Shown: positions 1 to 64,000, counted from the first letter of the stretch. The stretch is 64,000 nt of DNA from Psychromonas sp. L1A2 (GCF_009828855.1 NZ_WUAG01000002.1:620001-684000); one strand, 5' to 3'. A program made the numbers and translations. Notes: generated by a model not told the origin, from the sequence alone.

Positions 1-472
1 TACGTTTTTCACCACCAGAAAGCTGATGTGTAATACGCGATTCAAAGCCTTGCATCCCTAAGTTTTTCAATGTTTGTAATGATTTATCAATAGCTTGTTG
101 CTTAGTAAAGCCTAAATTTAACGGTCCAAACATGACATCTTCTAACACGGTAGGACAAAATAACTGGTCATCAGGATCTTGAAATAATAGCCCCGCTTTA
201 GCGCGCAATTTATTAAACTCTTTTTCTGTTTTACAAGTTGCACCAAAACCAATGATGTCACCTTGCTTCGCTTTTTTTAAACCAACAATTAGATGTAATA
301 AGGTTGTTTTTCCAGCACCATTATCACCATTTATCACCACACGTTCGCTTTCGTATAAAGCAAAGTTAACATCCTTTAATACACTGCCACGTCTTGGGTA
401 AGCATAGCTAAGGTTGTTAATTTCAATCAATGGAGTATCGACTTTAGCCATTGGTTTATTTGAATAAGTCAT
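1..472 (-). CDS. cbiO: ECF transporter ATP-binding protein CbiO (3' part beyond window)
   Basis: This is the ATPase (A component) of an energy-coupling-factor metal transporter; it powers uptake through CbiQ and CbiM. The visible N-terminal ~157 residues include the Walker A motif GDNGAGKTT, the Q-loop region LFQDPDDQLF and the ABC signature LSGGEKR, after which the gene runs off the window edge. Two in-frame ATGs are possible. The one at 472 overlaps the end of cbiQ by 17 bp; the one at 451 begins 4 bp after the cbiQ stop. Both fit a translationally coupled last gene of the operon, and I list the longer. Family assignment is secure; the metal (cobalt rather than nickel) is inferred from the upstream cobalamin riboswitch. 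Confidence 0.93.
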   Translation of the reverse strand, partial: MTYSNKPMAKVDTPLIEINNLSYAYPRRGSVLKDVNFALYESERVVINGDNGAGKTTLLHLIVGLKKAKQGDIIGFGATCKTEKEFNKLRAKAGLLFQDPDDQLFCPTVLEDVMFGPLNLGFTKQQAIDKSLQTLKNLGMQGFESRITHQLSGGEKR

Positions 473-1250
473 CAATATTGAGCCCTATTAACAGTACTAA
501 AAAACATAAAAAAGCCAAACTAAAAACCATATCTACTCGTCCTATTTTCATCTCATCATTAAGATAATAACGACCGCAAAAACCACGGCATTTCATTGCA
601 TCTGAAATACGTTCAGCACGCTCTACAGAACGAATGAGCAACATACCAAATAAATAACCAATGCTTTTCCAAGTATGTCTATTGGTGTGTAATACAAAAG
701 CACGTGCTTGCATTGCACGACGCATCTTTTTATATTCTTGGCTGATCACATCTAAATAACGCACCATAAATAACATCAAGTGAACCAATTTATCAGGTAC
801 TTTAAGATGTGCAAGTGCGTGACCTAAGGTTGAGGCACTCATGGTCGCAACTAAAGAAAATAATACCAATAGTACGGCATTTGCTTTTACCGTTATCAAT
901 AGCGCATGTAATAAGCCCTGCCAACTCGCCGTCAACCCAAACACACTAAAAATAGGATCGCCAGGTGTGGTAAAGGGGAGTACACAAATCAACATCAGCA
1001 TAAACAAATCCATCGCCACAACACGACGTAAAGTACGCTTAATATTAAGCTTGCTAGATTTAACTAATAAAAAAGCACATAACAAACCTAATAATGCAGG
1101 TACAAAATATTGACTCGATACAACCACTAATGCAAAGAGTCCAGAACAAACAACACGTACACGTGCATCAATATCATCAATCCATGATGCTTGGTGTTTT
1201 AACGCCTGACCAGACCAAGATGTCAGGCTATGTTCTAGACCTTGTGACAT
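456..1250 (-). CDS. cbiQ: ECF transporter transmembrane component CbiQ
   Basis: This is the T component of the metal ECF transporter, an inner-membrane scaffold linking the ATPase to the substrate-binding subunit. The 264-residue protein has several hydrophobic segments (about 33-63, 80-95, 113-137, 155-170 and a C-terminal helix near 240-258). It also has two Ala-Arg coupling motifs typical of the family, QARAF at 181-185 and AMKCRGF at 218-224, which contact the ATPase. The length is normal for the family. Its start overlaps the stop of the upstream NikL-like gene by 1 bp, and its end overlaps the longer cbiO start, so it sits in one translationally coupled operon. Confidence 0.93.
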   Translation of the reverse strand: MSQGLEHSLTSWSGQALKHQASWIDDIDARVRVVCSGLFALVVVSSQYFVPALLGLLCAFLLVKSSKLNIKRTLRRVVAMDLFMLMLICVLPFTTPGDPIFSVFGLTASWQGLLHALLITVKANAVLLVLFSLVATMSASTLGHALAHLKVPDKLVHLMLFMVRYLDVISQEYKKMRRAMQARAFVLHTNRHTWKSIGYLFGMLLIRSVERAERISDAMKCRGFCGRYYLNDEMKIGRVDMVFSLAFLCFLVLLIGLNIDDLFK

Positions 1251-1942
1251 TATTTTTTTGCCTTTAATTTACGTTCTCTTAAAAAAGCAACTAGCCCTAA
1301 TAAACCAAAGATGTAACCAATACCACCGATAATATCGCGTAGACCTGATTTTTCTTTTAATGCACTAATTTCTCTACGTAAGGGCTTTATCTGCTTAGCA
1401 ATCGCTTTTTCTAACATCAGCGGCGTAATTTGGTTTTGAATTTGTTTTTGAATGACAGTTTGATTATTCATCGCTTGATTAGTATTTACAACTTGCCCAT
1501 TACTATCAGAGGTTTGTGTTATGCCGCTTGTAGAAACGGCAGCATTAGAGCTTGCCGTTGTGGCTATTTCATCATCCAAACTATCTGGTAGTTCTTCTGC
1601 GGGTAACTGCATCTTTAAGAGATGACCCGCCCCCATGTTAATTTCAAAAACATGGGTAATGCGTTTCTTAGCGGTAAAAACAAAGTAACCTTCACCATCA
1701 GTAACCGCTTCACCGAGAGGTGTTCCCGAGGTATCCGACACTTTAACGACAGTACCTGCATTGGCCATAGATCCATTTGAAAATCCAGCTTCACCTTCAA
1801 TAGTAAACCCTTCAGCGTAAACGCCACCGACTACGTTATGTGCGATAGCAGCTGAGCTAAACCCCATAAAAAAAAATAATAAAATAAACACCATACCCAT
1901 CATTAAGGCATTTGCTTTCATTAATTCAATGCGTTTTTTCAT
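1250..1942 (-). CDS. NikL/CbiL-like auxiliary component of metal ECF transporter
   Basis: This 230-residue protein lies between cbiM and cbiQ, where CbiN or NikL is found in related operons. It has a hydrophobic N-terminus (about 12-34, ending near AIAHNVVGG, a likely signal or anchor). A carboxypeptidase-regulatory-like beta domain follows at about 36-105 (pattern NAGTVVKVSDTSG...GEGYFVF). Next come a low-complexity Ser/Thr/Asn/Gln-rich linker, a short charged helix and a C-terminal membrane helix (about 203-221) with a Lys/Arg-rich tail. That architecture matches NikL of NikKMLQO-type transporters rather than the short CbiN. It presumably acts on the outer face of the transporter; the exact role is not known to me. 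Its start overlaps the cbiM stop by 1 bp. Confidence 0.75.
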   Translation of the reverse strand: MKKRIELMKANALMMGMVFILLFFFMGFSSAAIAHNVVGGVYAEGFTIEGEAGFSNGSMANAGTVVKVSDTSGTPLGEAVTDGEGYFVFTAKKRITHVFEINMGAGHLLKMQLPAEELPDSLDDEIATTASSNAAVSTSGITQTSDSNGQVVNTNQAMNNQTVIQKQIQNQITPLMLEKAIAKQIKPLRREISALKEKSGLRDIIGGIGYIFGLLGLVAFLRERKLKAKK

Positions 1943-2550
1943 TAATGAGTATCCTTAGTAATAAATTCAGGTTTAACAGTATGAATTAGATAAACAGCCG
2001 CATAAGAAACAAACCCTTCGATGATCATAATGGGAATATGAGCAGGTAATATGGCTTTCGCAGCTAATACAAAGGAATCACCAGATAACGCTAAGGAAAA
2101 CGCTACCATCAATGAGGTGATAATGATTGCACCAGCGCCACCAATAGCGCCCCAAATTGCAGCAACTTTTGCACTTTCATGACGAATACCGTTATAACAA
2201 AGGTAATAAATAATCACAGCAGGTAATGCAATATTCAGTGTATTCACACCGAGTACCAATAAACCACCAAAACCAAAGAAGATAACCTGCAATAACAGTG
2301 CAACCAGCAAGGCAGGAAAGGCAACCCACCCCAATAAAATGCCTAATAAGCCATTCATAATTAAATGGACACTCGAAAAGCCTAATGGTAAGTGGATATA
2401 AGAAGCAATGAAAAATACCGACGCTAATACACCAACTAATGGTAAATGATCATAATCCATTTTTCTAAGGCCAATAAAAACCCCAATAACGGTTAACACA
2501 GCTCCAGTTATCAATACAGGAGCGGATAATGCTCCATCAACAATATGCAT
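1942..2550 (-). CDS. cbiM: ECF transporter substrate-binding component CbiM
   Basis: This is the S component that binds Co2+ or Ni2+ in the membrane. It is 202 residues long with about six hydrophobic segments. The N-terminus MHIVDG provides the N-terminal amine and His2 used by this family to chelate the metal, and His71-region motifs (SSVHLIMNGLLG) match the conserved CbiM core. The start is fixed by the metal-binding N-terminus. It is preceded by a 178-bp gap to the DUF4198 gene that contains a terminator-like hairpin, and followed by tightly overlapping nikL-like, cbiQ and cbiO genes. Metal specificity cannot be read from the protein with certainty. Confidence 0.92.
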   Translation of the reverse strand: MHIVDGALSAPVLITGAVLTVIGVFIGLRKMDYDHLPLVGVLASVFFIASYIHLPLGFSSVHLIMNGLLGILLGWVAFPALLVALLLQVIFFGFGGLLVLGVNTLNIALPAVIIYYLCYNGIRHESAKVAAIWGAIGGAGAIIITSLMVAFSLALSGDSFVLAAKAILPAHIPIMIIEGFVSYAAVYLIHTVKPEFITKDTH

Positions 2551-2645
2551 AATTTACCTTTTTACTATTTAGTTAACATTCCAACATATTTCAAAAAACT
2601 AAACAGCTCAATAATTTACAAAGCCATTCTAGAATAGACTTTTTA

Positions 2646-2692
2646 TCATAAAAAATAATTTGGCTTGATAGATATAGTAATCAAGCCAAATA
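2646..2692 (-). terminator. Intercistronic terminator-like hairpin between DUF4198 gene and cbiM
   Basis: On the minus strand, a 10-12 bp stem (TTTGGCTTGA / TCAAGCCAAA, loop 11 nt) is followed by ATTATTTTTTAT. It lies 37 bp after the stop of the DUF4198 gene and about 108 bp before cbiM. It may attenuate transcription into cbiM or mark the end of the first transcript. Confidence 0.55.
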
Positions 2693-2728
2693 CAACAGCT
2701 GAAAAAACGACACTAACTACGGCAGTAA

Positions 2729-3565
2729 CTACGGCAGTTTAGTTGCTTGTACCCAAATAACAGCATCTTGTGAAAGCGCTTTTCCTTTGTAAGTTTTCTG
2801 TTCACCTATGCCTAACGCAGCAAATCCCCACTGACCTGCTTTCAATAATGAAAAATGGAAAGTACCGTTGGCATCAGCGTAGATAGTTTGTGTCACAAAC
2901 ACTTCCGAAGGCGGCGTCATGATAGGTTCTTTAGCAAAGTGATTTTTTTGCATATCAGGCACATAGTTCATGAATTCAACTTCAATGGCAGCAAAGGGCA
3001 CTGGCTCGCCTCTTGATTTAACCACAGCACTAAAAATACCACCTTCGTAAATAGCATAAGGCTTAGTCAAAGGCACAATTTCAGCACTTAACCCAAAATC
3101 TGTATTCCAATCTGTTGGTAGGTTACCAACATTAACAATCGTTTTAGTGATTTGCTGAATATAAAGATCTTCTTCTTCTTCGAAATAAGGAGATGGTTGT
3201 GCGATAAACACGTAATCACCTAATCCTCGCAACTTAACATCAGCTTGGTAAGCATGGCCTTTATCAACCGAGCTTTCCCACTCAATATCAGAAATCGTAT
3301 CAATTAAGTCAGTCTTTTTGCCTTTTTTAATCATATAAAAAGCTTGAGGCTTATCAACAGCCATCACATGACCACTTGAGGCAGGATGAGTGAAAGGCAT
3401 TTTCAATGTGATTGCGCCGCCTTTTTCATGCAATAAGTTAGGGGTATAAAGCATTTGAAAATGTGCGTTAGCAGAAAGTGACAGCATACAACTTGAAACA
3501 AAAAGTAGTTTAATCAAAGATGACTTTAAATATGAAGTTGGCTTAATATTTTTTACGTTTAGCAA
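2729..3565 (-). CDS. DUF4198 (NikK-like) periplasmic protein
   Basis: This 278-residue exported protein is the first gene after the cobalamin riboswitch. The N-terminus is a signal peptide (hydrophobic 19-34, ending SLSANA-HFQ), so the mature protein starts with the His-Phe typical of DUF4198 proteins. The pattern AHFQMLYTPN...ITLKMPFTHP and the C-terminal Gly-rich strand segment (ADANGTFHFSLLKAGQWGF) match DUF4198/NikK proteins, which accompany nickel/cobalt ECF transporters. It probably binds or hands over metal in the periplasm; this is family-based inference. An upstream extension of about 17 residues before the hydrophobic core is long for a signal peptide, so translation could start at an internal Met, but no better ribosome site is visible. 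Confidence 0.8.
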   Translation of the reverse strand: MLNVKNIKPTSYLKSSLIKLLFVSSCMLSLSANAHFQMLYTPNLLHEKGGAITLKMPFTHPASSGHVMAVDKPQAFYMIKKGKKTDLIDTISDIEWESSVDKGHAYQADVKLRGLGDYVFIAQPSPYFEEEEDLYIQQITKTIVNVGNLPTDWNTDFGLSAEIVPLTKPYAIYEGGIFSAVVKSRGEPVPFAAIEVEFMNYVPDMQKNHFAKEPIMTPPSEVFVTQTIYADANGTFHFSLLKAGQWGFAALGIGEQKTYKGKALSQDAVIWVQATKLP

Positions 3566-3654
3566 AAGGAAAATCTCCGTCTGAGTAATGAACAGGCGAA
3601 GTTGTGGAGGAGATGGTTACTTTTATCTAAGAGTATTTACATACTCATTATCAA

Positions 3655-3830
3655 TAAAAGAAGACCAGCCGGTGAAGCCCTCCGCAACACCACGGTACTC
3701 GCTTTAATAGCAAGTATCATCCTATGGTTTGGTATCCGGGCTTAACAAGAGAATCAATTCGACTTGCTTTACCGTTGCGGGGGCAGCCTTGGCATTTAAC
3801 CAAGTTCCCAAACATTGATATCTTATTTTT
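3655..3830 (-). promoter_or_regulatory. Cobalamin (B12) riboswitch
   Basis: Read on the minus strand, this leader has the landmark blocks of the cobalamin aptamer in order: GGGAAC, then GGCTGCCCCCGCAACGGTAA (3768-3787), then GCCCGGATACC, then GTTGCGGAGGGCTTC (3674-3688) close to the 3' end. The DUF4198 start codon lies about 95 nt downstream. This supports repression of the metal-uptake operon when coenzyme B12 is plentiful and points to cobalt as the cargo. The exact 5' boundary of P1 is estimated. Confidence 0.92.
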
Positions 3831-4120
3831 TATAAGACACCAATGCATAGCTTTAATGCTATATCCAATGGAAGCTGAACAATAGCGTGTTACGGGTTAA
3901 ACAGTCAATATAAAGCCTCTTTTATGCGGTTATTTTTACATCCTTTACCTCAAGCTAAACGGTTATTTATAAGAGGTACTAAGGATATTTTTTAACCTAA
4001 CTATATTTTTAATACTAACCATTATTTAAGCCATTGATTAAAAGGTTAAATTTGATACTGTCTATTAAAGTTAAATGTAAAAACCTTCATCCATCATAGC
4101 CAATAAAGATAAGGAGTATT

Positions 4121-4348
4121 ATGACTAAAATTGAACACCTTAATATAACGGTGTCAGATATCTCCGTTAACATTCAAGGTGCAAAATTCAACAAGCAGTA
4201 AAACAATAACCTTTATTAAGATCGTGGCGCCTGATTTCAAAGCTGAATTTGCCAAGTAAGAAAAGATCGAACACCAACAAGAAGTTATCGTAGGGCTCAT
4301 ATTGGTAATAACTATTATGCTTTTTTAAGTTTAACAAAAGGCGTTTAA
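4121..4348 (+). pseudogene. Decayed VOC (glyoxalase-like) family gene
   Basis: A good ribosome site (AAGGAG) precedes an ATG at 4121 that opens MTKIEHLNITVSDI, the classic start of VOC-superfamily proteins. The frame then enters a fragment of a family I repeat (4164-4203) and stops. Beyond the fragment, pieces that look like the rest of the gene remain: FIKIVAPDFKAEF near 4210-4255, and RRAHIGNNYYAFLSLTKGV with a stop at 4346-4348. Most of the middle of a normal 120-140-residue VOC protein is missing. The gene is therefore a remnant, broken by a mobile repeat and later deletion. The assignment rests on short motifs only. Confidence 0.6.
4164..4203 (+). repeat. Fragment of family I inverted-repeat element
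   Basis: These 40 bases match the end of the family I elements at 13299-13558 and 40993-41254: CCGTTAACATTCAAGGTGCA followed by AAATTCAACAAGCAGT. Only this one end is present, and it interrupts the VOC pseudogene. Confidence 0.7.
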
Positions 4349-4477
4349 TGTTATGACCTATACTAGCACCTATATTAGCTGTCTACTTTTATGGGGTCAT
4401 ATCATATTCACTGGTTTACATTAACGATGTAACTTTAAATACTCAGCATTAATCACTTACTAAAAGGAACGGTTGTA

Positions 4478-4942
4478 ATGAATGTCTATCTGTTTGATTG
4501 GGGTGATACGTTAATGGTTGATTTCCCTCAAAACACAGGAAAAATGTGTGAATGGGAAACAGTGGAAGCGATCGCCGGTGCAAAAGAAACATTAGCGGTT
4601 TTATCCAAAAAAGCGAAAATTTATATAGCGACAGGCGCTGCAGATTCAACTGAACAGGAAATAAAATCAGCCTTTGAGCGTGTCGAACTAAGCCAATATA
4701 TATCAGGTTATTTTTGCAAAGAGAATATAGGGTTAGAGAAAGGAACGGCAGTATTTCTTAATGCTATTATTTCAACGTTGGCAATTCCTGTATCCAATAT
4801 AACAATGGTCGGTGATTCTTTTGTAAAAGACATTAAACCAGCAATATCTGTCGGTATCACGCCTATCTGGTTCACACCAAATAGTGTTCAAATAGCACCT
4901 GATAATATACGTACCATTAAAAGATTGAGTGAGCTCACTTAA
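4478..4942 (+). CDS. Small HAD-superfamily hydrolase
   Basis: This 154-residue HAD-like phosphatase/phosphohydrolase has all recognisable motifs. Motif I is DWGDT (nucleophile D7, acid/base D10). Motif II is IATG, with T52 as the phosphate ligand. A Lys in GLEKG (K88) is a candidate for motif III. Motif IV is GDSFVKD (112-118). There is almost no cap insertion between motifs I and II, so it belongs to the small, minimally capped HADs that often act on macromolecular or sugar-phosphate substrates. The substrate cannot be deduced. The start is supported by AAAGGAACG about 8 bases upstream. It stands alone, with no operon partners. Confidence 0.8.
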   Translation: MNVYLFDWGDTLMVDFPQNTGKMCEWETVEAIAGAKETLAVLSKKAKIYIATGAADSTEQEIKSAFERVELSQYISGYFCKENIGLEKGTAVFLNAIISTLAIPVSNITMVGDSFVKDIKPAISVGITPIWFTPNSVQIAPDNIRTIKRLSELT

Positions 4943-5463
4943 ACTTACATAAATTTAGATATTGCACTCCAAAATTGAGAGAGAGAAAACTTTTAAATAT
5001 CGATATAAAAATAAAAACGTCACCAGATACTCAAATAATAACGACTATATATACTATTATTTACATCAACTCTATTGGAGTGTTAATCATTAATACTCCT
5101 ACAGTTAATAATATTAATGATTCGAATAACTATCAGACTTTTTACTAAGTTTAAGGTGAAATAATAAATAGACACCAATAATTTATTCCATTTACATGTA
5201 GCTTAATTACTCATATTATTCAGTAAGTTAAATTGAAGTAATGCTTTTTCCCTGTTAAAGTATTCCTCTGTTATAAAGTGTAAATATTATCGACAAACTA
5301 AATTTATTCTTCAATATGTATCGAATTAAAATAATAAGCTAAATACCATTTTTGAATCTCATTAATCATCCACTTAAATATAGTATTTTGGTATAGAACA
5401 CTCAGCGAGCACAGCTGTAATTTTTAATGTCTACAATGAAGATAGACAGTTGATTCAAAGGAA
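4943..5463 (+). other. Intergenic region upstream of the kinase gene, with an inverted repeat
   Basis: No gene is visible in these 521 AT-rich bases. An 11-bp inverted repeat with one G-T mismatch lies at 5077-5099 (GGAGTGTTAAT / ATTAATACTCC), about 360 bp before the kinase start. It could be an operator or a weak terminator. The promoter of the kinase-sigma factor operon must lie in this stretch, but I cannot assign it. Confidence 0.4.
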
Positions 5464-7881
5464 ATGAATAATATTATTATGGTATATCAATTATATAATG
5501 ATGCGATGCAATTAACGCCAAGACACAGGGAGACTTTTGTAAAGAGCCAATGTAATGATAAAAAAATACTAAAACAGGTATTAGCATTAATTTCAGCAGA
5601 CCAAAATGAGTTCACTTTATCTGATCATATAGCAAAAGAAATTAATTCATTCTCAACACAAAATTTAGTTAAAGTAGGTAATATTGTTTCTGTATATGAA
5701 TTGACTCAACACCTTGGTCAAGGTGGCATGGGGACAGTTTTTAAAGCAGTGCGCATAGATGGGCGGTTTGAACAAACCGTTGCGATTAAAGTTATTTCCT
5801 CAGCACTGTATCCTTTTTTTAATAGTAATAAACTAATTAATGAAGCTAACTTTATGGCTAAGCTTAACCATCCGAATATCTGTTCAGTGTACGATGCAGG
5901 TATTACTGAAGACGGGTTACATTATATTGTAATGGAATATTTGGATGGTCAGGAGATATCGAATTACTTTAAAAATAAAGGTTTCTCCTTAAATGAAAAA
6001 CTAACAAGTTTTGCGACCCTGTGTACATCAGTAAATTATGCACATCAAATGCAAGTGGTACACGGTGATTTAAAACCAGCTAATATCATCATTAATCAAG
6101 ATCAGCAGATCAAAGTGCTTGATTTTGGTATTTCCCAAGTAATCAATAACCCAAATACAGCTTCTCAAGAACACAATTCAAAACTGTTAAATGGTATTTC
6201 GAAAGGTTTTTCTAGCCCTGAATTAATTAATGGAGCCCCTGCTAGTGTATATAGTGACGTTTATGCTTTAGGCCAAATATTATCTGTATTAATCACACAA
6301 CATATATCAAGCAATACTGCGTACAACAAAGAAATTAATGCCATTATAAATAAAGCTACCGCCTCTTTAACGACTGAGCGTTATGCGTCTGTATCCGAAC
6401 TGAAACATGATATTAATCTATTTTTAACTGGGCATGTTGTTACTGCGTATCAACCTAATAACATATTTAGACTTAAAAAATTTGTTTATAAACGTCACCC
6501 TATTTCAGTTTCTTTAGCGGGTATTTTTACAACAATTTTAATTTTTTTGATGGCGAGTTTATTTATTCAATACCAGAATCTAGAAATGGAGAAACAACAA
6601 ACAGATATTATGTTAGGGAAATTTTCATTAGTCTTAGATTTGGATTTTGATAGAAAGTCGGCGGTTGAGCTCAGTTTAGCGAATAACTATGCAAGTCGCG
6701 GAGAAAATGAAAAATCAGCATTGCTTTATAATAAAATAATTACTCGATTTGATAGTTTAATTAATACCAATATCGCCTTTAATGCAGGGCAAAAACTAAT
6801 AAATTTACTCGTCAAAAGTAATCAGCTAGATTTAAATTTAAATTTAAATAACCATAACTTATTAACGCTTAAAAATAACATTGAATTTATCCCTGGTACA
6901 AAGTTACCAATTAACTCCGCACAAGCCTTTTTTTATTACCAACTAATCAATATTGGTTATGAGCGTGACAACAAAAATATTAATAAGACTTTTAATATAC
7001 ATACTAAATTAATTCAAGATATTAAAAGTACTTACTGGCAAGAACTCACTAACCAACAAAAACAAACAATAAATTACTCCTATGCTATTCAAGGTGAAAT
7101 AGAAACGTTAACTCAACTCCAGCGTTCATTTTATTTTCAACAACAAAATTCATCATTATTATCCTATATAACAAAGATCCGAGAAGCTGTTATAGAGCAG
7201 TTATTTCCTCAAAAAACCTACTTAGTTAAACAAGAAAAGCTCAAGCAGTTTCTTGAAAACAAGCCTATATTTTGGGCTGGAACGCACGAAAACGATATTG
7301 AACATGAAGGGGAAAATACAGCTCTATTCTCTAAAGGAACCATCAAAACTAAAAACTTTAATGCTTTATATAAATTGAGTGGTAGCCTGATCACAATGGA
7401 ATCTGGTGAAGGTTCTGAAACCGACGAAGCTATTTATGTTTCTTCAACTTTAGCACTAACTGTACCACTACAAAATAAAGATCTCATTATACTCACTTAT
7501 GAAAATCTTATTAATAATAAAAAAAATCAAAAATGGTCAAAAAAAGAGCTACTAACAGGTCCTTGGTATCATATTTACGACCAAGCCATTGACCAAAAAG
7601 AAGTAATTCAACCAGTATTAATGAAAATAAATTTTACTGAGTCATTTGCTACCTTAAATATCAATGAAAAATCCATAACTGTACCATGGGAACTTAATCA
7701 GCAAGGAGTGCTGGAATTACATTTTTCAGATAATGATCAAGCAACATTACAAATTATAAAACAGACAACTGACGAAGAAATAATTATTACTATGAATAAA
7801 ACTTCAGGCCTGCAATCTCTGTTTATTAAAGATAAAAAACTTGCTCAACATTTATTAAAAAAGTGGACATCACTTTTATAG
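5464..7881 (+). CDS. Membrane Hanks-type Ser/Thr protein kinase with extracytoplasmic sensor-like domain
   Basis: This 805-residue kinase has four parts. An N-terminal helical region (about 7-65) is typical of proteobacterial Ser/Thr kinases. The kinase domain (about 78-322) has glycine loop GQGGMG (85-90), VAIK lysine K109, catalytic loop HGDLKPAN (200-207, Asp202; the usual HRD Arg is Gly), DFG 220-222 and SPE 251-253. One membrane helix lies at about 349-369. The outer part has a helical, TPR-like segment (about 395-600) and a C-terminal beta-rich domain (about 622-805). That last domain resembles residues 259-439 of the lipoprotein at 8793-10112. The sigma factor starts 32 bp downstream, so the kinase probably phosphorylates it, as PknT does EcfP in Vibrio. 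AAGGAA lies directly before the start codon, a rather short spacing. Confidence 0.93.
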   Translation: MNNIIMVYQLYNDAMQLTPRHRETFVKSQCNDKKILKQVLALISADQNEFTLSDHIAKEINSFSTQNLVKVGNIVSVYELTQHLGQGGMGTVFKAVRIDGRFEQTVAIKVISSALYPFFNSNKLINEANFMAKLNHPNICSVYDAGITEDGLHYIVMEYLDGQEISNYFKNKGFSLNEKLTSFATLCTSVNYAHQMQVVHGDLKPANIIINQDQQIKVLDFGISQVINNPNTASQEHNSKLLNGISKGFSSPELINGAPASVYSDVYALGQILSVLITQHISSNTAYNKEINAIINKATASLTTERYASVSELKHDINLFLTGHVVTAYQPNNIFRLKKFVYKRHPISVSLAGIFTTILIFLMASLFIQYQNLEMEKQQTDIMLGKFSLVLDLDFDRKSAVELSLANNYASRGENEKSALLYNKIITRFDSLINTNIAFNAGQKLINLLVKSNQLDLNLNLNNHNLLTLKNNIEFIPGTKLPINSAQAFFYYQLINIGYERDNKNINKTFNIHTKLIQDIKSTYWQELTNQQKQTINYSYAIQGEIETLTQLQRSFYFQQQNSSLLSYITKIREAVIEQLFPQKTYLVKQEKLKQFLENKPIFWAGTHENDIEHEGENTALFSKGTIKTKNFNALYKLSGSLITMESGEGSETDEAIYVSSTLALTVPLQNKDLIILTYENLINNKKNQKWSKKELLTGPWYHIYDQAIDQKEVIQPVLMKINFTESFATLNINEKSITVPWELNQQGVLELHFSDNDQATLQIIKQTTDEEIIITMNKTSGLQSLFIKDKKLAQHLLKKWTSLL

Positions 7882-7913
7882 AAAAGATTCAATACTATTA
7901 ATGAGGTAAAGCC

Positions 7914-8495
7914 ATGGAAGAAAGTGAATTAATTAAATTGATAAAAGGTTGGCAAAATAAAGAAGCTGTTGCAACGCAAATTCTAATGGGAATGACTTAC
8001 CATCGAATAAAGGAACTCGCTTTAAAGCATCGTGAAAACATGCCTGAAAATGCAAACACGGCTATGTGTTCGCAATCTGCAACGGATTTAGCACACGATG
8101 TTTATGAACGTTTGAATAAAGCTGAATCTAGATTGCCAATTACAACTCTCAGGGAGTTTTATAGTTATCTTAATGCGACTGTAAGAAACACATTTATTGA
8201 TCATCATAGAAAATTAGTTGAAACAAAATCGAGAAATCCTGAACGCACAAGCTTAATGTCGCCCAGAGCAATTTCACAGCAAGCGAAATGTATTGATGAG
8301 TCTTATGAGCTTTCGTCTTTATCGTTAAATATTGATGCATTAGAAAAACAATATCCACGACAAGCTGAAGCTGTAGAGCTAAGGTATTATGCACAGCGCT
8401 CTAACAAGGAAATTGCAAGGTTATTAAGTGTATCGATACGCACTGTAGAAAATGATTTAAGATTTGCAAAAGCTTGGATTAGGTTACAAATGTAG
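7914..8495 (+). CDS. ECF sigma factor, kinase-linked (ECF43-like)
   Basis: This 193-residue RNA polymerase sigma factor has region 2 (about 18-100; SATDLAHDVYERL at 55-67 and FIDHHRK downstream) and region 4 (about 135-190; AVELRYYAQRSNKEIARLLSVS, then SIRTVENDLRFAK as recognition helix). There is no cognate anti-sigma gene; the adjacent gene is a Ser/Thr kinase. In ECF43-type sigma factors, phosphorylation of a Thr in region 2 by the linked kinase allows RNA polymerase binding, and Thr57 here sits in the comparable segment. The site assignment is inference. AATGAGGTAAAGCC precedes the ATG. It shares the kinase's transcript (32-bp gap). Confidence 0.92.
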   Translation: MEESELIKLIKGWQNKEAVATQILMGMTYHRIKELALKHRENMPENANTAMCSQSATDLAHDVYERLNKAESRLPITTLREFYSYLNATVRNTFIDHHRKLVETKSRNPERTSLMSPRAISQQAKCIDESYELSSLSLNIDALEKQYPRQAEAVELRYYAQRSNKEIARLLSVSIRTVENDLRFAKAWIRLQM

Positions 8496-8729
8496 AATGG
8501 CTTGGCTATAACTAACGTTTATATAAAATAACACGAGATGCTGCTTCTCTGTATTTACGTACTAAACCTCCTCTATACTGCTAACCACTACTAAACGATT
8601 CACTTTAATCGTATAAAAAATAGAAATGTCGATGTTATTATTTTTATAAAATAATAAATTGTGGTTTTTTATGATTTTCCCGTACCTATTATTAAGTGGT
8701 ATTTAAACGTACATTTTTATTCATCTTCA

Positions 8730-8766
8730 GCAAAACAGTTAATAAAATTTTGATTAACTGTTTTGC
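8730..8766 (+). promoter_or_regulatory. Perfect 13-bp inverted repeat upstream of lipoprotein gene
   Basis: The arms GCAAAACAGTTAA (8730-8742) and TTAACTGTTTTGC (8754-8766) are perfectly complementary around an 11-nt AT-rich loop. The repeat ends 26 bp before the lipoprotein ATG. It may be an operator or a leader hairpin for that gene. A terminator for the sigma factor is less likely, because the stop is 235 bp away and only a short T run follows. Confidence 0.55.
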
Positions 8767-8792
8767 GTATAACTCTATAAAGGAATAATAGA

Positions 8793-10112
8793 ATGATGAA
8801 AAAAACGTTACTTTCCCTTAGTATTATTAGTTTGCTTTCTGCATGTGGCGGGTCTTCATCTGATAGTAATGATAATACAGCGAATTCAAACTCTGGGACA
8901 GAATACCGTGTAATCGATGGTTATTTAGTGAACGCAGATGTATGTATTATTGAACAAGATACGACAGACTGTACCGATATTGGACAAACTGATAATGACG
9001 GAATTATTGTTATTCCTGAAAATTTTACTGCAGGAAAAATTGTTGTAACAGCAACAGCAGGACAAACAAGTGATAAAGATAGCGTTGGCTTTATTGGCCA
9101 AACTTATCAAATGATGGCGAACATTTCCACAGAGACTCCAAATGTAATTACTCCTTACACGACTATAGATGTATTAGACACCAGTCAATCAATAGCTGAT
9201 ATTGCTGATAACTTAGGGCTTGATGAAGTATTATTAAGTGGTGATTATGTTGCTTCAAACGCATCACAAAAAGCACAAGTACATGCATTAGCTCGCGCAT
9301 TAGCAATCCAATTATCAACGCAGCAAGAAGAAAATGATGTTGCTGAATTGATGTCACAAGCAACTGAAATCAATGACTATATTGAATCTGAATTAATTAA
9401 TAATGGCGTAGATTTAGATTCATACAATATTTTTATAAATGATGAAGGTGAAACGACACACAAATCCTTAATATCCTCATTATCTGACTTTCTAGAAGGT
9501 AACGAATTAACTCAGTTTAGTCTTAACACTAGTTACTTTAAGGAAGAAGGTACAAATCAAGTTACTTTTTCTGATGGAGTAATCTACTTTGGCAGTGAGA
9601 TATTCAATTATAAAATAGACGGAAATCAGTTAACTATATCAATTAATTCCGACGAGGAAACGGATCAATTTATTTATGTCAGTAATGAATTATCATTAGC
9701 TGTCCCTTTAGCAGAACAAGATTTAAGTGTAATGTACAAACAGACTGATGAAATAAGCACTTGGACTAAAGATGATCTAATTGGCGAAACATTCTATTTT
9801 GTTTTTGATGACTCTGCAGACAGTAAAATACCAGACCCATCTCTCGTTAAAATCAGCTTTTCAGAGTCAACAGCAATAATGTTAGAAGAAGGTCAAACAC
9901 AAGAAATAAACTGGTCTTTAGACAATGGATTATTAACACTTGATTTAAGTACTCAAGGTGAAGCTGACTTAATACTTTCACCATACTTTGCAGATGACAA
10001 TATAACACTCATTAAGAGTGTAGATGATAATCGTCTTTTAACTTTAATCGCTGTTAAAGATGAAAACTTAGCAACAAATATTATTAGCCAATGGTTATTA
10101 TTGAGTAAATAG
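8793..10112 (+). CDS. Lipoprotein with domain shared with the neighbouring kinase
   Basis: This 439-residue lipoprotein has signal peptide MMKKTLLSLSIISLLSAC with lipobox LSAC and lipidated Cys18. A Ser/Asn/Asp-rich linker (19-36) follows, then a carboxypeptidase-regulatory-like beta domain (about 39-130, GYLVNADVCI...GQTDNDGIIVI). A helical middle section comes next, and then a C-terminal domain (about 259-439). The C-terminal domain aligns with the kinase's residues 622-805: shared landmarks are IYVS-x2-L-x-L-x-VPL-x3-DL, W-(S/T)-K-x2-L, and P-x-L-x-KI-x-F-x-ES. The protein probably sits in the outer membrane or faces the periplasm and works with the kinase-sigma factor pair, as sensor, ligand or target. 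This role is inference from position and the shared domain. It has its own leader with a perfect inverted repeat. Confidence 0.85.
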   Translation: MMKKTLLSLSIISLLSACGGSSSDSNDNTANSNSGTEYRVIDGYLVNADVCIIEQDTTDCTDIGQTDNDGIIVIPENFTAGKIVVTATAGQTSDKDSVGFIGQTYQMMANISTETPNVITPYTTIDVLDTSQSIADIADNLGLDEVLLSGDYVASNASQKAQVHALARALAIQLSTQQEENDVAELMSQATEINDYIESELINNGVDLDSYNIFINDEGETTHKSLISSLSDFLEGNELTQFSLNTSYFKEEGTNQVTFSDGVIYFGSEIFNYKIDGNQLTISINSDEETDQFIYVSNELSLAVPLAEQDLSVMYKQTDEISTWTKDDLIGETFYFVFDDSADSKIPDPSLVKISFSESTAIMLEEGQTQEINWSLDNGLLTLDLSTQGEADLILSPYFADDNITLIKSVDDNRLLTLIAVKDENLATNIISQWLLLSK

Positions 10113-10173
10113 TATTTAACTATTAATCAATAAAATAACACTACATTTTTATTACGATCTCTTTACCCATTTT

Positions 10174-10197
10174 AGCCACTTTATAGTGGCTTTTTTA
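10174..10197 (+). terminator. Rho-independent terminator after lipoprotein gene
   Basis: The hairpin AGCCAC-TTTATA-GTGGCT is followed directly by a T run, 62 bp after the lipoprotein stop. The rest of the 380-bp gap up to 10492 is AT-rich with no recognisable feature. Confidence 0.85.
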
Positions 10198-10492
10198 CCT
10201 TTAGTGAAGCCACCATATTTATGTGATCTTACTATTACAAAATTTTTTAATAATTTTAGAGTATAAGAGAATTATCAGAAGATTTTTATTTCAATATCAC
10301 TTAATATCAAAATTATCCTTCTTATAAAAAACGTCATTAAGCCATTTATATTTTTAGCATACTTTACAATCGAATAATGTTGATTAAAGCAATATTCATA
10401 AGCGAGTATTTAATTTTAAAGTATTATTTAGCATTAATAACAAAGAAGAATATTAAAGTAACATCGTATTCAATAATATAAGAGATAAAAAT

Positions 10493-11443
10493 ATGTCCTA
10501 TGAATTAGGAAAACGTTTAGTCATTGGTGTTGCCTCGAGTGCGGTATTTGACCTAACAGAATCAGATCAAGTATTTAAAAGCAAAGGTGAAGCTGAGTAT
10601 AGAAAATACCAAGCTAAAAACATTAAAAAGCCACTTAACAAAGGCGTTGCTTTCTCTTTTATTAAACGATTACTTTCGTTAAATGATTTAAGTGATGATC
10701 CAAGTGAAGATCCTTTAGTTGAAGTGGTCTTATTGTCTCGCAATGACCCTGATACTGGGCTTCGTGTAATGAAGTCGATAGAGCATCATCATTTACAAAT
10801 CTCTAGAGCGATTTTCATGCAAGGTAAATCACCTTATGAATATATCCCAGCCTTGAGCATTTCACTTTTTCTTTCAGGCAACTTATCAGATGTGAGAGAA
10901 GCAATTAAACGTGGCTACCCTGCTGGCCATGTTTTAAGTTCAACCATTATTGATGAAGAAGACGATGATGATTTAAGACTTGCCTTTGACTTTGATGGCG
11001 TACTAGCTGATGACGAATCTGAAACGGTGATGCATAACACCAATGATTTAAAACAATTTCACAATCATGAAACCAAGAATATATTGCAACCCCATACACC
11101 AGGGCCATTAAAAGAATTTTTAGTTAAAATATCAGCTATTCAACTACGAGAAGAAAATAAAAAGAAAATAGATACTCAATATAAAAATAGATTACGCGTG
11201 TCTATTGTTACGGCGAGAAATGCCCCCTCTCATGAGCGTGCATTAAACACGTTAAAAAAATGGGGAGTCATGGCAAATGATGCTTTCTTCTTAGGCGGTG
11301 TTGATAAAGGATTGGTATTAGGCGTATTAAAGCCACATATCTTTTTCGATGACCAGTCAGGACATTTAAGTTCAACCAGTAAAGTTGCTCCTTCCGTACA
11401 CATTCCTTTTGGTATTAAGAATATTGTGGAACCAACGGAATAA
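10493..11443 (+). CDS. 5'-nucleotidase (cytosolic cN-I-like family)
   Basis: This 316-residue protein of the bacterial 5'-nucleotidase family (PF06189 type) dephosphorylates nucleoside monophosphates in the cytoplasm. Family signatures are KRLVIGVASSAVFDL at the N-terminus, VVLLSRNDPDTGLRVMKSI, the HAD-like catalytic motif AFDFDGVLADDE (nucleophile D166, D168), and late VTARNAP and HIFFDDQSGH motifs. The length is typical. There is no signal peptide. The start is preceded by AAGAGATAAAAAT, a modest ribosome site. It stands alone between long AT-rich gaps; in the 375-bp gap after it I see only the terminator at 11754-11787. Confidence 0.88.
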   Translation: MSYELGKRLVIGVASSAVFDLTESDQVFKSKGEAEYRKYQAKNIKKPLNKGVAFSFIKRLLSLNDLSDDPSEDPLVEVVLLSRNDPDTGLRVMKSIEHHHLQISRAIFMQGKSPYEYIPALSISLFLSGNLSDVREAIKRGYPAGHVLSSTIIDEEDDDDLRLAFDFDGVLADDESETVMHNTNDLKQFHNHETKNILQPHTPGPLKEFLVKISAIQLREENKKKIDTQYKNRLRVSIVTARNAPSHERALNTLKKWGVMANDAFFLGGVDKGLVLGVLKPHIFFDDQSGHLSSTSKVAPSVHIPFGIKNIVEPTE

Positions 11444-11753
11444 GTTATTAAACAACTTGGTCATCGCCATAGCAGTAATCAAAAAGGTGATTAATACACT
11501 TCTACTTGTGGAAGCTATTTAAGAATAATGGCCAAGTTTTAATAACTTAATCTATTATAAATATAATGATCATTTTATAATTTACTTTGGCACTAATACT
11601 CATCTACAAAAAAACGACTATTTCCAGATATCATAACTACTTTGTGTATATGTTTCTATATACTCACCTCCATTAGATAAAGATATCTGTTGAGGTCTTT
11701 CAATGGATTCAAAGTGAAAGTAAGTCATTTATTATTTAGCTACCAATTGATAA

Positions 11754-11787
11754 AAAAAAAGTAACATCACATTGACGTTACTTTTTA
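11754..11787. terminator. Terminator hairpin between convergent genes
   Basis: The stem AAAAAGTAAC / GTTACTTTTT has an A run on one side and a T run on the other, so it could stop transcription on both strands. It lies 32 bp after the minus-strand gene at 11819-12994 and is probably its terminator. Confidence 0.8.
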
Positions 11788-11818
11788 ATAATCACTTACT
11801 TTCAATCATATAACTCGA

Positions 11819-12994
11819 TTAAAAAGTTTCTTGTAATTCATCTTTCGGCTCAAGTCCGATGTAATATAAATAACCTTTCTCTTTTTTACTTGCAGGAGTA
11901 TCACTTGGTTTCAATTTGATAACAGGTTTATTAGTTTTACTATGCGGTGCTGTGATTGACACATTAGGGTAGTTAGTTTTAGCTATTTGATTTTGTGTCG
12001 AGACTGTTTTATTGGCTTGGTTTTTTTTAGTTTTTTCTGAAAAAGTATAGAAAAACTCACCATTACTTTCAATCATCTCAATAGTTGATTGACCAATAGA
12101 GTTATAAGAAGCCAATATACCATGTCGCCCCAGTGAGACTTCATGTGTAATTTCTTTGCCACTGCCGACTTTATTACCATCAATGTACCACTCTACTTTG
12201 ACATTACTTTTTAAAGTTAAGACCGCAGATTTAAGCCCAAATTTTTCATTTAAAATAGATTCAATTTTAGAATTGTAAGATGGTTTAAATGAAATAGCAG
12301 CACGATAAGACAATTCACCGTCCAAATTTTGACTCGCATCAACTATTTTATATGACAGTAAAACACTCCGTTCATTTAAAAAGTCATCTGATTGCTTAGC
12401 GTTTTTGATGATCTGACTTTCATTTTCATTCAAACATTCATTAATAGATTGAAATTTAGTACAAACCGCAGTGCCACTTAGTGAAACATTTTTCACACTT
12501 TTTGGATCGGCTAGTTCAGACGTTAAACGTCCTACCACTTTTTGTTTTAACGCAGCTAATTCAGTACTTCTTTTTATACGTGTATCTTTCAGTTTTTGGC
12601 CATCATTTAAAATAGATTTATGTTCTTCTTTTAACTCAAGACCTTTATTTTCATAATCTTTTTCCAGAGCATCTATTTTTAAAACAAGCGCTTCTAAGTC
12701 TTTAAAGAATTGTTCTACATTATCTTTTGCAACCACTTTTTCACTTAGCACGTTAAGGCTTTTCTGATAATTATTTTTACTATTTTCAATCTCTAAACCT
12801 AACGCTCTATATTCAAATTCATTTTTGTTATAGCGGCCTAGTTTATTATTAGAGGATATCAATAGACTATTAATGTCATATTCTTGATTTATTTGCTCTA
12901 TGGCAGACTCTTCAGACGGCGTAACCAACTCTAAAGCAGATAGGTTAGCTGCAAATGAAAATAACAAACCAATTGTAAGCTTACAGTATCTCAC
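11819..12994 (-). CDS. Exported coiled-coil protein of unknown function
   Basis: I do not recognise this 391-residue protein. A signal peptide is visible (MRYCKLTIGLLFSFAANLSA-LE). Residues about 50-165 are strongly charged and heptad-like (coiled coil). The middle section contains a Cys pair (TAVCTKFQSINECL) that may form a disulfide in the periplasm. A segment near 265-310 (VEWYIDGNKVGSGKEITHEV) resembles a PEGA-like or Ig-like beta repeat, and the C-terminal ~70 residues are Lys/Pro/Ser-rich and probably disordered. This suggests a periplasmic or envelope structural/assembly factor, but no pathway can be named. It is monocistronic, with its own terminator. Confidence 0.7.
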   Translation of the reverse strand: MRYCKLTIGLLFSFAANLSALELVTPSEESAIEQINQEYDINSLLISSNNKLGRYNKNEFEYRALGLEIENSKNNYQKSLNVLSEKVVAKDNVEQFFKDLEALVLKIDALEKDYENKGLELKEEHKSILNDGQKLKDTRIKRSTELAALKQKVVGRLTSELADPKSVKNVSLSGTAVCTKFQSINECLNENESQIIKNAKQSDDFLNERSVLLSYKIVDASQNLDGELSYRAAISFKPSYNSKIESILNEKFGLKSAVLTLKSNVKVEWYIDGNKVGSGKEITHEVSLGRHGILASYNSIGQSTIEMIESNGEFFYTFSEKTKKNQANKTVSTQNQIAKTNYPNVSITAPHSKTNKPVIKLKPSDTPASKKEKGYLYYIGLEPKDELQETF

Positions 12995-13298
12995 TTTTTC
13001 TCCATTATAAATGAGCTGCCTAACAGGGTTAAATAATTAAGCAGAAGTATTCTAAATTAATGTCCATATGAACTTTAACGCGCTATAAAAAAGGTTGCCT
13101 ACACTACAACACTTATTTCACAATATATTACATTATATAAAAGTAAAACTATACTCAAAGTAGACCTATATTCAAAGTAGAATATTAAAAAGCCCCTGTA
13201 AAGCCTTGTTAATAAAAAATAACTATCATATTCAATTTACTATGTAGGATCTCAAACATATAAGTAGTAATTAATTTTTCCGTTAAGTACTTTTATCG

Positions 13299-13558
13299 AT
13301 ACCCGTTATTATTCAAAGAGCAGCATTCAACAAGCAGTGAAGTGAACAGATACTAGGCTGAAAAAGGAAGATCTAACCGGTTAAATCAATGCATTGGAAC
13401 AACACTGGTATTCACTTCACCGCTTGCCCTCTGAGTCATTAGCTTGAAACCAACTCTGCGTTACCACCTTCGCTCAGAACTAGATTGTCATCATGTCACG
13501 CTTTGATTTGGAGTCTAAACTAGCGACTGAATAAAACACTTTGAACCGTAACGGGTAT
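13299..13558. mobile_element. Family I MITE-like element (260 bp)
   Basis: The element is bounded by perfect 10-bp terminal inverted repeats ATACCCGTTA / TAACGGGTAT. It aligns along its length with the reverse complement of 40993-41254; shared internal blocks include CAAGCAGTGAAGTGAAC and CTTTGATTTGGAGTC. It has no coding capacity. It fills most of the gap between two minus-strand genes (12995-13573). Confidence 0.8.
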
Positions 13559-13573
13559 AGATAATTAACACTA

Positions 13574-14395
13574 TTAATTATTTAATTCCAACCATTCTTT
13601 AGGTGAAATACCTAGTTTTTTTCGGAAAATTCTTGCTAAGGCAGAGCCATTCTCATATCCAACGGCATTCGCTACTAACGCAACAGATTTTTTTTGTTTT
13701 AATAGACTTTTAGCAACAACAATACGCCAATCAATCACATAGTCACCAGGGCTTTGTCCAACAATGCGTTTAAACAACTCTGAAAACTTAGAACGTGACA
13801 TCAATGTAATTTCCGCCATATCTTCTAAATTCCAAGCTTGTTCTGGCGCATCTTGAATCGCCAATATCACCTTAGATAACTGGGGATGAGACAATCCTGC
13901 CAATAAACCATGTTCCATGATGTTGTTACTTAAAACGTGTCTCAAAATATAAATGATAAAAATATCAGTTAAGGAGTTGATCATGGGCGTTCGACCGCAT
14001 CGATCATTAAAAGCTTCTTCAAAGAGTAATAATGACGTTTGCTTTATTTTTGGACAATCATTGAAATTAAAAGAAAGTAAGCTAGGTAGGGCTTCGGCAA
14101 TAGGGTTAGAGGTCGTTTCATCGTACATCACATTAGCGCAGACCAATTTCGGCGGATTATCATCACTACCAACAATACGATGAGTATGTGGCAAAGGTAC
14201 AAATAATACGGTAGGCTCATTAAATACCTGTGATACGCCCTGCTCGTCAATTAATGTTAATTCGCCACTCTGTAAAAGGTGTAAATGACCTTGATTCGGT
14301 TGTTTATCGAAATGACTGATACCGCATAAGTTACCACTAAAAAAGACTTCCGTATTCATCGAAAATCGTTTCAAAATTATTGAAAGTTGATCCAT
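13574..14395 (-). CDS. AraC-family transcriptional regulator with cupin sensor domain
   Basis: This 273-residue regulator has an N-terminal cupin-type sensor (about 5-165; HLHLLQSGELTLID and VLFVPLPHTHRI are typical of the AraC_binding/cupin_6 group). The C-terminal double helix-turn-helix (about 178-270) contains NLEDMAEITLMSRSKFSELF as the first motif and VALVANAVGYENGSALARIF as the second, followed by the LGISPKEW signature. It should bind a small ligand and activate nearby or distant genes; the ligand is unknown. No obvious target is divergently transcribed: the next gene upstream, an MscS channel, lies on the same strand behind a terminator. AGAGAGCTCAG precedes the start. Confidence 0.88.
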   Translation of the reverse strand: MDQLSIILKRFSMNTEVFFSGNLCGISHFDKQPNQGHLHLLQSGELTLIDEQGVSQVFNEPTVLFVPLPHTHRIVGSDDNPPKLVCANVMYDETTSNPIAEALPSLLSFNFNDCPKIKQTSLLLFEEAFNDRCGRTPMINSLTDIFIIYILRHVLSNNIMEHGLLAGLSHPQLSKVILAIQDAPEQAWNLEDMAEITLMSRSKFSELFKRIVGQSPGDYVIDWRIVVAKSLLKQKKSVALVANAVGYENGSALARIFRKKLGISPKEWLELNN

Positions 14396-14610
14396 CTGAG
14401 CTCTCTTTATGACTAATTTGGACGATTGGGTTCAAGATAAGGACTATGTCATCCATTTTGAAATATTGAAAGTCTTATATTATCAACCAAGTCAAGGATG
14501 AGTTCTGACTTTAGACCGCTTTATTAAAAGGCTGTTCAATAAAAATAATAACAACCAAGTAATAAAAAAACAGTCACTTTCGATAAAGACTATCCAAAAT
14601 AAAAATGATA

Positions 14611-14646
14611 AAAAAGGCGCTAATACCTAGGTATTAGCGCCTTTTT
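14611..14646. terminator. Perfect palindromic terminator
   Basis: This is an 18-bp perfect palindrome arm pair (AAAAAGGCGCTAATACCT and its complement) with A and T runs at the ends, so it can work on both strands. It lies 90 bp after the stop of the minus-strand MscS gene. The remainder of 14396-14735 shows nothing else. Confidence 0.85.
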
Positions 14647-14735
14647 ATAAAGCAATAATTAGCTCAAAACATCATATATGAAAGCATTACCAGTAACATG
14701 CCACCATCATTATAACTTTTATATTTATAATATTT

Positions 14736-15572
14736 TTAAGCCTGAATTAAATGCACATCGCGTTGTGGGAAAGGAATGCTAATCGCATTTCTATCAAGCG
14801 CTTTCTTCAGTTCTTCATTAACACTAAAGAAAACATCCCAATAATCTTTGGGATCACAATGTGGTCTAACTGCGAAATTAACAGAGCTATCACCCATCTC
14901 TAATACGCCGACAAAAGGAGCTGGAGTTTGCATTACTTTATCGTTTGCAAGTAATACATCCATTAACACTGCTTTGGTTTGATCAATGTCTGCATCATAT
15001 GAAACACCAATGGTCAAATCTACACGAATCTTTCCTTCAACTGTATAGTTAGTGATTGAATCATTAGATGTTGCACCGTTAGGAATAATAACGCGCTTGG
15101 ATTGCGGAGCAATTAAAATAGTATTAAAAATTTGTACCTCTTTAACAACACCTAAATGCCCTTGAGACTCTATTAAGTCACCTACTTTATATGGTTTAAA
15201 TACCATAATAAGCACACCACCAGCAAAATTAGCCAAACTGCCTTGCAGTGCTAAACCTATTGCTAAACCTGCAGCACCTAATACTGCTACAAACGACGTT
15301 GTTGCAATACCTATCATTGAAGCCACCGAAATAAATAGTAAGACTTTCAATACCCATGAAGCCAAGCTAGTCATGAAGGGAATTAAGGTAGGGTCTACTT
15401 TGGAATGTTCCATTGATAATCGAATCACTTTACAAATCATACTAATGACCCATAAACCAATTAATAATGTCACTATTGCTAGCGCTAATTTAGGTGCGTA
15501 TTCAATTCCCAATTCATACGCTTTTGTTGATAATTTTTCGATCTGTGTCGTTGAGACATCTAGAGTACTCAT
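14736..15572 (-). CDS. mscS: Small-conductance mechanosensitive channel (MscS family)
   Basis: This 278-residue inner-membrane channel opens under membrane tension to release solutes during hypo-osmotic shock. Three N-terminal membrane helices (about 28-48, 65-85, 90-125) end in the Gly/Ala-rich pore helix TM3 (GAAGLAIGLALQGSLANFAGG). The cytoplasmic beta domain follows (FKPYKVGDLIESQGHLGVVKEVQIFNT...IPNG, the MscS signature), then the alpha/beta vestibule. Length and order are those of E. coli MscS. AAAGGAAGTTAA precedes the start. It is a single-gene unit ending at the palindromic terminator. Confidence 0.93.
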   Translation of the reverse strand: MSTLDVSTTQIEKLSTKAYELGIEYAPKLALAIVTLLIGLWVISMICKVIRLSMEHSKVDPTLIPFMTSLASWVLKVLLFISVASMIGIATTSFVAVLGAAGLAIGLALQGSLANFAGGVLIMVFKPYKVGDLIESQGHLGVVKEVQIFNTILIAPQSKRVIIPNGATSNDSITNYTVEGKIRVDLTIGVSYDADIDQTKAVLMDVLLANDKVMQTPAPFVGVLEMGDSSVNFAVRPHCDPKDYWDVFFSVNEELKKALDRNAISIPFPQRDVHLIQA

Positions 15573-16044
15573 TTAACTTCCTTTTATAATGATCAAATTT
15601 ATGGCTCATACCATATTTTGTATTATATAAGGGCTAATATAAAGTACCTATTTAGATGCACTCTTTCTCAGGGGAAGATCACTTTTATTCTAAAGAACTG
15701 TATTATTTTTCAACAAGAAAGACTGGCAGGAAGGTTTTATATTAGCGTTAAACATGAATAGTTGATTCTTATCATTAACAAATGTTAAGAAGTGGCAGCC
15801 TAAAAATATTATTAAGGTCGATGATTAAGCTCTATGATTTAGTTTATTAATAGAGTTCAAAATAACCAAACTCAAGGAAGTTATAAATACAAGCATATAG
15901 TTATTCACTGGCTTTTAAGTAGGTAAGTGCTTTTAAGCAAATAGTACTTTTAAAAAAAATGACTTCGATTAAAAATATAAAGACGGTTTAAGTAAGGCTT
16001 AGCTAACAAAAAAAGTGCTGTAAACCTTAAATAAAAAGCGAAGT
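15573..16044. other. Intergenic region with no recognisable gene
   Basis: These 472 AT-rich bases lie between two minus-strand genes. I see no open reading frame of note, no clear repeat-family member and no strong hairpin. The promoter of the MscS gene is expected near the right-hand edge of the MscS start but cannot be pinned down. Confidence 0.4.
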
Positions 16045-16515
16045 TTACAAGCCTAAGTCAGATAAGCTTGGAAAATCATCTGGTCTACTATTCCCTTCCC
16101 ACGTAAACAATCGATCTTTTTCATCGATAGCTAAATCATTAATACACGCAAAGCGTTTTTGCATTAACCCTAGCTCATCGAATTCCCAATTTTCATTACC
16201 ATAAGCACGAAACCATTGATTTTCAACATTACGGTATTCATAAGCAAATCTCACTGCGATGCGGTTTTCAGTAAAAGCCCAAAGCTCTTTCACTAACTTG
16301 TAATCTAATTCGTTTTGCCACTTATTAGTCAAGAAATCAACGATCTCAGCTCGACCATTAATGAAATTAGAACGATTTCGCCATTCACTATCTGGGCTAT
16401 AAGCGAGAGAAACGGCTTCAGGATTTTTATTATTCCAACCATTTTCAGCGGATCTTACTTTTAATGTTGCAGTAGCGGAACTAAAGGGTGGTAAAGGTGG
16501 GCGTGCTGTTTTCAT
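16045..16515 (-). CDS. DUF1348 protein (SnoaL/NTF2-like fold)
   Basis: This 156-residue protein has the DUF1348 family's conserved blocks: [24 protein letters not shown] at the N-terminus (spans about 5-28), [46 protein letters not shown], and the C-terminal ending [18 protein letters not shown]. The family adopts a cone-shaped NTF2/SnoaL-like fold with a pocket for a small hydrophobic molecule, but no biochemical role is established that I know of. Length is normal for the family and there is no signal peptide. Its nearest neighbours do not suggest a pathway. Confidence 0.85.
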
Positions 16516-16645
16516 CAGTATGCTTCCTAATAGTTTTATATTTTAATTGAACGTTCAGTAAAGCGGATCATTAAACATTAACAAGATATTACCTATTTAC
16601 AAGGTAGATTAACCAGTAACAATAAATAATGTTATCCGTTTACCT

Positions 16646-17857
16646 TTATTTAATTTTCTGAGTCAAAGCAGAGAATTCTTTTTGCATCTGAAGATTATTA
16701 AATGGCACTAATTCAGGTGCTTGTAATGCCATTATTTTATCAAATAACTCACTGCTATCAGTAATAAGGTTACTTACTTGAGAAGACATAGTAACAGTAT
16801 TTAAGGTATTAACAGCTAAAGTATAATCTTCCACTAACAGGCTGTGAGCCTTAGACATACTACTTAAATCTTGTTGCATACTCACTTTATATAATTTAAT
16901 GGCTTGCAAGGTTGTATTCTGACTCTTTAAATTTAAAGAGTAAGACTTCTTGTGTTTTGAAGATGCTTTACGTATCTCATTTTTAGTTGTTTTAATTAGA
17001 CTGTTTTGCTTGTTCTGCAACTCATCAATACGTGGAATATATTTATATTTTAAATCAGTAATATAGCGTTCTTGAATATAAAGTTGCAGCTCCAACAACA
17101 CCACATACATACTGTAATATTTTTTAGCGTTATTAAGATCTTCGCCGGAAGTCGCTGTGATCTTAGCAAATGAAGAAGCGATTTCACTAATCACCGGGAA
17201 AATAGTTGTCATGGCTAGAATATCATTAGCATTTACTCGTACTAATAACGCTTCAACTTGTTCAAATGAAAGCTCTGTACCAAACTTATTAAGGCGATTT
17301 TGTACTACTTCAATCATCTTTTCACGATTTTGTTGGTATGCAGTAATATCATCTTCATAGTCTTGTTGCTTTTGTACTGCGTCTTGCTTGTCTTCACCAA
17401 TTAAAATGACCGACTTTGATTTTTGTTGAGAAGCTTTTTCTTGAAGCTCTAAAATAGTTGAGTCAATTTGTGCAATACTATTACTGGCATCTTGTACGAT
17501 ATCATCATTTAAAATACTGTAAACATCACCTAACAACGCATCGATATCTTCTTGATATCCTGCTTTATCCTTTTTAAAAAAAGCACTTTCTGGGGCTAAG
17601 TTCTTCTCTCCTTTCACTTCAATAATATCAGAGAATCGATCTTCCATTTTGTCCCATGACGATATCGACTTTTGTCTAGCGGCTGACAAGGTTAATAATT
17701 CTTGCGTTACTACGTCACCTTCTCCAGTGAGATCAGTATAAAGTTCTGAACTGCTATTTTTAACTGAGTTCCAACCTGTTGATAAAGAGTCCTTCCAATC
17801 AGCTTGAGCCGACATTGAAATCACTGTTAAACAGATAAGAGGAATGATTCTTTTCAT
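16646..17857 (-). CDS. Exported alpha-helical protein of unknown function
   Basis: I do not recognise this 403-residue protein. It has a clear signal peptide (MKRIIPLICLTVISMSAQA-DW) and is otherwise almost entirely helical and charged, with long coiled-coil-like stretches (about 120-200 and 255-310). Near 210-240 a hydrophobic helix-like segment (NDILAMTTIFPVISEIASSF) could be buried or membrane-associated. There are no cysteines or catalytic motifs. It resembles in style the other exported coiled-coil protein at 11819-12994, but I see no sequence similarity. AAAGGAATTTACGAA precedes the start, a good ribosome site. It appears monocistronic. Confidence 0.7.
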   Translation of the reverse strand: MKRIIPLICLTVISMSAQADWKDSLSTGWNSVKNSSSELYTDLTGEGDVVTQELLTLSAARQKSISSWDKMEDRFSDIIEVKGEKNLAPESAFFKKDKAGYQEDIDALLGDVYSILNDDIVQDASNSIAQIDSTILELQEKASQQKSKSVILIGEDKQDAVQKQQDYEDDITAYQQNREKMIEVVQNRLNKFGTELSFEQVEALLVRVNANDILAMTTIFPVISEIASSFAKITATSGEDLNNAKKYYSMYVVLLELQLYIQERYITDLKYKYIPRIDELQNKQNSLIKTTKNEIRKASSKHKKSYSLNLKSQNTTLQAIKLYKVSMQQDLSSMSKAHSLLVEDYTLAVNTLNTVTMSSQVSNLITDSSELFDKIMALQAPELVPFNNLQMQKEFSALTQKIK

Positions 17858-17998
17858 TTCGTAAATTCCTTTAAAGACGCTATTAATTTCGAAAAAAATA
17901 AATAGAATGGATTAATATGATAAAGATGGATAAAGATAATACTAAAATCATCTCACTATTTATACCGATGCTTTATTAGCAAGGCGCTGATTGCAGTA

Positions 17999-18160
17999 AT
18001 ACCAATGGAATTAAATAAGTGATCATAGATTGCGCAGGAAAAATTAATACTAATAAGGCGTGAGTTGTAGGAGATAGTTGTTCTCACTTCAAAACTCACA
18101 ACGCAGTTAGGGGTGATTTTAACCAGCAAGAATGATCACCTTATTAATTCTTTTGGTATA
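17999..18160. mobile_element. Family III MITE-like element (162 bp)
   Basis: The termini are inverted repeats: left ATACCAATGGAATTAAATAA, right (complement) ATACCAAAAGAATTAATAAG, both running into GTGATCA. There is no coding capacity. Relatives with the same ends are at 27911-28106 and, decayed, at 25096-25170. Confidence 0.7.
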
Positions 18161-18263
18161 ACTAGTATTCTCATTACAAAATCAACAACGAAGCTAGGAT
18201 TCATTTGAACAAGCATAAATGACTGGCTAATTACTTAGAGTGGTATTACTTTTCAACAGATAT

Positions 18264-18299
18264 AAAAAAAGGTATCAAGCTCAGCTTAATACCTTTTTA
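18264..18299 (-). terminator. Terminator of the metNIQ operon
   Basis: The stem AAAAAGGTAT / ATACCTTTTT with flanking A and T runs lies 32 bp after the metQ stop on the minus strand. Confidence 0.8.
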
Positions 18300-18330
18300 G
18301 TTAACTTAGCATTGAACTATAAAGAATGGA

Positions 18331-19149
18331 TTACCAACCTTTAACAGCGCCACCTTTAAATATTTCAAGTGCAGCTTGGTACACTTCATCAGACTGGTAT
18401 GCTTTAACAAAGTTTTGTACGTTTTCAGACTTAACATTATCTTCACGAGCAACAATTAAGTTAACGTATGGAGACTCTTTGTTTTCAACAAACAAACCAT
18501 CATGCTCAGGAGAAAGGTCGATAGAACTTGCATAGGTTGTGTTGATGATAGCAAGGCTTACATCCTCTAATGAGCGAGGTAATTGTGCCGCTTCTAGCTC
18601 AATAATTTTTAAGTTTTTCTCGCTGCTAACAATATCTAATACTGTTGCTTGTAAACCAGCCCCTTCTTTAAGCGTTAATAAACCTTGCTTCTCTAATAAG
18701 ATTAAAGAACGACCTAGGTTAGTTGGGTCACTCGGTACTGCAATTTGATCGCCATCTTTTAATTCGTCTAATGATGTTATTTTGCTTGAGTAACCAGCAA
18801 TTGGGTAAACTAATGTGTTCCCTGCCACTGCAAACTTGTAACCACGGTCAGTAATTTGTTGATCTAAGTAAGGCTTGTGTTGGAATGCATTTGCATCAAT
18901 CGAACCTTCGTCTAATGCAGCATTGGGCGTGATGTAATCAGAAAAAGTCACTAATGAAACCTCTAATCCATATTTTTCTTTTGCAACTTTAGCCGCTATC
19001 TCAGCTACTTGTGCTTCAGCACCAGCAATTACGCCAATAGTTACTTTAGTGTTATCAACGACAGCAACTTCTTTTTCACAACAACCCACTAATGCGAATG
19101 TTGATGCAAGACCTAAAACGGCTAGTACTTTTTTGATATTGAAGCTCAT
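18331..19149 (-). CDS. metQ: D-methionine-binding lipoprotein MetQ
   Basis: This is the substrate-binding lipoprotein of the methionine ABC importer, 272 residues. The signal peptide ends in a lipobox (FALVGC, Cys23). The NlpA/MetQ fold motifs are clear: [54 protein letters not shown] (about 54-87) and VAVPSDPTNLGRSLILLEKQGLL. It lies 137 bp downstream of metI, as the last gene of metNIQ. AAAGGAAAGTTT precedes the ATG. Confidence 0.95.
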   Translation of the reverse strand: MSFNIKKVLAVLGLASTFALVGCCEKEVAVVDNTKVTIGVIAGAEAQVAEIAAKVAKEKYGLEVSLVTFSDYITPNAALDEGSIDANAFQHKPYLDQQITDRGYKFAVAGNTLVYPIAGYSSKITSLDELKDGDQIAVPSDPTNLGRSLILLEKQGLLTLKEGAGLQATVLDIVSSEKNLKIIELEAAQLPRSLEDVSLAIINTTYASSIDLSPEHDGLFVENKESPYVNLIVAREDNVKSENVQNFVKAYQSDEVYQAALEIFKGGAVKGW

Positions 19150-19286
19150 AAACTTTCCTTTTTAATGTAATTATTAAATGTCATTTTAAAATGACACTTT
19201 AAAACTTAATTTTTCTTAATTTTTCTTAATTGAGAATATTTAACGACTGAAATGAGACGTTAAAGGCTGAATCACAGCTTAAAAAT

Positions 19287-19973
19287 TTAACGATGATCGA
19301 CACGTTTAACAAGGTAATCACCAAGTGATTGAATCATTTGTACCATTATCACCAAAATAACGATTGTTATCATCATTACTGTTGCGTCGAAACGTTGATA
19401 ACCATAACGAATACCAACATCACCAAGCCCACCACCACCAACAGTACCAGCCATTGCAGAGTAGCCAACTAAGGTAACTAAAGTAATCGTTACTGCGTTA
19501 ATAATGCCGGGTAAGGCTTCTGGTAATAGCACCTTATTAATAATTTGAATTGGTTTTGCACCCATTGCTTGTGCAGCTTCTACTAAACCACTTGGCACTT
19601 CCAATAAAGCCCCTTCTACAAGGCGAGCAATAAAAGGAATTGCACCAATAGTTAATGGCACAATGGCAGCTGCGGTGCCAATTGATGATCCCACAATAAA
19701 ACGTGTTACTGGAATCAATGCCACCAATAAAATAATGAAAGGAATTGAACGGCCAATATTAACCACTACTCCAAGTACTTTATTTAAAAACGTATTTTCT
19801 AATAAGCCATTCTTTTTACTCAGGTGTAACAACACTCCTAGAGGAATGCCCACCGCAAAACCAATAAAGCCAGAGGTAAACACCATCACTAATGTTTCCC
19901 ATAAAGAGTCTACTAAGAGCTCAATTAAGCGAGTATTTTCCGCCCACCACATAGTTACTGCATTAAATGACAT
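19287..19973 (-). CDS. metI: Methionine ABC transporter permease MetI
   Basis: This is the inner-membrane permease of the methionine importer, 228 residues, about five membrane helices. The permease EAA-type loop is seen at [26 protein letters not shown] (about 139-164), which docks to MetN. The start overlaps the end of metN by 11 bp, indicating translational coupling. The length matches the family (217-230). It takes up L- and D-methionine together with MetN and MetQ. Confidence 0.95.
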
Positions 19974-20997
19974 AGCCTAGCACCTCTAGTTCAATTTTTT
20001 GTTCTTTTAAGTATTGGATTGCTTTATCTGCACATGCTTCTGAACCAATGAATTCCGCTAGCATAAGACCAAATTTAACCCCACCTACATAATCCATATT
20101 TGAACTTAATATACTGATATCAATATTGAATTCTCGTGCAACATGGCTTATTACCGGCGCATCAACAGAAGCACCTGTAAACTCTAAGCGTATCAATGGA
20201 AAACTATTTTCAATACGTGTTGCTTGTAAACGTTCTTTATAATCACCAGGAATAGACAGATCTAACGTTGAACGAATAAATTCACGTGCAAGATCTGTTT
20301 TAGGATGTGCAAAGATGCCACCTACAGAACCATTCTCAACTAATTTACCATCACCAATAATCGCCACTTCTTGGCAAATACCTTTTACCACGGCCATTTC
20401 ATGCGTGATCAATAAAATCGTTAAATTTAACTCTTTATTAATTTTACGTAATAGCTCTAGGATGGATATAGTCGTTGCAGGATCTAACGCGCTAGTTGCT
20501 TCATCACATAACAACACTTTAGGATCTGAAGCTAAAGCACGAGCGATAGCGACACGTTGCTTTTGACCACCACTTAAATTTGCTGGGTACACATCACGTT
20601 TATCAGCTAACCCAACTAACGCTAACAACCCTTCTACTTTGCTTTTTATCTTACTTTTTGATTCACCTGCAAGCTCTAACGGTAATGCAATATTATTAAA
20701 AACAGTACGAGAAGATAATAAGTTGAAGTGTTGAAAGATCATGCCAATTTTACGACGAGTCTGTGTTAACTCTTGTTCAGATAATTGAGTTAAGTCGATA
20801 CCATCAACAATGACTTCTCCACTCGTCGGGCGCTCTAATAAGTTAACACAGCGTATCAACGTACTTTTACCTGCACCAGAAGAGCCGATTACGCCAAAAA
20901 TACTACCTTGCGCTATAGTCAGATTAATATCAGAAAGTGCATTAATCACTTTATCGCCCTGATAAAATACTTTGTTTACATTTTTTATTTCTATCAT
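19963..20997 (-). CDS. metN: Methionine ABC transporter ATPase MetN
   Basis: This is the ATPase of the methionine importer, 344 residues from the chosen start. It has Walker [10 protein letters not shown], signature LSGGQKQR, Walker [13 protein letters not shown], and the C-terminal ACT-like regulatory domain (about 265-344) that binds methionine for trans-inhibition. A longer reading to 21087 exists, but the ATG at 20997 ([11 protein letters not shown]) is the family start and has TTTCAGGAAATCTG as ribosome site. The longer version would also begin inside the MetJ operator at 21082-21097. It is the first gene of metNIQ. Confidence 0.95.
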
Positions 20998-21081
20998 CAG
21001 ATTTCCTGAAATTAAATATTGCTTACGTTTCAAACACCACAGTAAATTAGTGTTCTCCATCGTAATTACTCGTGCATAATA

Positions 21082-21097
21082 AGCCATCTAGACGTCT
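21082..21097. promoter_or_regulatory. MetJ operator (two adjacent met boxes)
   Basis: An exact met box AGACGTCT lies at 21090-21097, next to AGCCATCT (21082-21089), which matches 6 of 8 positions. This tandem 8-bp arrangement 85 bp upstream of metN is how the MetJ-S-adenosylmethionine repressor binds, so the operon should be repressed when methionine is plentiful. metJ itself is not in the window. Confidence 0.8.
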
Positions 21098-21360
21098 AAA
21101 GCAATTGATGATTATATTGAAATAAAGATATATTAATTTTAAGTATTAAGAGGAAAAAAGATTAGATTAAGAAGTAAACGATTTAAATTATTTCTTGTTA
21201 ATAGGATTATCTTATTTAATTTGATAAAACTAAAAAATAAGCAAAGAAATAAAAAATAAAGTATTTAGCTTTGAAAAAGTATAAAGCTTTGATAATGAAG
21301 TTTTAAAAGAAAACTATTTTAACAGCTGACCACCTTTCTCAGAAATTGCACTTATTATGC

Positions 21361-21556
21361 GAATTTAGGTCTGGTTAATGAAAGCAGAATTACATTTAGA
21401 ATCATAAGGTACTATTTTTTAGTATGCAGTGCCGTTAGTGTTGCGTAGTTCAAGGTGAATTATTCAAGCAATAACGGGTTATTAAGAAATAATTTAACGC
21501 AGAAAGCCACGGAAATAGCGGTTTTATATCGCTTTGCTTATCCAGAACTGGGGTTA
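21361..21556. mobile_element. Family II MITE-like element (copy 1)
   Basis: This copy of about 196 bp aligns in reverse orientation with 40771-40967 and 44001-44196. Shared blocks are GGTTAATGAAAG near the left end, the middle GTAGTTCAAGGTGAATTATT, and GCTTTGCTTATCCAGAACTG at the right end. Its left end is more diverged than in the other copies. There is no coding capacity. Confidence 0.75.
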
Positions 21557-21581
21557 GATAATAAAGTGAATAACTAAAACA

Positions 21582-21615
21582 CAAAAAAAAGCACCATACG
21601 ATTTGTATAGTGCTT
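21582..21615 (-). terminator. Terminator of the PEP-CTERM-like gene
   Basis: On the minus strand, the hairpin AGCACTATAC / GTATGGTGCT (one G-T pair) is followed by TTTTTTTT. It lies 53 bp after the stop of the gene at 21668-22351. Confidence 0.85.
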
Positions 21616-21667
21616 CAATAGTCATTTGCAATAGTAGTTAGATAAAAAGCGTTAAGCTCAAATCACA

Positions 21668-22351
21668 TTACTTCTTGAAACGACGGAAACCTAAACCAGC
21701 TAAACCAAGTGCAAGAATTGCAGTTGTTGCAGGTGCAGGGACATCAACAACAGAAAAGTTCACATCAGCGACTTCTAAACCTGTTGCAGAACTAGTACCA
21801 CCGCCTAACCAAGTGATTTGTAAAACATCACCAATACTTGCTGCTGCAGAATCAAAAGAAAAACTATTAAAAGTCCATTCAATTGTAGTCGCAGTAGGTT
21901 CAAATAAACCAGATAGTGAAGTATCTTGCGTTAGGTTTAAAATTTCAACTGTTGCACCGATCGCATTATTACGAGCACCAGCAAAGAAGCTTAATACTGC
22001 TTCTTGACCAGCTTCAATAACAGAATCTAAAGTGAACGAAGCTGTCAACGTTTCATTACCTATATCATCGTTTACTTCAATTGCACCAGGAATATTTACT
22101 TGTGCAGTTGAGGCATCGTTATCATGATCATAAGTACCGCTCATTCCACGAGGTCCAGCACTTGCAAAAGTGTAAACTTCGAAACCTCCGCCGCTTGTAT
22201 CAGCCCAAGTTACATCCGTTGAATTTTGTAATGCTGAGCTACCACCACTAAAATCTTCAGAGAAGATTAAACTAGCGTTAGCTACATTGAAAACACAACT
22301 TGCAGACAGCAAAACTGTAACAGCCGTTAATTTTGAAAAAACTTTTCTCAT
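21668..22351 (-). CDS. Secreted PEP-CTERM-like sorting-signal protein
   Basis: This 227-residue exported protein has a signal peptide (MRKVFSKLTAVTVLLSASCVFNVANA), a beta-rich domain (about 27-200) and a C-terminal tripartite sorting signal. That signal is VPAPATTAILALGLAGLGFRRFKK (spans the last 24 residues): a short Pro-containing motif, a hydrophobic helix and a basic tail. This is the VPAPAT variant of PEP-CTERM, cut by an exosortase/archaeosortase-type enzyme; no exosortase is in the window. A longer GTG reading to 22375 exists, but the ATG at 22351 has AAAGGATAT at the right spacing and gives a normal signal peptide. The function of the beta domain is unknown. Confidence 0.85.
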   Translation of the reverse strand: MRKVFSKLTAVTVLLSASCVFNVANASLIFSEDFSGGSSALQNSTDVTWADTSGGGFEVYTFASAGPRGMSGTYDHDNDASTAQVNIPGAIEVNDDIGNETLTASFTLDSVIEAGQEAVLSFFAGARNNAIGATVEILNLTQDTSLSGLFEPTATTIEWTFNSFSFDSAAASIGDVLQITWLGGGTSSATGLEVADVNFSVVDVPAPATTAILALGLAGLGFRRFKK

Positions 22352-22375
22352 TTGTATATCCTTTATTACCTTCAC

Positions 22376-23378
22376 TTTCTTTCCTACTATTAGAAAGAAT
22401 CTCCATGAAATCTCATTTATAACTGGTTATATTGTAAGCGAATATATTGTCATATCAACTTAATATACTCATAAAGTATGATTTGACTTAAAATTCATCA
22501 ATTACCTACAAATAATTAAGTTTTAAGTTAAAGATCATCTAAACAACAGAAAAAAATCACTCCTAAAGTAGTATTTAAATTTTTAAAAATAATTGACATA
22601 AAACCCAAAATACAAATATTAAACGATTAAAGAAATAAACCGTTCGATTATTCGCGACTAAAAGTAAAAATAATTAGCCCAAAAAAAGTCATTAGCTGTT
22701 TATTGCAATGGGAAAGTGCTTAGTCATTCTGGATATTTATATAAAAGATATCGGCACACGAGGAAAGCGTATTTGAGAAACGAGGAAAACTTATGATGGG
22801 TAAATTTATATCGAAAAATGTATGTAATTCGAACAACAAATAGTAATACCTCCTCTCTCTAACTTATGCTGTTCGACCTAGGAAATATATCAAAAAAGAC
22901 CAAATATTCTTAATGAAAAGACTCAACTAATAGCCATACAGATATAAAAATAAAACCAGATTATAAAATAGAAAACATATTAAAAATTCTTTTATTAATA
23001 ATTAAAAACAAATCATGTGACAAACTAGCTATACCCTCACATTGGGCCTAAACAGCTTAAAATATGGCCTTAGTTGATTTTAATTCATTCTTTAGTACCC
23101 CACAATTAGCTTTACATCTCAACAAAGAAAATTAAATAATAAAAATCTACGAACGGTTTGAATATCAATCAAATATAAATTATTGTAGTTAGTATCATAC
23201 AGAGATGGAACGCAAGTAAACTTTCTCAAAATGTAGTAGTAGGATATAGATAAAGTATAAATGTATGAGCACAATTTTTTAACTTATAGGGCCTTAACTA
23301 AAACTCAAACACATGCACGTTAATAGTTTAATTAACGAACAAACAATTGAGCTATCAAATTTATTTGGATAAACGCTT
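22376..23378. other. 1-kb AT-rich intergenic region without recognisable genes
   Basis: No convincing coding frame or hairpin terminator is visible in this stretch between the divergent PEP-CTERM-like and diguanylate cyclase genes. It is visibly more AT-rich than its surroundings. It must contain both promoters, and it could hold a decayed gene or a small RNA, but nothing supports either directly. Confidence 0.4.
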
Positions 23379-24875
23379 ATGTCTTCCGATCAAACCTACT
23401 ATCTGACCATTGCATTAATTAACCTTGTTTTAGCATTTGCCGGAACACGCATTAAAAACACCGAAGAAAATACTAAATCAACACAATTTTTAGTGGGTTC
23501 ATTTTATGTATTCGCTATAAGCTGGTTTTTATACTTTTTAGAATTAACCCTTTCAATCAAAATATTATCTGCAATATTATCTTCCATGTTTATATGGGGG
23601 ATCACTGTTTTCAGCTTTAAACGCTGCAAAGTAGATACCCCATGGCGGTTAATTATCTGTTTGTTTTTAACTAATATTATTGCGCAAAGTTACTTTATTT
23701 TAAATGACAACATAAGTGGGTTATTACACACTTCAAGTATATTTATACCTATCGCATTTTCTTTATGCGGCTATCTATTTTTAAAAAAGAAAGCAGATAG
23801 AAATCCTTCTGATATGGTCATTGTATATAGCTATTTCATTATGATAGCAATGATCATTACTCGGTCTATTCTATTAGAAATGTCACCAGAAGCATTCAGT
23901 ATTACAATGGCTCCGACTCAAATTATCTGGCCTGTTTTTTCAGTTATTTCTGGTATTTTTTTCTTATTAAGTTTCGCAGAAGAAGCACAAAAAAAATTAA
24001 TAACAGAATCAACTACAGATACGTTAACTGGCTTATTTAACCGTAGAATGTTTGATGAGAAGTTTAAACGACTATTACCTTCATTATCTCACGGTAAACA
24101 TTACGGAGCCTTATTGTATATTGACTTAGATGGATTCAAGCCAGTAAATGATAAATATGGGCACAATATTGGTGATAAAGTACTAGTAGAGTTTGGTTCG
24201 AGATTAAACGCCTCATTACGAGATGAAGAAGTCATTGCTAGAATAGGCGGTGATGAATTTGCTATCCTAATTAAAAATACAGGTCAAAACCAAACCACTG
24301 CTTATCAATGTGCTTATAAACTTGCACAACGAGTACAAAATTTAATGAAAGAAGACATCGATATAGATGGGTTTAAGTTACAAATTGACTGTAGCATCGG
24401 TGTTCATATCTTAACGCCCGATGCAAAAGATGCAGAGTCAGAAATTAAAGCCGCTGATGCAGCAATGTATCAAGCTAAAAAACGTATGCACTACAGCATT
24501 GTTTTCTCAGAAAACTTAAGTCCTTACAAATATAATCTAGCGAAAATAGGTATCACTGAAACAGCGAGTGATCGACAGGAGATAGATAACCTACTTTATT
24601 CATTACTCGATAAACAAATAGATATAGCGAGTGGCTTCCCGCAATTAATTCAAATGGTATCATCGTATTTTAAAGACGAAGTCGCCGCCAGTAAAAAAAT
24701 ACATTCAAATTTAAGTAAAAAACAACGTATTGACCATATCGAACTGTTAGATTCATTACAAAAAATCAATATTAAGAATAATGATTATACAATGTTGAAG
24801 AATCTACTAAGCTTTATTAAACAGCTTGAATCGCATAATAAAAAGTATAAACACAATGACAATATAACAATCTAA
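23379..24875 (+). CDS. Membrane diguanylate cyclase (GGDEF)
   Basis: This 498-residue enzyme makes cyclic di-GMP from two GTP. The N-terminus has six to seven membrane helices (about 8-205), a sensor of the 7TM type. The GGDEF domain (about 215-375) has TDTLTGLFNRRMFDE, YIDLDGFKPVNDKYGHNIGD (acting-base and metal-binding region) and the intact active-site motif RIGGDEF (288-294). The inhibitory site is RDEE instead of RxxD, so product inhibition may be weaker. A further ~110 residues after the GGDEF domain (about 390-498) contain a helical segment with a His cluster that faintly recalls hemerythrin. The gene is isolated, so the signal sensed is unknown. Confidence 0.93.
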   Translation: MSSDQTYYLTIALINLVLAFAGTRIKNTEENTKSTQFLVGSFYVFAISWFLYFLELTLSIKILSAILSSMFIWGITVFSFKRCKVDTPWRLIICLFLTNIIAQSYFILNDNISGLLHTSSIFIPIAFSLCGYLFLKKKADRNPSDMVIVYSYFIMIAMIITRSILLEMSPEAFSITMAPTQIIWPVFSVISGIFFLLSFAEEAQKKLITESTTDTLTGLFNRRMFDEKFKRLLPSLSHGKHYGALLYIDLDGFKPVNDKYGHNIGDKVLVEFGSRLNASLRDEEVIARIGGDEFAILIKNTGQNQTTAYQCAYKLAQRVQNLMKEDIDIDGFKLQIDCSIGVHILTPDAKDAESEIKAADAAMYQAKKRMHYSIVFSENLSPYKYNLAKIGITETASDRQEIDNLLYSLLDKQIDIASGFPQLIQMVSSYFKDEVAASKKIHSNLSKKQRIDHIELLDSLQKINIKNNDYTMLKNLLSFIKQLESHNKKYKHNDNITI

Positions 24876-25095
24876 GGCCATTTTTAACGACAAGTTAGAG
24901 AGACTTCTATTACAACCCTCTATAAGTATGGGGGGCTCAATAAAGGGGCTAATACGAAATTTAAGCTATATAATAAAAATTCATGATCAATCATTAAACG
25001 TCAATCATTCTCTTTTTAATAAACTACTTTCTACGGAATACACTCGTATTTTTTATTTCATATTTAAGATTGCTAGCGCTATAAAATGAGTCTAA

Positions 25096-25170
25096 TAATA
25101 CCAATCACAATAAATAGCTTATCTATTTTACTGGTTAAAACAGCCCACTACCTTTAAGTTCACATTTAGA
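25096..25170. repeat. Decayed end of a family III element
   Basis: ATACCAATCAC, then ATCTATTTTACT and GTTAAAACAGCCC, match the complement of the right end of the element at 27911-28106 over about 65 positions with roughly three quarters identity by eye. The other end is not recognisable. The rest of 24876-25512 shows only AT-rich sequence and the terminator at 25452-25478. Confidence 0.55.
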
Positions 25171-25451
25171 TTTATCAATACAATCAGTATTTCTATTTTA
25201 CAGATGGATTTAAATTAGAAGAATTGAAATTGATTAATACTGGTTTCTATTTAGGAAAGTCCAAAGTAATAAAAAGTGACTTAAAACTGCTAAATAGAGA
25301 GATATCTATCCACATCAGAATTAAAGAAATGACCATTTAAATTTATTATGAGTAATAAAAACAGAATAACTTTGTAAATCAGCTTTTATATATGTAGTTA
25401 TCGGCAGGTAATTTAGTAAATTTGAAGTGTATTAGGAAGGAGAAAATTAAA

Positions 25452-25478
25452 TACCTACTTCCGATATGGAAGTAGGTA
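25452..25478 (-). terminator. Hairpin after the repeat-rich lipoprotein gene
   Basis: TACCTACTTCC / GGAAGTAGGTA is a perfect 11-bp stem with a 5-nt loop, 35 bp after the stop on the minus strand. The following T tract is interrupted (TTTAATTTT), so termination may be partial. Confidence 0.65.
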
Positions 25479-25512
25479 TGAATAGTTATTTAATCAAAAG
25501 ATAAAGCAGTGA

Positions 25513-27000
25513 TTATAAACCTAGTGTTTCTAACGTTTTTAATGTTAGAGCACCTTGATTTAACTTCTCATCTTTTTGGTATGCATTTACAGCAGCACGA
25601 GTTTCTGCACCGTAAACACCATCAATATTAGTAATGTTGTAATCTCTACTTTTTAGCTCTCTTTGTAATTTAGAAACAACATCTTCTGTTGTGTTAGTTT
25701 CACACAGAATTTCCTGCCATTTTAAGTATGACTCAGCAGTTTTTACCGTTGTATCATAAGTTTCATATACAGCTGGAGTAGTTGTTTTTGTTTCTTTAGC
25801 AGGAATATCTAAAACACGAGTTTTAACCATTTTACATATTGCTGGAATTTTAACTTCTTGAGTTGAAGCAGCTGTTGCCAATACGTTGCTGGTTACCGTT
25901 TTGTATACAGCAGGAATTTTAACTTCTCTAGTAGTAGCAGCAGTCACTAATTCTTTTTTCGTAATTGTTTCGAAAATAGCAGGTGTTTTAACTTCTTTTG
26001 TTGTAGCTGCAGACACAAGCTCTTGCTTAGTCACTGTTTTGTAAACAGCAGGAGTAATAACCGCTTTTGAAGTTGGTGCATTATCTAATGCTCTTGTTTT
26101 AACAGTTTTGTAAACAGCAGGTGTTTTAACTTCTTTTGTATAAGCTTCTTTATCTAATACCGTTGTTGTTACCGTTTTGTAAACAGCAGGCACATCGACT
26201 AGACACATAATCTCACCAGTTGAGTTATCAACTTTTTCAATTTCGCCGCGACCTTTTTTCCATTCTGTATGAGCAGGAGATACTAGTACCTGCTTAGAAA
26301 TAGTTTTATAAGTAGCTGGAACGGTAACAAGTTCAGTCTTTTCAGGCTCAACCATAATACGTTCACTAGTTGTTTTGTAAGTAGCAGGCATTGTTACTAA
26401 TGCTGTTTTCTCAGGCTCAACCATAATGCTTTCAGTGACAGTTTTGTAAACCGCAGGAACTGCAACTAACGCAGTTTTTTCAGGCTCAACCATAACACTT
26501 TCAGTAACTGTTTTGTAAACTGCAGGAACAGGTACTAATTCAGTTTTTTCAGGCTCAACCATAATACGTTCGCTAGCTGGCTTGTATGTAGCAGCAACAG
26601 GAACTAGTTTAGAGCTTGCTTCTCTAATTGTTACTTTTTTCTCAACTACTTTATAAGTAGCAGGAGTAACAACAATTTGAGATTGTGCTTCTTTTAATAA
26701 ACGTTGAACTGGATCTGTTCTGTATTCCGCAGGCACTAATACTTTTGCATAACATTCGCCAGCTTTAGCATTAGGTGGAATTAAAGAATTACCAACAGCA
26801 AATTGGTCAGTAGCTCCAGGAGTAGTCATTGAACTTAGTGATGCAATTTTAGTGTTTTTTGCTTGCAGCTCTTCATTTAGTTTTTGAATCTCTTGATTTT
26901 TCATCGTTAAAGCTTCATTTGAAGAATCTGTTACTGAACACCCTGTTACAGTAAGCAGAACCGTTGCTGCGATAGCCGACATTTTAAAGTTATTTTTCAT
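25513..27000 (-). CDS. Repeat-rich lipoprotein with C-terminal peptidoglycan-binding domain
   Basis: This 495-residue lipoprotein has signal peptide and lipobox VTGC (Cys21), then a short coiled-coil (about 30-58). About a dozen repeats of 22-26 residues follow at about 105-425, with the core PAVYKTVT and then a short strand-like stretch such as SVMVEPEKT or RALDNAP. The C-terminal domain (about 440-495: LQRELKSRDYNITNIDGVYGAETRAAVNAYQ) is a peptidoglycan-binding type 1 fold. Two cysteines flank the middle spacer (GEIMCLVDVP). The likely role is a lipid-anchored, extended stalk touching the cell wall. The repeat family has no function known to me. It is divergent from an OmpA-type gene, with 122 bp between the starts. 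Confidence 0.85.
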   Translation of the reverse strand: MKNNFKMSAIAATVLLTVTGCSVTDSSNEALTMKNQEIQKLNEELQAKNTKIASLSSMTTPGATDQFAVGNSLIPPNAKAGECYAKVLVPAEYRTDPVQRLLKEAQSQIVVTPATYKVVEKKVTIREASSKLVPVAATYKPASERIMVEPEKTELVPVPAVYKTVTESVMVEPEKTALVAVPAVYKTVTESIMVEPEKTALVTMPATYKTTSERIMVEPEKTELVTVPATYKTISKQVLVSPAHTEWKKGRGEIEKVDNSTGEIMCLVDVPAVYKTVTTTVLDKEAYTKEVKTPAVYKTVKTRALDNAPTSKAVITPAVYKTVTKQELVSAATTKEVKTPAIFETITKKELVTAATTREVKIPAVYKTVTSNVLATAASTQEVKIPAICKMVKTRVLDIPAKETKTTTPAVYETYDTTVKTAESYLKWQEILCETNTTEDVVSKLQRELKSRDYNITNIDGVYGAETRAAVNAYQKDEKLNQGALTLKTLETLGL

Positions 27001-27122
27001 TGTTTTTCCCTTTCGTTGAATATACAGAGTATTTTATCACAAAAATAACTTTTAATTAGCTATTTAATTCCATCTTCGTGATATAGTTCATCTATGTTAT
27101 AAAATTATAAATGGAGTTTAAT

Positions 27123-27623
27123 TTGAAAACACTTAAAGTACTATTCACATCTTCGATCCTTAGCCTAGCTTTAGCTGGTAATTTATACGCTGAAGAAAGC
27201 ACTGGCGACTGTATTATGGTTCCAAATTTGAATGTTGAATTCAAAAATGATTCTACTGTATACATGACAGCCGATGAGAGAAAAGAAATAACTGAATTTG
27301 CAAAATTTATTAAAGACACTGATCTTTATGCAGTAATCGAAGGTCATACAAGCAAATATGCTACGGCAACTTACAATGCTAAACTGTCTTCTGATAGAGC
27401 AATTAAAGTAAGAGCTGAATTAATTAAATTAGGCGTTAAACCTTCTCAGGTTAAAGCTATCGGGTTTGGTGAAAGCTCACCATTATACGATAATAATACT
27501 GAAATCGGTGCTCAGAAAAATAGACGAGTAATCGCTGAAGTATTTAACAGCGCTGCTGAGTTATCTGAATATACATCATCAGAAAAAACTCGAATTGCTA
27601 GTATCAAATATAAAGAACAATAA
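27123..27623 (+). CDS. OmpA-family periplasmic/outer-membrane protein
   Basis: This small (about 166-residue) secreted protein consists of a signal peptide (KTLKVLFTSSILSLALAGNLYA-EE) and one OmpA C-terminal-like peptidoglycan-binding domain. Seen motifs are DLYAVIEGHTSKYATATYNAKLSSDRA (spans about 64-90), LGVKPSQVKAIGFGES and QKNRRVIAEV. There is no beta-barrel, so it may be periplasmic. Two starts are possible: ATG at 27111 with no ribosome site, or TTG at 27123, five bases after GGAG. I prefer the TTG. Divergent from the repeat-rich lipoprotein; both have cell-wall-binding domains, so they may act together. Confidence 0.85.
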   Translation: MKTLKVLFTSSILSLALAGNLYAEESTGDCIMVPNLNVEFKNDSTVYMTADERKEITEFAKFIKDTDLYAVIEGHTSKYATATYNAKLSSDRAIKVRAELIKLGVKPSQVKAIGFGESSPLYDNNTEIGAQKNRRVIAEVFNSAAELSEYTSSEKTRIASIKYKEQ

Positions 27624-27910
27624 TTAAGTTAAGCTTTTAATCCTTGATTTTAAAAGCTTAATAAACACTAGTGTTATACATTTTACGAAAAATATTTTGT
27701 ATAACACTTTTTACAACCCCTCTCAGTCATCACAATTTTCCTGTCATAACTTCCGAAAATAAATTAAAACTACTTATCTAATATTTATTGCTATAAATGC
27801 CAGACAGCTCACATCAAATAACTACCTCTCTTTTTTATTAAAAAAGCTAATACTCAATCAAAAACACTCAAAAGATAACAACTAATGGCTATAAGCTTAA
27901 CTCTATTTAA

Positions 27911-28106
27911 TACCGATTATATTAAGTAATGTGTTATTAAGTAATGTGTTATTAAGTAATATGTTATTAAGTAATATATTCTAAATTTTGTGTAGGAAAA
28001 ATAGTTCAATTCAAGGTGAAAATGACGGTTCCCGTTACGAAATTTACACCGAGGAAGAGGGCTATTTTAACAAGTAAAATAGATCAGTTAATTAGTGTGA
28101 TTGGCA
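27911..28106. mobile_element. Family III MITE-like element with internal tandem expansion
   Basis: The left end TACCGATTATATTAAGTAAT and right end (complement) TGCCAATCACACTAATTAAC are related inverted termini. The internal sequence (about 27985-28080) is shared with the fragment at 25096-25170. A 15-bp unit of the left end is repeated four times (27921-27980). There is no coding capacity. Confidence 0.65.
27921..27980. repeat. 15-bp tandem repeat, four units
   Basis: ATTAAGTAATGTGTT occurs four times in a row with one to two changes in the last two units. It lies within the left end of the family III element, so it arose by slippage of the element's own terminus. Confidence 0.9.
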
Positions 28107-28116
28107 TCATTAGTAT

Positions 28117-28632
28117 TTAAAAAGAGACCTCGGCACGCTCGCCTAATCCAACTAAACGATAACGAGGTTTCACAAAGCTAGCATGTACAACGCCTAAACT
28201 TTTATCGAATGAAACAGAAATATTAACAATTTCCTTAAATTGATGGTTTGCTTGAAGAATAATTTCAACACTATGTGTGTCGCTATCATTGGTCAAACTA
28301 ACTCTCTCAAAATTAATAATCTGATTGTTGAGCATTAAATGAGTGCCTTGCTTAAGTGTTTTTTTAATCACACTTTGTTGCTCGTTTTCACTTAAGTTTT
28401 CAGGCATTACCTTCTCAATATCCCCCATTAACCAAGCTTGATTATTTTGTAATCTAGAGACTAAATAGTTCATATCGGTAATAATTTTCACTTCAACTTG
28501 TCCGTCTCTTAAAATGACTTGAGCACTTGTTTCATTTAAAACATGCGCCTTGATTGGAGCACTGAACACTGTCATTCCGCAAACGAGTAAAAATACTAAA
28601 CAAGCAAATTTAAAATCTTTTAATAGGTACAT
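28117..28632 (-). CDS. Exported protein of unknown function
   Basis: I do not recognise this 171-residue protein. It has an N-terminal signal peptide (hydrophobic about 9-25, ending SAPIKA-HV) followed by a mostly beta-strand protein with the opening ETSAQVILRDGQVEVKIITDMN. It begins 104 bp downstream of the PEBP-YHYH lipoprotein gene on the same strand, so the two may be co-transcribed and act together in the periplasm. It has no cysteines after the signal peptide and no catalytic motif. Confidence 0.7.
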   Translation of the reverse strand: MYLLKDFKFACLVFLLVCGMTVFSAPIKAHVLNETSAQVILRDGQVEVKIITDMNYLVSRLQNNQAWLMGDIEKVMPENLSENEQQSVIKKTLKQGTHLMLNNQIINFERVSLTNDSDTHSVEIILQANHQFKEIVNISVSFDKSLGVVHASFVKPRYRLVGLGERAEVSF

Positions 28633-28736
28633 ATTAATCCCTTACATCATTACAAAGGTAAATATTCAGTAGTTATTTTGAAAATTAAATAATCATTCCT
28701 CTAATAATTATTAGAAGAACTTTTGAATATGTTATT

Positions 28737-30323
28737 TTAATTTATAACAACAGGTTGATGGTTACTTAATTGAGAATCCCTACAGAATGTCCCCGCCTGA
28801 ACTTTCCCTCCATTACTGATTGTTTTTTGTTTAAAGTCGTAACAATGTTCACTCTTAACTGATGGACTATAAGTCGTAAAGTAATCTTCCCCTTGATATG
28901 AATAAGTCATCGTTCGGCTGCCATCTTCCAATGTAGTATATTTTAGGTTTTCAACGCCACCAGCCGGAGGCTTAAGATCCGCTCTTATTTTTTGTGTATC
29001 GCCACTCAAAGGGGCAACTCTTGGTAATTTACTGGTATCAACTTCCCCAACTAAACATTGAATAATGTAAGGTGCCGTTGATGATGTTTGATAACGATAG
29101 CCAAAGATTTCATCAGTTTGCCCATTACAGACATCTAACTCACCTTGTTTAATATCGCTGCCATCCGGATTTTTATCGCCATACAATGGATAACCATCAT
29201 ATGCCCAACCAATAATTGCACTACTTGTTTGGTTTTTCATCGTATCGATCATACAAGTAGGTGAAACATGATAGTGGTAGTCATCACCACGACCTGAGTG
29301 TCCTCCACAATTATCCAATTGACCAAGGGCTAAAGTATCGTGTTTTGCATCATATTCACTTACATCTAATTCTCCCTGTGCTGAATAATCATATATAGGC
29401 ACACCATTTACAGCGACGCCTACTGCTGCATCAATGGTAGTAATGTCTTTGGCTTTTTTAGGATTTAATTTTACAGGTGCCGCATAACCTTCTGCAGGTA
29501 CAGGTACTTGTTCATTAGTACCCGTAATGCCATTCATTAATTCATGCTCAGGATAAGTAGAAGAAGTGACATAAGCATAATCATCGTCACAAGTAACAGA
29601 AACTTCTTTTTCAAACTCAGCTTCATTAATAGAATCTTTGATAACGTCACATCTGATAGCACTAACATTAGATGTTAAAACGCTTGTTTGAGAATTATTT
29701 AGGGGTAGTTTTTGTGGAGATGCCTCTTTGCTAGAGAACTGTTCTACATCTTTATTCAAGTTATTTTTTTCATTTATACGAGCATAACTCACGTTCATTT
29801 CAGCAGAACCTAAGGTAATATTTTGTATCGCAGATAAAAGCGTATTCCGATCAATTTTACTTTGAGTATTTAAAGTAACCGCATCAGATAAAGCATAAAT
29901 CGTATAAGTATAGTTTTTATACCCAGGCCCTTGAGAACAAGGCGGACTGTATTCGTTTAAATCATTTAAATTATTAGAGCCCATTTCACCAAGTACTTGA
30001 TCACTTTCAACTTGCACGTTACTTGCATCAATATTGAACATATTCCAATATGAATGCACGCCATCTAGTGCGTTGTGATACATCATTAATGCATAATACT
30101 TCGTTCCTTGTGGCGCACCGTACCAACTAAGAGGAGGACTAATGCCTTCACCGTCACAGGTATATGTATTCGGTAAATGGCCTCCGTCGTTCATTACAGA
30201 ACTAGTTAATACAAAACTATTTTCATTCGATTTTAGTAACGAACCTTGATGACTAACATCACAAGCACTTAGTATAAACGAGCATGCTCCAACCAATAAA
30301 AAGACCTGTGAATTTTGCATCAT
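28737..30323 (-). CDS. PEBP-YHYH fusion lipoprotein
   Basis: This 528-residue lipoprotein (lipobox LSAC, Cys21) contains two domains rarely seen joined. The first is a phosphatidylethanolamine-binding/YbhB-like domain (about 35-185): LPNTYTCDGEGISPPLSWYGAP and HSYWNMFNIDAS, with CSQGPG. The second is a YHYH-type domain (about 235-528) with the motif GRGDDYHYHVSP near residue 347 and many Cys and Gly residues. YHYH proteins are secreted and of unknown function, with a possible metal-binding His motif. The gene is followed at 104 bp by the exported protein at 28117-28632. CCAATAAATT precedes the start, and the ribosome site is TGGAG further up. Confidence 0.85.
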   Translation of the reverse strand: MMQNSQVFLLVGACSFILSACDVSHQGSLLKSNENSFVLTSSVMNDGGHLPNTYTCDGEGISPPLSWYGAPQGTKYYALMMYHNALDGVHSYWNMFNIDASNVQVESDQVLGEMGSNNLNDLNEYSPPCSQGPGYKNYTYTIYALSDAVTLNTQSKIDRNTLLSAIQNITLGSAEMNVSYARINEKNNLNKDVEQFSSKEASPQKLPLNNSQTSVLTSNVSAIRCDVIKDSINEAEFEKEVSVTCDDDYAYVTSSTYPEHELMNGITGTNEQVPVPAEGYAAPVKLNPKKAKDITTIDAAVGVAVNGVPIYDYSAQGELDVSEYDAKHDTLALGQLDNCGGHSGRGDDYHYHVSPTCMIDTMKNQTSSAIIGWAYDGYPLYGDKNPDGSDIKQGELDVCNGQTDEIFGYRYQTSSTAPYIIQCLVGEVDTSKLPRVAPLSGDTQKIRADLKPPAGGVENLKYTTLEDGSRTMTYSYQGEDYFTTYSPSVKSEHCYDFKQKTISNGGKVQAGTFCRDSQLSNHQPVVIN

Positions 30324-30611
30324 TTAAAACTCCAATAAATTAACATGACATATAAGATAATTAACTTTAGCTAGAATAATGATTAAATGTGTGGCAATTA
30401 TGTAGATGAGATTATATTAATTAAAACTAAGTCTTACCCCACTTCCATTTTAAAATGAAAAATATAAAACTAATGATGATGAGCAAAAACTTTATATTTC
30501 AATCTATTGAGAGATTATATTCGAAGAGTTTAGGGTGTTTTTCATTTGTAATGAAAGCATGGATTAGAATAAGTTTAAGAAAACAAAGACAGAGAGTTAA
30601 ACTCTACAAAC

Positions 30612-30652
30612 AATAAAGTCCCGGGACTTTAAAAGCATCGGGACTTTATTTT
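30612..30652. terminator. Terminator-like hairpin before the tRNA-Leu remnant
   Basis: AATAAAGTCCC at 30612-30622 pairs with GGGACTTTATT at 30640-30650. The hairpin is terminator-like but the loop is long (17 nt). It borders the left attachment repeat. The rest of 30324-30658 shows nothing recognisable. Confidence 0.45.
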
Positions 30653-30658
30653 CAAATA

Positions 30659-30714
30659 TGGTGCCCGAGGGCGGACTTGAACCGTCACTCCTCTCGGAAA
30701 CGGATTTTTAATCC
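30659..30714 (-). repeat. tRNA-Leu 3'-end repeat (left attachment site)
   Basis: These 56 bp repeat the 3' end of the tRNA-Leu at 32354-32438 with two mismatches (starting TGGTGCCCGAGG, ending ATCC at 30714), then diverge. It is the expected outer attachment repeat left when an integrative element inserts into the 3' end of a tRNA gene. It lacks the 5' half, so it is not a functional tRNA. Confidence 0.85.
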
Positions 30715-30805
30715 TGATAATTCAATTTTTTACAGCAATGCAGAGAAGCTAACCATTTGTTTTAATTGATTTAAGTTGTTTACGGTTTATTTAAGTTTAA
30801 GGTGG

Positions 30806-30829
30806 TTTACGCCAAATTTACGCCAAAAA
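30806..30829 (+). repeat. TTTACGCCAAA direct repeat (left copy)
   Basis: TTTACGCCAAA is followed by a second TTTACGCCAAAA. The same double motif occurs at 32253-32275 beside the integrase start. The two copies lie inside the element, each about 80-100 bp from an attachment repeat, as expected for arm-type integrase binding sites. Confidence 0.55.
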
Positions 30830-30987
30830 TAAGAGCGTTCTACTGTTAAAAAGTTAAATGAACTTGTTACCGATAAAGCTTCATAATATGATTTAAATAG
30901 TTTAATTAAATCATAAGGTAATGGATTATCTCTTACTCACCAGTTTCTTACTCATGTTCTCAATGCGACTTTACTAGTAGCGAAAGT

Positions 30988-31518
30988 TTGGCTTCCTATG
31001 AATATGTAGGAAAGGCGGAAAAAGAGCCGCAAATAAGAAACATTTGGTGTAATCAATGTGAAACGACCAAGCAAGGCATTTTTCCATATTCAAAGATACA
31101 CACTACTCTCAAACAAGAGGATGCAATCTATGATATTAAACTTTTGAAAAATTCAATTTTTTACCGTTTTTCCACACAAAAGAAAAAACAAGTACATGAA
31201 CAACAAAAGATAATTATGGAAGAAGAGAAAGTAATGCAAGCTAGGGTAGATTACTTCAAGTCCTCACATTTTAAACCTAAATGCCTTTCATGTGGTTCCC
31301 ATAATATAAAAAGACTAAAACCTTTTACTTCTTATATGAATCATTATTTTTCGATATCTATGTCTGACATATCACCTGAACCAATGGGAATAACGCATTC
31401 TTGTGGTGGTGAAATAGAGGCAAGTATAAAAGCTCGGTATAATTTTGGAAAAAGCTATACCCCACCAGTCATTGAATTTAATGAAAATGGGGTAATAATG
31501 AATAAGACTCGCGAATAA
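30988..31518 (+). CDS. Zinc-ribbon protein of unknown function (element cargo)
   Basis: This protein of about 176 residues has Cys pairs NIWCNQCE (about 18-25) and KCLSCGSHNIKRL (about 98-110), plus a later HSCGG. The reading frame is open from 30922 and encodes a further Cys pair, YSCSQCDF (30949-30972), just before the listed TTG. The true N-terminus is therefore probably longer, but no ATG is in frame: the frame begins after a TAA, and the only ATG there (30921) is one base out of frame. The gene may have lost its start or suffered a frameshift. It lies between the tRNA repeat and the integrase remnant, so it is cargo of the eroded element. Function unknown. Confidence 0.6.
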   Translation: MASYEYVGKAEKEPQIRNIWCNQCETTKQGIFPYSKIHTTLKQEDAIYDIKLLKNSIFYRFSTQKKKQVHEQQKIIMEEEKVMQARVDYFKSSHFKPKCLSCGSHNIKRLKPFTSYMNHYFSISMSDISPEPMGITHSCGGEIEASIKARYNFGKSYTPPVIEFNENGVIMNKTRE

Positions 31519-31530
31519 CTATCCCTCTTT

Positions 31531-32244
31531 TTAAAACCTATTATTAAAAGAAGTCTCATTTGAGTTCGTATCTCCGTCACCATTCTTAGTATTAGGTAGG
31601 TGGGCTGTTTTAGCTTTGAAATTAATATCACTCCATTTCAACGTCAGCATTTCAGAACGTCTAGCACCCGTTGTAATAGCCATTAAAATTAACAGGTATA
31701 ATTGGTCCCATTTTGAGATTTTAGCAGTGGAAAATAAGCTTGATAGCTCACCATCATTTAAAAACCGAGTTCTAGCATTATTTTCAGTGTATTGACGAAT
31801 GCCTTTTACGGGATTGTAATCTATATCAAATTCATCAGACAAATAGGCATACAAAGAGCCAATCGCTGCTTTATATCTATTTAATGTTGCAGGAGCCTTC
31901 TCATTAGATAAAGCCTTTAACTCTTCTTTAATTTGTTGGCGTGTCACTTTACCGACAGGCTTGTCACCAAATATAGAAATCCAATGTTTTAAACGTTGGT
32001 GTTTACTTGAGTCTTTTCCAGTATCTTGATCTAGGAATTGTGTGACAGCGTCAAAAAAACTTAAAGTGGTTAAACTATGGTTAGTTAAACTATTGGCTAA
32101 ATCATTATCCACCAGCAGTAACGCCATAAATTTTTGAGCATCTTTTTTTATTTTGAATGATTTAGATATACGTTTACCTTCTCGCATAAATTCTACGCGA
32201 TAAGTTGTATTTTTTTTGCCTTTACGGACTTGAAGAGTTGCCAT
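31531..32244 (-). pseudogene. Truncated tyrosine integrase of the tRNA-Leu element
   Basis: This is the N-terminal 237 residues of a phage/island tyrosine recombinase. An Arm-binding domain (MATLQVRKGKKNTTYRVEFM), the core-binding SAM-like domain (about 58-150) and the start of the catalytic domain with the first catalytic Arg (ITTGARRSEMLTLKW) are present. After TAHLPNTKNGD the sequence loses homology and stops, so the HxxR box and the tyrosine nucleophile are missing. A full-length enzyme would be about 330-400 residues. It is next to tRNA-Leu, 110 bp away, in the usual orientation. The element cannot excise with this protein alone. Confidence 0.85.
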
Positions 32245-32252
32245 TATATTTC

Positions 32253-32275
32253 CTTTACGCCAAATTACGCCAAAA
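32253..32275 (+). repeat. TTTACGCCAAA direct repeat (right copy)
   Basis: TTTACGCCAAA-TTACGCCAAAAA matches the copy at 30806-30829 with one deletion. It lies directly before the integrase start. Confidence 0.55.
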
Positions 32276-32353
32276 ACGTAACTGAATATCAGGAAACAAA
32301 ACTATGTTGACTTGTAACTTTTCTTTAACTAGTTGACTAGACTAGGAAAAAAA

Positions 32354-32438
32354 TGGTGCCCGAGGACGGACTTGAACCGTCACTCCTCTCGGAAACGGAT
32401 TTTGAATCCGTCGCGTCTACCAATTTCACCACTCGGGC
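32354..32438 (-). tRNA. tRNA-Leu (anticodon CAA)
   Basis: The 85-nt gene on the minus strand encodes its own 3' CCA. It has acceptor stem GCCCGAG / CTCGGGC, a D arm with TGGTAGACGC, anticodon loop GATTCAAAATC with anticodon CAA (reads UUG), a long variable arm typical of tRNA-Leu, and TTCAAGTCC in the T loop. The flanking attachment repeat at 30659-30714 copies its 3' 56 bases. Confidence 0.95.
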
Positions 32439-32620
32439 TGAGTGACAAGGATTATACCTATGGTTCTTCTACAAACAAGGATTTTCAATCACAAAAAGTG
32501 TAAGCGATTAAAAAGCAATCGATCTTTGCCTGTAAAGAATCAAAATCATACTTAAATAAATAAAATGCCAAGCGATTAGTCATTTGTTACACTGTTTTTT
32601 CAAACTTTTAAGGGATTATC

Positions 32621-33175
32621 ATGGTCAAGCATAACAATACAAAAACAGCAGAGTTGAGCCTAGCAGAACAATATCAAAGTTGTGAGCGTGCATCATTTTT
32701 TAAACGTTTAGGTGCCTATATCTACGATTTATTTGCGCTTGGTGCCGTATTAATGCTGGCAACGATATTAGCATTAATAGCGGTTGTCATTGCCAATAAA
32801 GTCGGTGCTATTGATTTAAGTGTTTATAAAGATACTGCTGATTATTTAGGACAAAGCTTAGTTTTCTTAATTTACTTATCCCTTGTCATTATTGGTTTTT
32901 TTACTTATTTTTGGAGTCAAGCAGGCCAAACTATCGGCATGAAAGCATGGCGTTTACGAGTGCAAAATAGCGATGGTAGTAATATCAGTTTTACTCAGGC
33001 TTTAATCAGGTTATCAACATCTGCTTTTGGCTTAGGTAATATTATGGCCTTGTTAAAAGACCGCAATGCTTTTCAAGACTTATGGGGAGAGTGTGAAGTG
33101 ATTGTGATGACAAAAGAATTAAGTAATTGGAAAGGTTTTAAAGGCATGGCATTTATGGATGAAGATAAGCAATAA
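32621..33175 (+). CDS. RDD-family membrane protein
   Basis: This 184-residue inner-membrane protein has the RDD domain: FFKRLGAYIYDLFALGAVLML carries the Arg and Asp, followed by helices at about 38-62, 78-100 and the conserved AGQTIGMKAWRLRV. About four membrane segments are expected. RDD proteins are suspected transporters or membrane assembly factors, but this one's substrate is unknown. AAGGGATTATC precedes the ATG. It is the first gene on the right of tRNA-Leu. Confidence 0.88.
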   Translation: MVKHNNTKTAELSLAEQYQSCERASFFKRLGAYIYDLFALGAVLMLATILALIAVVIANKVGAIDLSVYKDTADYLGQSLVFLIYLSLVIIGFFTYFWSQAGQTIGMKAWRLRVQNSDGSNISFTQALIRLSTSAFGLGNIMALLKDRNAFQDLWGECEVIVMTKELSNWKGFKGMAFMDEDKQ

Positions 33176-33226
33176 AGCATTTTCACTAGGCAGTGTTTAC
33201 TAGTTGATTACTAAGTAGAAAGCACT

Positions 33227-33282
33227 TACTTGGTAATCATTACTAGACAATCATTACTAGACAATCATTGCTAGGCAGTCAT
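33227..33282. repeat. 14-bp tandem repeat, four units
   Basis: Units of TACTAGACAATCAT (33241-33254 and 33255-33268 exact; the flanking units are diverged) lie between the convergent RDD and lptG genes. There is no coding role. Confidence 0.85.
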
Positions 33283-33402
33283 TACTTGCTAAATCTATTT
33301 AGCGATAGAAGTCGTAATTTAACGCCTCACTATATGTGCAACAGTCAGTTACTAGATATTTACCATTAATAAACGTCTAACAACTGGCTGCTCATTATTT
33401 TT

Positions 33403-34467
33403 CTAAGTTTGTTTTCTTAATAAGTACATCGCAATTAGCAATACCAATATACTTGGTAATACCGCCCCTAATATAGGGGGTAAACCAAAGACTAAACTTG
33501 CAGGTCCAAACAACTCTCCAGACACATGGAATGCAAAACCACTCGCAATCCCAAAGATTAAACGAGTTCCCATTGGAACAGTTCTTAGCCCACCGAAAAT
33601 AAATGAAACAGATAGCAACATCATGACGACTACAGTAAAAGGCAATACGGCTTTACGCCAAAGCGTCAACCAATACGTATTTGCATCTTGATCATTACTT
33701 TCTAAGTAAGTGATATAGCCATATATGTCACGCATTGACATTTTATCTGGTTCACTAATAATAACTTCAAATTTTTTCGGTGTTAATTCAGTTTTCCAAG
33801 TAAATTCAGGAAAGCTTTCAACGGCTGTTTTATCTTCAAAGAAAGTGGTTTTGCTGACATCTTGTAATAACCAAGATCCCCCTTGGTAAGTCGCTTTATT
33901 GGCAACCATTGCATATTCTAATGTTAAGTCTTTAGTGAAAAAGTAAAGTTGTACGTTGTAAAGTTCAGCTTTACTATTCATTCGTCCAATACTGATAAAA
34001 GAATCAGCATCTTTTGCCCAAATCCCATATTTATTCTCAACTTTTTCACTGCCATTTCTTAACTGGTCTCGCATAAAGTAAGCTTCTTTATCGGTTTGAG
34101 GTGCAACAAACTCCCCTAATAGCATCACCGCAATAACCATTGGTATTGCCGTTTTCAATACTGAGTTTGCAATACGAAACTTAGACATACCAGCAGCTTG
34201 CATGACGACTAACTCACTACTACTTGCCAATGAACCCAATCCAATAAGTGCGCCAATTAAAGCCGCCATAGGAAAGAACAATGCGATTTCTACAGGCATT
34301 TTTAATAGCACAAAGTAAGCAGCAGAAAAGACAGTATAAGCACCTGTTCCAACACTTTTCATTTGCTCTACAAATTTAATAATGCTGCTCAAACCAATCA
34401 ATACAAATAGGCTTAAAAATGTTGCGGCAAAGATAGTGCGGCCAATGTATCGGTCTAAAATACCCAT
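33403..34467 (-). CDS. lptG: LPS export permease LptG
   Basis: This is one of the two permeases of the LptB2FG complex, which extracts lipopolysaccharide from the inner membrane. It is 354 residues, with six membrane helices in two sets of three (about 12-35, 55-80, 98-118, then 268-290, 298-320, 330-350) around a periplasmic beta-jellyroll (about 125-260). The N-terminus MGILDRYIGRTIFAATFLSL is the LptG signature. The start is directly after the lptF stop, with no gap. Essential for outer-membrane biogenesis. Confidence 0.96.
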   Translation of the reverse strand: MGILDRYIGRTIFAATFLSLFVLIGLSSIIKFVEQMKSVGTGAYTVFSAAYFVLLKMPVEIALFFPMAALIGALIGLGSLASSSELVVMQAAGMSKFRIANSVLKTAIPMVIAVMLLGEFVAPQTDKEAYFMRDQLRNGSEKVENKYGIWAKDADSFISIGRMNSKAELYNVQLYFFTKDLTLEYAMVANKATYQGGSWLLQDVSKTTFFEDKTAVESFPEFTWKTELTPKKFEVIISEPDKMSMRDIYGYITYLESNDQDANTYWLTLWRKAVLPFTVVVMMLLSVSFIFGGLRTVPMGTRLIFGIASGFAFHVSGELFGPASLVFGLPPILGAVLPSILVLLIAMYLLRKQT

Positions 34468-35595
34468 TTATTTATCCACCTTAGCCGGTTCAGCCTTTTT
34501 CGATTTTTCTTTTTTCGGCTTAACATTAAACTTTCCGATAGTTTGTAAGTGCAATACGACACCAATAGCAAAGAATAATATTTGTACCGCCCAGATACCA
34601 AAATAGGGAATAGCACCATCTTCAATCAAACTCTTTGAAGCACTTAATAATAAGAAGAAGCTTAAATAGAGCGCTAAAGCCGGTAATAGTTTTGCATAAC
34701 GCCCCTGACGAGGGTTAACTTTAGCCATAGGAACGGCCATAAAAGTAATTAATAATATAGAAACAGGAATAGCAATACGCCACTGCAGTTCAGCCTGAGA
34801 ACGCGTATCGGTAGCACCAATTAATGCAGAAGTAGGTAGAGCATCTACTTTACGTTTTTTGCTTTCAACAGCTTCATTAGCAATATGTACTTGGTAGGTA
34901 GAAAACTGTGAGTTCTCAAATTCATGCTTACCCACAATACCAGCGTAACGTTGGCCATCTTTTAAGGTTAACCAGGTACCATCTTTTTTATTGGCGACAT
35001 TACCGGTTTTAGCGGTGATCACAGAAGGGGATATCCCCTCTTCTTTTGGCCAATGGGCCGCAAAAACATTTACGAGCGTTTTATTTTTTTCATACTTTTC
35101 AACATAAACCACCCCACCATTTCCAGAGGCTTTATGAAAACGTCCTTCGATTAAGGTTGCCGTTCCGGCGTTGGCTTCTGCTTTTTCAATAACTGAAACC
35201 ATTTCATCTTCAGCTGCAGGTGCCAAATATAAGCTATTAAAGCTAGCAAAAACAAACGTAAACAATGACAACATCAATGTTGCTTTCAATACTTTATTAG
35301 GACTGTAACCACAAGATGTTAACGCCACCATTTCACTTTCACTGTGTAGCCGACCATGCGCAAATAATATCGCAAGGTAGAAACTAATAGGTAACATTAA
35401 CGTTCCCAAGGTGGGCATGTTTAAATATAAAACCGTTAATACTAAATTTGCAGGTATCACGCCATTAATGGCGAGAGCGAGAATGCTAATAAATTTTTGA
35501 CTAACGAATATGAGAACTAAAACAAAGAGAATGCCAACTTGGCTTTTAAATGTTTCTAACATTAAATAACGAAGAATAATCAAGCTGATCTCCAA
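34468..35595 (-). CDS. lptF: LPS export permease LptF
   Basis: This is the partner of LptG in the lipopolysaccharide exporter, 375 residues, with the same two sets of three helices around a periplasmic jellyroll. The N-terminus IILRYLMLETFKSQVGILFVL and the block LMLPISFYLAILFAHGRLHSESEMVALTSCG (about 61-91) are family signatures. The C-terminus is a Lys-rich tail (KPKKEKSKKAEPAKVDK). The gene is divergent from pepA with 173 bp between starts, the usual gammaproteobacterial arrangement. Confidence 0.96.
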   Translation of the reverse strand: MEISLIILRYLMLETFKSQVGILFVLVLIFVSQKFISILALAINGVIPANLVLTVLYLNMPTLGTLMLPISFYLAILFAHGRLHSESEMVALTSCGYSPNKVLKATLMLSLFTFVFASFNSLYLAPAAEDEMVSVIEKAEANAGTATLIEGRFHKASGNGGVVYVEKYEKNKTLVNVFAAHWPKEEGISPSVITAKTGNVANKKDGTWLTLKDGQRYAGIVGKHEFENSQFSTYQVHIANEAVESKKRKVDALPTSALIGATDTRSQAELQWRIAIPVSILLITFMAVPMAKVNPRQGRYAKLLPALALYLSFFLLLSASKSLIEDGAIPYFGIWAVQILFFAIGVVLHLQTIGKFNVKPKKEKSKKAEPAKVDK

Positions 35596-35768
35596 TGTAA
35601 AATAAGATGCTACAAAAGCGGTAAAATAGTGGATTAAGCAAACAATTGCGGTAAAATTGCTATTTTAGTAAGTTTATATTACGTTTCAAGATCCACAATA
35701 ACCAATGATAACTGCATTTTTACAAAAATAGCACAGTTAATCTCAATATAATCGTTTTAAGGATACAT

Positions 35769-37283
35769 ATGGAATTTCTCGTAAAAAGTGGTAGCCCAGA
35801 AAAACAGCGCAGCGCATGTATTGTTGTTGGTGTCTTTGAACCTCGACGTTTATCTCATGCAGCTGAAGTTTTAGATGAAATCAGCGAAGGTTATTTAAGT
35901 GCATTATTACGTCGCGGTGATATTGAAGGTAAAGTGGGACAGGTATTATTTTTACACCATGTACCTAACGTATTGAGCGAAAGAGTATTGTTGGTTGGCT
36001 GCGGTAAAGAGCGAGAGCTAACTGAAACACAATACAAACAGATTATTGAAAAAACCATTTCGACATTAAATGACACAGGCGCACTTGAAGCCGTTTGTTT
36101 CTTATCTGAATTGCATATTAAAGGTCGAGATACCTACTGGGCAGTTCGCCAAGCAATAGAAGCAACACAAGATAGCCTATACAATTTCGACCAGTTTAAA
36201 ACCAATAAAGACAATACACGACGTCCATTACGTAAATTAACGTTTAACGTACCGAGTCGCAAAGAATTAACGCGTGCTGAATTAGCATTACAACATGGAT
36301 TAGCTGTATCAGCAGGTATGAAGTTATGTAAAGACTTAGCAAATATGCCTCCCAATATTTGTACTCCGCTGTATTTAAGCCAACAAGCACAAGAACTTGA
36401 TCAACGTTTTGATAAAATAACAACCGAAGTGGTTGATACAGAACAAATGAAAGCATTAGGCATGAACAGTTACTTAGCAGTAGCACAAGGTTCGGCTAAC
36501 CCAGCTTACATGTCGATTATCAATTACCAAGGTGGCCCAACGGATCAAAAGCCAATTGTATTAGTGGGTAAAGGGTTAACTTTCGACTCAGGTGGTATTT
36601 CATTAAAACCAGGTGCTGGCATGGATGAAATGAAATACGACATGGGCGGCGCTGCATCAGTCTTTGGTGCATTAGAAGCCATTGCTCAGCTAGACTTAGG
36701 TATTAACGTGATTGGTGTCATTGCAGGCGCTGAAAATATGCCATCAAGCAAAGCATACCGTCCTGGTGATATCCTAACAACGATGGCAGGCCTCACTGTT
36801 GAAGTATTAAACACTGACGCTGAAGGCCGCTTAGTATTATGTGATGCATTAACTTATGTAGAACGTTTTGACCCAGAATGTGTTATCGATGTTGCGACCT
36901 TAACAGGCGCTTGTATTATGGCATTAGGTCATAACATCAGTGCACTAATGAGCCCGCATAAAGGCATGGTTCATGAGATTTTAGGTGCATCAAACCAAAC
37001 TGGTGACAAAGCATGGCAGTTACCAATGGATGATGACTTCCAAAAGCAACTAGACAGCCCATTTGCAGATATGGCAAACATTGGTGGTCGTCCTGCTGGT
37101 TCAATTACAGCGGCTTGTTTCTTGTCTCGCTTCACTAAAGCTTATAACTGGGCACATTTGGATATTGCCGGCACAGCTTGGCGCTCAGGCGCAAATAAAG
37201 GTGCGACTGGCCGCCCTGTTCCGTTGTTAACACAATTTGTGATTAACCGTAGCGAACAAGAAATAGCGGAACTAGACGTCTAA
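35769..37283 (+). CDS. pepA: Leucyl aminopeptidase PepA
   Basis: This is a cytosolic, two-metal M17 leucine aminopeptidase that also acts as a DNA-binding factor (XerA role) in E. coli. It has 504 residues. The catalytic half (about 190-500) carries [30 protein letters not shown] and the M17 signature NTDAEGRL, which hold the metal ligands (Lys, Asp, Glu). The length is normal. The start has TTTTAAGGATACAT upstream. It is first in the pepA-holC-valS cluster: holC starts 32 bp after its stop. Confidence 0.97.
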
Positions 37284-37315
37284 ATGTCAACTATTAACAA
37301 CAAGTTGAATCAATA

Positions 37316-37804
37316 ATGAGCCAAGTTATCTTTTATATTCATTCTGAGGATACTTTGGTTTCAACAGCTGAAGCAAGCTTGCCAACATATTTTGTGCAAG
37401 CTTGCCAACTAGCGTCTTATTATTACCAACAAAATAAAAAAGTATTTATTTATACTGAAAATCAACAAGATGCTTTTACCATTGATGAATATTTATGGCA
37501 ATTTGATGGTGACAGCTTTGTACCGCATAATTTAGTAGGAGAAGGCCCACGTTATGGGTCTCCGGTTGAGATCAGTTGGCTTGCTCCACAGCATCCACGC
37601 GCTGTATTAATTAACCTCAGCCAAAACATTCCGGAATTTAATTTAAACTTCCAACAAATTATTGATTTTGTGCCAGCACAAGAACAACTAAAAATTAATG
37701 CGCGAATGCGCTACAGTGCTTATAAAAAATTAGGCCACACCCTCTCTACTCAAGATGTTAAAACAGCATCCCAAGAGTTAACTAACCAGACAGAAGACAA
37801 ATGA
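37316..37804 (+). CDS. holC: DNA polymerase III chi subunit HolC
   Basis: This is the chi subunit of the clamp-loader complex, which contacts SSB through its C-terminal region. It has 162 residues, slightly longer than E. coli HolC (147). Recognisable elements are VIFYIHSED at the start, [25 protein letters not shown] (about 26-50), [17 protein letters not shown] and the late [10 protein letters not shown]. The stop overlaps the valS start (ATGA), so translation is coupled. It lies in the conserved pepA-holC-valS order. Confidence 0.94.
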
Positions 37805-40662
37805 TGGAAAAGATATACAACCCAAGTGCGATTGAGCAAAAAAATTACCAAACCTGGGAAGAAAAAGGTTACTTCAAACCACACGGCGATACTGATAAAG
37901 AAAGTTTCTGCATCATGATCCCACCACCAAATGTCACTGGTAGTTTACACATGGGTCATGCTTTCCAAGATACGATCATGGATACGTTAATCCGTTATCA
38001 ACGTATGCAAGGTAAAAACACGTTGTGGCAAATGGGAACAGACCATGCAGGTATCGCAACACAAATGGTTGTTGAACGTAAATTATTTGCAGAAACAGGC
38101 CAAACGCGTAAAGAGTTAGGTCGTGAAACTTTTATCGAAAAAATCTGGGACTGGAAGGCAGAATCTGGCGGTAATATTTCTCGTCAAATGCGTCGTCTAG
38201 GTACGTCTGTCGATTGGGATCGTGAACGCTTTACCATGGATGATGGCCTTTCTGAAGCCGTTAAAAAGACCTTTGTTGATTTGTATAATGATGACCTTAT
38301 CTACCGTGGTAAACGTCTGGTTAACTGGGATCCTAAATTACAAACAGCTATTTCAGATTTAGAAGTAGAAAATAAAGATGTTAAAGGGTTTATGTGGCAC
38401 TTCCGATACCCGTTAGCTAATGGCGTTAAAACAGCCGATGGTAAAGACTACATAGTAGTAGCAACCACTCGACCAGAAACAGTATTAGGTGATACAGGTG
38501 TTGCTGTTAATCCTGAAGATCCACGTTATAAAGATCTCATTGGTCAAAGCATTTTATTACCTTTCGTTAATCGTGAAATCCCAATTATTGGTGACGATCA
38601 TGCCGATATGGAAAAAGGCACAGGTTGTGTAAAAATCACCCCTGCGCATGATTTTAATGACTATGAAGTCGGTAAACGCAACAAATTACCAATGATCAAC
38701 GTATTAACCTTTGAAGCCTGTATTCGTGAAAGTGCTGAAGTATTTAATACCAACGGTGAAAAGAGCGAAGATTACCCAACTGATTTACCAGCTCAATTCC
38801 AAGGTTTAACACGTGAAGCTGCACGTAAACTAGTGGTCAGCCAATTAGATGCATTAGGTTTATTAGAAGAAGTTAAAGACCATGATTTAACAGTGCCTTA
38901 CGGAGACCGTGGTGGTGTTGTGATTGAACCAATGCTAACAGACCAATGGTATGTACGTGTTGCACCTTTAGCTAAAACAGCAACAGAAGCGGTTGCTAAT
39001 GGCGATATTAAATTTGTACCGCAGCAATACGAGAACATGTACAACTCATGGATGAATGATTTAAATGATTGGTGTGTTTCTCGTCAACTATGGTGGGGAC
39101 ATCGCATCCCAGCTTGGTATGACGAATCAGGTAAAGTTTACGTAGGACACGATGAAGCGGCGGTTCGTGCTGAACATAACTTAGATGAAAGTGTTGTTTT
39201 AAACCAAGATGATGACGTATTAGATACGTGGTTCTCTTCTGGTCTTTGGACATTCTCTACATTAGGCTGGCCAAACCAAACCATGGATCTTAAAACCTTC
39301 CACTCTACTGATGTATTAGTAACAGGTTTTGACATCATCTTCTTCTGGGTTGCGCGTATGATCATGATGACCATGCACTTTATGAAAAATGAAGATGGTA
39401 CACCGCAAGTTCCGTTTAAAACCGTTTATGTCACCGGTCTTATCCGTGATGAGAATGGCGATAAAATGTCTAAATCTAAAGGTAACGTATTAGATCCTTT
39501 AGATATGATCGATGGGTTAGATCTTGAAAGCTTAGTGACGAAACGTACTGGCAACATGATGCAACCACAACTTGCGAAGAAAATTGAAAAAGACACACGT
39601 AAAACCTTTGCTAACGGTATTGAAGCACATGGTACGGATGCACTACGTTTCACATTAGCGGCAATGGCCTCTACAGGTCGTGATATCAACTGGGATATGA
39701 ATCGTCTTGAAGGTTACCGTAACTTCTGTAATAAACTATGGAATGCAAGTCGTTATGTATTAATGGATGCGGAAGAGCAAGATTTCGGTTTTGGTGAAAA
39801 CAAAGCAATGCAATTTAGCCTTGCCGATCGTTGGATTCAAGGTCAATTACAAAATATGATCAAAGAGTTCCGCCAAGCATTAGACACCTATCGTTTTGAT
39901 ATCGCGGCAAATATTCTTTACGATTTCATCTGGAATGAATTCTGTGGTTGGTACTTAGAGTTAACTAAACCTGTTTTATTCAAAGGCAATGAAGACGAGC
40001 AACGTGGTACTCGCCATACATTAATCAGCGTATTAGAAACATTATTACGTGTTGCACATCCAATGCTACCGTTTATGACCGAAGAAATTTGGCAACGTGT
40101 GAAAGCAATCACAGGTCAAGGTGGTGACACTATCATGCTTGAAGCTTACCCTGAATATGATGCAGCGCAGGTTGATGAACAAGCCGTGGCTGACCTAGAA
40201 TGGGTTAAGCAAGTGATTGATGCAGTGCGTAACATTCGTGGTGAAATGGATATCAGCCCGAAAGTACCACTAAACGTGTTAGTTAAAAATGCAAGCAGTG
40301 AAGATACACGTCGCTTTGCTGATAACGAAGCGTTTTTAGCGGCATTAGCAAAACTAGAAAGTGTTACTTTTGTTGCTAAAGGTCAAGAAACACCAGCGTC
40401 TGTTACTGCTTTAGTAGGTGGCCTAGAGTTGTTGATTCCAATGGCAGGTTTAATTGATGTTGAAGCTGAGCTAGCACGTTTAGCGAAGCAGCTTGAAAAA
40501 GCAACGAAAGAGCTAGATAAAGTATCAGGCAAGTTAAGTAACGAACGTTTTGTGAGTAATGCTCCAGAAGCAGTTATTACTAAAGAAAAAGCGAAACAAG
40601 CTGAATACCAAACAACTTGCGACAAACTAAATGAGCAAATTGAGACAATCAAAGCGCTTTAA
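37801..40662 (+). CDS. valS: Valyl-tRNA synthetase ValS
   Basis: This class I aminoacyl-tRNA synthetase charges tRNA-Val and edits threonine. It has 953 residues, the usual length. The HIGH motif appears as HMGH in [15 protein letters not shown]; the KMSKS loop is [10 protein letters not shown]; the editing domain contains [17 protein letters not shown]. The C-terminal coiled-coil (about 885-953) that binds the tRNA elbow is intact. A second ATG at 37804 is equally possible as the start. It overlaps the holC stop by 4 bp. Confidence 0.97.
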
Positions 40663-40702
40663 TATAATGATTAATTAGTTTGATATTAACTAAGTAAAAA
40701 CT

Positions 40703-40733
40703 AAAAAGGGACTTAATTTAAGTCCCTTTTTTT
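40703..40733 (+). terminator. Terminator of the pepA-holC-valS cluster
   Basis: The stem AAAAGGGACTTA / TAAGTCCCTTTT is followed by a T run, 41 bp after the valS stop. Confidence 0.88.
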
Positions 40734-40770
40734 ATGCTTTCTATTTATTTTAAACTTCATTTTAACTAAA

Positions 40771-40967
40771 TAACCTCCGCTCTGGATAAGCAAAGCGATA
40801 CCACACCGCTATGTCCGCGGATTTCTGCGTTAAATTATTTCTCAATAACCCGTCATTGCTTAAATAATTTGCCTTGAACTACGCAAAACTAACGGCACTG
40901 CATAGCAAAAAATAGTACCTTCTGATTTTAAATATAATTCCACTTTCATTAACCAGAGTTGAGGTTA
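40771..40967. mobile_element. Family II MITE-like element (copy 2)
   Basis: The ends are TAACCTCCGCTCTGG and, on the other strand, TAACCTCAACTCTGG: terminal inverted repeats with 13 of 15 matches. It shares its length of about 197 bp and its whole internal sequence with 44001-44196 (same orientation) and 21361-21556 (opposite). It lies 25 bp from a family I element. Confidence 0.85.
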
Positions 40968-40992
40968 AATTAAAGTTATTGTATTAAAGGCG

Positions 40993-41254
40993 ATACCCGT
41001 TAACGTTCAAGGTACTTTGTTCAGTCGTTAGCTTGGACTCCAAATCAAGGCACAACATAATGACAATGACGAGTCCTTATCGAAGGTTGCAACGCAAAGT
41101 TAGTTTTCAAGCTAACGAGTCAGAAGGCAGCAGTGAAATAAACATCTTCGTTGTTCGAAAGTATCGATTTAACCCATTAGATCTTCCTCTACCTGTCTAG
41201 AATCAGTTCACTTCACTGCTTGCTGAATTTTGCATCTTGAATGGTAATGGGTAT
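40993..41254. mobile_element. Family I MITE-like element (copy 2, 262 bp)
   Basis: It has terminal repeats ATACCCGTTA and TAATGGGTAT (one mismatch) and aligns over its length with the complement of 13299-13558. The right-hand block GCTTGCTGAATTTTGCATCT matches the fragment in the VOC pseudogene at 4164-4203. No coding capacity. Confidence 0.82.
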
Positions 41255-41352
41255 ATATTCAAACTAATACATAAATTAACAAAAAAAGTATAACGCTCAA
41301 TACGCTAAACTGTCCTACACTGATTTTACTTTAAATTTTTAATGACAAGAAC

Positions 41353-42246
41353 ATGCATCGATCAAGCACTTTAATACTCACTCTATTTACTCTCACTTTT
41401 TCAGTATTCAGTTATGCAAAAGAAGAACTCCGCTCATCTGTTTTACCATCAAAAATAATTGTATGGCAGCATACCGTTGATAATCCAACTAAAATAATTA
41501 TGGTCATGCTCAAACAAGCACTTGATATTACAAAAGCAGAGTATGGTGATTATGACATCATTTCTTCAATACCAATGGAGCAAAGAAGGGCTGTCTCTAA
41601 ACTATCTAAAAAATATAAAGGAAAGTTAGATATCGCTCACCTTGCAAGTAGTGCGAGTAGAGAAAAAGGCGCGATTGCAGTCCGTATCCCATTGATTGAA
41701 GGGTTGCTAGGTTATCGAGTTTGTTTGATTAGACAAAATGATCAAGATAAATTCTCTAACATTAAAAGCAAACAAGACTTCATTGATAGAAATATTAAAA
41801 TTGGGCAACAACAAGATTGGCCTGATACTAAAATATTAGAAAAAAATGGATTAAAAGTTCAAACATCTTATAAGTATTCTTTATTATTTAGACAGTTAGA
41901 AAAGCAACGATTTGATTGTTTTTTACGGGGAGTCAATGAAATTAGCGATGAACTTGAACAACATGCAAATGCTAATTTTGTAGTCGAAAATAATTTACTC
42001 TTTCATTATCCGCTTCCATTATTCTTTTTTGTTAATGAAAGTCGCCCTGACTTAGCAGAAAGACTAACAAAAGGCTTAACAACACTTAAGGAAAATGGCG
42101 TATTAGCCAAGTTGGTAGAAGACTACTATAAAGATAAACTTGAAAAATTACATTTAGGTACGCGTAAGGTTTTTCATCTTGAAAATCCTTTTTTACCTGA
42201 TAAATCACTGCATTCTATTAATGCTATTCCTTGGTTATCATTATAA
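41353..42246 (+). CDS. Periplasmic solute-binding-like protein (SBP family 3 type)
   Basis: This 297-residue secreted protein has a signal peptide (MHRSSTLILTLFTLTFSVFSYA-KE) and a periplasmic binding-protein type II fold: LRSSVLPSKIIVWQHT... opens the first lobe and GLLGYRVCLIRQNDQDKF the hinge. Conserved blocks of amino-acid-binding proteins (SBP_bac_3) are weak, and no permease or ATPase gene is adjacent. Proteins of this sort often serve as sensor modules or orphan binding proteins, so a transport role is not established. The start has only a weak ribosome site (GACAAGAAC). It stands alone between a repeat cluster and ComM. Confidence 0.75.
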   Translation: MHRSSTLILTLFTLTFSVFSYAKEELRSSVLPSKIIVWQHTVDNPTKIIMVMLKQALDITKAEYGDYDIISSIPMEQRRAVSKLSKKYKGKLDIAHLASSASREKGAIAVRIPLIEGLLGYRVCLIRQNDQDKFSNIKSKQDFIDRNIKIGQQQDWPDTKILEKNGLKVQTSYKYSLLFRQLEKQRFDCFLRGVNEISDELEQHANANFVVENNLLFHYPLPLFFFVNESRPDLAERLTKGLTTLKENGVLAKLVEDYYKDKLEKLHLGTRKVFHLENPFLPDKSLHSINAIPWLSL

Positions 42247-42291
42247 ATAAGTTATCGTTATAAATAAGTTATCGTTATAAATAAGTTACCG
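42241..42291. repeat. 17-bp tandem repeat, three units
   Basis: TTATAAATAAGTTATCG occurs twice exactly and once with one change, then partly. The first unit contains the stop codon of the gene at 41353-42246. A slippage repeat with no visible function. Confidence 0.9.
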
Positions 42292-42343
42292 TTATAAATA
42301 ATCAAGTAACTTCAATTAACAGAACACCATTAATAAATATCTA

Positions 42344-43858
42344 TTAATTGAAGCTACTTAACAAACGGTCCATCGCTCGATAGTTTAATGCCTCACAAAG
42401 GTGTCCTTTAGTAATATCAGCTTGTTGCTGTAAATCAGCAATACTTCGAGCCACTTTCAACAGGCTATGCCAAGCACGAATAGACAATCCCATTTTTTCA
42501 ATCGCTTGCTCTAGAAAAAGAGCATCTTCAGTGGTTAACACACAATAAATATTGACCTCTTGGCTAGATAAATAATGATTTAACTTACCTTGGCGTTTCA
42601 ATTGAATATTACGAGCCACTAAAACCCTTGCTTTAATATCAGCACTTTTTTCTGTTAAATTATGTTTACCTTGCTGTGACTCAGCCAACATTCCTTTAGG
42701 TAATAAAGGCACCATAATCGCTAATGCAAAACGATCTAAAAAAGGCCCAGACAAACGATTTAAATAACGCAAAATTTGATCTGGTGTACTACGCCTTAAC
42801 TGACCAGAAATATGACCACAAGGACTTGGGTTCATAGCAGCAATGAGCTGAAAATGAGCTGGAAAAGTAACTTGGTTAGCAGCGCGAGAAATAGTCACAT
42901 TATGATTTTCCATTGGCTGACGTAAACTATCTAACACCTGCCTTGGAAATTCTGGCAACTCATCGAGAAATAAAACGCCATGATGAGAAAGGGAGATTTC
43001 GCCCGGTTTAGGTTTTCCACCTCCGCCCACTAATGCAACTGCTGAGGCACTATGATGCGGAGCTCGATAAGGAGGAGAAAACCAATCATCACGTTGCTTG
43101 CCACATACTGAATATACAGCTGCCGTTTGTAATGCTTGCTGCTCTTCCAAATTAGGCAATAACGTCATAAACCGCTCTGCCAACATACTCTTTCCTGTCC
43201 CAGGCGGGCCGATCAGCAATAAATTATGAGAACCAGTTGCAGCCACTTCTAATACTCTTTTAGCTTGCTCTTGCCCTAATACATCACTGAAATCAAGATG
43301 AGAATGTTTAGCTGGCGGTGCTTCACTTTGCTCCGCTGAAGGTAATGTTAATTGTTGTTGTAAAAAAGCGCAGACATCAATCAAATGTTTTGCGACAAAA
43401 CCTTGTGCACCAGTTAATGCACATTCATGTTCATTATCAGTACAGACAATAACTTGTCGTTTTTGTTGTTTGGCGGCCAACGCACAGGGAATAATGCCAT
43501 CTACACTTCGCAATTCACCAGATAAAGATAATTCTCCATAGCACTCAAAATTTAATATTTCAGGACACTTTATTTGATCAGAAGCTAAAAGAATGCCAAT
43601 AGCGATTGCTAAATCGAATCGGCCTCCTTCTTTAGGTAAATTAGCAGGTGCTAAATTGACTGTGATTCTTTTACTCGGAAACTTAAAGTTACTATTTAAA
43701 ATAGCACTACGCACCCTATCTTTAGCTTCTTTAACCGATGTTTCTGGCAACCCTACCAAAGAGAATCCCGGCAACCCTGTTCCAAGGTGTACTTCAACCT
43801 CAACTTCAGGTGCATCCACTCCTGAAATAGAACGACAAACTAATCTTGCTAATGCCAT
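42344..43858 (-). CDS. comM: ComM/YifB-family Mg-chelatase-like AAA+ ATPase
   Basis: This is an AAA+ helicase-type ATPase; ComM promotes branch migration during natural transformation in related bacteria. It has 504 residues from the chosen start. An N-terminal ChlI/Lon-protease-like domain (about 1-185) precedes the AAA+ module: Walker A GPPGTGKS, Walker B VLFLDELPEF, followed by sensor motifs and the Mg-chelatase C-terminal domain with LSIRAWHSLLKVARSIADL. A longer reading exists to 43879, but the ATG at 43858 (MALARLVCRS) has AAAGGGAG at ideal spacing. It is a single-gene unit. Confidence 0.93.
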   Translation of the reverse strand: MALARLVCRSISGVDAPEVEVEVHLGTGLPGFSLVGLPETSVKEAKDRVRSAILNSNFKFPSKRITVNLAPANLPKEGGRFDLAIAIGILLASDQIKCPEILNFECYGELSLSGELRSVDGIIPCALAAKQQKRQVIVCTDNEHECALTGAQGFVAKHLIDVCAFLQQQLTLPSAEQSEAPPAKHSHLDFSDVLGQEQAKRVLEVAATGSHNLLLIGPPGTGKSMLAERFMTLLPNLEEQQALQTAAVYSVCGKQRDDWFSPPYRAPHHSASAVALVGGGGKPKPGEISLSHHGVLFLDELPEFPRQVLDSLRQPMENHNVTISRAANQVTFPAHFQLIAAMNPSPCGHISGQLRRSTPDQILRYLNRLSGPFLDRFALAIMVPLLPKGMLAESQQGKHNLTEKSADIKARVLVARNIQLKRQGKLNHYLSSQEVNIYCVLTTEDALFLEQAIEKMGLSIRAWHSLLKVARSIADLQQQADITKGHLCEALNYRAMDRLLSSFN

Positions 43859-44000
43859 ATAACTCCCTTTGATATTCATTAGTTAAAAAATTAATTAACT
43901 GAGTATTCAATCAAGTATAGAAGTCAAAAATTATTCAGCAAAAAATAGCACAACAATAAAGTTTATTACGTGAATTGATATGTAAAACTGTCACCCTAGA

Positions 44001-44196
44001 TAACCTCAGTTCAGGACAAGCAAAGCGATACAACACCGTTTTTTCTGCGGATTTCTGCGTCAAATTATCTCTCAATAACCTGTTATTGCTTCAATAATTC
44101 GCCTTGAACCACTCAAAACTAATGGCACTGACTAGTAAAAAAGCTAACCTTATGATGTTAAATGCAATTCCGCTTTATTAACCAGCATTTAGGTTA
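44001..44196. mobile_element. Family II MITE-like element (copy 3)
   Basis: It starts TAACCTCAGTTCAGG and ends ACCAGCATTTAGGTTA. Its interior (GCAAAGCGATA, TTTCTGCGTCAAATTATCTC, GCCTTGAAC) follows copy 2 along its length. It fills most of the 420-bp gap between comM and the GlcG-like gene. Confidence 0.82.
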
Positions 44197-44326
44197 TTTA
44201 GACAATTTGGGTTTGAAATAAAGGGTATTTAAAGTGGGTGGTTCTTCACGGTATTTTTTTATATTAAATAGTATCGTATGACAACTTAAACAATAACAAA
44301 TGAACCATCGATTGAGGAATTTTAGA

Positions 44327-44797
44327 ATGAGAAGCAATAAAGAAATTGCATTAGATGCTATCGATTTAGTTACACCAGCCATACTTAAATTATTTGAACG
44401 TACTAACCGAAAAGAATTACATATTGTGATCATGGATCCTACGCTAAAACCATGGGAGTCTGACTTCGATAACGCCATTTTAGTTGAACAATCACTAGGT
44501 AACCCAAGTGAATGGACTATCCCATTTGATAAGTTAGCGAGAAAAAAAGCATATCAAGCTTGGCGTAATGGTTGCGCTAATGTTGATATTCAAACTAAGC
44601 ACCCTTCAGCATTACAAGATGATGATATTTTATTTTACGGTTCTTTTGTATATGGCAATATCGTTGTAGGTTGTAGTGGTGTTGAGCAGCATTACGATAT
44701 GCTAATGAGCAGTTGGATAGCATTAGCATTTGAACAATTAACCGTAGCAGAATACACAAAGAGTAAAGCTGAAACCCCAACAAAAGCGTTTAGATAA
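44327..44797 (+). CDS. Possible GlcG/HbpS-like protein
   Basis: This is a protein of about 156 residues from the ATG at 44327, which has GAGGAATTTT upstream; a longer reading to 44300 lacks a ribosome site. The order of segments, IALDAIDLVTPAILKLFER (helix), ELHIVIMDPTLKPW (strand), FDKLARKKAYQAWRNG (helix) and FVYGNIVVGCSGVEQHYD (strand-turn-helix), is like that of the GlcG/HbpS family, whose members bind haem or small organic molecules. The similarity is only in outline, so a function should not be assumed. It stands alone and ends in a strong terminator. Confidence 0.55.
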   Translation: MRSNKEIALDAIDLVTPAILKLFERTNRKELHIVIMDPTLKPWESDFDNAILVEQSLGNPSEWTIPFDKLARKKAYQAWRNGCANVDIQTKHPSALQDDDILFYGSFVYGNIVVGCSGVEQHYDMLMSSWIALAFEQLTVAEYTKSKAETPTKAFR

Positions 44798-44823
44798 TTT
44801 ACTGTTATTTTGTTATTAATTCT

Positions 44824-44855
44824 AAAAAGGTTTCTAGCAGCTAGAAGCCTTTTTT
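44824..44855 (+). terminator. Terminator after the GlcG-like gene
   Basis: The stem AAAAGGTTTCTAG / CTAGAAGCCTTTT (one G-T pair) with a T run lies 27 bp after the stop. Confidence 0.85.
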
Positions 44856-44904
44856 ATGTTTGCCATATAAGTCTTAATTTTTAAATATCTATCACTACAA
44901 AACA

Positions 44905-46010
44905 CTATGATCCCCCGAAGACATGAAGGAAAGTCAAAAATAAAAGATTCACTTATTTACAGCTTTTGACCTAACTTTCTCCACCCTTTGTAGTTAATTA
45001 ACTGTTGGTTTTAAAGCAACAATCACCACGAAGCGCTGCGCTTCACGAAGGACACCAAGGAAAATCAAAACATCAAAAATATTTTTCTAAAAAAATACAA
45101 TATTTAGTGTCTTACTTAAATAAAAGTTTTGACCTAATCTTCTTCACCCTTCGTGGTAAATTAGCTGTAGGTTTTAAAATAACATTAACCACGAAGCGCT
45201 GCGCTTCACGAAGAACATAAAGGAAAATAAAAACATCAAAAATATTTTTTAACAATAAATACAATATTTAGTGTTTTATTTATATAAAGGTTTTGACCTT
45301 ACCTTCTTCACCCTTCGTGCCATCGTGGTAAATTCGCTTTTGATTTAAAAAAACAACATTAACCACGAAGTGCTGCGCTTCACGAAGAACACTAAGGAAA
45401 ATCAAAACATAAAAAATATAATATTTAATGTTTTACTTATATAAAGGTTTTGACCTTACCTTCTTCCCCCTTCGTGCCTTCGTGGTTAATTAGCTGTTGG
45501 TTTTAAAATAACATTAACCACGAAGCGCTACGCTTCACGAAGAACACTAAGGAAAATCAAAACATAAAAAATATAATATTTAATGTTTTACTTATATAAA
45601 GGTTTTGACCTTACCTTCTCCCCCCTTCGTGCCTTCGTGGTAAATCCGCTTTTGATTTTAAAAAACAACATTAATCACGAAGCGCTGCGCTTCACGAAGA
45701 ACAACAAGGAAAATCAAAATATCAAAAATATCAAAAATATTTTTCTAAAAAAATACAATATTTAGTGTTTTACTTATATAAAAATTTTGACCTTGCCTTC
45801 TCCCCCCTTCGTGCCTTCGTGGTAAATTCGCTTTTGATTTTAAAAAACAACATTAACCACGAAGCGCTACGCTTCACGAAGAACACCAAGGAAAATCAAA
45901 ATATCAAAAATATTTTTCTAAAAAAATACAATATTTAGTGTTTTACTTATATAAAAATTTTGACCTTACCTTCCTGCCTTCGTGGTAAATCCGCTTTTGA
46001 TTTTAATAAA
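44905..46010. repeat. Array of about 160-bp repeats with CCACGAAG palindromic ends
   Basis: At least six units begin with the near-identical block CCACGAAGCGCTGCGCTTCA at 45026, 45189, 45363, 45518, 45674 and 45857, spaced 155-183 bp; a diverged unit precedes at about 44905. Each unit continues with AAGGAAAATCAAAAC, a TATTTTT stretch, AGGTTTTGACC and ends CCTTCGTGCCTTCGTGGT. The unit ends and the next unit's start are inverted repeats, so the joints can form hairpins. The array has no coding capacity and fills the gap before ilvG. The array's last 200 bp (46011-46211) hold the ilvG promoter region. Confidence 0.9.
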
Positions 46011-46107
46011 ACGAAGCAATCCAAAGGGTGATATCAGTGCTTATTTTATATTTAACAACTTACTGGTAAATATATGCTCAACAATCTGCTTAAAAATGTG
46101 ACAAAAG

Positions 46108-46136
46108 TTGTTTGATAAGCGCTTTTTTGCTATAAA
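46108..46136 (+). promoter_or_regulatory. Candidate promoter of ilvGM
   Basis: TTGTTT at 46108-46113 and TATAAA at 46131-46136 are separated by 17 bp, a sigma-70-like arrangement 76 bp before ilvG. A short Leu/Val-rich reading frame (46074-46115, MLNNLLKNVTKVV) lies over this promoter, so an attenuator reading is an alternative. Confidence 0.4.
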
Positions 46137-46211
46137 TAGCACCCTTTTAAAAATCAGTCTTGCCCCTTTTTACAAACGATTGATTGACCATCATTATTTC
46201 AGGAAGAACCC

Positions 46212-47858
46212 ATGAACGGTGCACATTTTGTTGTACAGGCTTTAAAAGAACAAAACGTAACACAAGTGTTTGGTTATCCAGGTGGGGCAATTATGCCTCT
46301 CTACGATGCGCTTTATGATGGTGGTGTTGACCATCTACTATGTCGTCATGAGCAAGGTGCAGCAATGGCTGCAATCGGTTATGCACGTTCAACAGGTAAA
46401 GTTGGTGTTTGTATTGCTACTTCAGGCCCTGGGGCAACTAACCTCATCACAGGTTTAGCCGATGCTTTGCTAGATTCTATTCCTATTATTGCTATCACAG
46501 GACAAGTACCAACACACTTAATTGGTACTGATGCATTCCAAGAAGTTGATGTGCTAGGTTTATCATTAGCCTGTACCAAGCACAGTTTTATGGTGCAAAC
46601 GGCCGAAGAATTAGGGGCTATAATCGAACAAGCTTTTGAAATTGCAACAACGGGTCGCCCCGGCCCTGTCTTAATCGACATACCAAAAGATATTCAAGTA
46701 GGTCCTAGCGTTACACACGCACTTGCTAAATTAATTAAAACAGAAAAAATGCTGGACAGTGCAATTATCCAGCAAGCTAAAACAATGATCAGCGAATCTC
46801 AAAAGCCACTCATTTATGTCGGTGGTGGTGTGGGAATGGCAAATGCAGTCAGTGAATTACGAGACTTTATTGCTAAAACAGATATACCAAGCGTGTGTAC
46901 ACTTAAAGCGATTGGTTGCATTAAACATGATTCCACTTATTTTATGGGCATGGTAGGAATGCACGGTAGCAAAGCCTCTAATCTAGCCATTCAAGAATGT
47001 GATCTACTCATTGCCATTGGCGCGCGTTTTGATGACAGAGTGACAGGTAAACTAGATGAGTTTGCACCGAATGCAAAAGTGATTCATTTAGATGTTGATG
47101 CAGCAGAAATTGATAAGTTACGTCAAGTTACCCTATCAATGACTGATGATTTAAAACAAGTCCTGCCAGCTATTGCAGTAAAACCGAGTATTAGCGCATG
47201 GCAACAACATGTGGCAGAAATGAAAGTTGAACACGTAAGTCGTTACGATCATCCTGGTGAACCTATTTTTGCACCGGCATTACTTCGTCAATTAGCAGAA
47301 AAAATGCCTGCTGATACAGTAATATGCAGCGATGTAGGTCAACATCAAATGTGGGTTGCACAACATATGTTCGTAGATCGTCCTGAAAATCATATTTCAA
47401 GTTCAGGTTTAGGAACAATGGGCTTTGGCGTCCCCGCCGCGGTTGGCGCACAAGTTGCTCGTCCAAATGATACCGTGATCGCTGTTTCTGGTGATGGTTC
47501 ATTTATGATGAACGTACAAGAACTAGGCACGATTAAACGTAGAAAATTACCAGTGAAAATTTTACTTATTGATAACCAACGCTTAGGCATGGTTCGACAA
47601 TGGCAGAAATTATTCTTTAACGGTCGTTATAGCGAAACAATTTTAACTGATAACCCAGATTTCGTAACATTAGCCAGCGCGTTTGATATTCCTGGTGAAA
47701 CCATTGTGACAAAATCGCAAATAGACCAAGCATTACAACGTTTATTAAATAGCGATGGGCCATACTTATTACATGTGTCAATCTCTGAAGAAGAAAATGT
47801 GTGGCCATTAGTTCCACCTGGCGCACCTAATGACAGAATGATGGAGAGTGTAGAATGA
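46212..47858 (+). CDS. ilvG: Acetolactate synthase II large subunit IlvG
   Basis: This is the thiamine-diphosphate-dependent enzyme that makes 2-acetolactate or 2-aceto-2-hydroxybutyrate, the first shared step to valine, leucine and isoleucine. It has 548 residues. The N-terminal domain carries [14 protein letters not shown] and the catalytic Glu in RHEQGA; the C-terminal ThDP motif is [11 protein letters not shown]...N. The gene is intact, unlike the frameshifted ilvG of E. coli K-12. CAGGAAGAACCC precedes the ATG. Its stop overlaps the start of ilvM by 4 bp. Confidence 0.96.
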
Positions 47859-48112
47859 TTAATGCATTAACAATTCAAGCTAAAAATAGCCCAGAATTTT
47901 TAGAACGCTTATTACGTGTCTGCCGCCATCGAGGTTTTACAATCCAAAGCATTAATGCGGAAGTGAACGATGCACTGCAATCAACTCAAATTAATTTAAC
48001 GGTTTGTAGTGAAAGAGATATCAGTCTCTTAACCAAGCAAATTGACAAAGTCGTTGGTGTTATAGGGCTCACCCTATTGCAACAACCAGAAAACATTAAA
48101 GCAAGTGCGTAA
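47855..48112 (+). CDS. ilvM: Acetolactate synthase II small subunit IlvM
   Basis: This 85-residue ACT-type regulatory subunit partners IlvG and tunes its activity. It begins [28 protein letters not shown] (spans 1-28), the usual ACT helix-strand opening. Overlap with ilvG by 4 bp implies coupled translation. The short length is typical of IlvM, as opposed to the longer IlvH. It is followed by a 101-bp gap and ilvD; there is no ilvE between them. Confidence 0.93.
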
Positions 48113-48213
48113 ATTGTAGATTGTCCCTTTAAGGATTATCTGTTTTACTGCAACTAACTATTATTAATATCAAGGCCAAGTTACTTGGTCGCAAGCAGTT
48201 TAAGGAAATAAGA

Positions 48214-50052
48214 ATGCCAGTTTATCGTTCAAAAACATCCACACATGGTCGTAACATGGCAGGTGCTCGTGCATTATGGCGCGCAACTGGCGTAAAAGAT
48301 GATGATTTCGGAAAGCCAATCATCGCAATTGCAAACTCATTCACACAATTTGTACCGGGTCACGTACACCTAAAAGACATGGGTCAATTAGTAGCACGTG
48401 AAATTGAGAAAGCTGGCGGTATTGCTAAAGAATTCAATACAATCGCAATAGACGATGGTATCGCGATGGGTCACTCAGGTATGTTATATAGCTTACCTTC
48501 ACGTGATTTGATTGCAGACTCAATTGAATACATGGTGAATGCTCACTGTGCAGATGCAATCGTTTGTATTTCTAACTGTGACAAAATCACACCGGGAATG
48601 TTAATGGCGGCATTACGCTTAAACATCCCTGTTATCTTTGTATCAGGCGGACCAATGGAAGCAGGTAAAACTAAGCTTTCAGATCAAATCATCAAACTAG
48701 ACTTAGTTGATGCGATGGTAATGGGGCCTGATAAAAACGTATCAGACGAAGATCTTGAAAAAGTAGAACGTAGTGCATGTCCAACATGTGGTTCTTGTTC
48801 TGGTATGTTTACAGCAAATTCAATGAACTGTTTAACAGAAGCATTAGGTTTATCATTACCGGGTAACGGTTCAATGTTAGCAACACATGCTGATCGTGAA
48901 AATTTATTCCTTGAAGCTGGCCGCCGCATTGTTGAAATCACAAAACGTCATTACCAAGAAGATGACTATTCAGTATTGCCACGCTCTATCGCAGGTCGTC
49001 CTGCTTTTGAAAATGCAATGGCACTAGATATTGCAATGGGTGGTTCAACGAATACTATTCTTCATCTACTGGCTTGTGCGCAAGAAGCTGAATTAGACTT
49101 TACTGTTGAAGCAATGGATGAAATGTCTCGTCGTATTCCGCAACTTTGTAAAGTGGCTCCTTCTACACCTGAATACCACATGGAAGATGTACATCGCGCC
49201 GGTGGTGTAATGGCTATCTTAGGCGAGTTAGATAGAGCGGGTTTATTAAATAGCGAAATCCCTACTATCCTAAGCCCGACCATGAAAGAGCAGCTTGCTC
49301 ATTACGATATAATGCAAACTAAAGACCAAGCGATCATCGACTTCTATCGTGCAGGCCCTGCAGGTATCCGTACAGTAAAAGCCTTCAGCCAATCTTGTCG
49401 TTGGGATACTGTGGATAATGACCGTAAAAATGGTTGTATTCGTTCACTAGAAAACGCATTCAGCACAGAAGGTGGTTTAGCAGTATTATTTGGTAACATG
49501 GCGGTTGATGGCGCGGTAGTTAAAACGGCTGGTGTTGATGATGATAACCTAACGTTTACTGGTCCTGCTAAAATATACGAAAGCCAAGATGATGCTGTTG
49601 AAGCAATTCTAGGTGGTAAAGTGGTTGCTGGTGACGTGGTTGTTATTCGCTACGAAGGTCCACAAGGTGGTCCAGGTATGCAAGAAATGCTTTACCCAAC
49701 GTCTTACCTTAAATCAATGGGACTGGGTAAACAGTGTGCATTAATCACTGATGGTCGTTTCTCAGGCGGTACTTCTGGTCTATCAATTGGACATGTTTCA
49801 CCTGAAGCAGCAGCTGGCGGTGTGATTGGTTTAATTGAAAACGGTGACATCATCGATATCAATATTCCAACACGAGCAATGGACCTAAAAGTATCTGAAG
49901 AAGTACTAGCAGAGCGTCGCGCTAAGCAAGATACTATTGGCTGGAAACCTGTTAACCGTATCCGCCCTATTTCAGCTGCATTAAAAGTATATGCAATGAT
50001 GGCAACATCAGCTGACAAAGGTGCTGTGCGTGATTTAAGCAAACTTAAATAA
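48214..50052 (+). CDS. ilvD: Dihydroxy-acid dehydratase IlvD
   Basis: This iron-sulfur enzyme dehydrates dihydroxy acids to the 2-oxo acids of valine and isoleucine synthesis. It has 612 residues. Cluster-binding cysteines are visible in [11 protein letters not shown] and [17 protein letters not shown]. The downstream blocks GGSTNTILH and [21 protein letters not shown] (spans 500-520 region) are family signatures. The length matches E. coli IlvD (616). TTAAGGAAATAAGA precedes the start. It is the last gene of the ilv cluster and ends at a strong terminator. Confidence 0.97.
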
Positions 50053-50072
50053 TCTACTTTTTTTAATACTAT

Positions 50073-50111
50073 TATCCCGTTTGTAATAAATTTACAAACG
50101 GGATTTTTTTA
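50073..50111 (+). terminator. Terminator after ilvD
   Basis: The stem ATCCCGTTTGTA / TACAAACGGGAT (12 bp) followed by TTTTTTT lies 20 bp past the ilvD stop. Confidence 0.92.
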
Positions 50112-50207
50112 TAGCTTATTATATATGAATAATACGTAACCAGATGGCTACATAGCCTTAAATTAAACTCATCGTACTCATCTAATAACTATTTTTAATA
50201 TTCTAAC

Positions 50208-50918
50208 TTACTTCTCATTCACTGCTCTATCTTGCGCCAATGCAGAAGCAAATAACCCAGTTGGTACAGCTATTACAGCTAAACCTATCGTTAAAATAAC
50301 AAATGTAAATATTTTTCCACCAGCTGTTATAGGATACATATCACCATAACCGACTGTCGTTAATGTAGTCACTGCCCACCATAAACAATGAAAAATAGAT
50401 TTGAATAACTCAGGTTGTGCAGCATTCTCAAAATAATAAATCCCAACAGCCGACAAATATAATAAAATTAACACGATAAAACCAAATAAAATGAGTTCTT
50501 CTTTAACTGATAACAATGCATCTCTGAATCGCTTCAAGGCTTGATTATACCTAAATAATTTTAGTATCCGAATTAAACGTAAAAACCTAAAAATACGTAT
50601 AGTGCGAAGATCTAGCCCAATGATATAGAAAGGGACTATCGCACATAAATCAACTATGCCGTAAAAACTAAAAACAAACTTTAATTTTCTTTTTGCTGTG
50701 ATAACCCTTAATAAATATTCAATTGTAAATACCACTACTGTAAATAATTCTATTAAATTTAAAATTTCGCGATACGACGCTGAAAGGTTTGGCAGAGTCT
50801 CAAGTGAAAATGTCACTAAGGATAATACAATCAACAGCTGAATTGATAACATAAAGGCGACGCCATAAGTTGAATCATCTCCTTCTAAAATTAATCTTAT
50901 TCTATTTTTTGATAGCAT
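50208..50918 (-). CDS. Voltage-gated-type potassium channel
   Basis: This 236-residue ion channel subunit has six membrane segments (S1 about 23-43, S2 56-75, S3 82-100, S4 about 103-128, S5 140-160, S6 198-220). S4 is Arg-rich (RTIRIFRFLRLIRILKLFR), the mark of a voltage sensor. The selectivity filter is TTVGYGD, preceded by a pore helix, so K+ is the likely ion. There is no C-terminal nucleotide or RCK domain. It is not part of a recognisable operon. The start lies downstream of GAGGTAATAAAATG-like sequence on the minus strand, which gives a fair ribosome site. Confidence 0.9.
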   Translation of the reverse strand: MLSKNRIRLILEGDDSTYGVAFMLSIQLLIVLSLVTFSLETLPNLSASYREILNLIELFTVVVFTIEYLLRVITAKRKLKFVFSFYGIVDLCAIVPFYIIGLDLRTIRIFRFLRLIRILKLFRYNQALKRFRDALLSVKEELILFGFIVLILLYLSAVGIYYFENAAQPELFKSIFHCLWWAVTTLTTVGYGDMYPITAGGKIFTFVILTIGLAVIAVPTGLFASALAQDRAVNEK

Positions 50919-50991
50919 TTTATTACCTTAATTTAGGAGATATTAATACGAACTTTACCTCTTTTCTTAATATTTATATATTTTAGATATA

Positions 50992-51034
50992 AAAAAACCG
51001 TGTTTAACTATTAACTAGTTAAACACGGTTTTTT
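50992..51034 (-). terminator. Terminator of tkt
   Basis: AACCGTGTTTAACT and its complement (14 bp, 7-nt loop) with a T run on either side lie 23 bp after the tkt stop on the minus strand. It probably also blocks read-through from the other side. Confidence 0.92.
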
Positions 51035-51056
51035 AAACAAAGAGAAAGTTAGCTAA

Positions 51057-53045
51057 TTATAGTGCGTTAGCTGTTTCTACTACGTTTTTAACAGTGAAAC
51101 CAAACATTTCAAATAGTTGATCTGCAGGTGCAGACTCACCAAATGTTGTCATACCGATCACTGCACCGTTTAGGCCAACATACTTGTACCAGTAATCTGC
51201 GATACCAGCTTCAATAGCAACACGCTTAGTCACTGCTGCTGGTAATACAGACTCTTTGTATTCAGCTGACTGAAGTTCAAATTGCTCAGTACAAGGAATT
51301 GAAACAACACGTACCGCTTTGCCTGAAGTTGTTAATTCAGCAGCAGCTTGCATTGCTAATTCAACTTCTGAACCTGTCGCAATTAAGATGATTTCAGCAG
51401 GTGTAGCACTATCAAGCAATACATAACCACCTTTTGCAACGTCAGCTAATTGCTGTGCATCACGTGCTTGTGGTTTCAGGTTTTGACGACTGAAGATAAG
51501 TGATGAAGGTGCATCAACTGATTCGATAGCAAACTTCCAAGCAACAGCAGATTCAACACTGTCACATGGACGCCATGTGTTCATGTTCGGTGTTAAACGT
51601 AAACTAGCGATTTGTTCAACAGGTTGATGTGTTGGACCATCTTCACCCAAACCAATTGAATCATGTGTAAACACTTGAATAGAACGTTGCTTCATTAAAG
51701 CAGACATACGTAATGCATTACGCGCGTATTCCATAAACATTAAGAACGTTGCGCCGTAAGGAACAAAACCTTTGTGTAATGCGATACCGTTAATGATCGC
51801 TGCCATTGCAAACTCACGTACACCGTAATGTAAGTAGTTACCAGTAGCGTCGTCAGCAGTAATAGCTTTAGTACCAGACCACATTGTTAAGTTAGATGGT
51901 GCTAAATCAGCAGAACCACCTAACAACTCTGGCAACATTGCACCAAAAGCTTCGATACAGTTTTGTGATGCTTTACGTGTTGCGATATTACCTTGGTTTG
52001 CTTGTAAGTCAGCAATGTAAGCAGAAGACTTAGCTTCCCACTCAGCAGGTAATTCGTTATTAACACGACGTTTGTACTCACTTGCTAATTCAGGGTAAGC
52101 CGCTGCGTATGCTGCGAACTTCTCATCCCAAGATTGCTCTGCTGCTTGACCTTGCTCTTTGTTATCCCAACCAGCATAAACATCAGCAGGAATTTCAAAT
52201 GGACCGTGGTTCCAGCCAAGTGCTTTACGTGTTGCAGCAATTTCATCGTGACCTAATGGTGCACCGTGACAATCGTGTGTACCTTGCTTAGCAGGAGAAC
52301 CAAAACCTATGATTGTTTTACAACAAATCATTGTTGGTTTCTTAGTTTCAGCTTTTGCTGAAATAATCGCCGCTTTAATTTCTTCAGGGTTATGCCCGTC
52401 AACAGAAATCACTTGCCATCCGTAAGCTTCAAAACGTTTAGGTGTATCGTCAGTGAACCAACCTTCTACTTCACCATCGATTGAAATGCCGTTGTCATCC
52501 CAGAATGCAATCAGTTTACCTAAACCTAAAGTACCCGCTAAAGAACAAGCTTCATGCGAAATACCTTCCATCAAACAACCGTCACCTAAGAAAGTGTAGG
52601 TATGATGATCAACAATTTCATGACCTTCTTTATTAAAAGAAGCCGCTAATGAGCGTTCAGCAATCGCCATGCCGATAGCATTGGTGATGCCTTGGCCTAA
52701 TGGACCCGTTGTTGTTTCAATGCCCGGTGCGTAACCGTATTCAGGGTGACCTGGTGTTTTAGAATGTAATTGACGAAAGTTTTTTAGATCTTCAATTGAA
52801 AGTTCATAACCCGTTAAATGCAATAGAGAATAGATAAGCATTGAACCATGGCCGTTAGATAGAATAAAGCGGTCACGGTCAGCCCAGTTTGGATTGGTTG
52901 GGTTGTGCTTTAAAAAATCTGTCCATAATACTTGTGCAATATCAGCCATTCCCATTGGTGCGCCTGGGTGACCTGAATTGGCTTTTTGGACAGCATCCAT
53001 ACTAAGGGCGCGTATTGCGTTAGCTAACTCTTGACGAGAAGGCAT
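51057..53045 (-). CDS. tkt: Transketolase
   Basis: This thiamine-diphosphate enzyme of the pentose-phosphate pathway moves two-carbon units between ketoses and aldoses. It has 662 residues from the chosen start. Markers are the opening [28 protein letters not shown], the ThDP motif [13 protein letters not shown]...N, and the phosphate-binding [16 protein letters not shown] reading back to 53129 exists, but the ATG at 53045 has CAGGAGAAACAG as ribosome site and gives the family N-terminus. Single gene, terminated at 50992-51034. Confidence 0.97.
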
Positions 53046-53353
53046 CTGTTTCTCCTGATTACATTTTGAATTAATGAAGTTGCGGGTATATGTGGCGCGG
53101 ATTATCCCAAATACCCAGAGTTTGGGCAATGGTAAAGTTACAATTTGATCACATATTTAAAGAAAATAAAGACCAAATAGATTACACAAAGATAAAGTGA
53201 GTAACTTGGTCATTGAAATAGAGACTTGGAGTAGGAAGTTGAAAGTAAGAAGTTGAAGCACAAAATTGAAATAGATAACAGAAAGAGTGTTCAATAAGGA
53301 ATGAACACAGAGTTATTTACAGGGTCCATTCCTTATTTAGACAATAATCAGAT

Positions 53354-53707
53354 TTAACTTTGTTGTTCAGCATACCCCGTGTTTTTGTTAGGGCCAAAAA
53401 CAAAAATAATGCCTTTATCTAATAAAATTTGCGTAGTTTTATCAAAAAATGTAATCGCTTGATCAGTAGGCATATGTTTTAGAATCAACTCGATGGCGAT
53501 ATCAAACCCCGCAGCATCTGGTAATGCTTTAACCAATTCACCTGATTCAATAAAATATAGGTAAGTATTAATTTTTTCTTGCAGTGTAAATAAATGCACA
53601 TCGTCATGATCCCAAACTAATGAATCAATAATACTCAAGAATACGCGTTTCGCTTCTGTTTCCATTCCAATAGCATCAATGCTATCCGTATCAACTACAC
53701 TCATCAC
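53354..53707 (-). CDS. Small conserved protein (DUF6572-like)
   Basis: This 117-residue protein has the pattern MSVVDTDSIDAIGME...LVWDHDDVHLFTLQEKINTYLYFIESGEL (spans about 2-58), which I recall from a family of small bacterial proteins (DUF6572-like) of unknown function. There is no signal peptide or membrane helix. The second Met (MSVVD) is the likely start in the family; the upstream Met differs by one residue only. It is not adjacent to a helpful partner: glpE is 96 bp upstream on the same strand. It is probably cytosolic. Confidence 0.7.
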   Translation of the reverse strand: MMSVVDTDSIDAIGMETEAKRVFLSIIDSLVWDHDDVHLFTLQEKINTYLYFIESGELVKALPDAAGFDIAIELILKHMPTDQAITFFDKTTQILLDKGIIFVFGPNKNTGYAEQQS

Positions 53708-53803
53708 TAACCTTTTCTTTTATAATTTTCGATCACTACTTTTACTATTTTTTCAAAAATAGCACTTTAATTTAATACTACTAACTACTAAGAATAGAAA
53801 CCT

Positions 53804-54115
53804 TTATGTCATTGGAAACAGTTGACGCCACATAGCCATACCACCTTCAACACTGTAGGTATCCTCATAACCTTGTTCAGCCAAATATTGAGCGACACCT
53901 TTACTACTATTACCATGGTAACAAACCACAAAAACAGGTGTATCAAACTCAACTTTATCTAAAAACTCTTTTAAAGTGTCATTATTTAAATTAAATGCAC
54001 CTTCAGCATGATCAGCTTCATAAGATTGAGCATCACGCGTGTCCACAAGAACAGCTTCTTCATTGTCTAAACGTTGCTTTGTTTCAGCTATTTCTATTAA
54101 CTTGAATTTAGCCAT
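53804..54115 (-). CDS. glpE: Thiosulfate sulfurtransferase GlpE (rhodanese)
   Basis: This single-domain rhodanese transfers sulfane sulfur from thiosulfate to cyanide or thiols. It has 103 residues. The active-site loop is CYHGNSS with nucleophile C65, identical in pattern to E. coli GlpE. Other family marks are VLVDTRDAQSYEADHAEGAFNLNNDTL and VEGGMAMW. AAAGGAATTATA precedes the start, so the ribosome site is good. It may share a transcript with the small gene 96 bp downstream. Confidence 0.93.
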   Translation of the reverse strand: MAKFKLIEIAETKQRLDNEEAVLVDTRDAQSYEADHAEGAFNLNNDTLKEFLDKVEFDTPVFVVCYHGNSSKGVAQYLAEQGYEDTYSVEGGMAMWRQLFPMT

Positions 54116-54161
54116 ATATAATTCCTTTTATTAAAAATTTTACTTTATTAACAATTAGATC

Positions 54162-54201
54162 ATTACTTAATTACTTAATTACTTAATTACTTAATTACTC
54201 A
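54162..54201. repeat. 8-bp tandem repeat, five units
   Basis: ATTACTTA is repeated five times (last unit ATTACTCA) in the gap between the divergent glpE and LPS-locus genes. A slippage-prone tract; its unit number may vary between strains. Confidence 0.9.
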
Positions 54202-54367
54202 ATGTTATAGATATTAATTAGGACGATGCGTATAATATTTTAAATTCATTGGTTTTTATACTCTTTTTCTAAGTGTAACATTCGTTAACCAACAGATTTC
54301 AATGACTTTTCATTTTTTATCAGATCTGATAACTCCTACTTAATAATTTCAATGAGCACTTTAAATC

Positions 54368-55291
54368 ATGCAAAAAAAAATTCTATTTGTTTGTCCTAAA
54401 TTCTATAATTATGAAAAATTGATTATAGAAGAGCTCAATACGCAGGGCTACGATGTTACAGCTTTCACTTATGATGAAGAACACTGTTTAAAATTGAATT
54501 TTTTTTTTCAACCAATTAAAAAAATTATTTCTCGCTTTTCTTCGACTAGCATTCACCATTTAATAAGCCCTGACATTTTATTCAAAAAAATTAATAATAA
54601 TATAAGAAAACTATCTGAAATTAAATATGACTGCCTTTTAGTTGTCAAAGGGTTTGGAATATCCAACAACACGATAAAAAACATTAATGCTAATAGAAAA
54701 GTAATATATCAATGGGACCCATTATCTCGTTATCCACATATCTATAAAATATATAAAAGCTTTGATTATACCTATACTTTTGATTTCCAAGATTCAAAAA
54801 ATGGATTCGGAGAATATTTACCTAACTTTATCCCTTCAGATCTCCATAAAAACTCTTTAAATAAGTTTAAAATTTTTTATATTGGCATTTACAGTGATTA
54901 TCGCTATGAAAAGTTAGTCAAAATAAAAAAATGGTGCTCCAAAGAAAATATCCCATACGATTTGCTATTAATACATAAACGTAAGCAATGTGAAGATGGT
55001 TTAATTAAAAATAAAAATATAGATATTGATGAGTATAGAAATAGATTTTCACAATCTTCAATTATATTAGAAATTTCAAGCTCAAAGCACAATGGTTTCA
55101 CACAGCGATATTATGAAGCAATATTCAGTGAGAAAATTGTTCTGGAAATAAAATCGAGTGATGATTTAAATAAGCTCATCAATAGCAGTAAAGAAGATAT
55201 ATCTAAGCTAAAACCACTTCCATTACTTGATAGAAAAAAACTAACAGACCCTTTGTTAATTAATAATTGGCTTAACAAAATACTTGACTAA
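54368..55291 (+). CDS. Glycosyltransferase-like protein, LPS/capsule locus
   Basis: This 307-residue protein has a first Rossmann lobe (KKILFVCPKFYNYEKLIIEEL) and later a lobe with GIYSDYRYEKLVKIKKW and NGFTQRYYEAIFSEKIVLE, which recall CgeB-like/GT4-type glycosyltransferases. The EATFSEKIVL-type segment (here EAIFSEKIVL) is where donor-binding residues lie in that group. It is AT-rich, Lys- and Asn-rich, and has no signal peptide. It is the first gene of the lipopolysaccharide core/outer sugar cluster running rightwards. The donor and acceptor sugars cannot be deduced. Confidence 0.65.
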   Translation: MQKKILFVCPKFYNYEKLIIEELNTQGYDVTAFTYDEEHCLKLNFFFQPIKKIISRFSSTSIHHLISPDILFKKINNNIRKLSEIKYDCLLVVKGFGISNNTIKNINANRKVIYQWDPLSRYPHIYKIYKSFDYTYTFDFQDSKNGFGEYLPNFIPSDLHKNSLNKFKIFYIGIYSDYRYEKLVKIKKWCSKENIPYDLLLIHKRKQCEDGLIKNKNIDIDEYRNRFSQSSIILEISSSKHNGFTQRYYEAIFSEKIVLEIKSSDDLNKLINSSKEDISKLKPLPLLDRKKLTDPLLINNWLNKILD

Positions 55292-55802
55292 ATCAACATA
55301 TAAAAGTCAATATTTGTATTCATGCTATCCAATTTTTATAATGCAATTAAAATATATTAATCGTAACTGGTTGTGATAAGGCGAGCTTATTACACAAAAA
55401 ATTTCAAGGTTTGGCTTAGACGTATTCCATGTTTTTTCTAATACATGGCTAACATAAACCAACTTAATTTAAAGCAATTAAATATAAAAATCATGAATCC
55501 ATCAGTGTTCATTACCTATTGTGTAAAGCACAACATTACATTTCTTGCGCTTCAGACACTACTATTTACGTTGATTCAAAAATACTTCCGGCCCCCCCCT
55601 AAAATATGACCGAAGTTTGTAAATTAAATAATTGGTTAATAGGTAACACAAATGTATCCTACATATCTAATTTAGTATTGGAACATTCAAAACAACTAAA
55701 AAATGGTTGATTATAAGATTCTAAAAATTTCACCATATTATTCTGGTCTAATTGAACTTGAAACTTTAATTCTGGATAATACTATCCACTACCGATGTGA
55801 AC

Positions 55803-56222
55803 ATGAATGCAAAACATCAGTACAAAAGTTACACAACAGAATTTAGATCAGAAGCATTAGCGTTGTTCAGTCAACAAGGCTATGCCGTTCAAAAAATTAC
55901 ATCAGCACTGGGTATCACGACTAGCCTACTTTACAACAGGAAAAAGTTGAAGAACTTGCAAATTCAACCGTAAATTCTGATGAACAGACTGAGTGATTAA
56001 CGCGACAAAAGAAGTTAACCCCCTCCGAATGGAGAAAGAAATACTAGAAAAGGCCAATCCTTCTTCGTAAAAGAAATGAAGTAAAGTTTCGATATATTCG
56101 AGCGTGCACTCTAAATATCCCATAAAACTACTTTGTAATGTACTGCAAGTGAGTCGCAGTGCATTTTATGATTGGCTTGAACGACCGTCTAAAATTATCA
56201 GTGAAGAAGACCAGAATAGATG
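55803..56222 (+). pseudogene. IS3-family transposase remnant
   Basis: From 55803 a reading frame encodes the IS3 OrfA start (SYTTEFRSEALALFSQQGYAVQKITSALG, then SLLYNRKKLK) and stops at about 55972. Downstream, in shifted frames, OrfB pieces remain: a TPSEWR-like linker, FRYIRACTLNIP-type and FYDWLERPSK-like segments. There are several stops and frameshifts, so it is dead. It ends just before the glycosyltransferase at 56240, into which it may have contributed a few upstream bases. No clear terminal repeats of the insertion sequence are seen. The preceding 55292-55802 is featureless AT-rich sequence. Confidence 0.75.
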
Positions 56223-56239
56223 AAGAAGAGTAAAGTATT

Positions 56240-56989
56240 ATGAAAGTATTTGTAATTAGCCTAAAACATTCGATAGAACGACGTTCAAGAATACAAGAAT
56301 TACTTGATGAACAAGGTATTGAATTTGAATTTTTTGATGCTATAGATGCGTCAGTGAAAGATTTTAAGTATTCAAATAAAAGAGCGCCAAATAAAACATT
56401 ACTCCGATTAGGCTACCACCTTCTAGATAATGAAATCGCGTGCTTTGCAAGTCACTTTTGCCTTTGGGAAAAGTGTATTGAATTAAATGAACCAATATTA
56501 ATTTTAGAAGATAACTGTGATTTAATGGCAACAATTTCAAGTTATCAGTCATTATTTGAGAACCTAGTTAATGAACATCACTTCATTAAACTTTTTTCCA
56601 TGTTTAAAAAAAAATATAGCCCTATAAAAAAAATAAATGCATCCGCTGAAATAATCTATTACCACGACAGAACATGTGGTGCACAAGGTTATTTAATAAG
56701 CCCTTATGGTGCTATGAAATTTGTTGAAAATGCACAACAGTTCATTGAACCAGCCGACAACTACATGGAGAAACCTTGGCGACATGGCATTTTAACTTAC
56801 TCTTTTAAGCCCGATTTAGTATGCAGAGCGAAAATCAAATCAACAATAGGTTCAAACCGGAAAAATAAAAAGAAACTACCATTATGGCGAAAAAGTATTA
56901 TTGAAATAATAAGAGTATATGAAGAACTACAATATAAGATTGTAAATGTCAGAATAAAAAAAAGACATAAAAGCAATGCTAAAAATTAA
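56240..56989 (+). CDS. Family 25 glycosyltransferase (LPS biosynthesis)
   Basis: This 249-residue enzyme has the GT25 opening VFVISLKHSIERRSRIQELL, the block GIEFEFFDAIDAS, GYHLLDNEIACFASHFCLWEKCIE and the metal/donor motif ILILEDNCDL. These match the LOS/LPS beta-galactosyltransferase-type family. The C-terminus is Lys-rich. AAGAAGAGTAAAGTATT precedes the ATG, a usable ribosome site. It is separated from the previous glycosyltransferase by an insertion-sequence remnant, so it may have been moved in, and it lies 52 bp before a small membrane protein. The exact sugar is unknown. Confidence 0.88.
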   Translation: MKVFVISLKHSIERRSRIQELLDEQGIEFEFFDAIDASVKDFKYSNKRAPNKTLLRLGYHLLDNEIACFASHFCLWEKCIELNEPILILEDNCDLMATISSYQSLFENLVNEHHFIKLFSMFKKKYSPIKKINASAEIIYYHDRTCGAQGYLISPYGAMKFVENAQQFIEPADNYMEKPWRHGILTYSFKPDLVCRAKIKSTIGSNRKNKKKLPLWRKSIIEIIRVYEELQYKIVNVRIKKRHKSNAKN

Positions 56990-57040
56990 AATGCATTTCG
57001 TTAAAATGTCAATCCCATTACCTTTTTTGAGGGTACTGGA

Positions 57041-57244
57041 ATGTTTCTATATCCTAACAGGAAAAAAGCAATGGTTATTTTCGCTATCATTACTGCGATA
57101 ATATCCTTATTTTCCTACGGTATACACATCCTATTTATTACCAATGAAAAAAAGAGTGAAAATATATGGCTAGGAAGCATAATGGTGTCAACTTTTTCAG
57201 TTGTATCGTTAACAGGTGTCCCTTTAATCATGTACAACCATTGA
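57041..57244 (+). CDS. Small membrane protein, unknown
   Basis: This 67-residue reading frame encodes two hydrophobic helices (about 10-32 and 42-63) separated by a charged loop (TNEKKSENIWLG). It lies in the glycosyltransferase cluster between GT25 and GT4 genes, in the same direction. It begins ATGTTTCTATATCCTAACAG with GAGGGTACTGGA upstream, a reasonable ribosome site. The function is unknown, and it could be a chance frame, but its membrane pattern and setting favour a real small protein. Confidence 0.55.
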   Translation: MFLYPNRKKAMVIFAIITAIISLFSYGIHILFITNEKKSENIWLGSIMVSTFSVVSLTGVPLIMYNH

Positions 57245-57326
57245 CCTTATATTTTTTATTAATCTATCTTACAATGCATGAAACCGCTATACCTCTGAGC
57301 GTCTCATCTGACAGGACAAAAAATCA

Positions 57327-58403
57327 ATGAATATACTAATTTGCAGTTCCTACAAACACGCATGGAACAGTGTTAGACCTGAAGCAGAAATGTTTATTGA
57401 ATTTGTTAAACTGGGACATAACGTGACAGTTATGACCCAAGGGGACTCTGAATATACACAACGATTTATTGATAATGGCGTCCATGTTATTGATTGCTAC
57501 CCCAGTAAGAAAATATGCATAAAAAACATTAAAAAAATCAAAAAAGTATTAAAAGAATACAGCATTGATATTTGCTATGCTTTTAATTCAAAAACCATCC
57601 CTAATGCAGCATTTGCCTGCATTGGTACAAAGGTAAAGTTAGTTGCTTACCGGGGAACAACAGGTGGTTTATATCGACATGATCCCTCTGCTTATTTAAC
57701 CCAGTTACATCCCCGCGTTGATGGTATTATTTGCGTTTCCAATGCAGTAACAAATGATGTAAAAAAACGAGTTTGGAAAAACAAAAATAATGTAGTTACT
57801 ATCTATAAGGGTCATCGATTAGATTGGTATCAGGTAGAACCGACACAACGCGCAGAGTTTAATTTAACTAATAATGACATCATTGCAGTTTGTGCAGCGC
57901 ACGTTCGACCAAGTAAAGGTATTTCGGTATTAATCGGAGCTACACATTACATAAAAAATAAAAATTTCCACCTTATTTTAGCAGGCAGTGGTTTTGAAGC
58001 TCATTTTGATGAAATAAAAGCAAGTCCAATGTTAGATAGAATCCATTATATTGGGCATAGAACAGACATTCCTTCTTTAATGACCATGGCAGACTTTCAG
58101 GTTCAACCATCGATTAGTGGTGAAGGTTTACCAAGAACCATCATTGAAGCAATGGCAAATAAAACTACATCTATTGTAACAACAGCAGGAGGATCACCTG
58201 AACTAGTTGTCGATGGGGAGACTGGTTACGTGGTTAAAGCTGGAAATGCTATGGCCTTTGGTGAAGCAATGAATAAATTGATTTCAAATAAAAACCAAAT
58301 ACGAGTGATGAGCGAAGCTGCACAGCATCGCTTGAATGAAAAATTTAATTCAAAAAACACTGTTGATGAGCACTTAGCTTTCTTTGAAAAGCTTTTGGTT
58401 TAA
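57327..58403 (+). CDS. Family 4 glycosyltransferase
   Basis: This is a 358-residue GT4 (GT-B fold) enzyme. The N-terminal lobe begins MNILICSSYKHAWNSVRPEAEMFIEF. The C-terminal lobe begins AAHVRPSKGISVLIGA and contains the donor-binding pattern GEGLPRTIIEAMANKT with the second Glu of the EX7E motif, and then VVDGETGYVV. These are standard GT4 marks. It is cytosolic or peripheral on the inner membrane, and adds a sugar to a lipid-linked or core oligosaccharide. AGGACAAAAAATCA upstream of ATG gives a modest ribosome site. The donor is unknown. Confidence 0.92.
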   Translation: MNILICSSYKHAWNSVRPEAEMFIEFVKLGHNVTVMTQGDSEYTQRFIDNGVHVIDCYPSKKICIKNIKKIKKVLKEYSIDICYAFNSKTIPNAAFACIGTKVKLVAYRGTTGGLYRHDPSAYLTQLHPRVDGIICVSNAVTNDVKKRVWKNKNNVVTIYKGHRLDWYQVEPTQRAEFNLTNNDIIAVCAAHVRPSKGISVLIGATHYIKNKNFHLILAGSGFEAHFDEIKASPMLDRIHYIGHRTDIPSLMTMADFQVQPSISGEGLPRTIIEAMANKTTSIVTTAGGSPELVVDGETGYVVKAGNAMAFGEAMNKLISNKNQIRVMSEAAQHRLNEKFNSKNTVDEHLAFFEKLLV

Positions 58404-58501
58404 CTTTAATGATTATAACTACCGTTTTAACAAAACAGCAAAATACTATCTCTTAAATTAGTGTGCTGTAATAATATAATATTTTAATTAGGTTAATTTT
58501 T

Positions 58502-59413
58502 ATGAATAATTTATTAAAGTCAATTAGACGAATATTGATACGGCCTAAATTGAATAAAGTAGAACCAGATTCAAGTTTGGTTAATGAATTTTTCAAGCAT
58601 AATTGTGATGGGGTATCTTCAAAAACAATTTGGATTTTTTGGGATTCAGGGTTATATGATGCACCTGATGTTGTACAATTATCTTATTCAAGTTGGTTAA
58701 GAGAAAACCCTGATTATGATGTTGTTTTTCTTGATAGTAGTAATATCGCGCATTATGTAAAACCTAATTGGGATTCTTTTTTTAATCATTGTTCGGTTAA
58801 ATTGGGAGCTGCAGGAAAATCCGATTTATTAAGATTATATCTGCTTTATAATTATGGTGGAGTTTGGGTAGATGCAACTACATTTTGCTTAAAACCATTA
58901 TCTGACTGGCTTAATATCAATGATAATGAGTTTTTTTCTTTTAAGGAAAAAGCCGCATCTGATAGACAACTAGTATCGTGGTTTTTAGTTTGTAAAAAAC
59001 ATAATGAAATCGCAGGATTTTTACTTAGAGAATCTCTTAACTACTTAACAAGAAATAGAAAATATATTCTTGATGTTATTGGGTTAAAATCTACATATAA
59101 ACTTACCAAGCTAGACAATCTAATAGGGAGAGAATGTAGCGGGCATTTACTATTAAATCATCTTGAATCAAGAGGGTACGCTCCATATTTTTGGGTTTTC
59201 TATTTATTTAATGAAGTAATTAAGAATAAAAAAATAGCTTGTTTATGGTCAAATGAAATATACCCTTATGATTATGCAGAACTAGATGATGATATAAATA
59301 CATTTATGAACAGCGTTGTATCAAAGCAAACTTATAGAGAAAAATATATAAAGAAAGAAAACTATAAGACACGTAAAAAAATATTGATAGCCCAAGCAGA
59401 TAGAAATCACTAG
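58502..59413 (+). CDS. Capsular polysaccharide synthesis-type glycosyltransferase
   Basis: This 303-residue protein matches the Caps_synth/GT32-like group. The opening KTIWIFWDSGLYDAPDVVQLSYSSW is the family's WxxWxxG-type lead. AAGKSDLLRLYLLYNYGGVWVDATT (about 101-125) holds the conserved SD-LR-x-Y-L-L-x-x-x-GG-x-W-x-D pattern, with a DxD-like metal motif given here as WVDAT. It is likely to transfer a hexose to a polysaccharide or core acceptor. A Lys-rich N-terminus and C-terminus are typical of these AT-rich locus genes. It lies 98 bp after the GT4 gene, the last of the rightward block. Confidence 0.85.
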   Translation: MNNLLKSIRRILIRPKLNKVEPDSSLVNEFFKHNCDGVSSKTIWIFWDSGLYDAPDVVQLSYSSWLRENPDYDVVFLDSSNIAHYVKPNWDSFFNHCSVKLGAAGKSDLLRLYLLYNYGGVWVDATTFCLKPLSDWLNINDNEFFSFKEKAASDRQLVSWFLVCKKHNEIAGFLLRESLNYLTRNRKYILDVIGLKSTYKLTKLDNLIGRECSGHLLLNHLESRGYAPYFWVFYLFNEVIKNKKIACLWSNEIYPYDYAELDDDINTFMNSVVSKQTYREKYIKKENYKTRKKILIAQADRNH

Positions 59414-59575
59414 AAATAGATCAACTGAAAAATATTTTTTAAATTATATACAAGAGTATTATTCTTTAAAAAATTGAGAGTCTATTATAATTTTGAGCGA
59501 TTTCCATAACATTTAAAATAATAGAAGTCAGCAATAGTTGTAATGAACCTCTATTAATAACAGAGGTTCAAAAGT

Positions 59576-60343
59576 TTAAGTTTTATTATTCTCCAAAAGC
59601 CACAATCCAACATATTTATTAAAATTTACTTGAGCATAAGTCATCGCCATAATAAAACCAATGCTACCATCTAAAAATCCACGACGTATTACATAGATTA
59701 AAAAGAAAGTCCAAGTAGCTCTCAACAGAGCGACAAATAAGCCATTGGACTTTTTATTTTTACGAAAATACTTTTGAGATCCTAACCAAGCATAGTCACA
59801 TGCTTTATCTAAACCATGCTTATAGTCTCTATGTGTATAATGTAATAACAAACCATTTAATACGCCGTATTTTTTTCCTGATGGAACAATAGTTTCATGT
59901 ACTTCATCTAGTGTAAAGTAGGCGCCATCCCGTTTAAACAAACGTAAAACAGCTCTAGCGCTACGCCCATATTTTAATGTTTTCCCATATATGGTCACTC
60001 CCCAGGGAAGTTTGAATGCATCTTGTTCTATCGCACTTTGTGATAATAATTTCTTAAGTGCATTTTGCATTTTTGTATCAAGCGCTTCATCTGCATCAAT
60101 AGATAAGACCCATTCACATGTTGCTTTATCTAAGGCGCGCTGCTTTTGTTTTCCAAATCCAGGCCAATCAGTCACGAACACATGATTTGTATAGCTTTCA
60201 CATATTGAAACAGTGGAGTCGGTTGAACCACTATCTAAAACGATAATCTCATCAGCGAGTTCTGATACTGATTTTAAACAACGCTCTACACGATCTCCTT
60301 CATTTTTAGTAATTAAAATTACTGATAATGTATGCTTCTTCAT
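59576..60343 (-). CDS. waaE: LPS core glycosyltransferase, WaaE-like (family 2)
   Basis: This 255-residue GT2 enzyme has HTLSVILITKNEGDRVERCLKSV, then EIIVLDSGSTDSTVSI and the DxD-type motif SIDADEAL, after which GVTIYGKTLKYGRSARAVLRLFKRDGAYFTLDEVHE is the WaaE family block. The C-terminal hydrophobic stretch (about 215-240) suggests membrane association. WaaE adds a glucose to the inner-core heptose in enterobacterial LPS; that the enzyme here does the same is inferred from family. It is transcribed leftward, opposite the previous cluster, 149 bp after the next gene's stop. Confidence 0.85.
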   Translation of the reverse strand: MKKHTLSVILITKNEGDRVERCLKSVSELADEIIVLDSGSTDSTVSICESYTNHVFVTDWPGFGKQKQRALDKATCEWVLSIDADEALDTKMQNALKKLLSQSAIEQDAFKLPWGVTIYGKTLKYGRSARAVLRLFKRDGAYFTLDEVHETIVPSGKKYGVLNGLLLHYTHRDYKHGLDKACDYAWLGSQKYFRKNKKSNGLFVALLRATWTFFLIYVIRRGFLDGSIGFIMAMTYAQVNFNKYVGLWLLENNKT

Positions 60344-60492
60344 TGTTTTTCCTTTTTAACTAACATTTTTAGCTGATATATTTATAATACATACAAAACA
60401 GAGTTGCATAATTCAATATATAAACACCAAATAAGTTAAATTTAATTACGATATTTTAAGGTGTTAAAGCTCAATAACGCCTAAGGCTCTAT

Positions 60493-61533
60493 TTAAAACT
60501 TCCAATACTTTAACTGCTTACGAATTTTAATATTTCTTAAAATATTCATCGGTTTATTATCCACCCAATTATTTTTTAACATATGATCCACAGCATTCAA
60601 TACCCTTAGAGATGACAGCCCATCTAAAAAAGGAGTAACTGAAGGACCATACTCTCTAATGGATTGTAATAGTTCAGGTGAAGCATTTAATGCATCTAAA
60701 ATAGCTGACTCTAAGTTTTTAGGATCATTTATATTAATAAAAGAAGCTAAAGGTTGTCGATTATTTATTGTTACGACAGGTTTATTCAACAATAAGAACT
60801 CTTGAAAAATTGAAGAATTATCACAAACCATAACATCTGCTCGGTGCATGCATTCAATTACTCTATTATTATCCATAAAGATTAGATTATCATTTTCTAA
60901 TGCTTTATATTTTTTAACCGTGGTAGCTGACATTTTAGGATGTAGCGTTACTAACCACTGCCATTTAGAATCTTTACTTAGTCGTTGAATCTCTTCATAT
61001 GCTACTTCTGCGCATGAAAGTGATGGGCTAAAAGTAGATGAAAACAGTATTTGAGGGCATTCATACCGTTTTGATGATTGATAATTAAAAAGGCTGTCTA
61101 ATTTGATCCAACCTGTTTCAACAACATCAAAGTACCGTTTTTTTATTGACTCTTTAATCAATGAAGAAGTTCTTTCAGGGCCTTCAGTGCAATACAAATC
61201 GAATAACCCCCTTTCAGGATAAACGTTGCCTCGTTTACTCTCATTTAATCCATGGAATACTTCAACTTTAAGTCCAGGAATAAAACGAGGTACCCTATCG
61301 CCAGGAACAAAAACCGCATCAGGGTGATACTTAATAGCTAAATCAAGCGTCTTAATTTGAACTTCGTCAGCATGAAGAAAAGAAGGATTAACATCTTCCC
61401 CGATCAATAGCCAACATACTTCGTGTCCTTTCTTTAAAGCCTCTACTTGTAGGGGACGCAAGATATCAAATGAATAATTTTGCTCGACATAAAACAAAAA
61501 TTTATATTTAACAGATATATTTGAATTTTGCAT
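60493..61533 (-). CDS. CDP-glycerol glycerophosphotransferase-like protein
   Basis: This 346-residue protein has the GT-B-like fold of the CDP-glycerol glycerophosphotransferase family. FLFYVEQNYSFDILRPLQVEAL opens it, VFHGLNESKRGNVY holds a His typical of this group, and TLHPKMSATTVKKY plus DVMVCDNSSIFQEFLLLNKPVV mark the donor-binding lobe. Such proteins attach glycerol phosphate or a similar group to cell-surface glycans. Here it lies beside LPS core genes, so it may decorate the core or a side chain. The substrate is not determinable. Its downstream neighbour is the WaaE-like gene, 149 bp away on the same strand. Confidence 0.82.
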   Translation of the reverse strand: MQNSNISVKYKFLFYVEQNYSFDILRPLQVEALKKGHEVCWLLIGEDVNPSFLHADEVQIKTLDLAIKYHPDAVFVPGDRVPRFIPGLKVEVFHGLNESKRGNVYPERGLFDLYCTEGPERTSSLIKESIKKRYFDVVETGWIKLDSLFNYQSSKRYECPQILFSSTFSPSLSCAEVAYEEIQRLSKDSKWQWLVTLHPKMSATTVKKYKALENDNLIFMDNNRVIECMHRADVMVCDNSSIFQEFLLLNKPVVTINNRQPLASFININDPKNLESAILDALNASPELLQSIREYGPSVTPFLDGLSSLRVLNAVDHMLKNNWVDNKPMNILRNIKIRKQLKYWKF

Positions 61534-61622
61534 AAACTAGCCTTTTAAAAGTATATTTCTATCTAAAAATAAAATTAGTGTAAACTATATAAATACTTAG
61601 ATAGCAAACTAACTGATACCAC

Positions 61623-62882
61623 ATGCGAATATTATATACATTACTACTTACTTTAGTGTCCCCTTTTTTTCTTTATTCTCTCTATAAATCAAAACCTAAT
61701 AAGCCTAAGTTTGGGAAACGTTGGCTTGAACATTTTGGGTTTACACCAAGATTAACTGATTCTAGTGATCATGTAGTGTGGTTTCATACTGTTTCAGTAG
61801 GCGAAACGATTGCTGCGACTCCTTTGATAAAGGCTTATCACCAACGTTACCCAACACATACCATTGTTGTGACTACCACCACCAGCACGGGTGCAGAACA
61901 AGCAACAAAAATAGGTGACTTTGTTCAACACCGTTATATGCCTGTTGATTTTTCTTGGACGGTTCATCGTTTTATAACCATCGTAAAACCACAAAAATTA
62001 TTTATTATGGAAACAGAGCTATGGCCAAATACATTAACTATGGCAGCACAGCAGCATATTGAAGTCACCATTCTTAATGCAAGATTGTCAGAGCGTTCCT
62101 TTCTTCGCTACAAGAAATTTCAAGCCGTCTTCAACTTACTTTCTAACCCTATTAGTCAAATATTATGCCAAACACAGGCAGATGCTGATCGTTTCATTGC
62201 CCTTGGCATTGCAACCCGAAAAGTACAAGTGACTGGATCTCTGAAGTTTGATATTGATATATCGCCTGCTGTTATTGAATCAGGAAATAAATTAAGAGAA
62301 AGCATAGGTATAAACCGTCCAGTATGGATTGTCGCAAGTACCCATCAAGGTGAAGACGACATTATATTAAGTGCCCATAAAAAGCTCCTCGAAAAGAGAG
62401 ATGACCTATTATTAATCATTGTACCGAGGCACCCAGAGCGTTTTGATCAAGTTGCACAACTAAGTGAACAGCAGGGCTTAAAAATACAACGCAGAACTAC
62501 TACTAAACAAGCTATTGATACTGCTACACAAGTCTTTATTGGTGACACAATGGGCGAAATGCTAACCTTCATTGGAGCTGCTGATGTCTGTTTTATGGGT
62601 GGAAGCTTAATTGGAGAGAAAGTCGGCGGACATAACTTATTAGAACCCGCTGCACTAGCAAAACCTTGTTTAACCGGCCCAAGTTATTACAACTTTAAGT
62701 TAATCACAGAGCAATTATTAGCCGTTAATGCCTGCACTATCTGTAATGATAGTGAAGCAATCGTTAAGGCTGTCAAACAGCTAATAGATGATAAAGCGTT
62801 GCGAAAAAGTGCTGGAGATGCCGCTTTACAAATAGTCAATACGAGCAAAGGTGCACTACAAAAAACCTTAAACTTACTGTAA
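61623..62882 (+). CDS. waaA: Kdo transferase WaaA (KdtA)
   Basis: This is the family 30 glycosyltransferase that attaches 3-deoxy-D-manno-octulosonic acid to lipid A. It has 419 residues. The N-terminal membrane helix (1-20) anchors it to the inner membrane. Markers are VWFHTVSVGETIAATPLI, METELWPNTL, ILNARLSERSFLRYKKF and the C-terminal GGSLIGEKVGGHNLLEPAAL with EPAAxxKP for donor binding. The length is normal (about 420-425). It begins 89 bp after the divergent CDP-glycerol transferase-like gene start. Next to kdkA, it makes the phosphorylated single-Kdo core seen in some marine species possible. Confidence 0.97.
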   Translation: MRILYTLLLTLVSPFFLYSLYKSKPNKPKFGKRWLEHFGFTPRLTDSSDHVVWFHTVSVGETIAATPLIKAYHQRYPTHTIVVTTTTSTGAEQATKIGDFVQHRYMPVDFSWTVHRFITIVKPQKLFIMETELWPNTLTMAAQQHIEVTILNARLSERSFLRYKKFQAVFNLLSNPISQILCQTQADADRFIALGIATRKVQVTGSLKFDIDISPAVIESGNKLRESIGINRPVWIVASTHQGEDDIILSAHKKLLEKRDDLLLIIVPRHPERFDQVAQLSEQQGLKIQRRTTTKQAIDTATQVFIGDTMGEMLTFIGAADVCFMGGSLIGEKVGGHNLLEPAALAKPCLTGPSYYNFKLITEQLLAVNACTICNDSEAIVKAVKQLIDDKALRKSAGDAALQIVNTSKGALQKTLNLL

Positions 62883-63044
62883 AAAATTAATGAAACACAA
62901 TAAGTAAAGATCTCATAAATATTTATAGTTGAATATTGATAGTTAAATATTGAAGTTAATTAGTAATGTTAAGTTACTCAAGATTAACGCTTTCCAAACA
63001 TGAAAAAATCTTAAATATTGTTAAGTGTGAAAGTTTCTTAAACT

Positions 63045-63749
63045 TCACACTTGTTGATAACTGACTACGAGAGATTGCCAATCAGCTTCACACCAATGAA
63101 TAGATCTCTTTTTAAGCTCTTTACGAAAAGAACGTAATAAACGTTGTAGGTTATTCTCCTTCCAACTATCTCCAACTTGTTGATAACATTTATCGAAATC
63201 AATAATCCAAACCCGACCATCTTTATCTAATAAAATATTATGAATATTCAGATCAGTATGATTGACCTGTGCTTGATGCAGTTTTTTAATTTCTTTACCA
63301 ATATTTAAATATTCATGTTTCGTTAATTCTCTTTGCTGTAGCAGATCCACTAGATCTGACGCGGCAGGAATTTTTTCAGATAAAATATTAGCTTTATACA
63401 ATAAACCACAACGTTTAACATTAGCGGCAATGGGTGTTGGTACATTAACGCCTTGCCCTTGCAAATGATTTAATAAATGAAACTCTGCGATACTTCGCGC
63501 TTTTTGATAGCCAGTAAAAAAATAGCTATCAGATATTATTTTTCCAAATAATCCACCTCGACAATAGTGACGTAATGCGGCTTGTATGCTATCAAGCTCA
63601 ACAAACCAAGTCGTCCCACGCCCTTGCGCGCTACCGATAACCTTCGCTTTATTCTGCCAATATTGTGGATCAAAACATTCAGATACATCATCAATCAACT
63701 TTTCATTGTAAATAGTATATGCACCTTGGCTTTGAATAATTTTGAACAT
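63045..63749 (-). CDS. kdkA: Kdo kinase KdkA
   Basis: This is a 234-residue kinase of the InaA/KdkA group, which phosphorylates Kdo at O-4 of the lipid A-Kdo core. The catalytic loop is HTDLNIHNILLD (Asp in HTDL), and the metal-binding motif is WIIDFDKC, in the place of DFG. The N-terminal ATP-binding half carries GRGTTWFVEL and the invariant RHYCRGGLFGK. It is convergent with waaA, 162 bp between stops. In organisms with a monofunctional WaaA, KdkA replaces the second Kdo by phosphate; which type of WaaA this is cannot be read from sequence by eye. Confidence 0.94.
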   Translation of the reverse strand: MFKIIQSQGAYTIYNEKLIDDVSECFDPQYWQNKAKVIGSAQGRGTTWFVELDSIQAALRHYCRGGLFGKIISDSYFFTGYQKARSIAEFHLLNHLQGQGVNVPTPIAANVKRCGLLYKANILSEKIPAASDLVDLLQQRELTKHEYLNIGKEIKKLHQAQVNHTDLNIHNILLDKDGRVWIIDFDKCYQQVGDSWKENNLQRLLRSFRKELKKRSIHWCEADWQSLVVSYQQV

Positions 63750-63852
63750 CTTGTTAACCTTTTAATAAATACTCGCGACTCCAAAAATATTGAAACCTAA
63801 AATAACGTTAATATTGTATACTGAATAAAATCACTTGGAATATCATACTACT

Positions 63853-64000
63853 ATGCCATTATTTTCAACAGCACCTAAATCGATATGTCTTCTACGTTTA
63901 TCAGCTATTGGCGATGTATGCCATGCTGTTGCTATGGTACAAGCAATTCAAAAGCAATGGCCAAGCACCAAGATAACCTGGATCATGGGAAAAATAGAAG
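63853..64000 (+). CDS. LPS heptosyltransferase I-like gene, start only
   Basis: The first 49 residues read MPLFSTAPKSICLLRLSAIG, then DVCHAVAMVQAIQKQWPSTKITWI, a typical family 9 glycosyltransferase N-terminus (RLSAIGDVCHA is the signature of heptosyltransferase I). It adds the first heptose to Kdo in LPS inner core synthesis. It is divergent from kdkA, and continues past the window end. Confidence 0.82.
   Translation, partial: MPLFSTAPKSICLLRLSAIGDVCHAVAMVQAIQKQWPSTKITWIMGKIE

Follow-up and report, generated by a model that had tools for sequence, protein, structure and literature searches.

A Psychromonas locus with a kinase, an ECF43-type sigma factor and its probable lipoprotein target, and a domain common to kinase and lipoprotein

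The stretch of DNA analysed here, referred to as the window, comprises 64,000 nucleotides of Psychromonas sp. L1A2 (NZ_WUAG01000002.1:620001-684000). An earlier note had read from it three genes in a row, for a kinase, a sigma factor and a lipoprotein, and these are indeed present at 5464-7881, 7914-8495 and 8793-10112, with gene starts that follow from simple calling of open reading frames. The features of the locus, all on the plus strand, are the following.

5464..7881, +, transmembrane Ser/Thr kinase, PknT/PknS-like, 805 aa (open reading frame; Pkinase 3e-41; K109, D202, D220)
5695..6408, +, kinase catalytic domain, residues 78-315 (Pfam PF00069 match)
6505..6570, +, single transmembrane helix, residues ~348-369 (hydrophobic segment; helix in the model)
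6577..7233, +, kinase outer region, helical and TPR-like, residues ~372-590 (AlphaFold model all-helical; middling matches to TPR structures)
7237..7878, +, shared lipocalin-like domain, kinase copy, residues 592-805 (BLASTP E=2e-21 against the lipoprotein; beta model with lipocalin-like matches)
7914..8495, +, ECF43-type sigma factor, 193 aa (Sigma70_ECF 2e-16; Sig-70_X6 1e-28)
8082..8084, +, Thr57 codon of the sigma factor (aligns with the phosphorylated Thr of ECF43 proteins, SATD versus NTTA/STTA; PMC8999054, PMC13147305)
8659..8689, +, predicted ECF43 promoter before the lipoprotein gene, TTGTGGTTTTT-N11-CGTACCTAT (kept in three Psychromonas species; ranked first in 64 kb by a Vibrio-only matrix; single exact match genome-wide)
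8730..8766, +, hairpin within the predicted 5' UTR of the lipoprotein (z = -6.1)
8793..10112, +, lipoprotein, 439 aa, C18, Gly at +2 (open reading frame and lipobox)
8904..9476, +, N-terminal half of the lipoprotein, residues ~38-228, common to lipoproteins of Vibrio ECF43 loci (hhalign E=6e-26)
9477..10109, +, shared lipocalin-like domain, lipoprotein copy, residues 229-439 (BLASTP homology to the kinase; model)
10174..10196, +, terminator-like inverted repeat AGCCAC-TTTATA-GTGGCT with a T run, which ends the lipoprotein unit (read from the sequence)

The catalytic residues of the kinase are intact (K109 in VAIK, D202 in HGDLKPAN, D220 in DFG), and together with one transmembrane helix and an outer region they give the protein the make-up of a PknT/PknS-type transmembrane Hanks kinase. 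The single membrane helix that had been noticed before corresponds to the hydrophobic segment near residues 348-369. The lipoprotein starts with a signal peptide and a lipobox (MMKKTLLSLSIISLLSAC-GG, i.e. LSAC-G with C18), as expected of a bacterial lipoprotein. A hairpin also precedes the lipoprotein gene of P. arctica, but with another sequence, and none is present in Psychromonas sp. B3M02.

The sigma gene begins 32 bases past the kinase stop codon, with no gene between them, and there is no anti-sigma gene. Thr57, in the motif SATD, occupies the NTTA position that forms the phosphosite of region 2.2, instead of the acidic DxxD motif; it is followed by Asp, where EcfK has Glu, and is invariant in an alignment of nine diverse ECF43 sigma factors. 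The match to Sig-70_X6 (1e-28) lies under the cut-off of that family. The assignment to ECF43 made earlier is thus supported by the neighbouring Ser/Thr kinase, the position of Thr57 and the lack of an anti-sigma gene. Phosphorylation of the corresponding Thr has been demonstrated in EcfP and EcfK (PMC8999054, PMC13147305).

The claim of the earlier note that the kinase and the lipoprotein carry the same extracytoplasmic domain was based on an alignment by eye. BLASTP with the whole proteins aligns kinase residues 592-801 with lipoprotein residues 229-434 at 29% identity (E=2e-21), a value that rules out chance similarity, and the landmarks seen by eye fall inside this alignment. The comparison of profiles is significant as well, with E=5e-21 for the outer region of the Psychromonas kinases against the lipoprotein family. 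On sequence grounds, the two domains are homologous, and in the whole genome of this organism the domain is present in these two genes only. Pfam and NCBIfam assign it to no family and give only sub-threshold lipocalin-like matches (DUF5640, Lipocalin_4). With models of moderate quality (mean pLDDT 55 and 70), Foldseek found no significant match in the PDB, and VIA gave Z scores of 8-10 over some 80-100 residues for the kinase domain against several lipocalin-like chains; ToxS was among the structural matches. The models suggest that the shared domain may resemble a lipocalin-like barrel. Since identity is only 29%, the ligand specificities of the two copies may have diverged.

The loci nearest to that of the window are found in P. 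arctica DSM 14288 and Psychromonas sp. B3M02, and these are, with the window, the three of 24 Psychromonas genomes that possess the trio, each with the domain on both the kinase and the lipoprotein. In P. arctica, a transposase gene interrupts the kinase between its catalytic and membrane parts, and the sigma factor (92% identical) and the lipoprotein are intact despite the split kinase. The remaining Psychromonas species with a lipoprotein have this gene alone, one of them as tandem copies. A tree of 37 domains groups the three kinase copies in a single clade (97/95) and, with modest support (81/89), places this clade beside the lipoproteins of the Psychromonas trios. Kinase copies are known from these three species only, and the lipoprotein domain is widespread, occurring in 46 of 197 Vibrionaceae genomes, about nine of them at ECF43 loci; the simplest history consistent with this distribution would therefore be that the domain was copied from lipoprotein to kinase within Psychromonas. 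Genomes that are Photobacterium-like (the genus is a guess) have a pair of lipoproteins that is flanked by the same genes but has neither kinase nor sigma factor with it (L170, L171, L176), and the lipoprotein therefore appears to have a role of its own.

A wider comparison is possible with 59 ECF43 loci collected from Vibrionaceae, species that are related so that counts are not independent. In 49 of the 59 the kinase gene precedes the sigma gene, and most of these have a further gene, MID, as well as a gene for an exported protein or lipoprotein after the sigma gene. The order in V. maritimus and V. variabilis is kinase, exported protein (MID), sigma factor and lipoprotein; here the lipoprotein is homologous to that of the window over its whole length, and the outer region of the kinase is short and without the domain. 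At nearly all of the 49 loci there is a lipoprotein that is homologous to the window lipoprotein in its N-terminal half (comparison of families, E=6e-26), so that the lipoprotein is to be regarded as a regular member of PknT/EcfP-type loci. Its presence beside a kinase-sigma pair is not special to the window but common among Vibrionaceae ECF43 loci, and its conservation there and in three Psychromonas species agrees with the expectation that lipoprotein and pair stay together. In ECF43 loci of other families of the same bacterial order, the sigma gene comes before the kinase gene and such lipoproteins are lacking.

In the common Vibrio layout, the gene after the sigma gene encodes a protein of about 530 aa with an N-terminal membrane anchor, mostly without a lipobox, whose C-terminal region matches, over about 390 columns, the lipoprotein encoded at that locus (hhalign E=1e-35). 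Pairwise BLAST detects this pair in about 20 of the 49 loci; with a stricter profile, both copies are found in a similar or smaller number, varying with the calling of lipoboxes. The start codon of the membrane partner is found no more than about 75 bases from the end of the sigma gene, often overlapping it or following 4-7 bases on, and the partner gene is therefore part of the sensor operon. Strong matches to the Vibrio shared domain are nearly confined to such loci: 48 of 50 lie at most 8 kb from an ECF43 sigma gene, and 33 of 53 genomes with ECF43 contain one, as against 1 of 144 without. As the species are again not independent, the Fisher test on these counts can serve only as an indication. 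The Vibrio and Psychromonas domains both look lipocalin-like in structural models, and an AlphaFold analysis of VP0053 described two interacting lipocalin-like barrels (PMC10734457). Homology between the two is only suggestive and cannot be proven, as hhalign aligns 72 columns in matching register with E=0.0003 and a probability of 40. With VP0055 being EcfP, the V. parahaemolyticus genes VP0057-VP0053 should, judging from gene number and order, encode kinase, MID, sigma factor, membrane-anchored protein and lipoprotein. A matched pair at every ECF43 locus is ruled out by Vibrio loci with a short lipoprotein, where neither the kinase nor the MID protein carries a second copy of the domain, by kinase-sigma-lipoprotein loci lacking the membrane partner, which have no second copy either, and by the loci of other families in which the sigma gene precedes the kinase gene. 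In about half of the Vibrionaceae loci a second copy of the C-terminal domain of the lipoprotein is not recognisable, and domain sharing is therefore not required.

The predicted promoter of the lipoprotein is bipartite and lies 103 bases 5' of the gene. In an alignment of the three Psychromonas species, TGTGGTTTTT-N11-CGT is kept at equal distance before the lipoprotein. An unsupervised search for spaced word pairs yielded TTACGG-N16-CGTG upstream of 17 of the 30 non-redundant long Vibrio lipoproteins, with at most three in shuffles, and sites in most loci read TTACGGTTTTT...CGTGTCTTG. A bipartite form, a CGT in the -10 element and such a spacing are what ECF promoters typically show. With an initial matrix, made from the long Vibrio lipoproteins alone, the site in the window ranked first in ungapped scoring, its absolute score not being above that of random windows. 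With the matrix used further, which was derived from Vibrio sites only, position 8655 obtained the top score across both strands of the 64 kb (10.2; 16 of 20 random windows were lower). At Vibrionaceae ECF43 loci, 36 of 39 long lipoproteins, the class whose sites went into the matrix, and all five short ones had a clearly positive best-site score. A positive score was obtained for none of the 24 family members that stand alone without ECF43, and for none of 47 kinase, 37 MID and 49 sigma genes. Sites outside the matrix, namely those of the three Psychromonas species and of two Vibrio lipoproteins divergent from the kinase (L129, L130), were positive, each above every lone lipoprotein. Within the Vibrio sensor operon, the gene of the membrane partner is without the element that precedes the lipoprotein gene.

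The exact consensus is present at the lipoprotein in 18 of 23 ECF43 genomes, and the other five have one mismatch. Away from the lipoprotein, these 23 genomes contain one exact match and seven genomes without ECF43 contain none; in the genome of the window, the single exact match is the one before the lipoprotein. Matrix scoring found no promoter before the kinase or sigma gene that would point to autoregulation, and a wide regulon was likewise not seen, matches to the consensus with one mismatch not exceeding background. The lipoprotein is thus very probably the main direct target of the sigma factor, one of three options that the earlier note had offered and the one that the conserved promoter strongly supports. 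The view that it is a random neighbour is ruled out by the conserved trio and the promoter.

The signalling core at this locus is of a known type. Like the proteins of the window, EcfP/PknT of V. parahaemolyticus (ECF43; VP0055/VP0057) combines a kinase by an ECF sigma factor, the conserved Thr of the phosphosite in region 2.2 and no anti-sigma factor, and Vibrionaceae loci of this layout have the same class of promoter-driven lipoprotein. Unlike in the window, the outer region of the Vibrio kinase is short and the shared domain resides on the separate membrane-anchored protein after the sigma gene, whereas in Psychromonas the kinase itself contains it. In Xanthomonas citri, the periplasmic-TPR kinase PknS phosphorylates the ECF43 sigma factor EcfK (PMC13147305); its TPR region recalls the TPR-like outer region of the window kinase, but this system controls type VI secretion, and that paper reports no lipoprotein pair and makes no mention of a lipoprotein. 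In logic only, the locus also resembles BlaR1/MecR1 of Staphylococcus aureus, in which the outer domain of the sensor is homologous to the class of enzyme that is induced, beta-lactamase (PMC9834060, PMC5957439), although the proteins are unrelated and signalling proceeds via a metalloprotease and a repressor instead of a kinase and a sigma factor. The Vibrio proteins VtrA/VtrC and ToxR/ToxS possess a lipocalin-like periplasmic barrel, which senses amphipathic ligands, but theirs is built from two different proteins and its output is a transmembrane transcription factor, without a kinase. Their barrel is not known to be shared with a target gene.

Taken as a circuit, the locus could work as follows. 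An envelope signal would be sensed by the outer region of the kinase, with its TPR-like part and lipocalin-like domain; the activated kinase would, by analogy with the literature, phosphorylate Thr57, and the phosphorylated sigma factor would bind RNA polymerase and transcribe the lipoprotein from the promoter at 8659-8689. The lipoprotein would then act as an effector at the envelope, binding or otherwise handling the signal molecule, so that the same kind of barrel both measures and answers the signal, as in the BlaR1/beta-lactamase logic. Regulation of the target is well supported by sequence conservation; the complete picture, an ECF43 circuit with a dedicated lipoprotein target and a kinase sensor domain that is a copy of the ligand-binding domain of that target, is somewhat favoured over its alternatives taken together. 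Both domains may share a class of ligand, probably a lipid or lipopeptide. Polymyxin, a lipopeptide, is a known inducer of EcfP/PknT (PMC8999054), and it might be speculated that such an inducer would suit a lipocalin-like sensor.

The main rival is negative feedback, in which the lipoprotein made under the sigma factor would turn the kinase off, either by pairing with the domain of the kinase or by sequestering its ligand. Both the target status indicated by the promoter and the shared domain fit such a loop, and envelope accessory proteins are known to adjust the activity of a sensor, examples being QseG and CpxP, which shuts off CpxA. We consider it rather unlikely, as most genomes with the lipoprotein family have no ECF43 at the locus, so that its basic role would be independent of the kinase, and as a self-pairing interface would be expected to show more than 29% identity. 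Two points favour an effector role: lipoproteins of this family occur where the kinase is absent, and BlaR1 provides a case of a sensor that copies the induced protein.

Two further readings appear improbable. The lipoprotein, located in the outer membrane, could act upstream as a co-sensor that presents the signal to the kinase by domain contact, its own induction giving positive feedback; outer-membrane lipoproteins that activate a kinase exist (QseG), and at ECF43 loci the N-terminal half is retained, the C-terminal domain differing according to the partner, but at the Vibrio loci with short lipoproteins neither the kinase nor the MID protein carries a matching domain. That a common envelope beta-domain was merely fused to the kinase without a functional tie, the target just happening to share it, would agree with how often lone lipoproteins contain it (present in 46 of 197 Vibrionaceae genomes, at ECF43 loci in about nine) and is hardly to be expected when, in all three trio genomes, the only kinase carrying it is the one beside its own lipoprotein target, and when an unrelated-looking domain shows the same sharing between sensor operon and target in Vibrio, almost confined to ECF43 loci.

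The idea of an undescribed system put forward in the earlier note goes too far, as the signalling core is of the known ECF43/PknT type. In the papers surveyed, neither a dedicated lipoprotein target nor a domain common to the sensor side and the target was found described, although target and promoter may already stand in the EcfP paper (Iyer et al. 2020). More broadly, and with less confidence than for the Psychromonas circuit, it is quite possible that each kinase-ECF43 system of Vibrionaceae and Psychromonas serves a single target and carries, on its sensor side, a copy of the ligand-binding domain of that target. This design would have at least two origins, which used different domains, and sensor and effector would co-evolve by domain swapping.

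For kinase-controlled ECF43 sigma factors, the orphan output would thereby gain a concrete promoter and a dominant target gene. The shared domain suggests that the ligand of the sensor is whatever the target lipoprotein binds, and sensing by PknT-type kinases may become approachable via a soluble pair of homologous domains. A sigma factor with a nearly private promoter could, furthermore, find laboratory use as a switch gated by phosphorylation.

In Photobacterium-like genomes (L170, L171 and L176), a short lipoprotein gene followed by a long one lies between the genes that border the ECF43 locus in Vibrio, and the kinase and sigma factor genes are absent there. This arrangement is apparently that of a regulator gained or lost next to its target. 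In one Psychromonas genome, which lacks the kinase-sigma pair, at least four paralogs from the family of the window lipoprotein are arrayed in tandem (L028:7692-14465), and at a Vibrio locus (L122) a second lipoprotein gene has its own exact match to the predicted ECF43 promoter (G043:C1:52643).

The predicted leader of the window lipoprotein gene includes a strong hairpin (8730-8766; z -6.1). The P. arctica leader also has a hairpin, of different sequence, and that of Psychromonas sp. B3M02 has none.

In P. arctica, the kinase is split between its catalytic domain and membrane helix by a transposase gene (L025:4620-5537); the sigma factor and lipoprotein genes are still intact. At four further ECF43 loci from Psychromonas and relatives (L159-L162), the kinases have only 374-383 amino acids and end just past the membrane helix, and therefore lack an outer sensor; a small membrane protein is encoded two genes upstream. 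A kinase-like stretch, matched below threshold, occurs close to the end of the window (63174-63353, reverse strand).

Since the quorum-sensing regulator LuxR has a binding site upstream of the PknT kinase gene VP0057, in the VP0057/VP0058 region (PMC2628434), this circuit may receive input from cell density.
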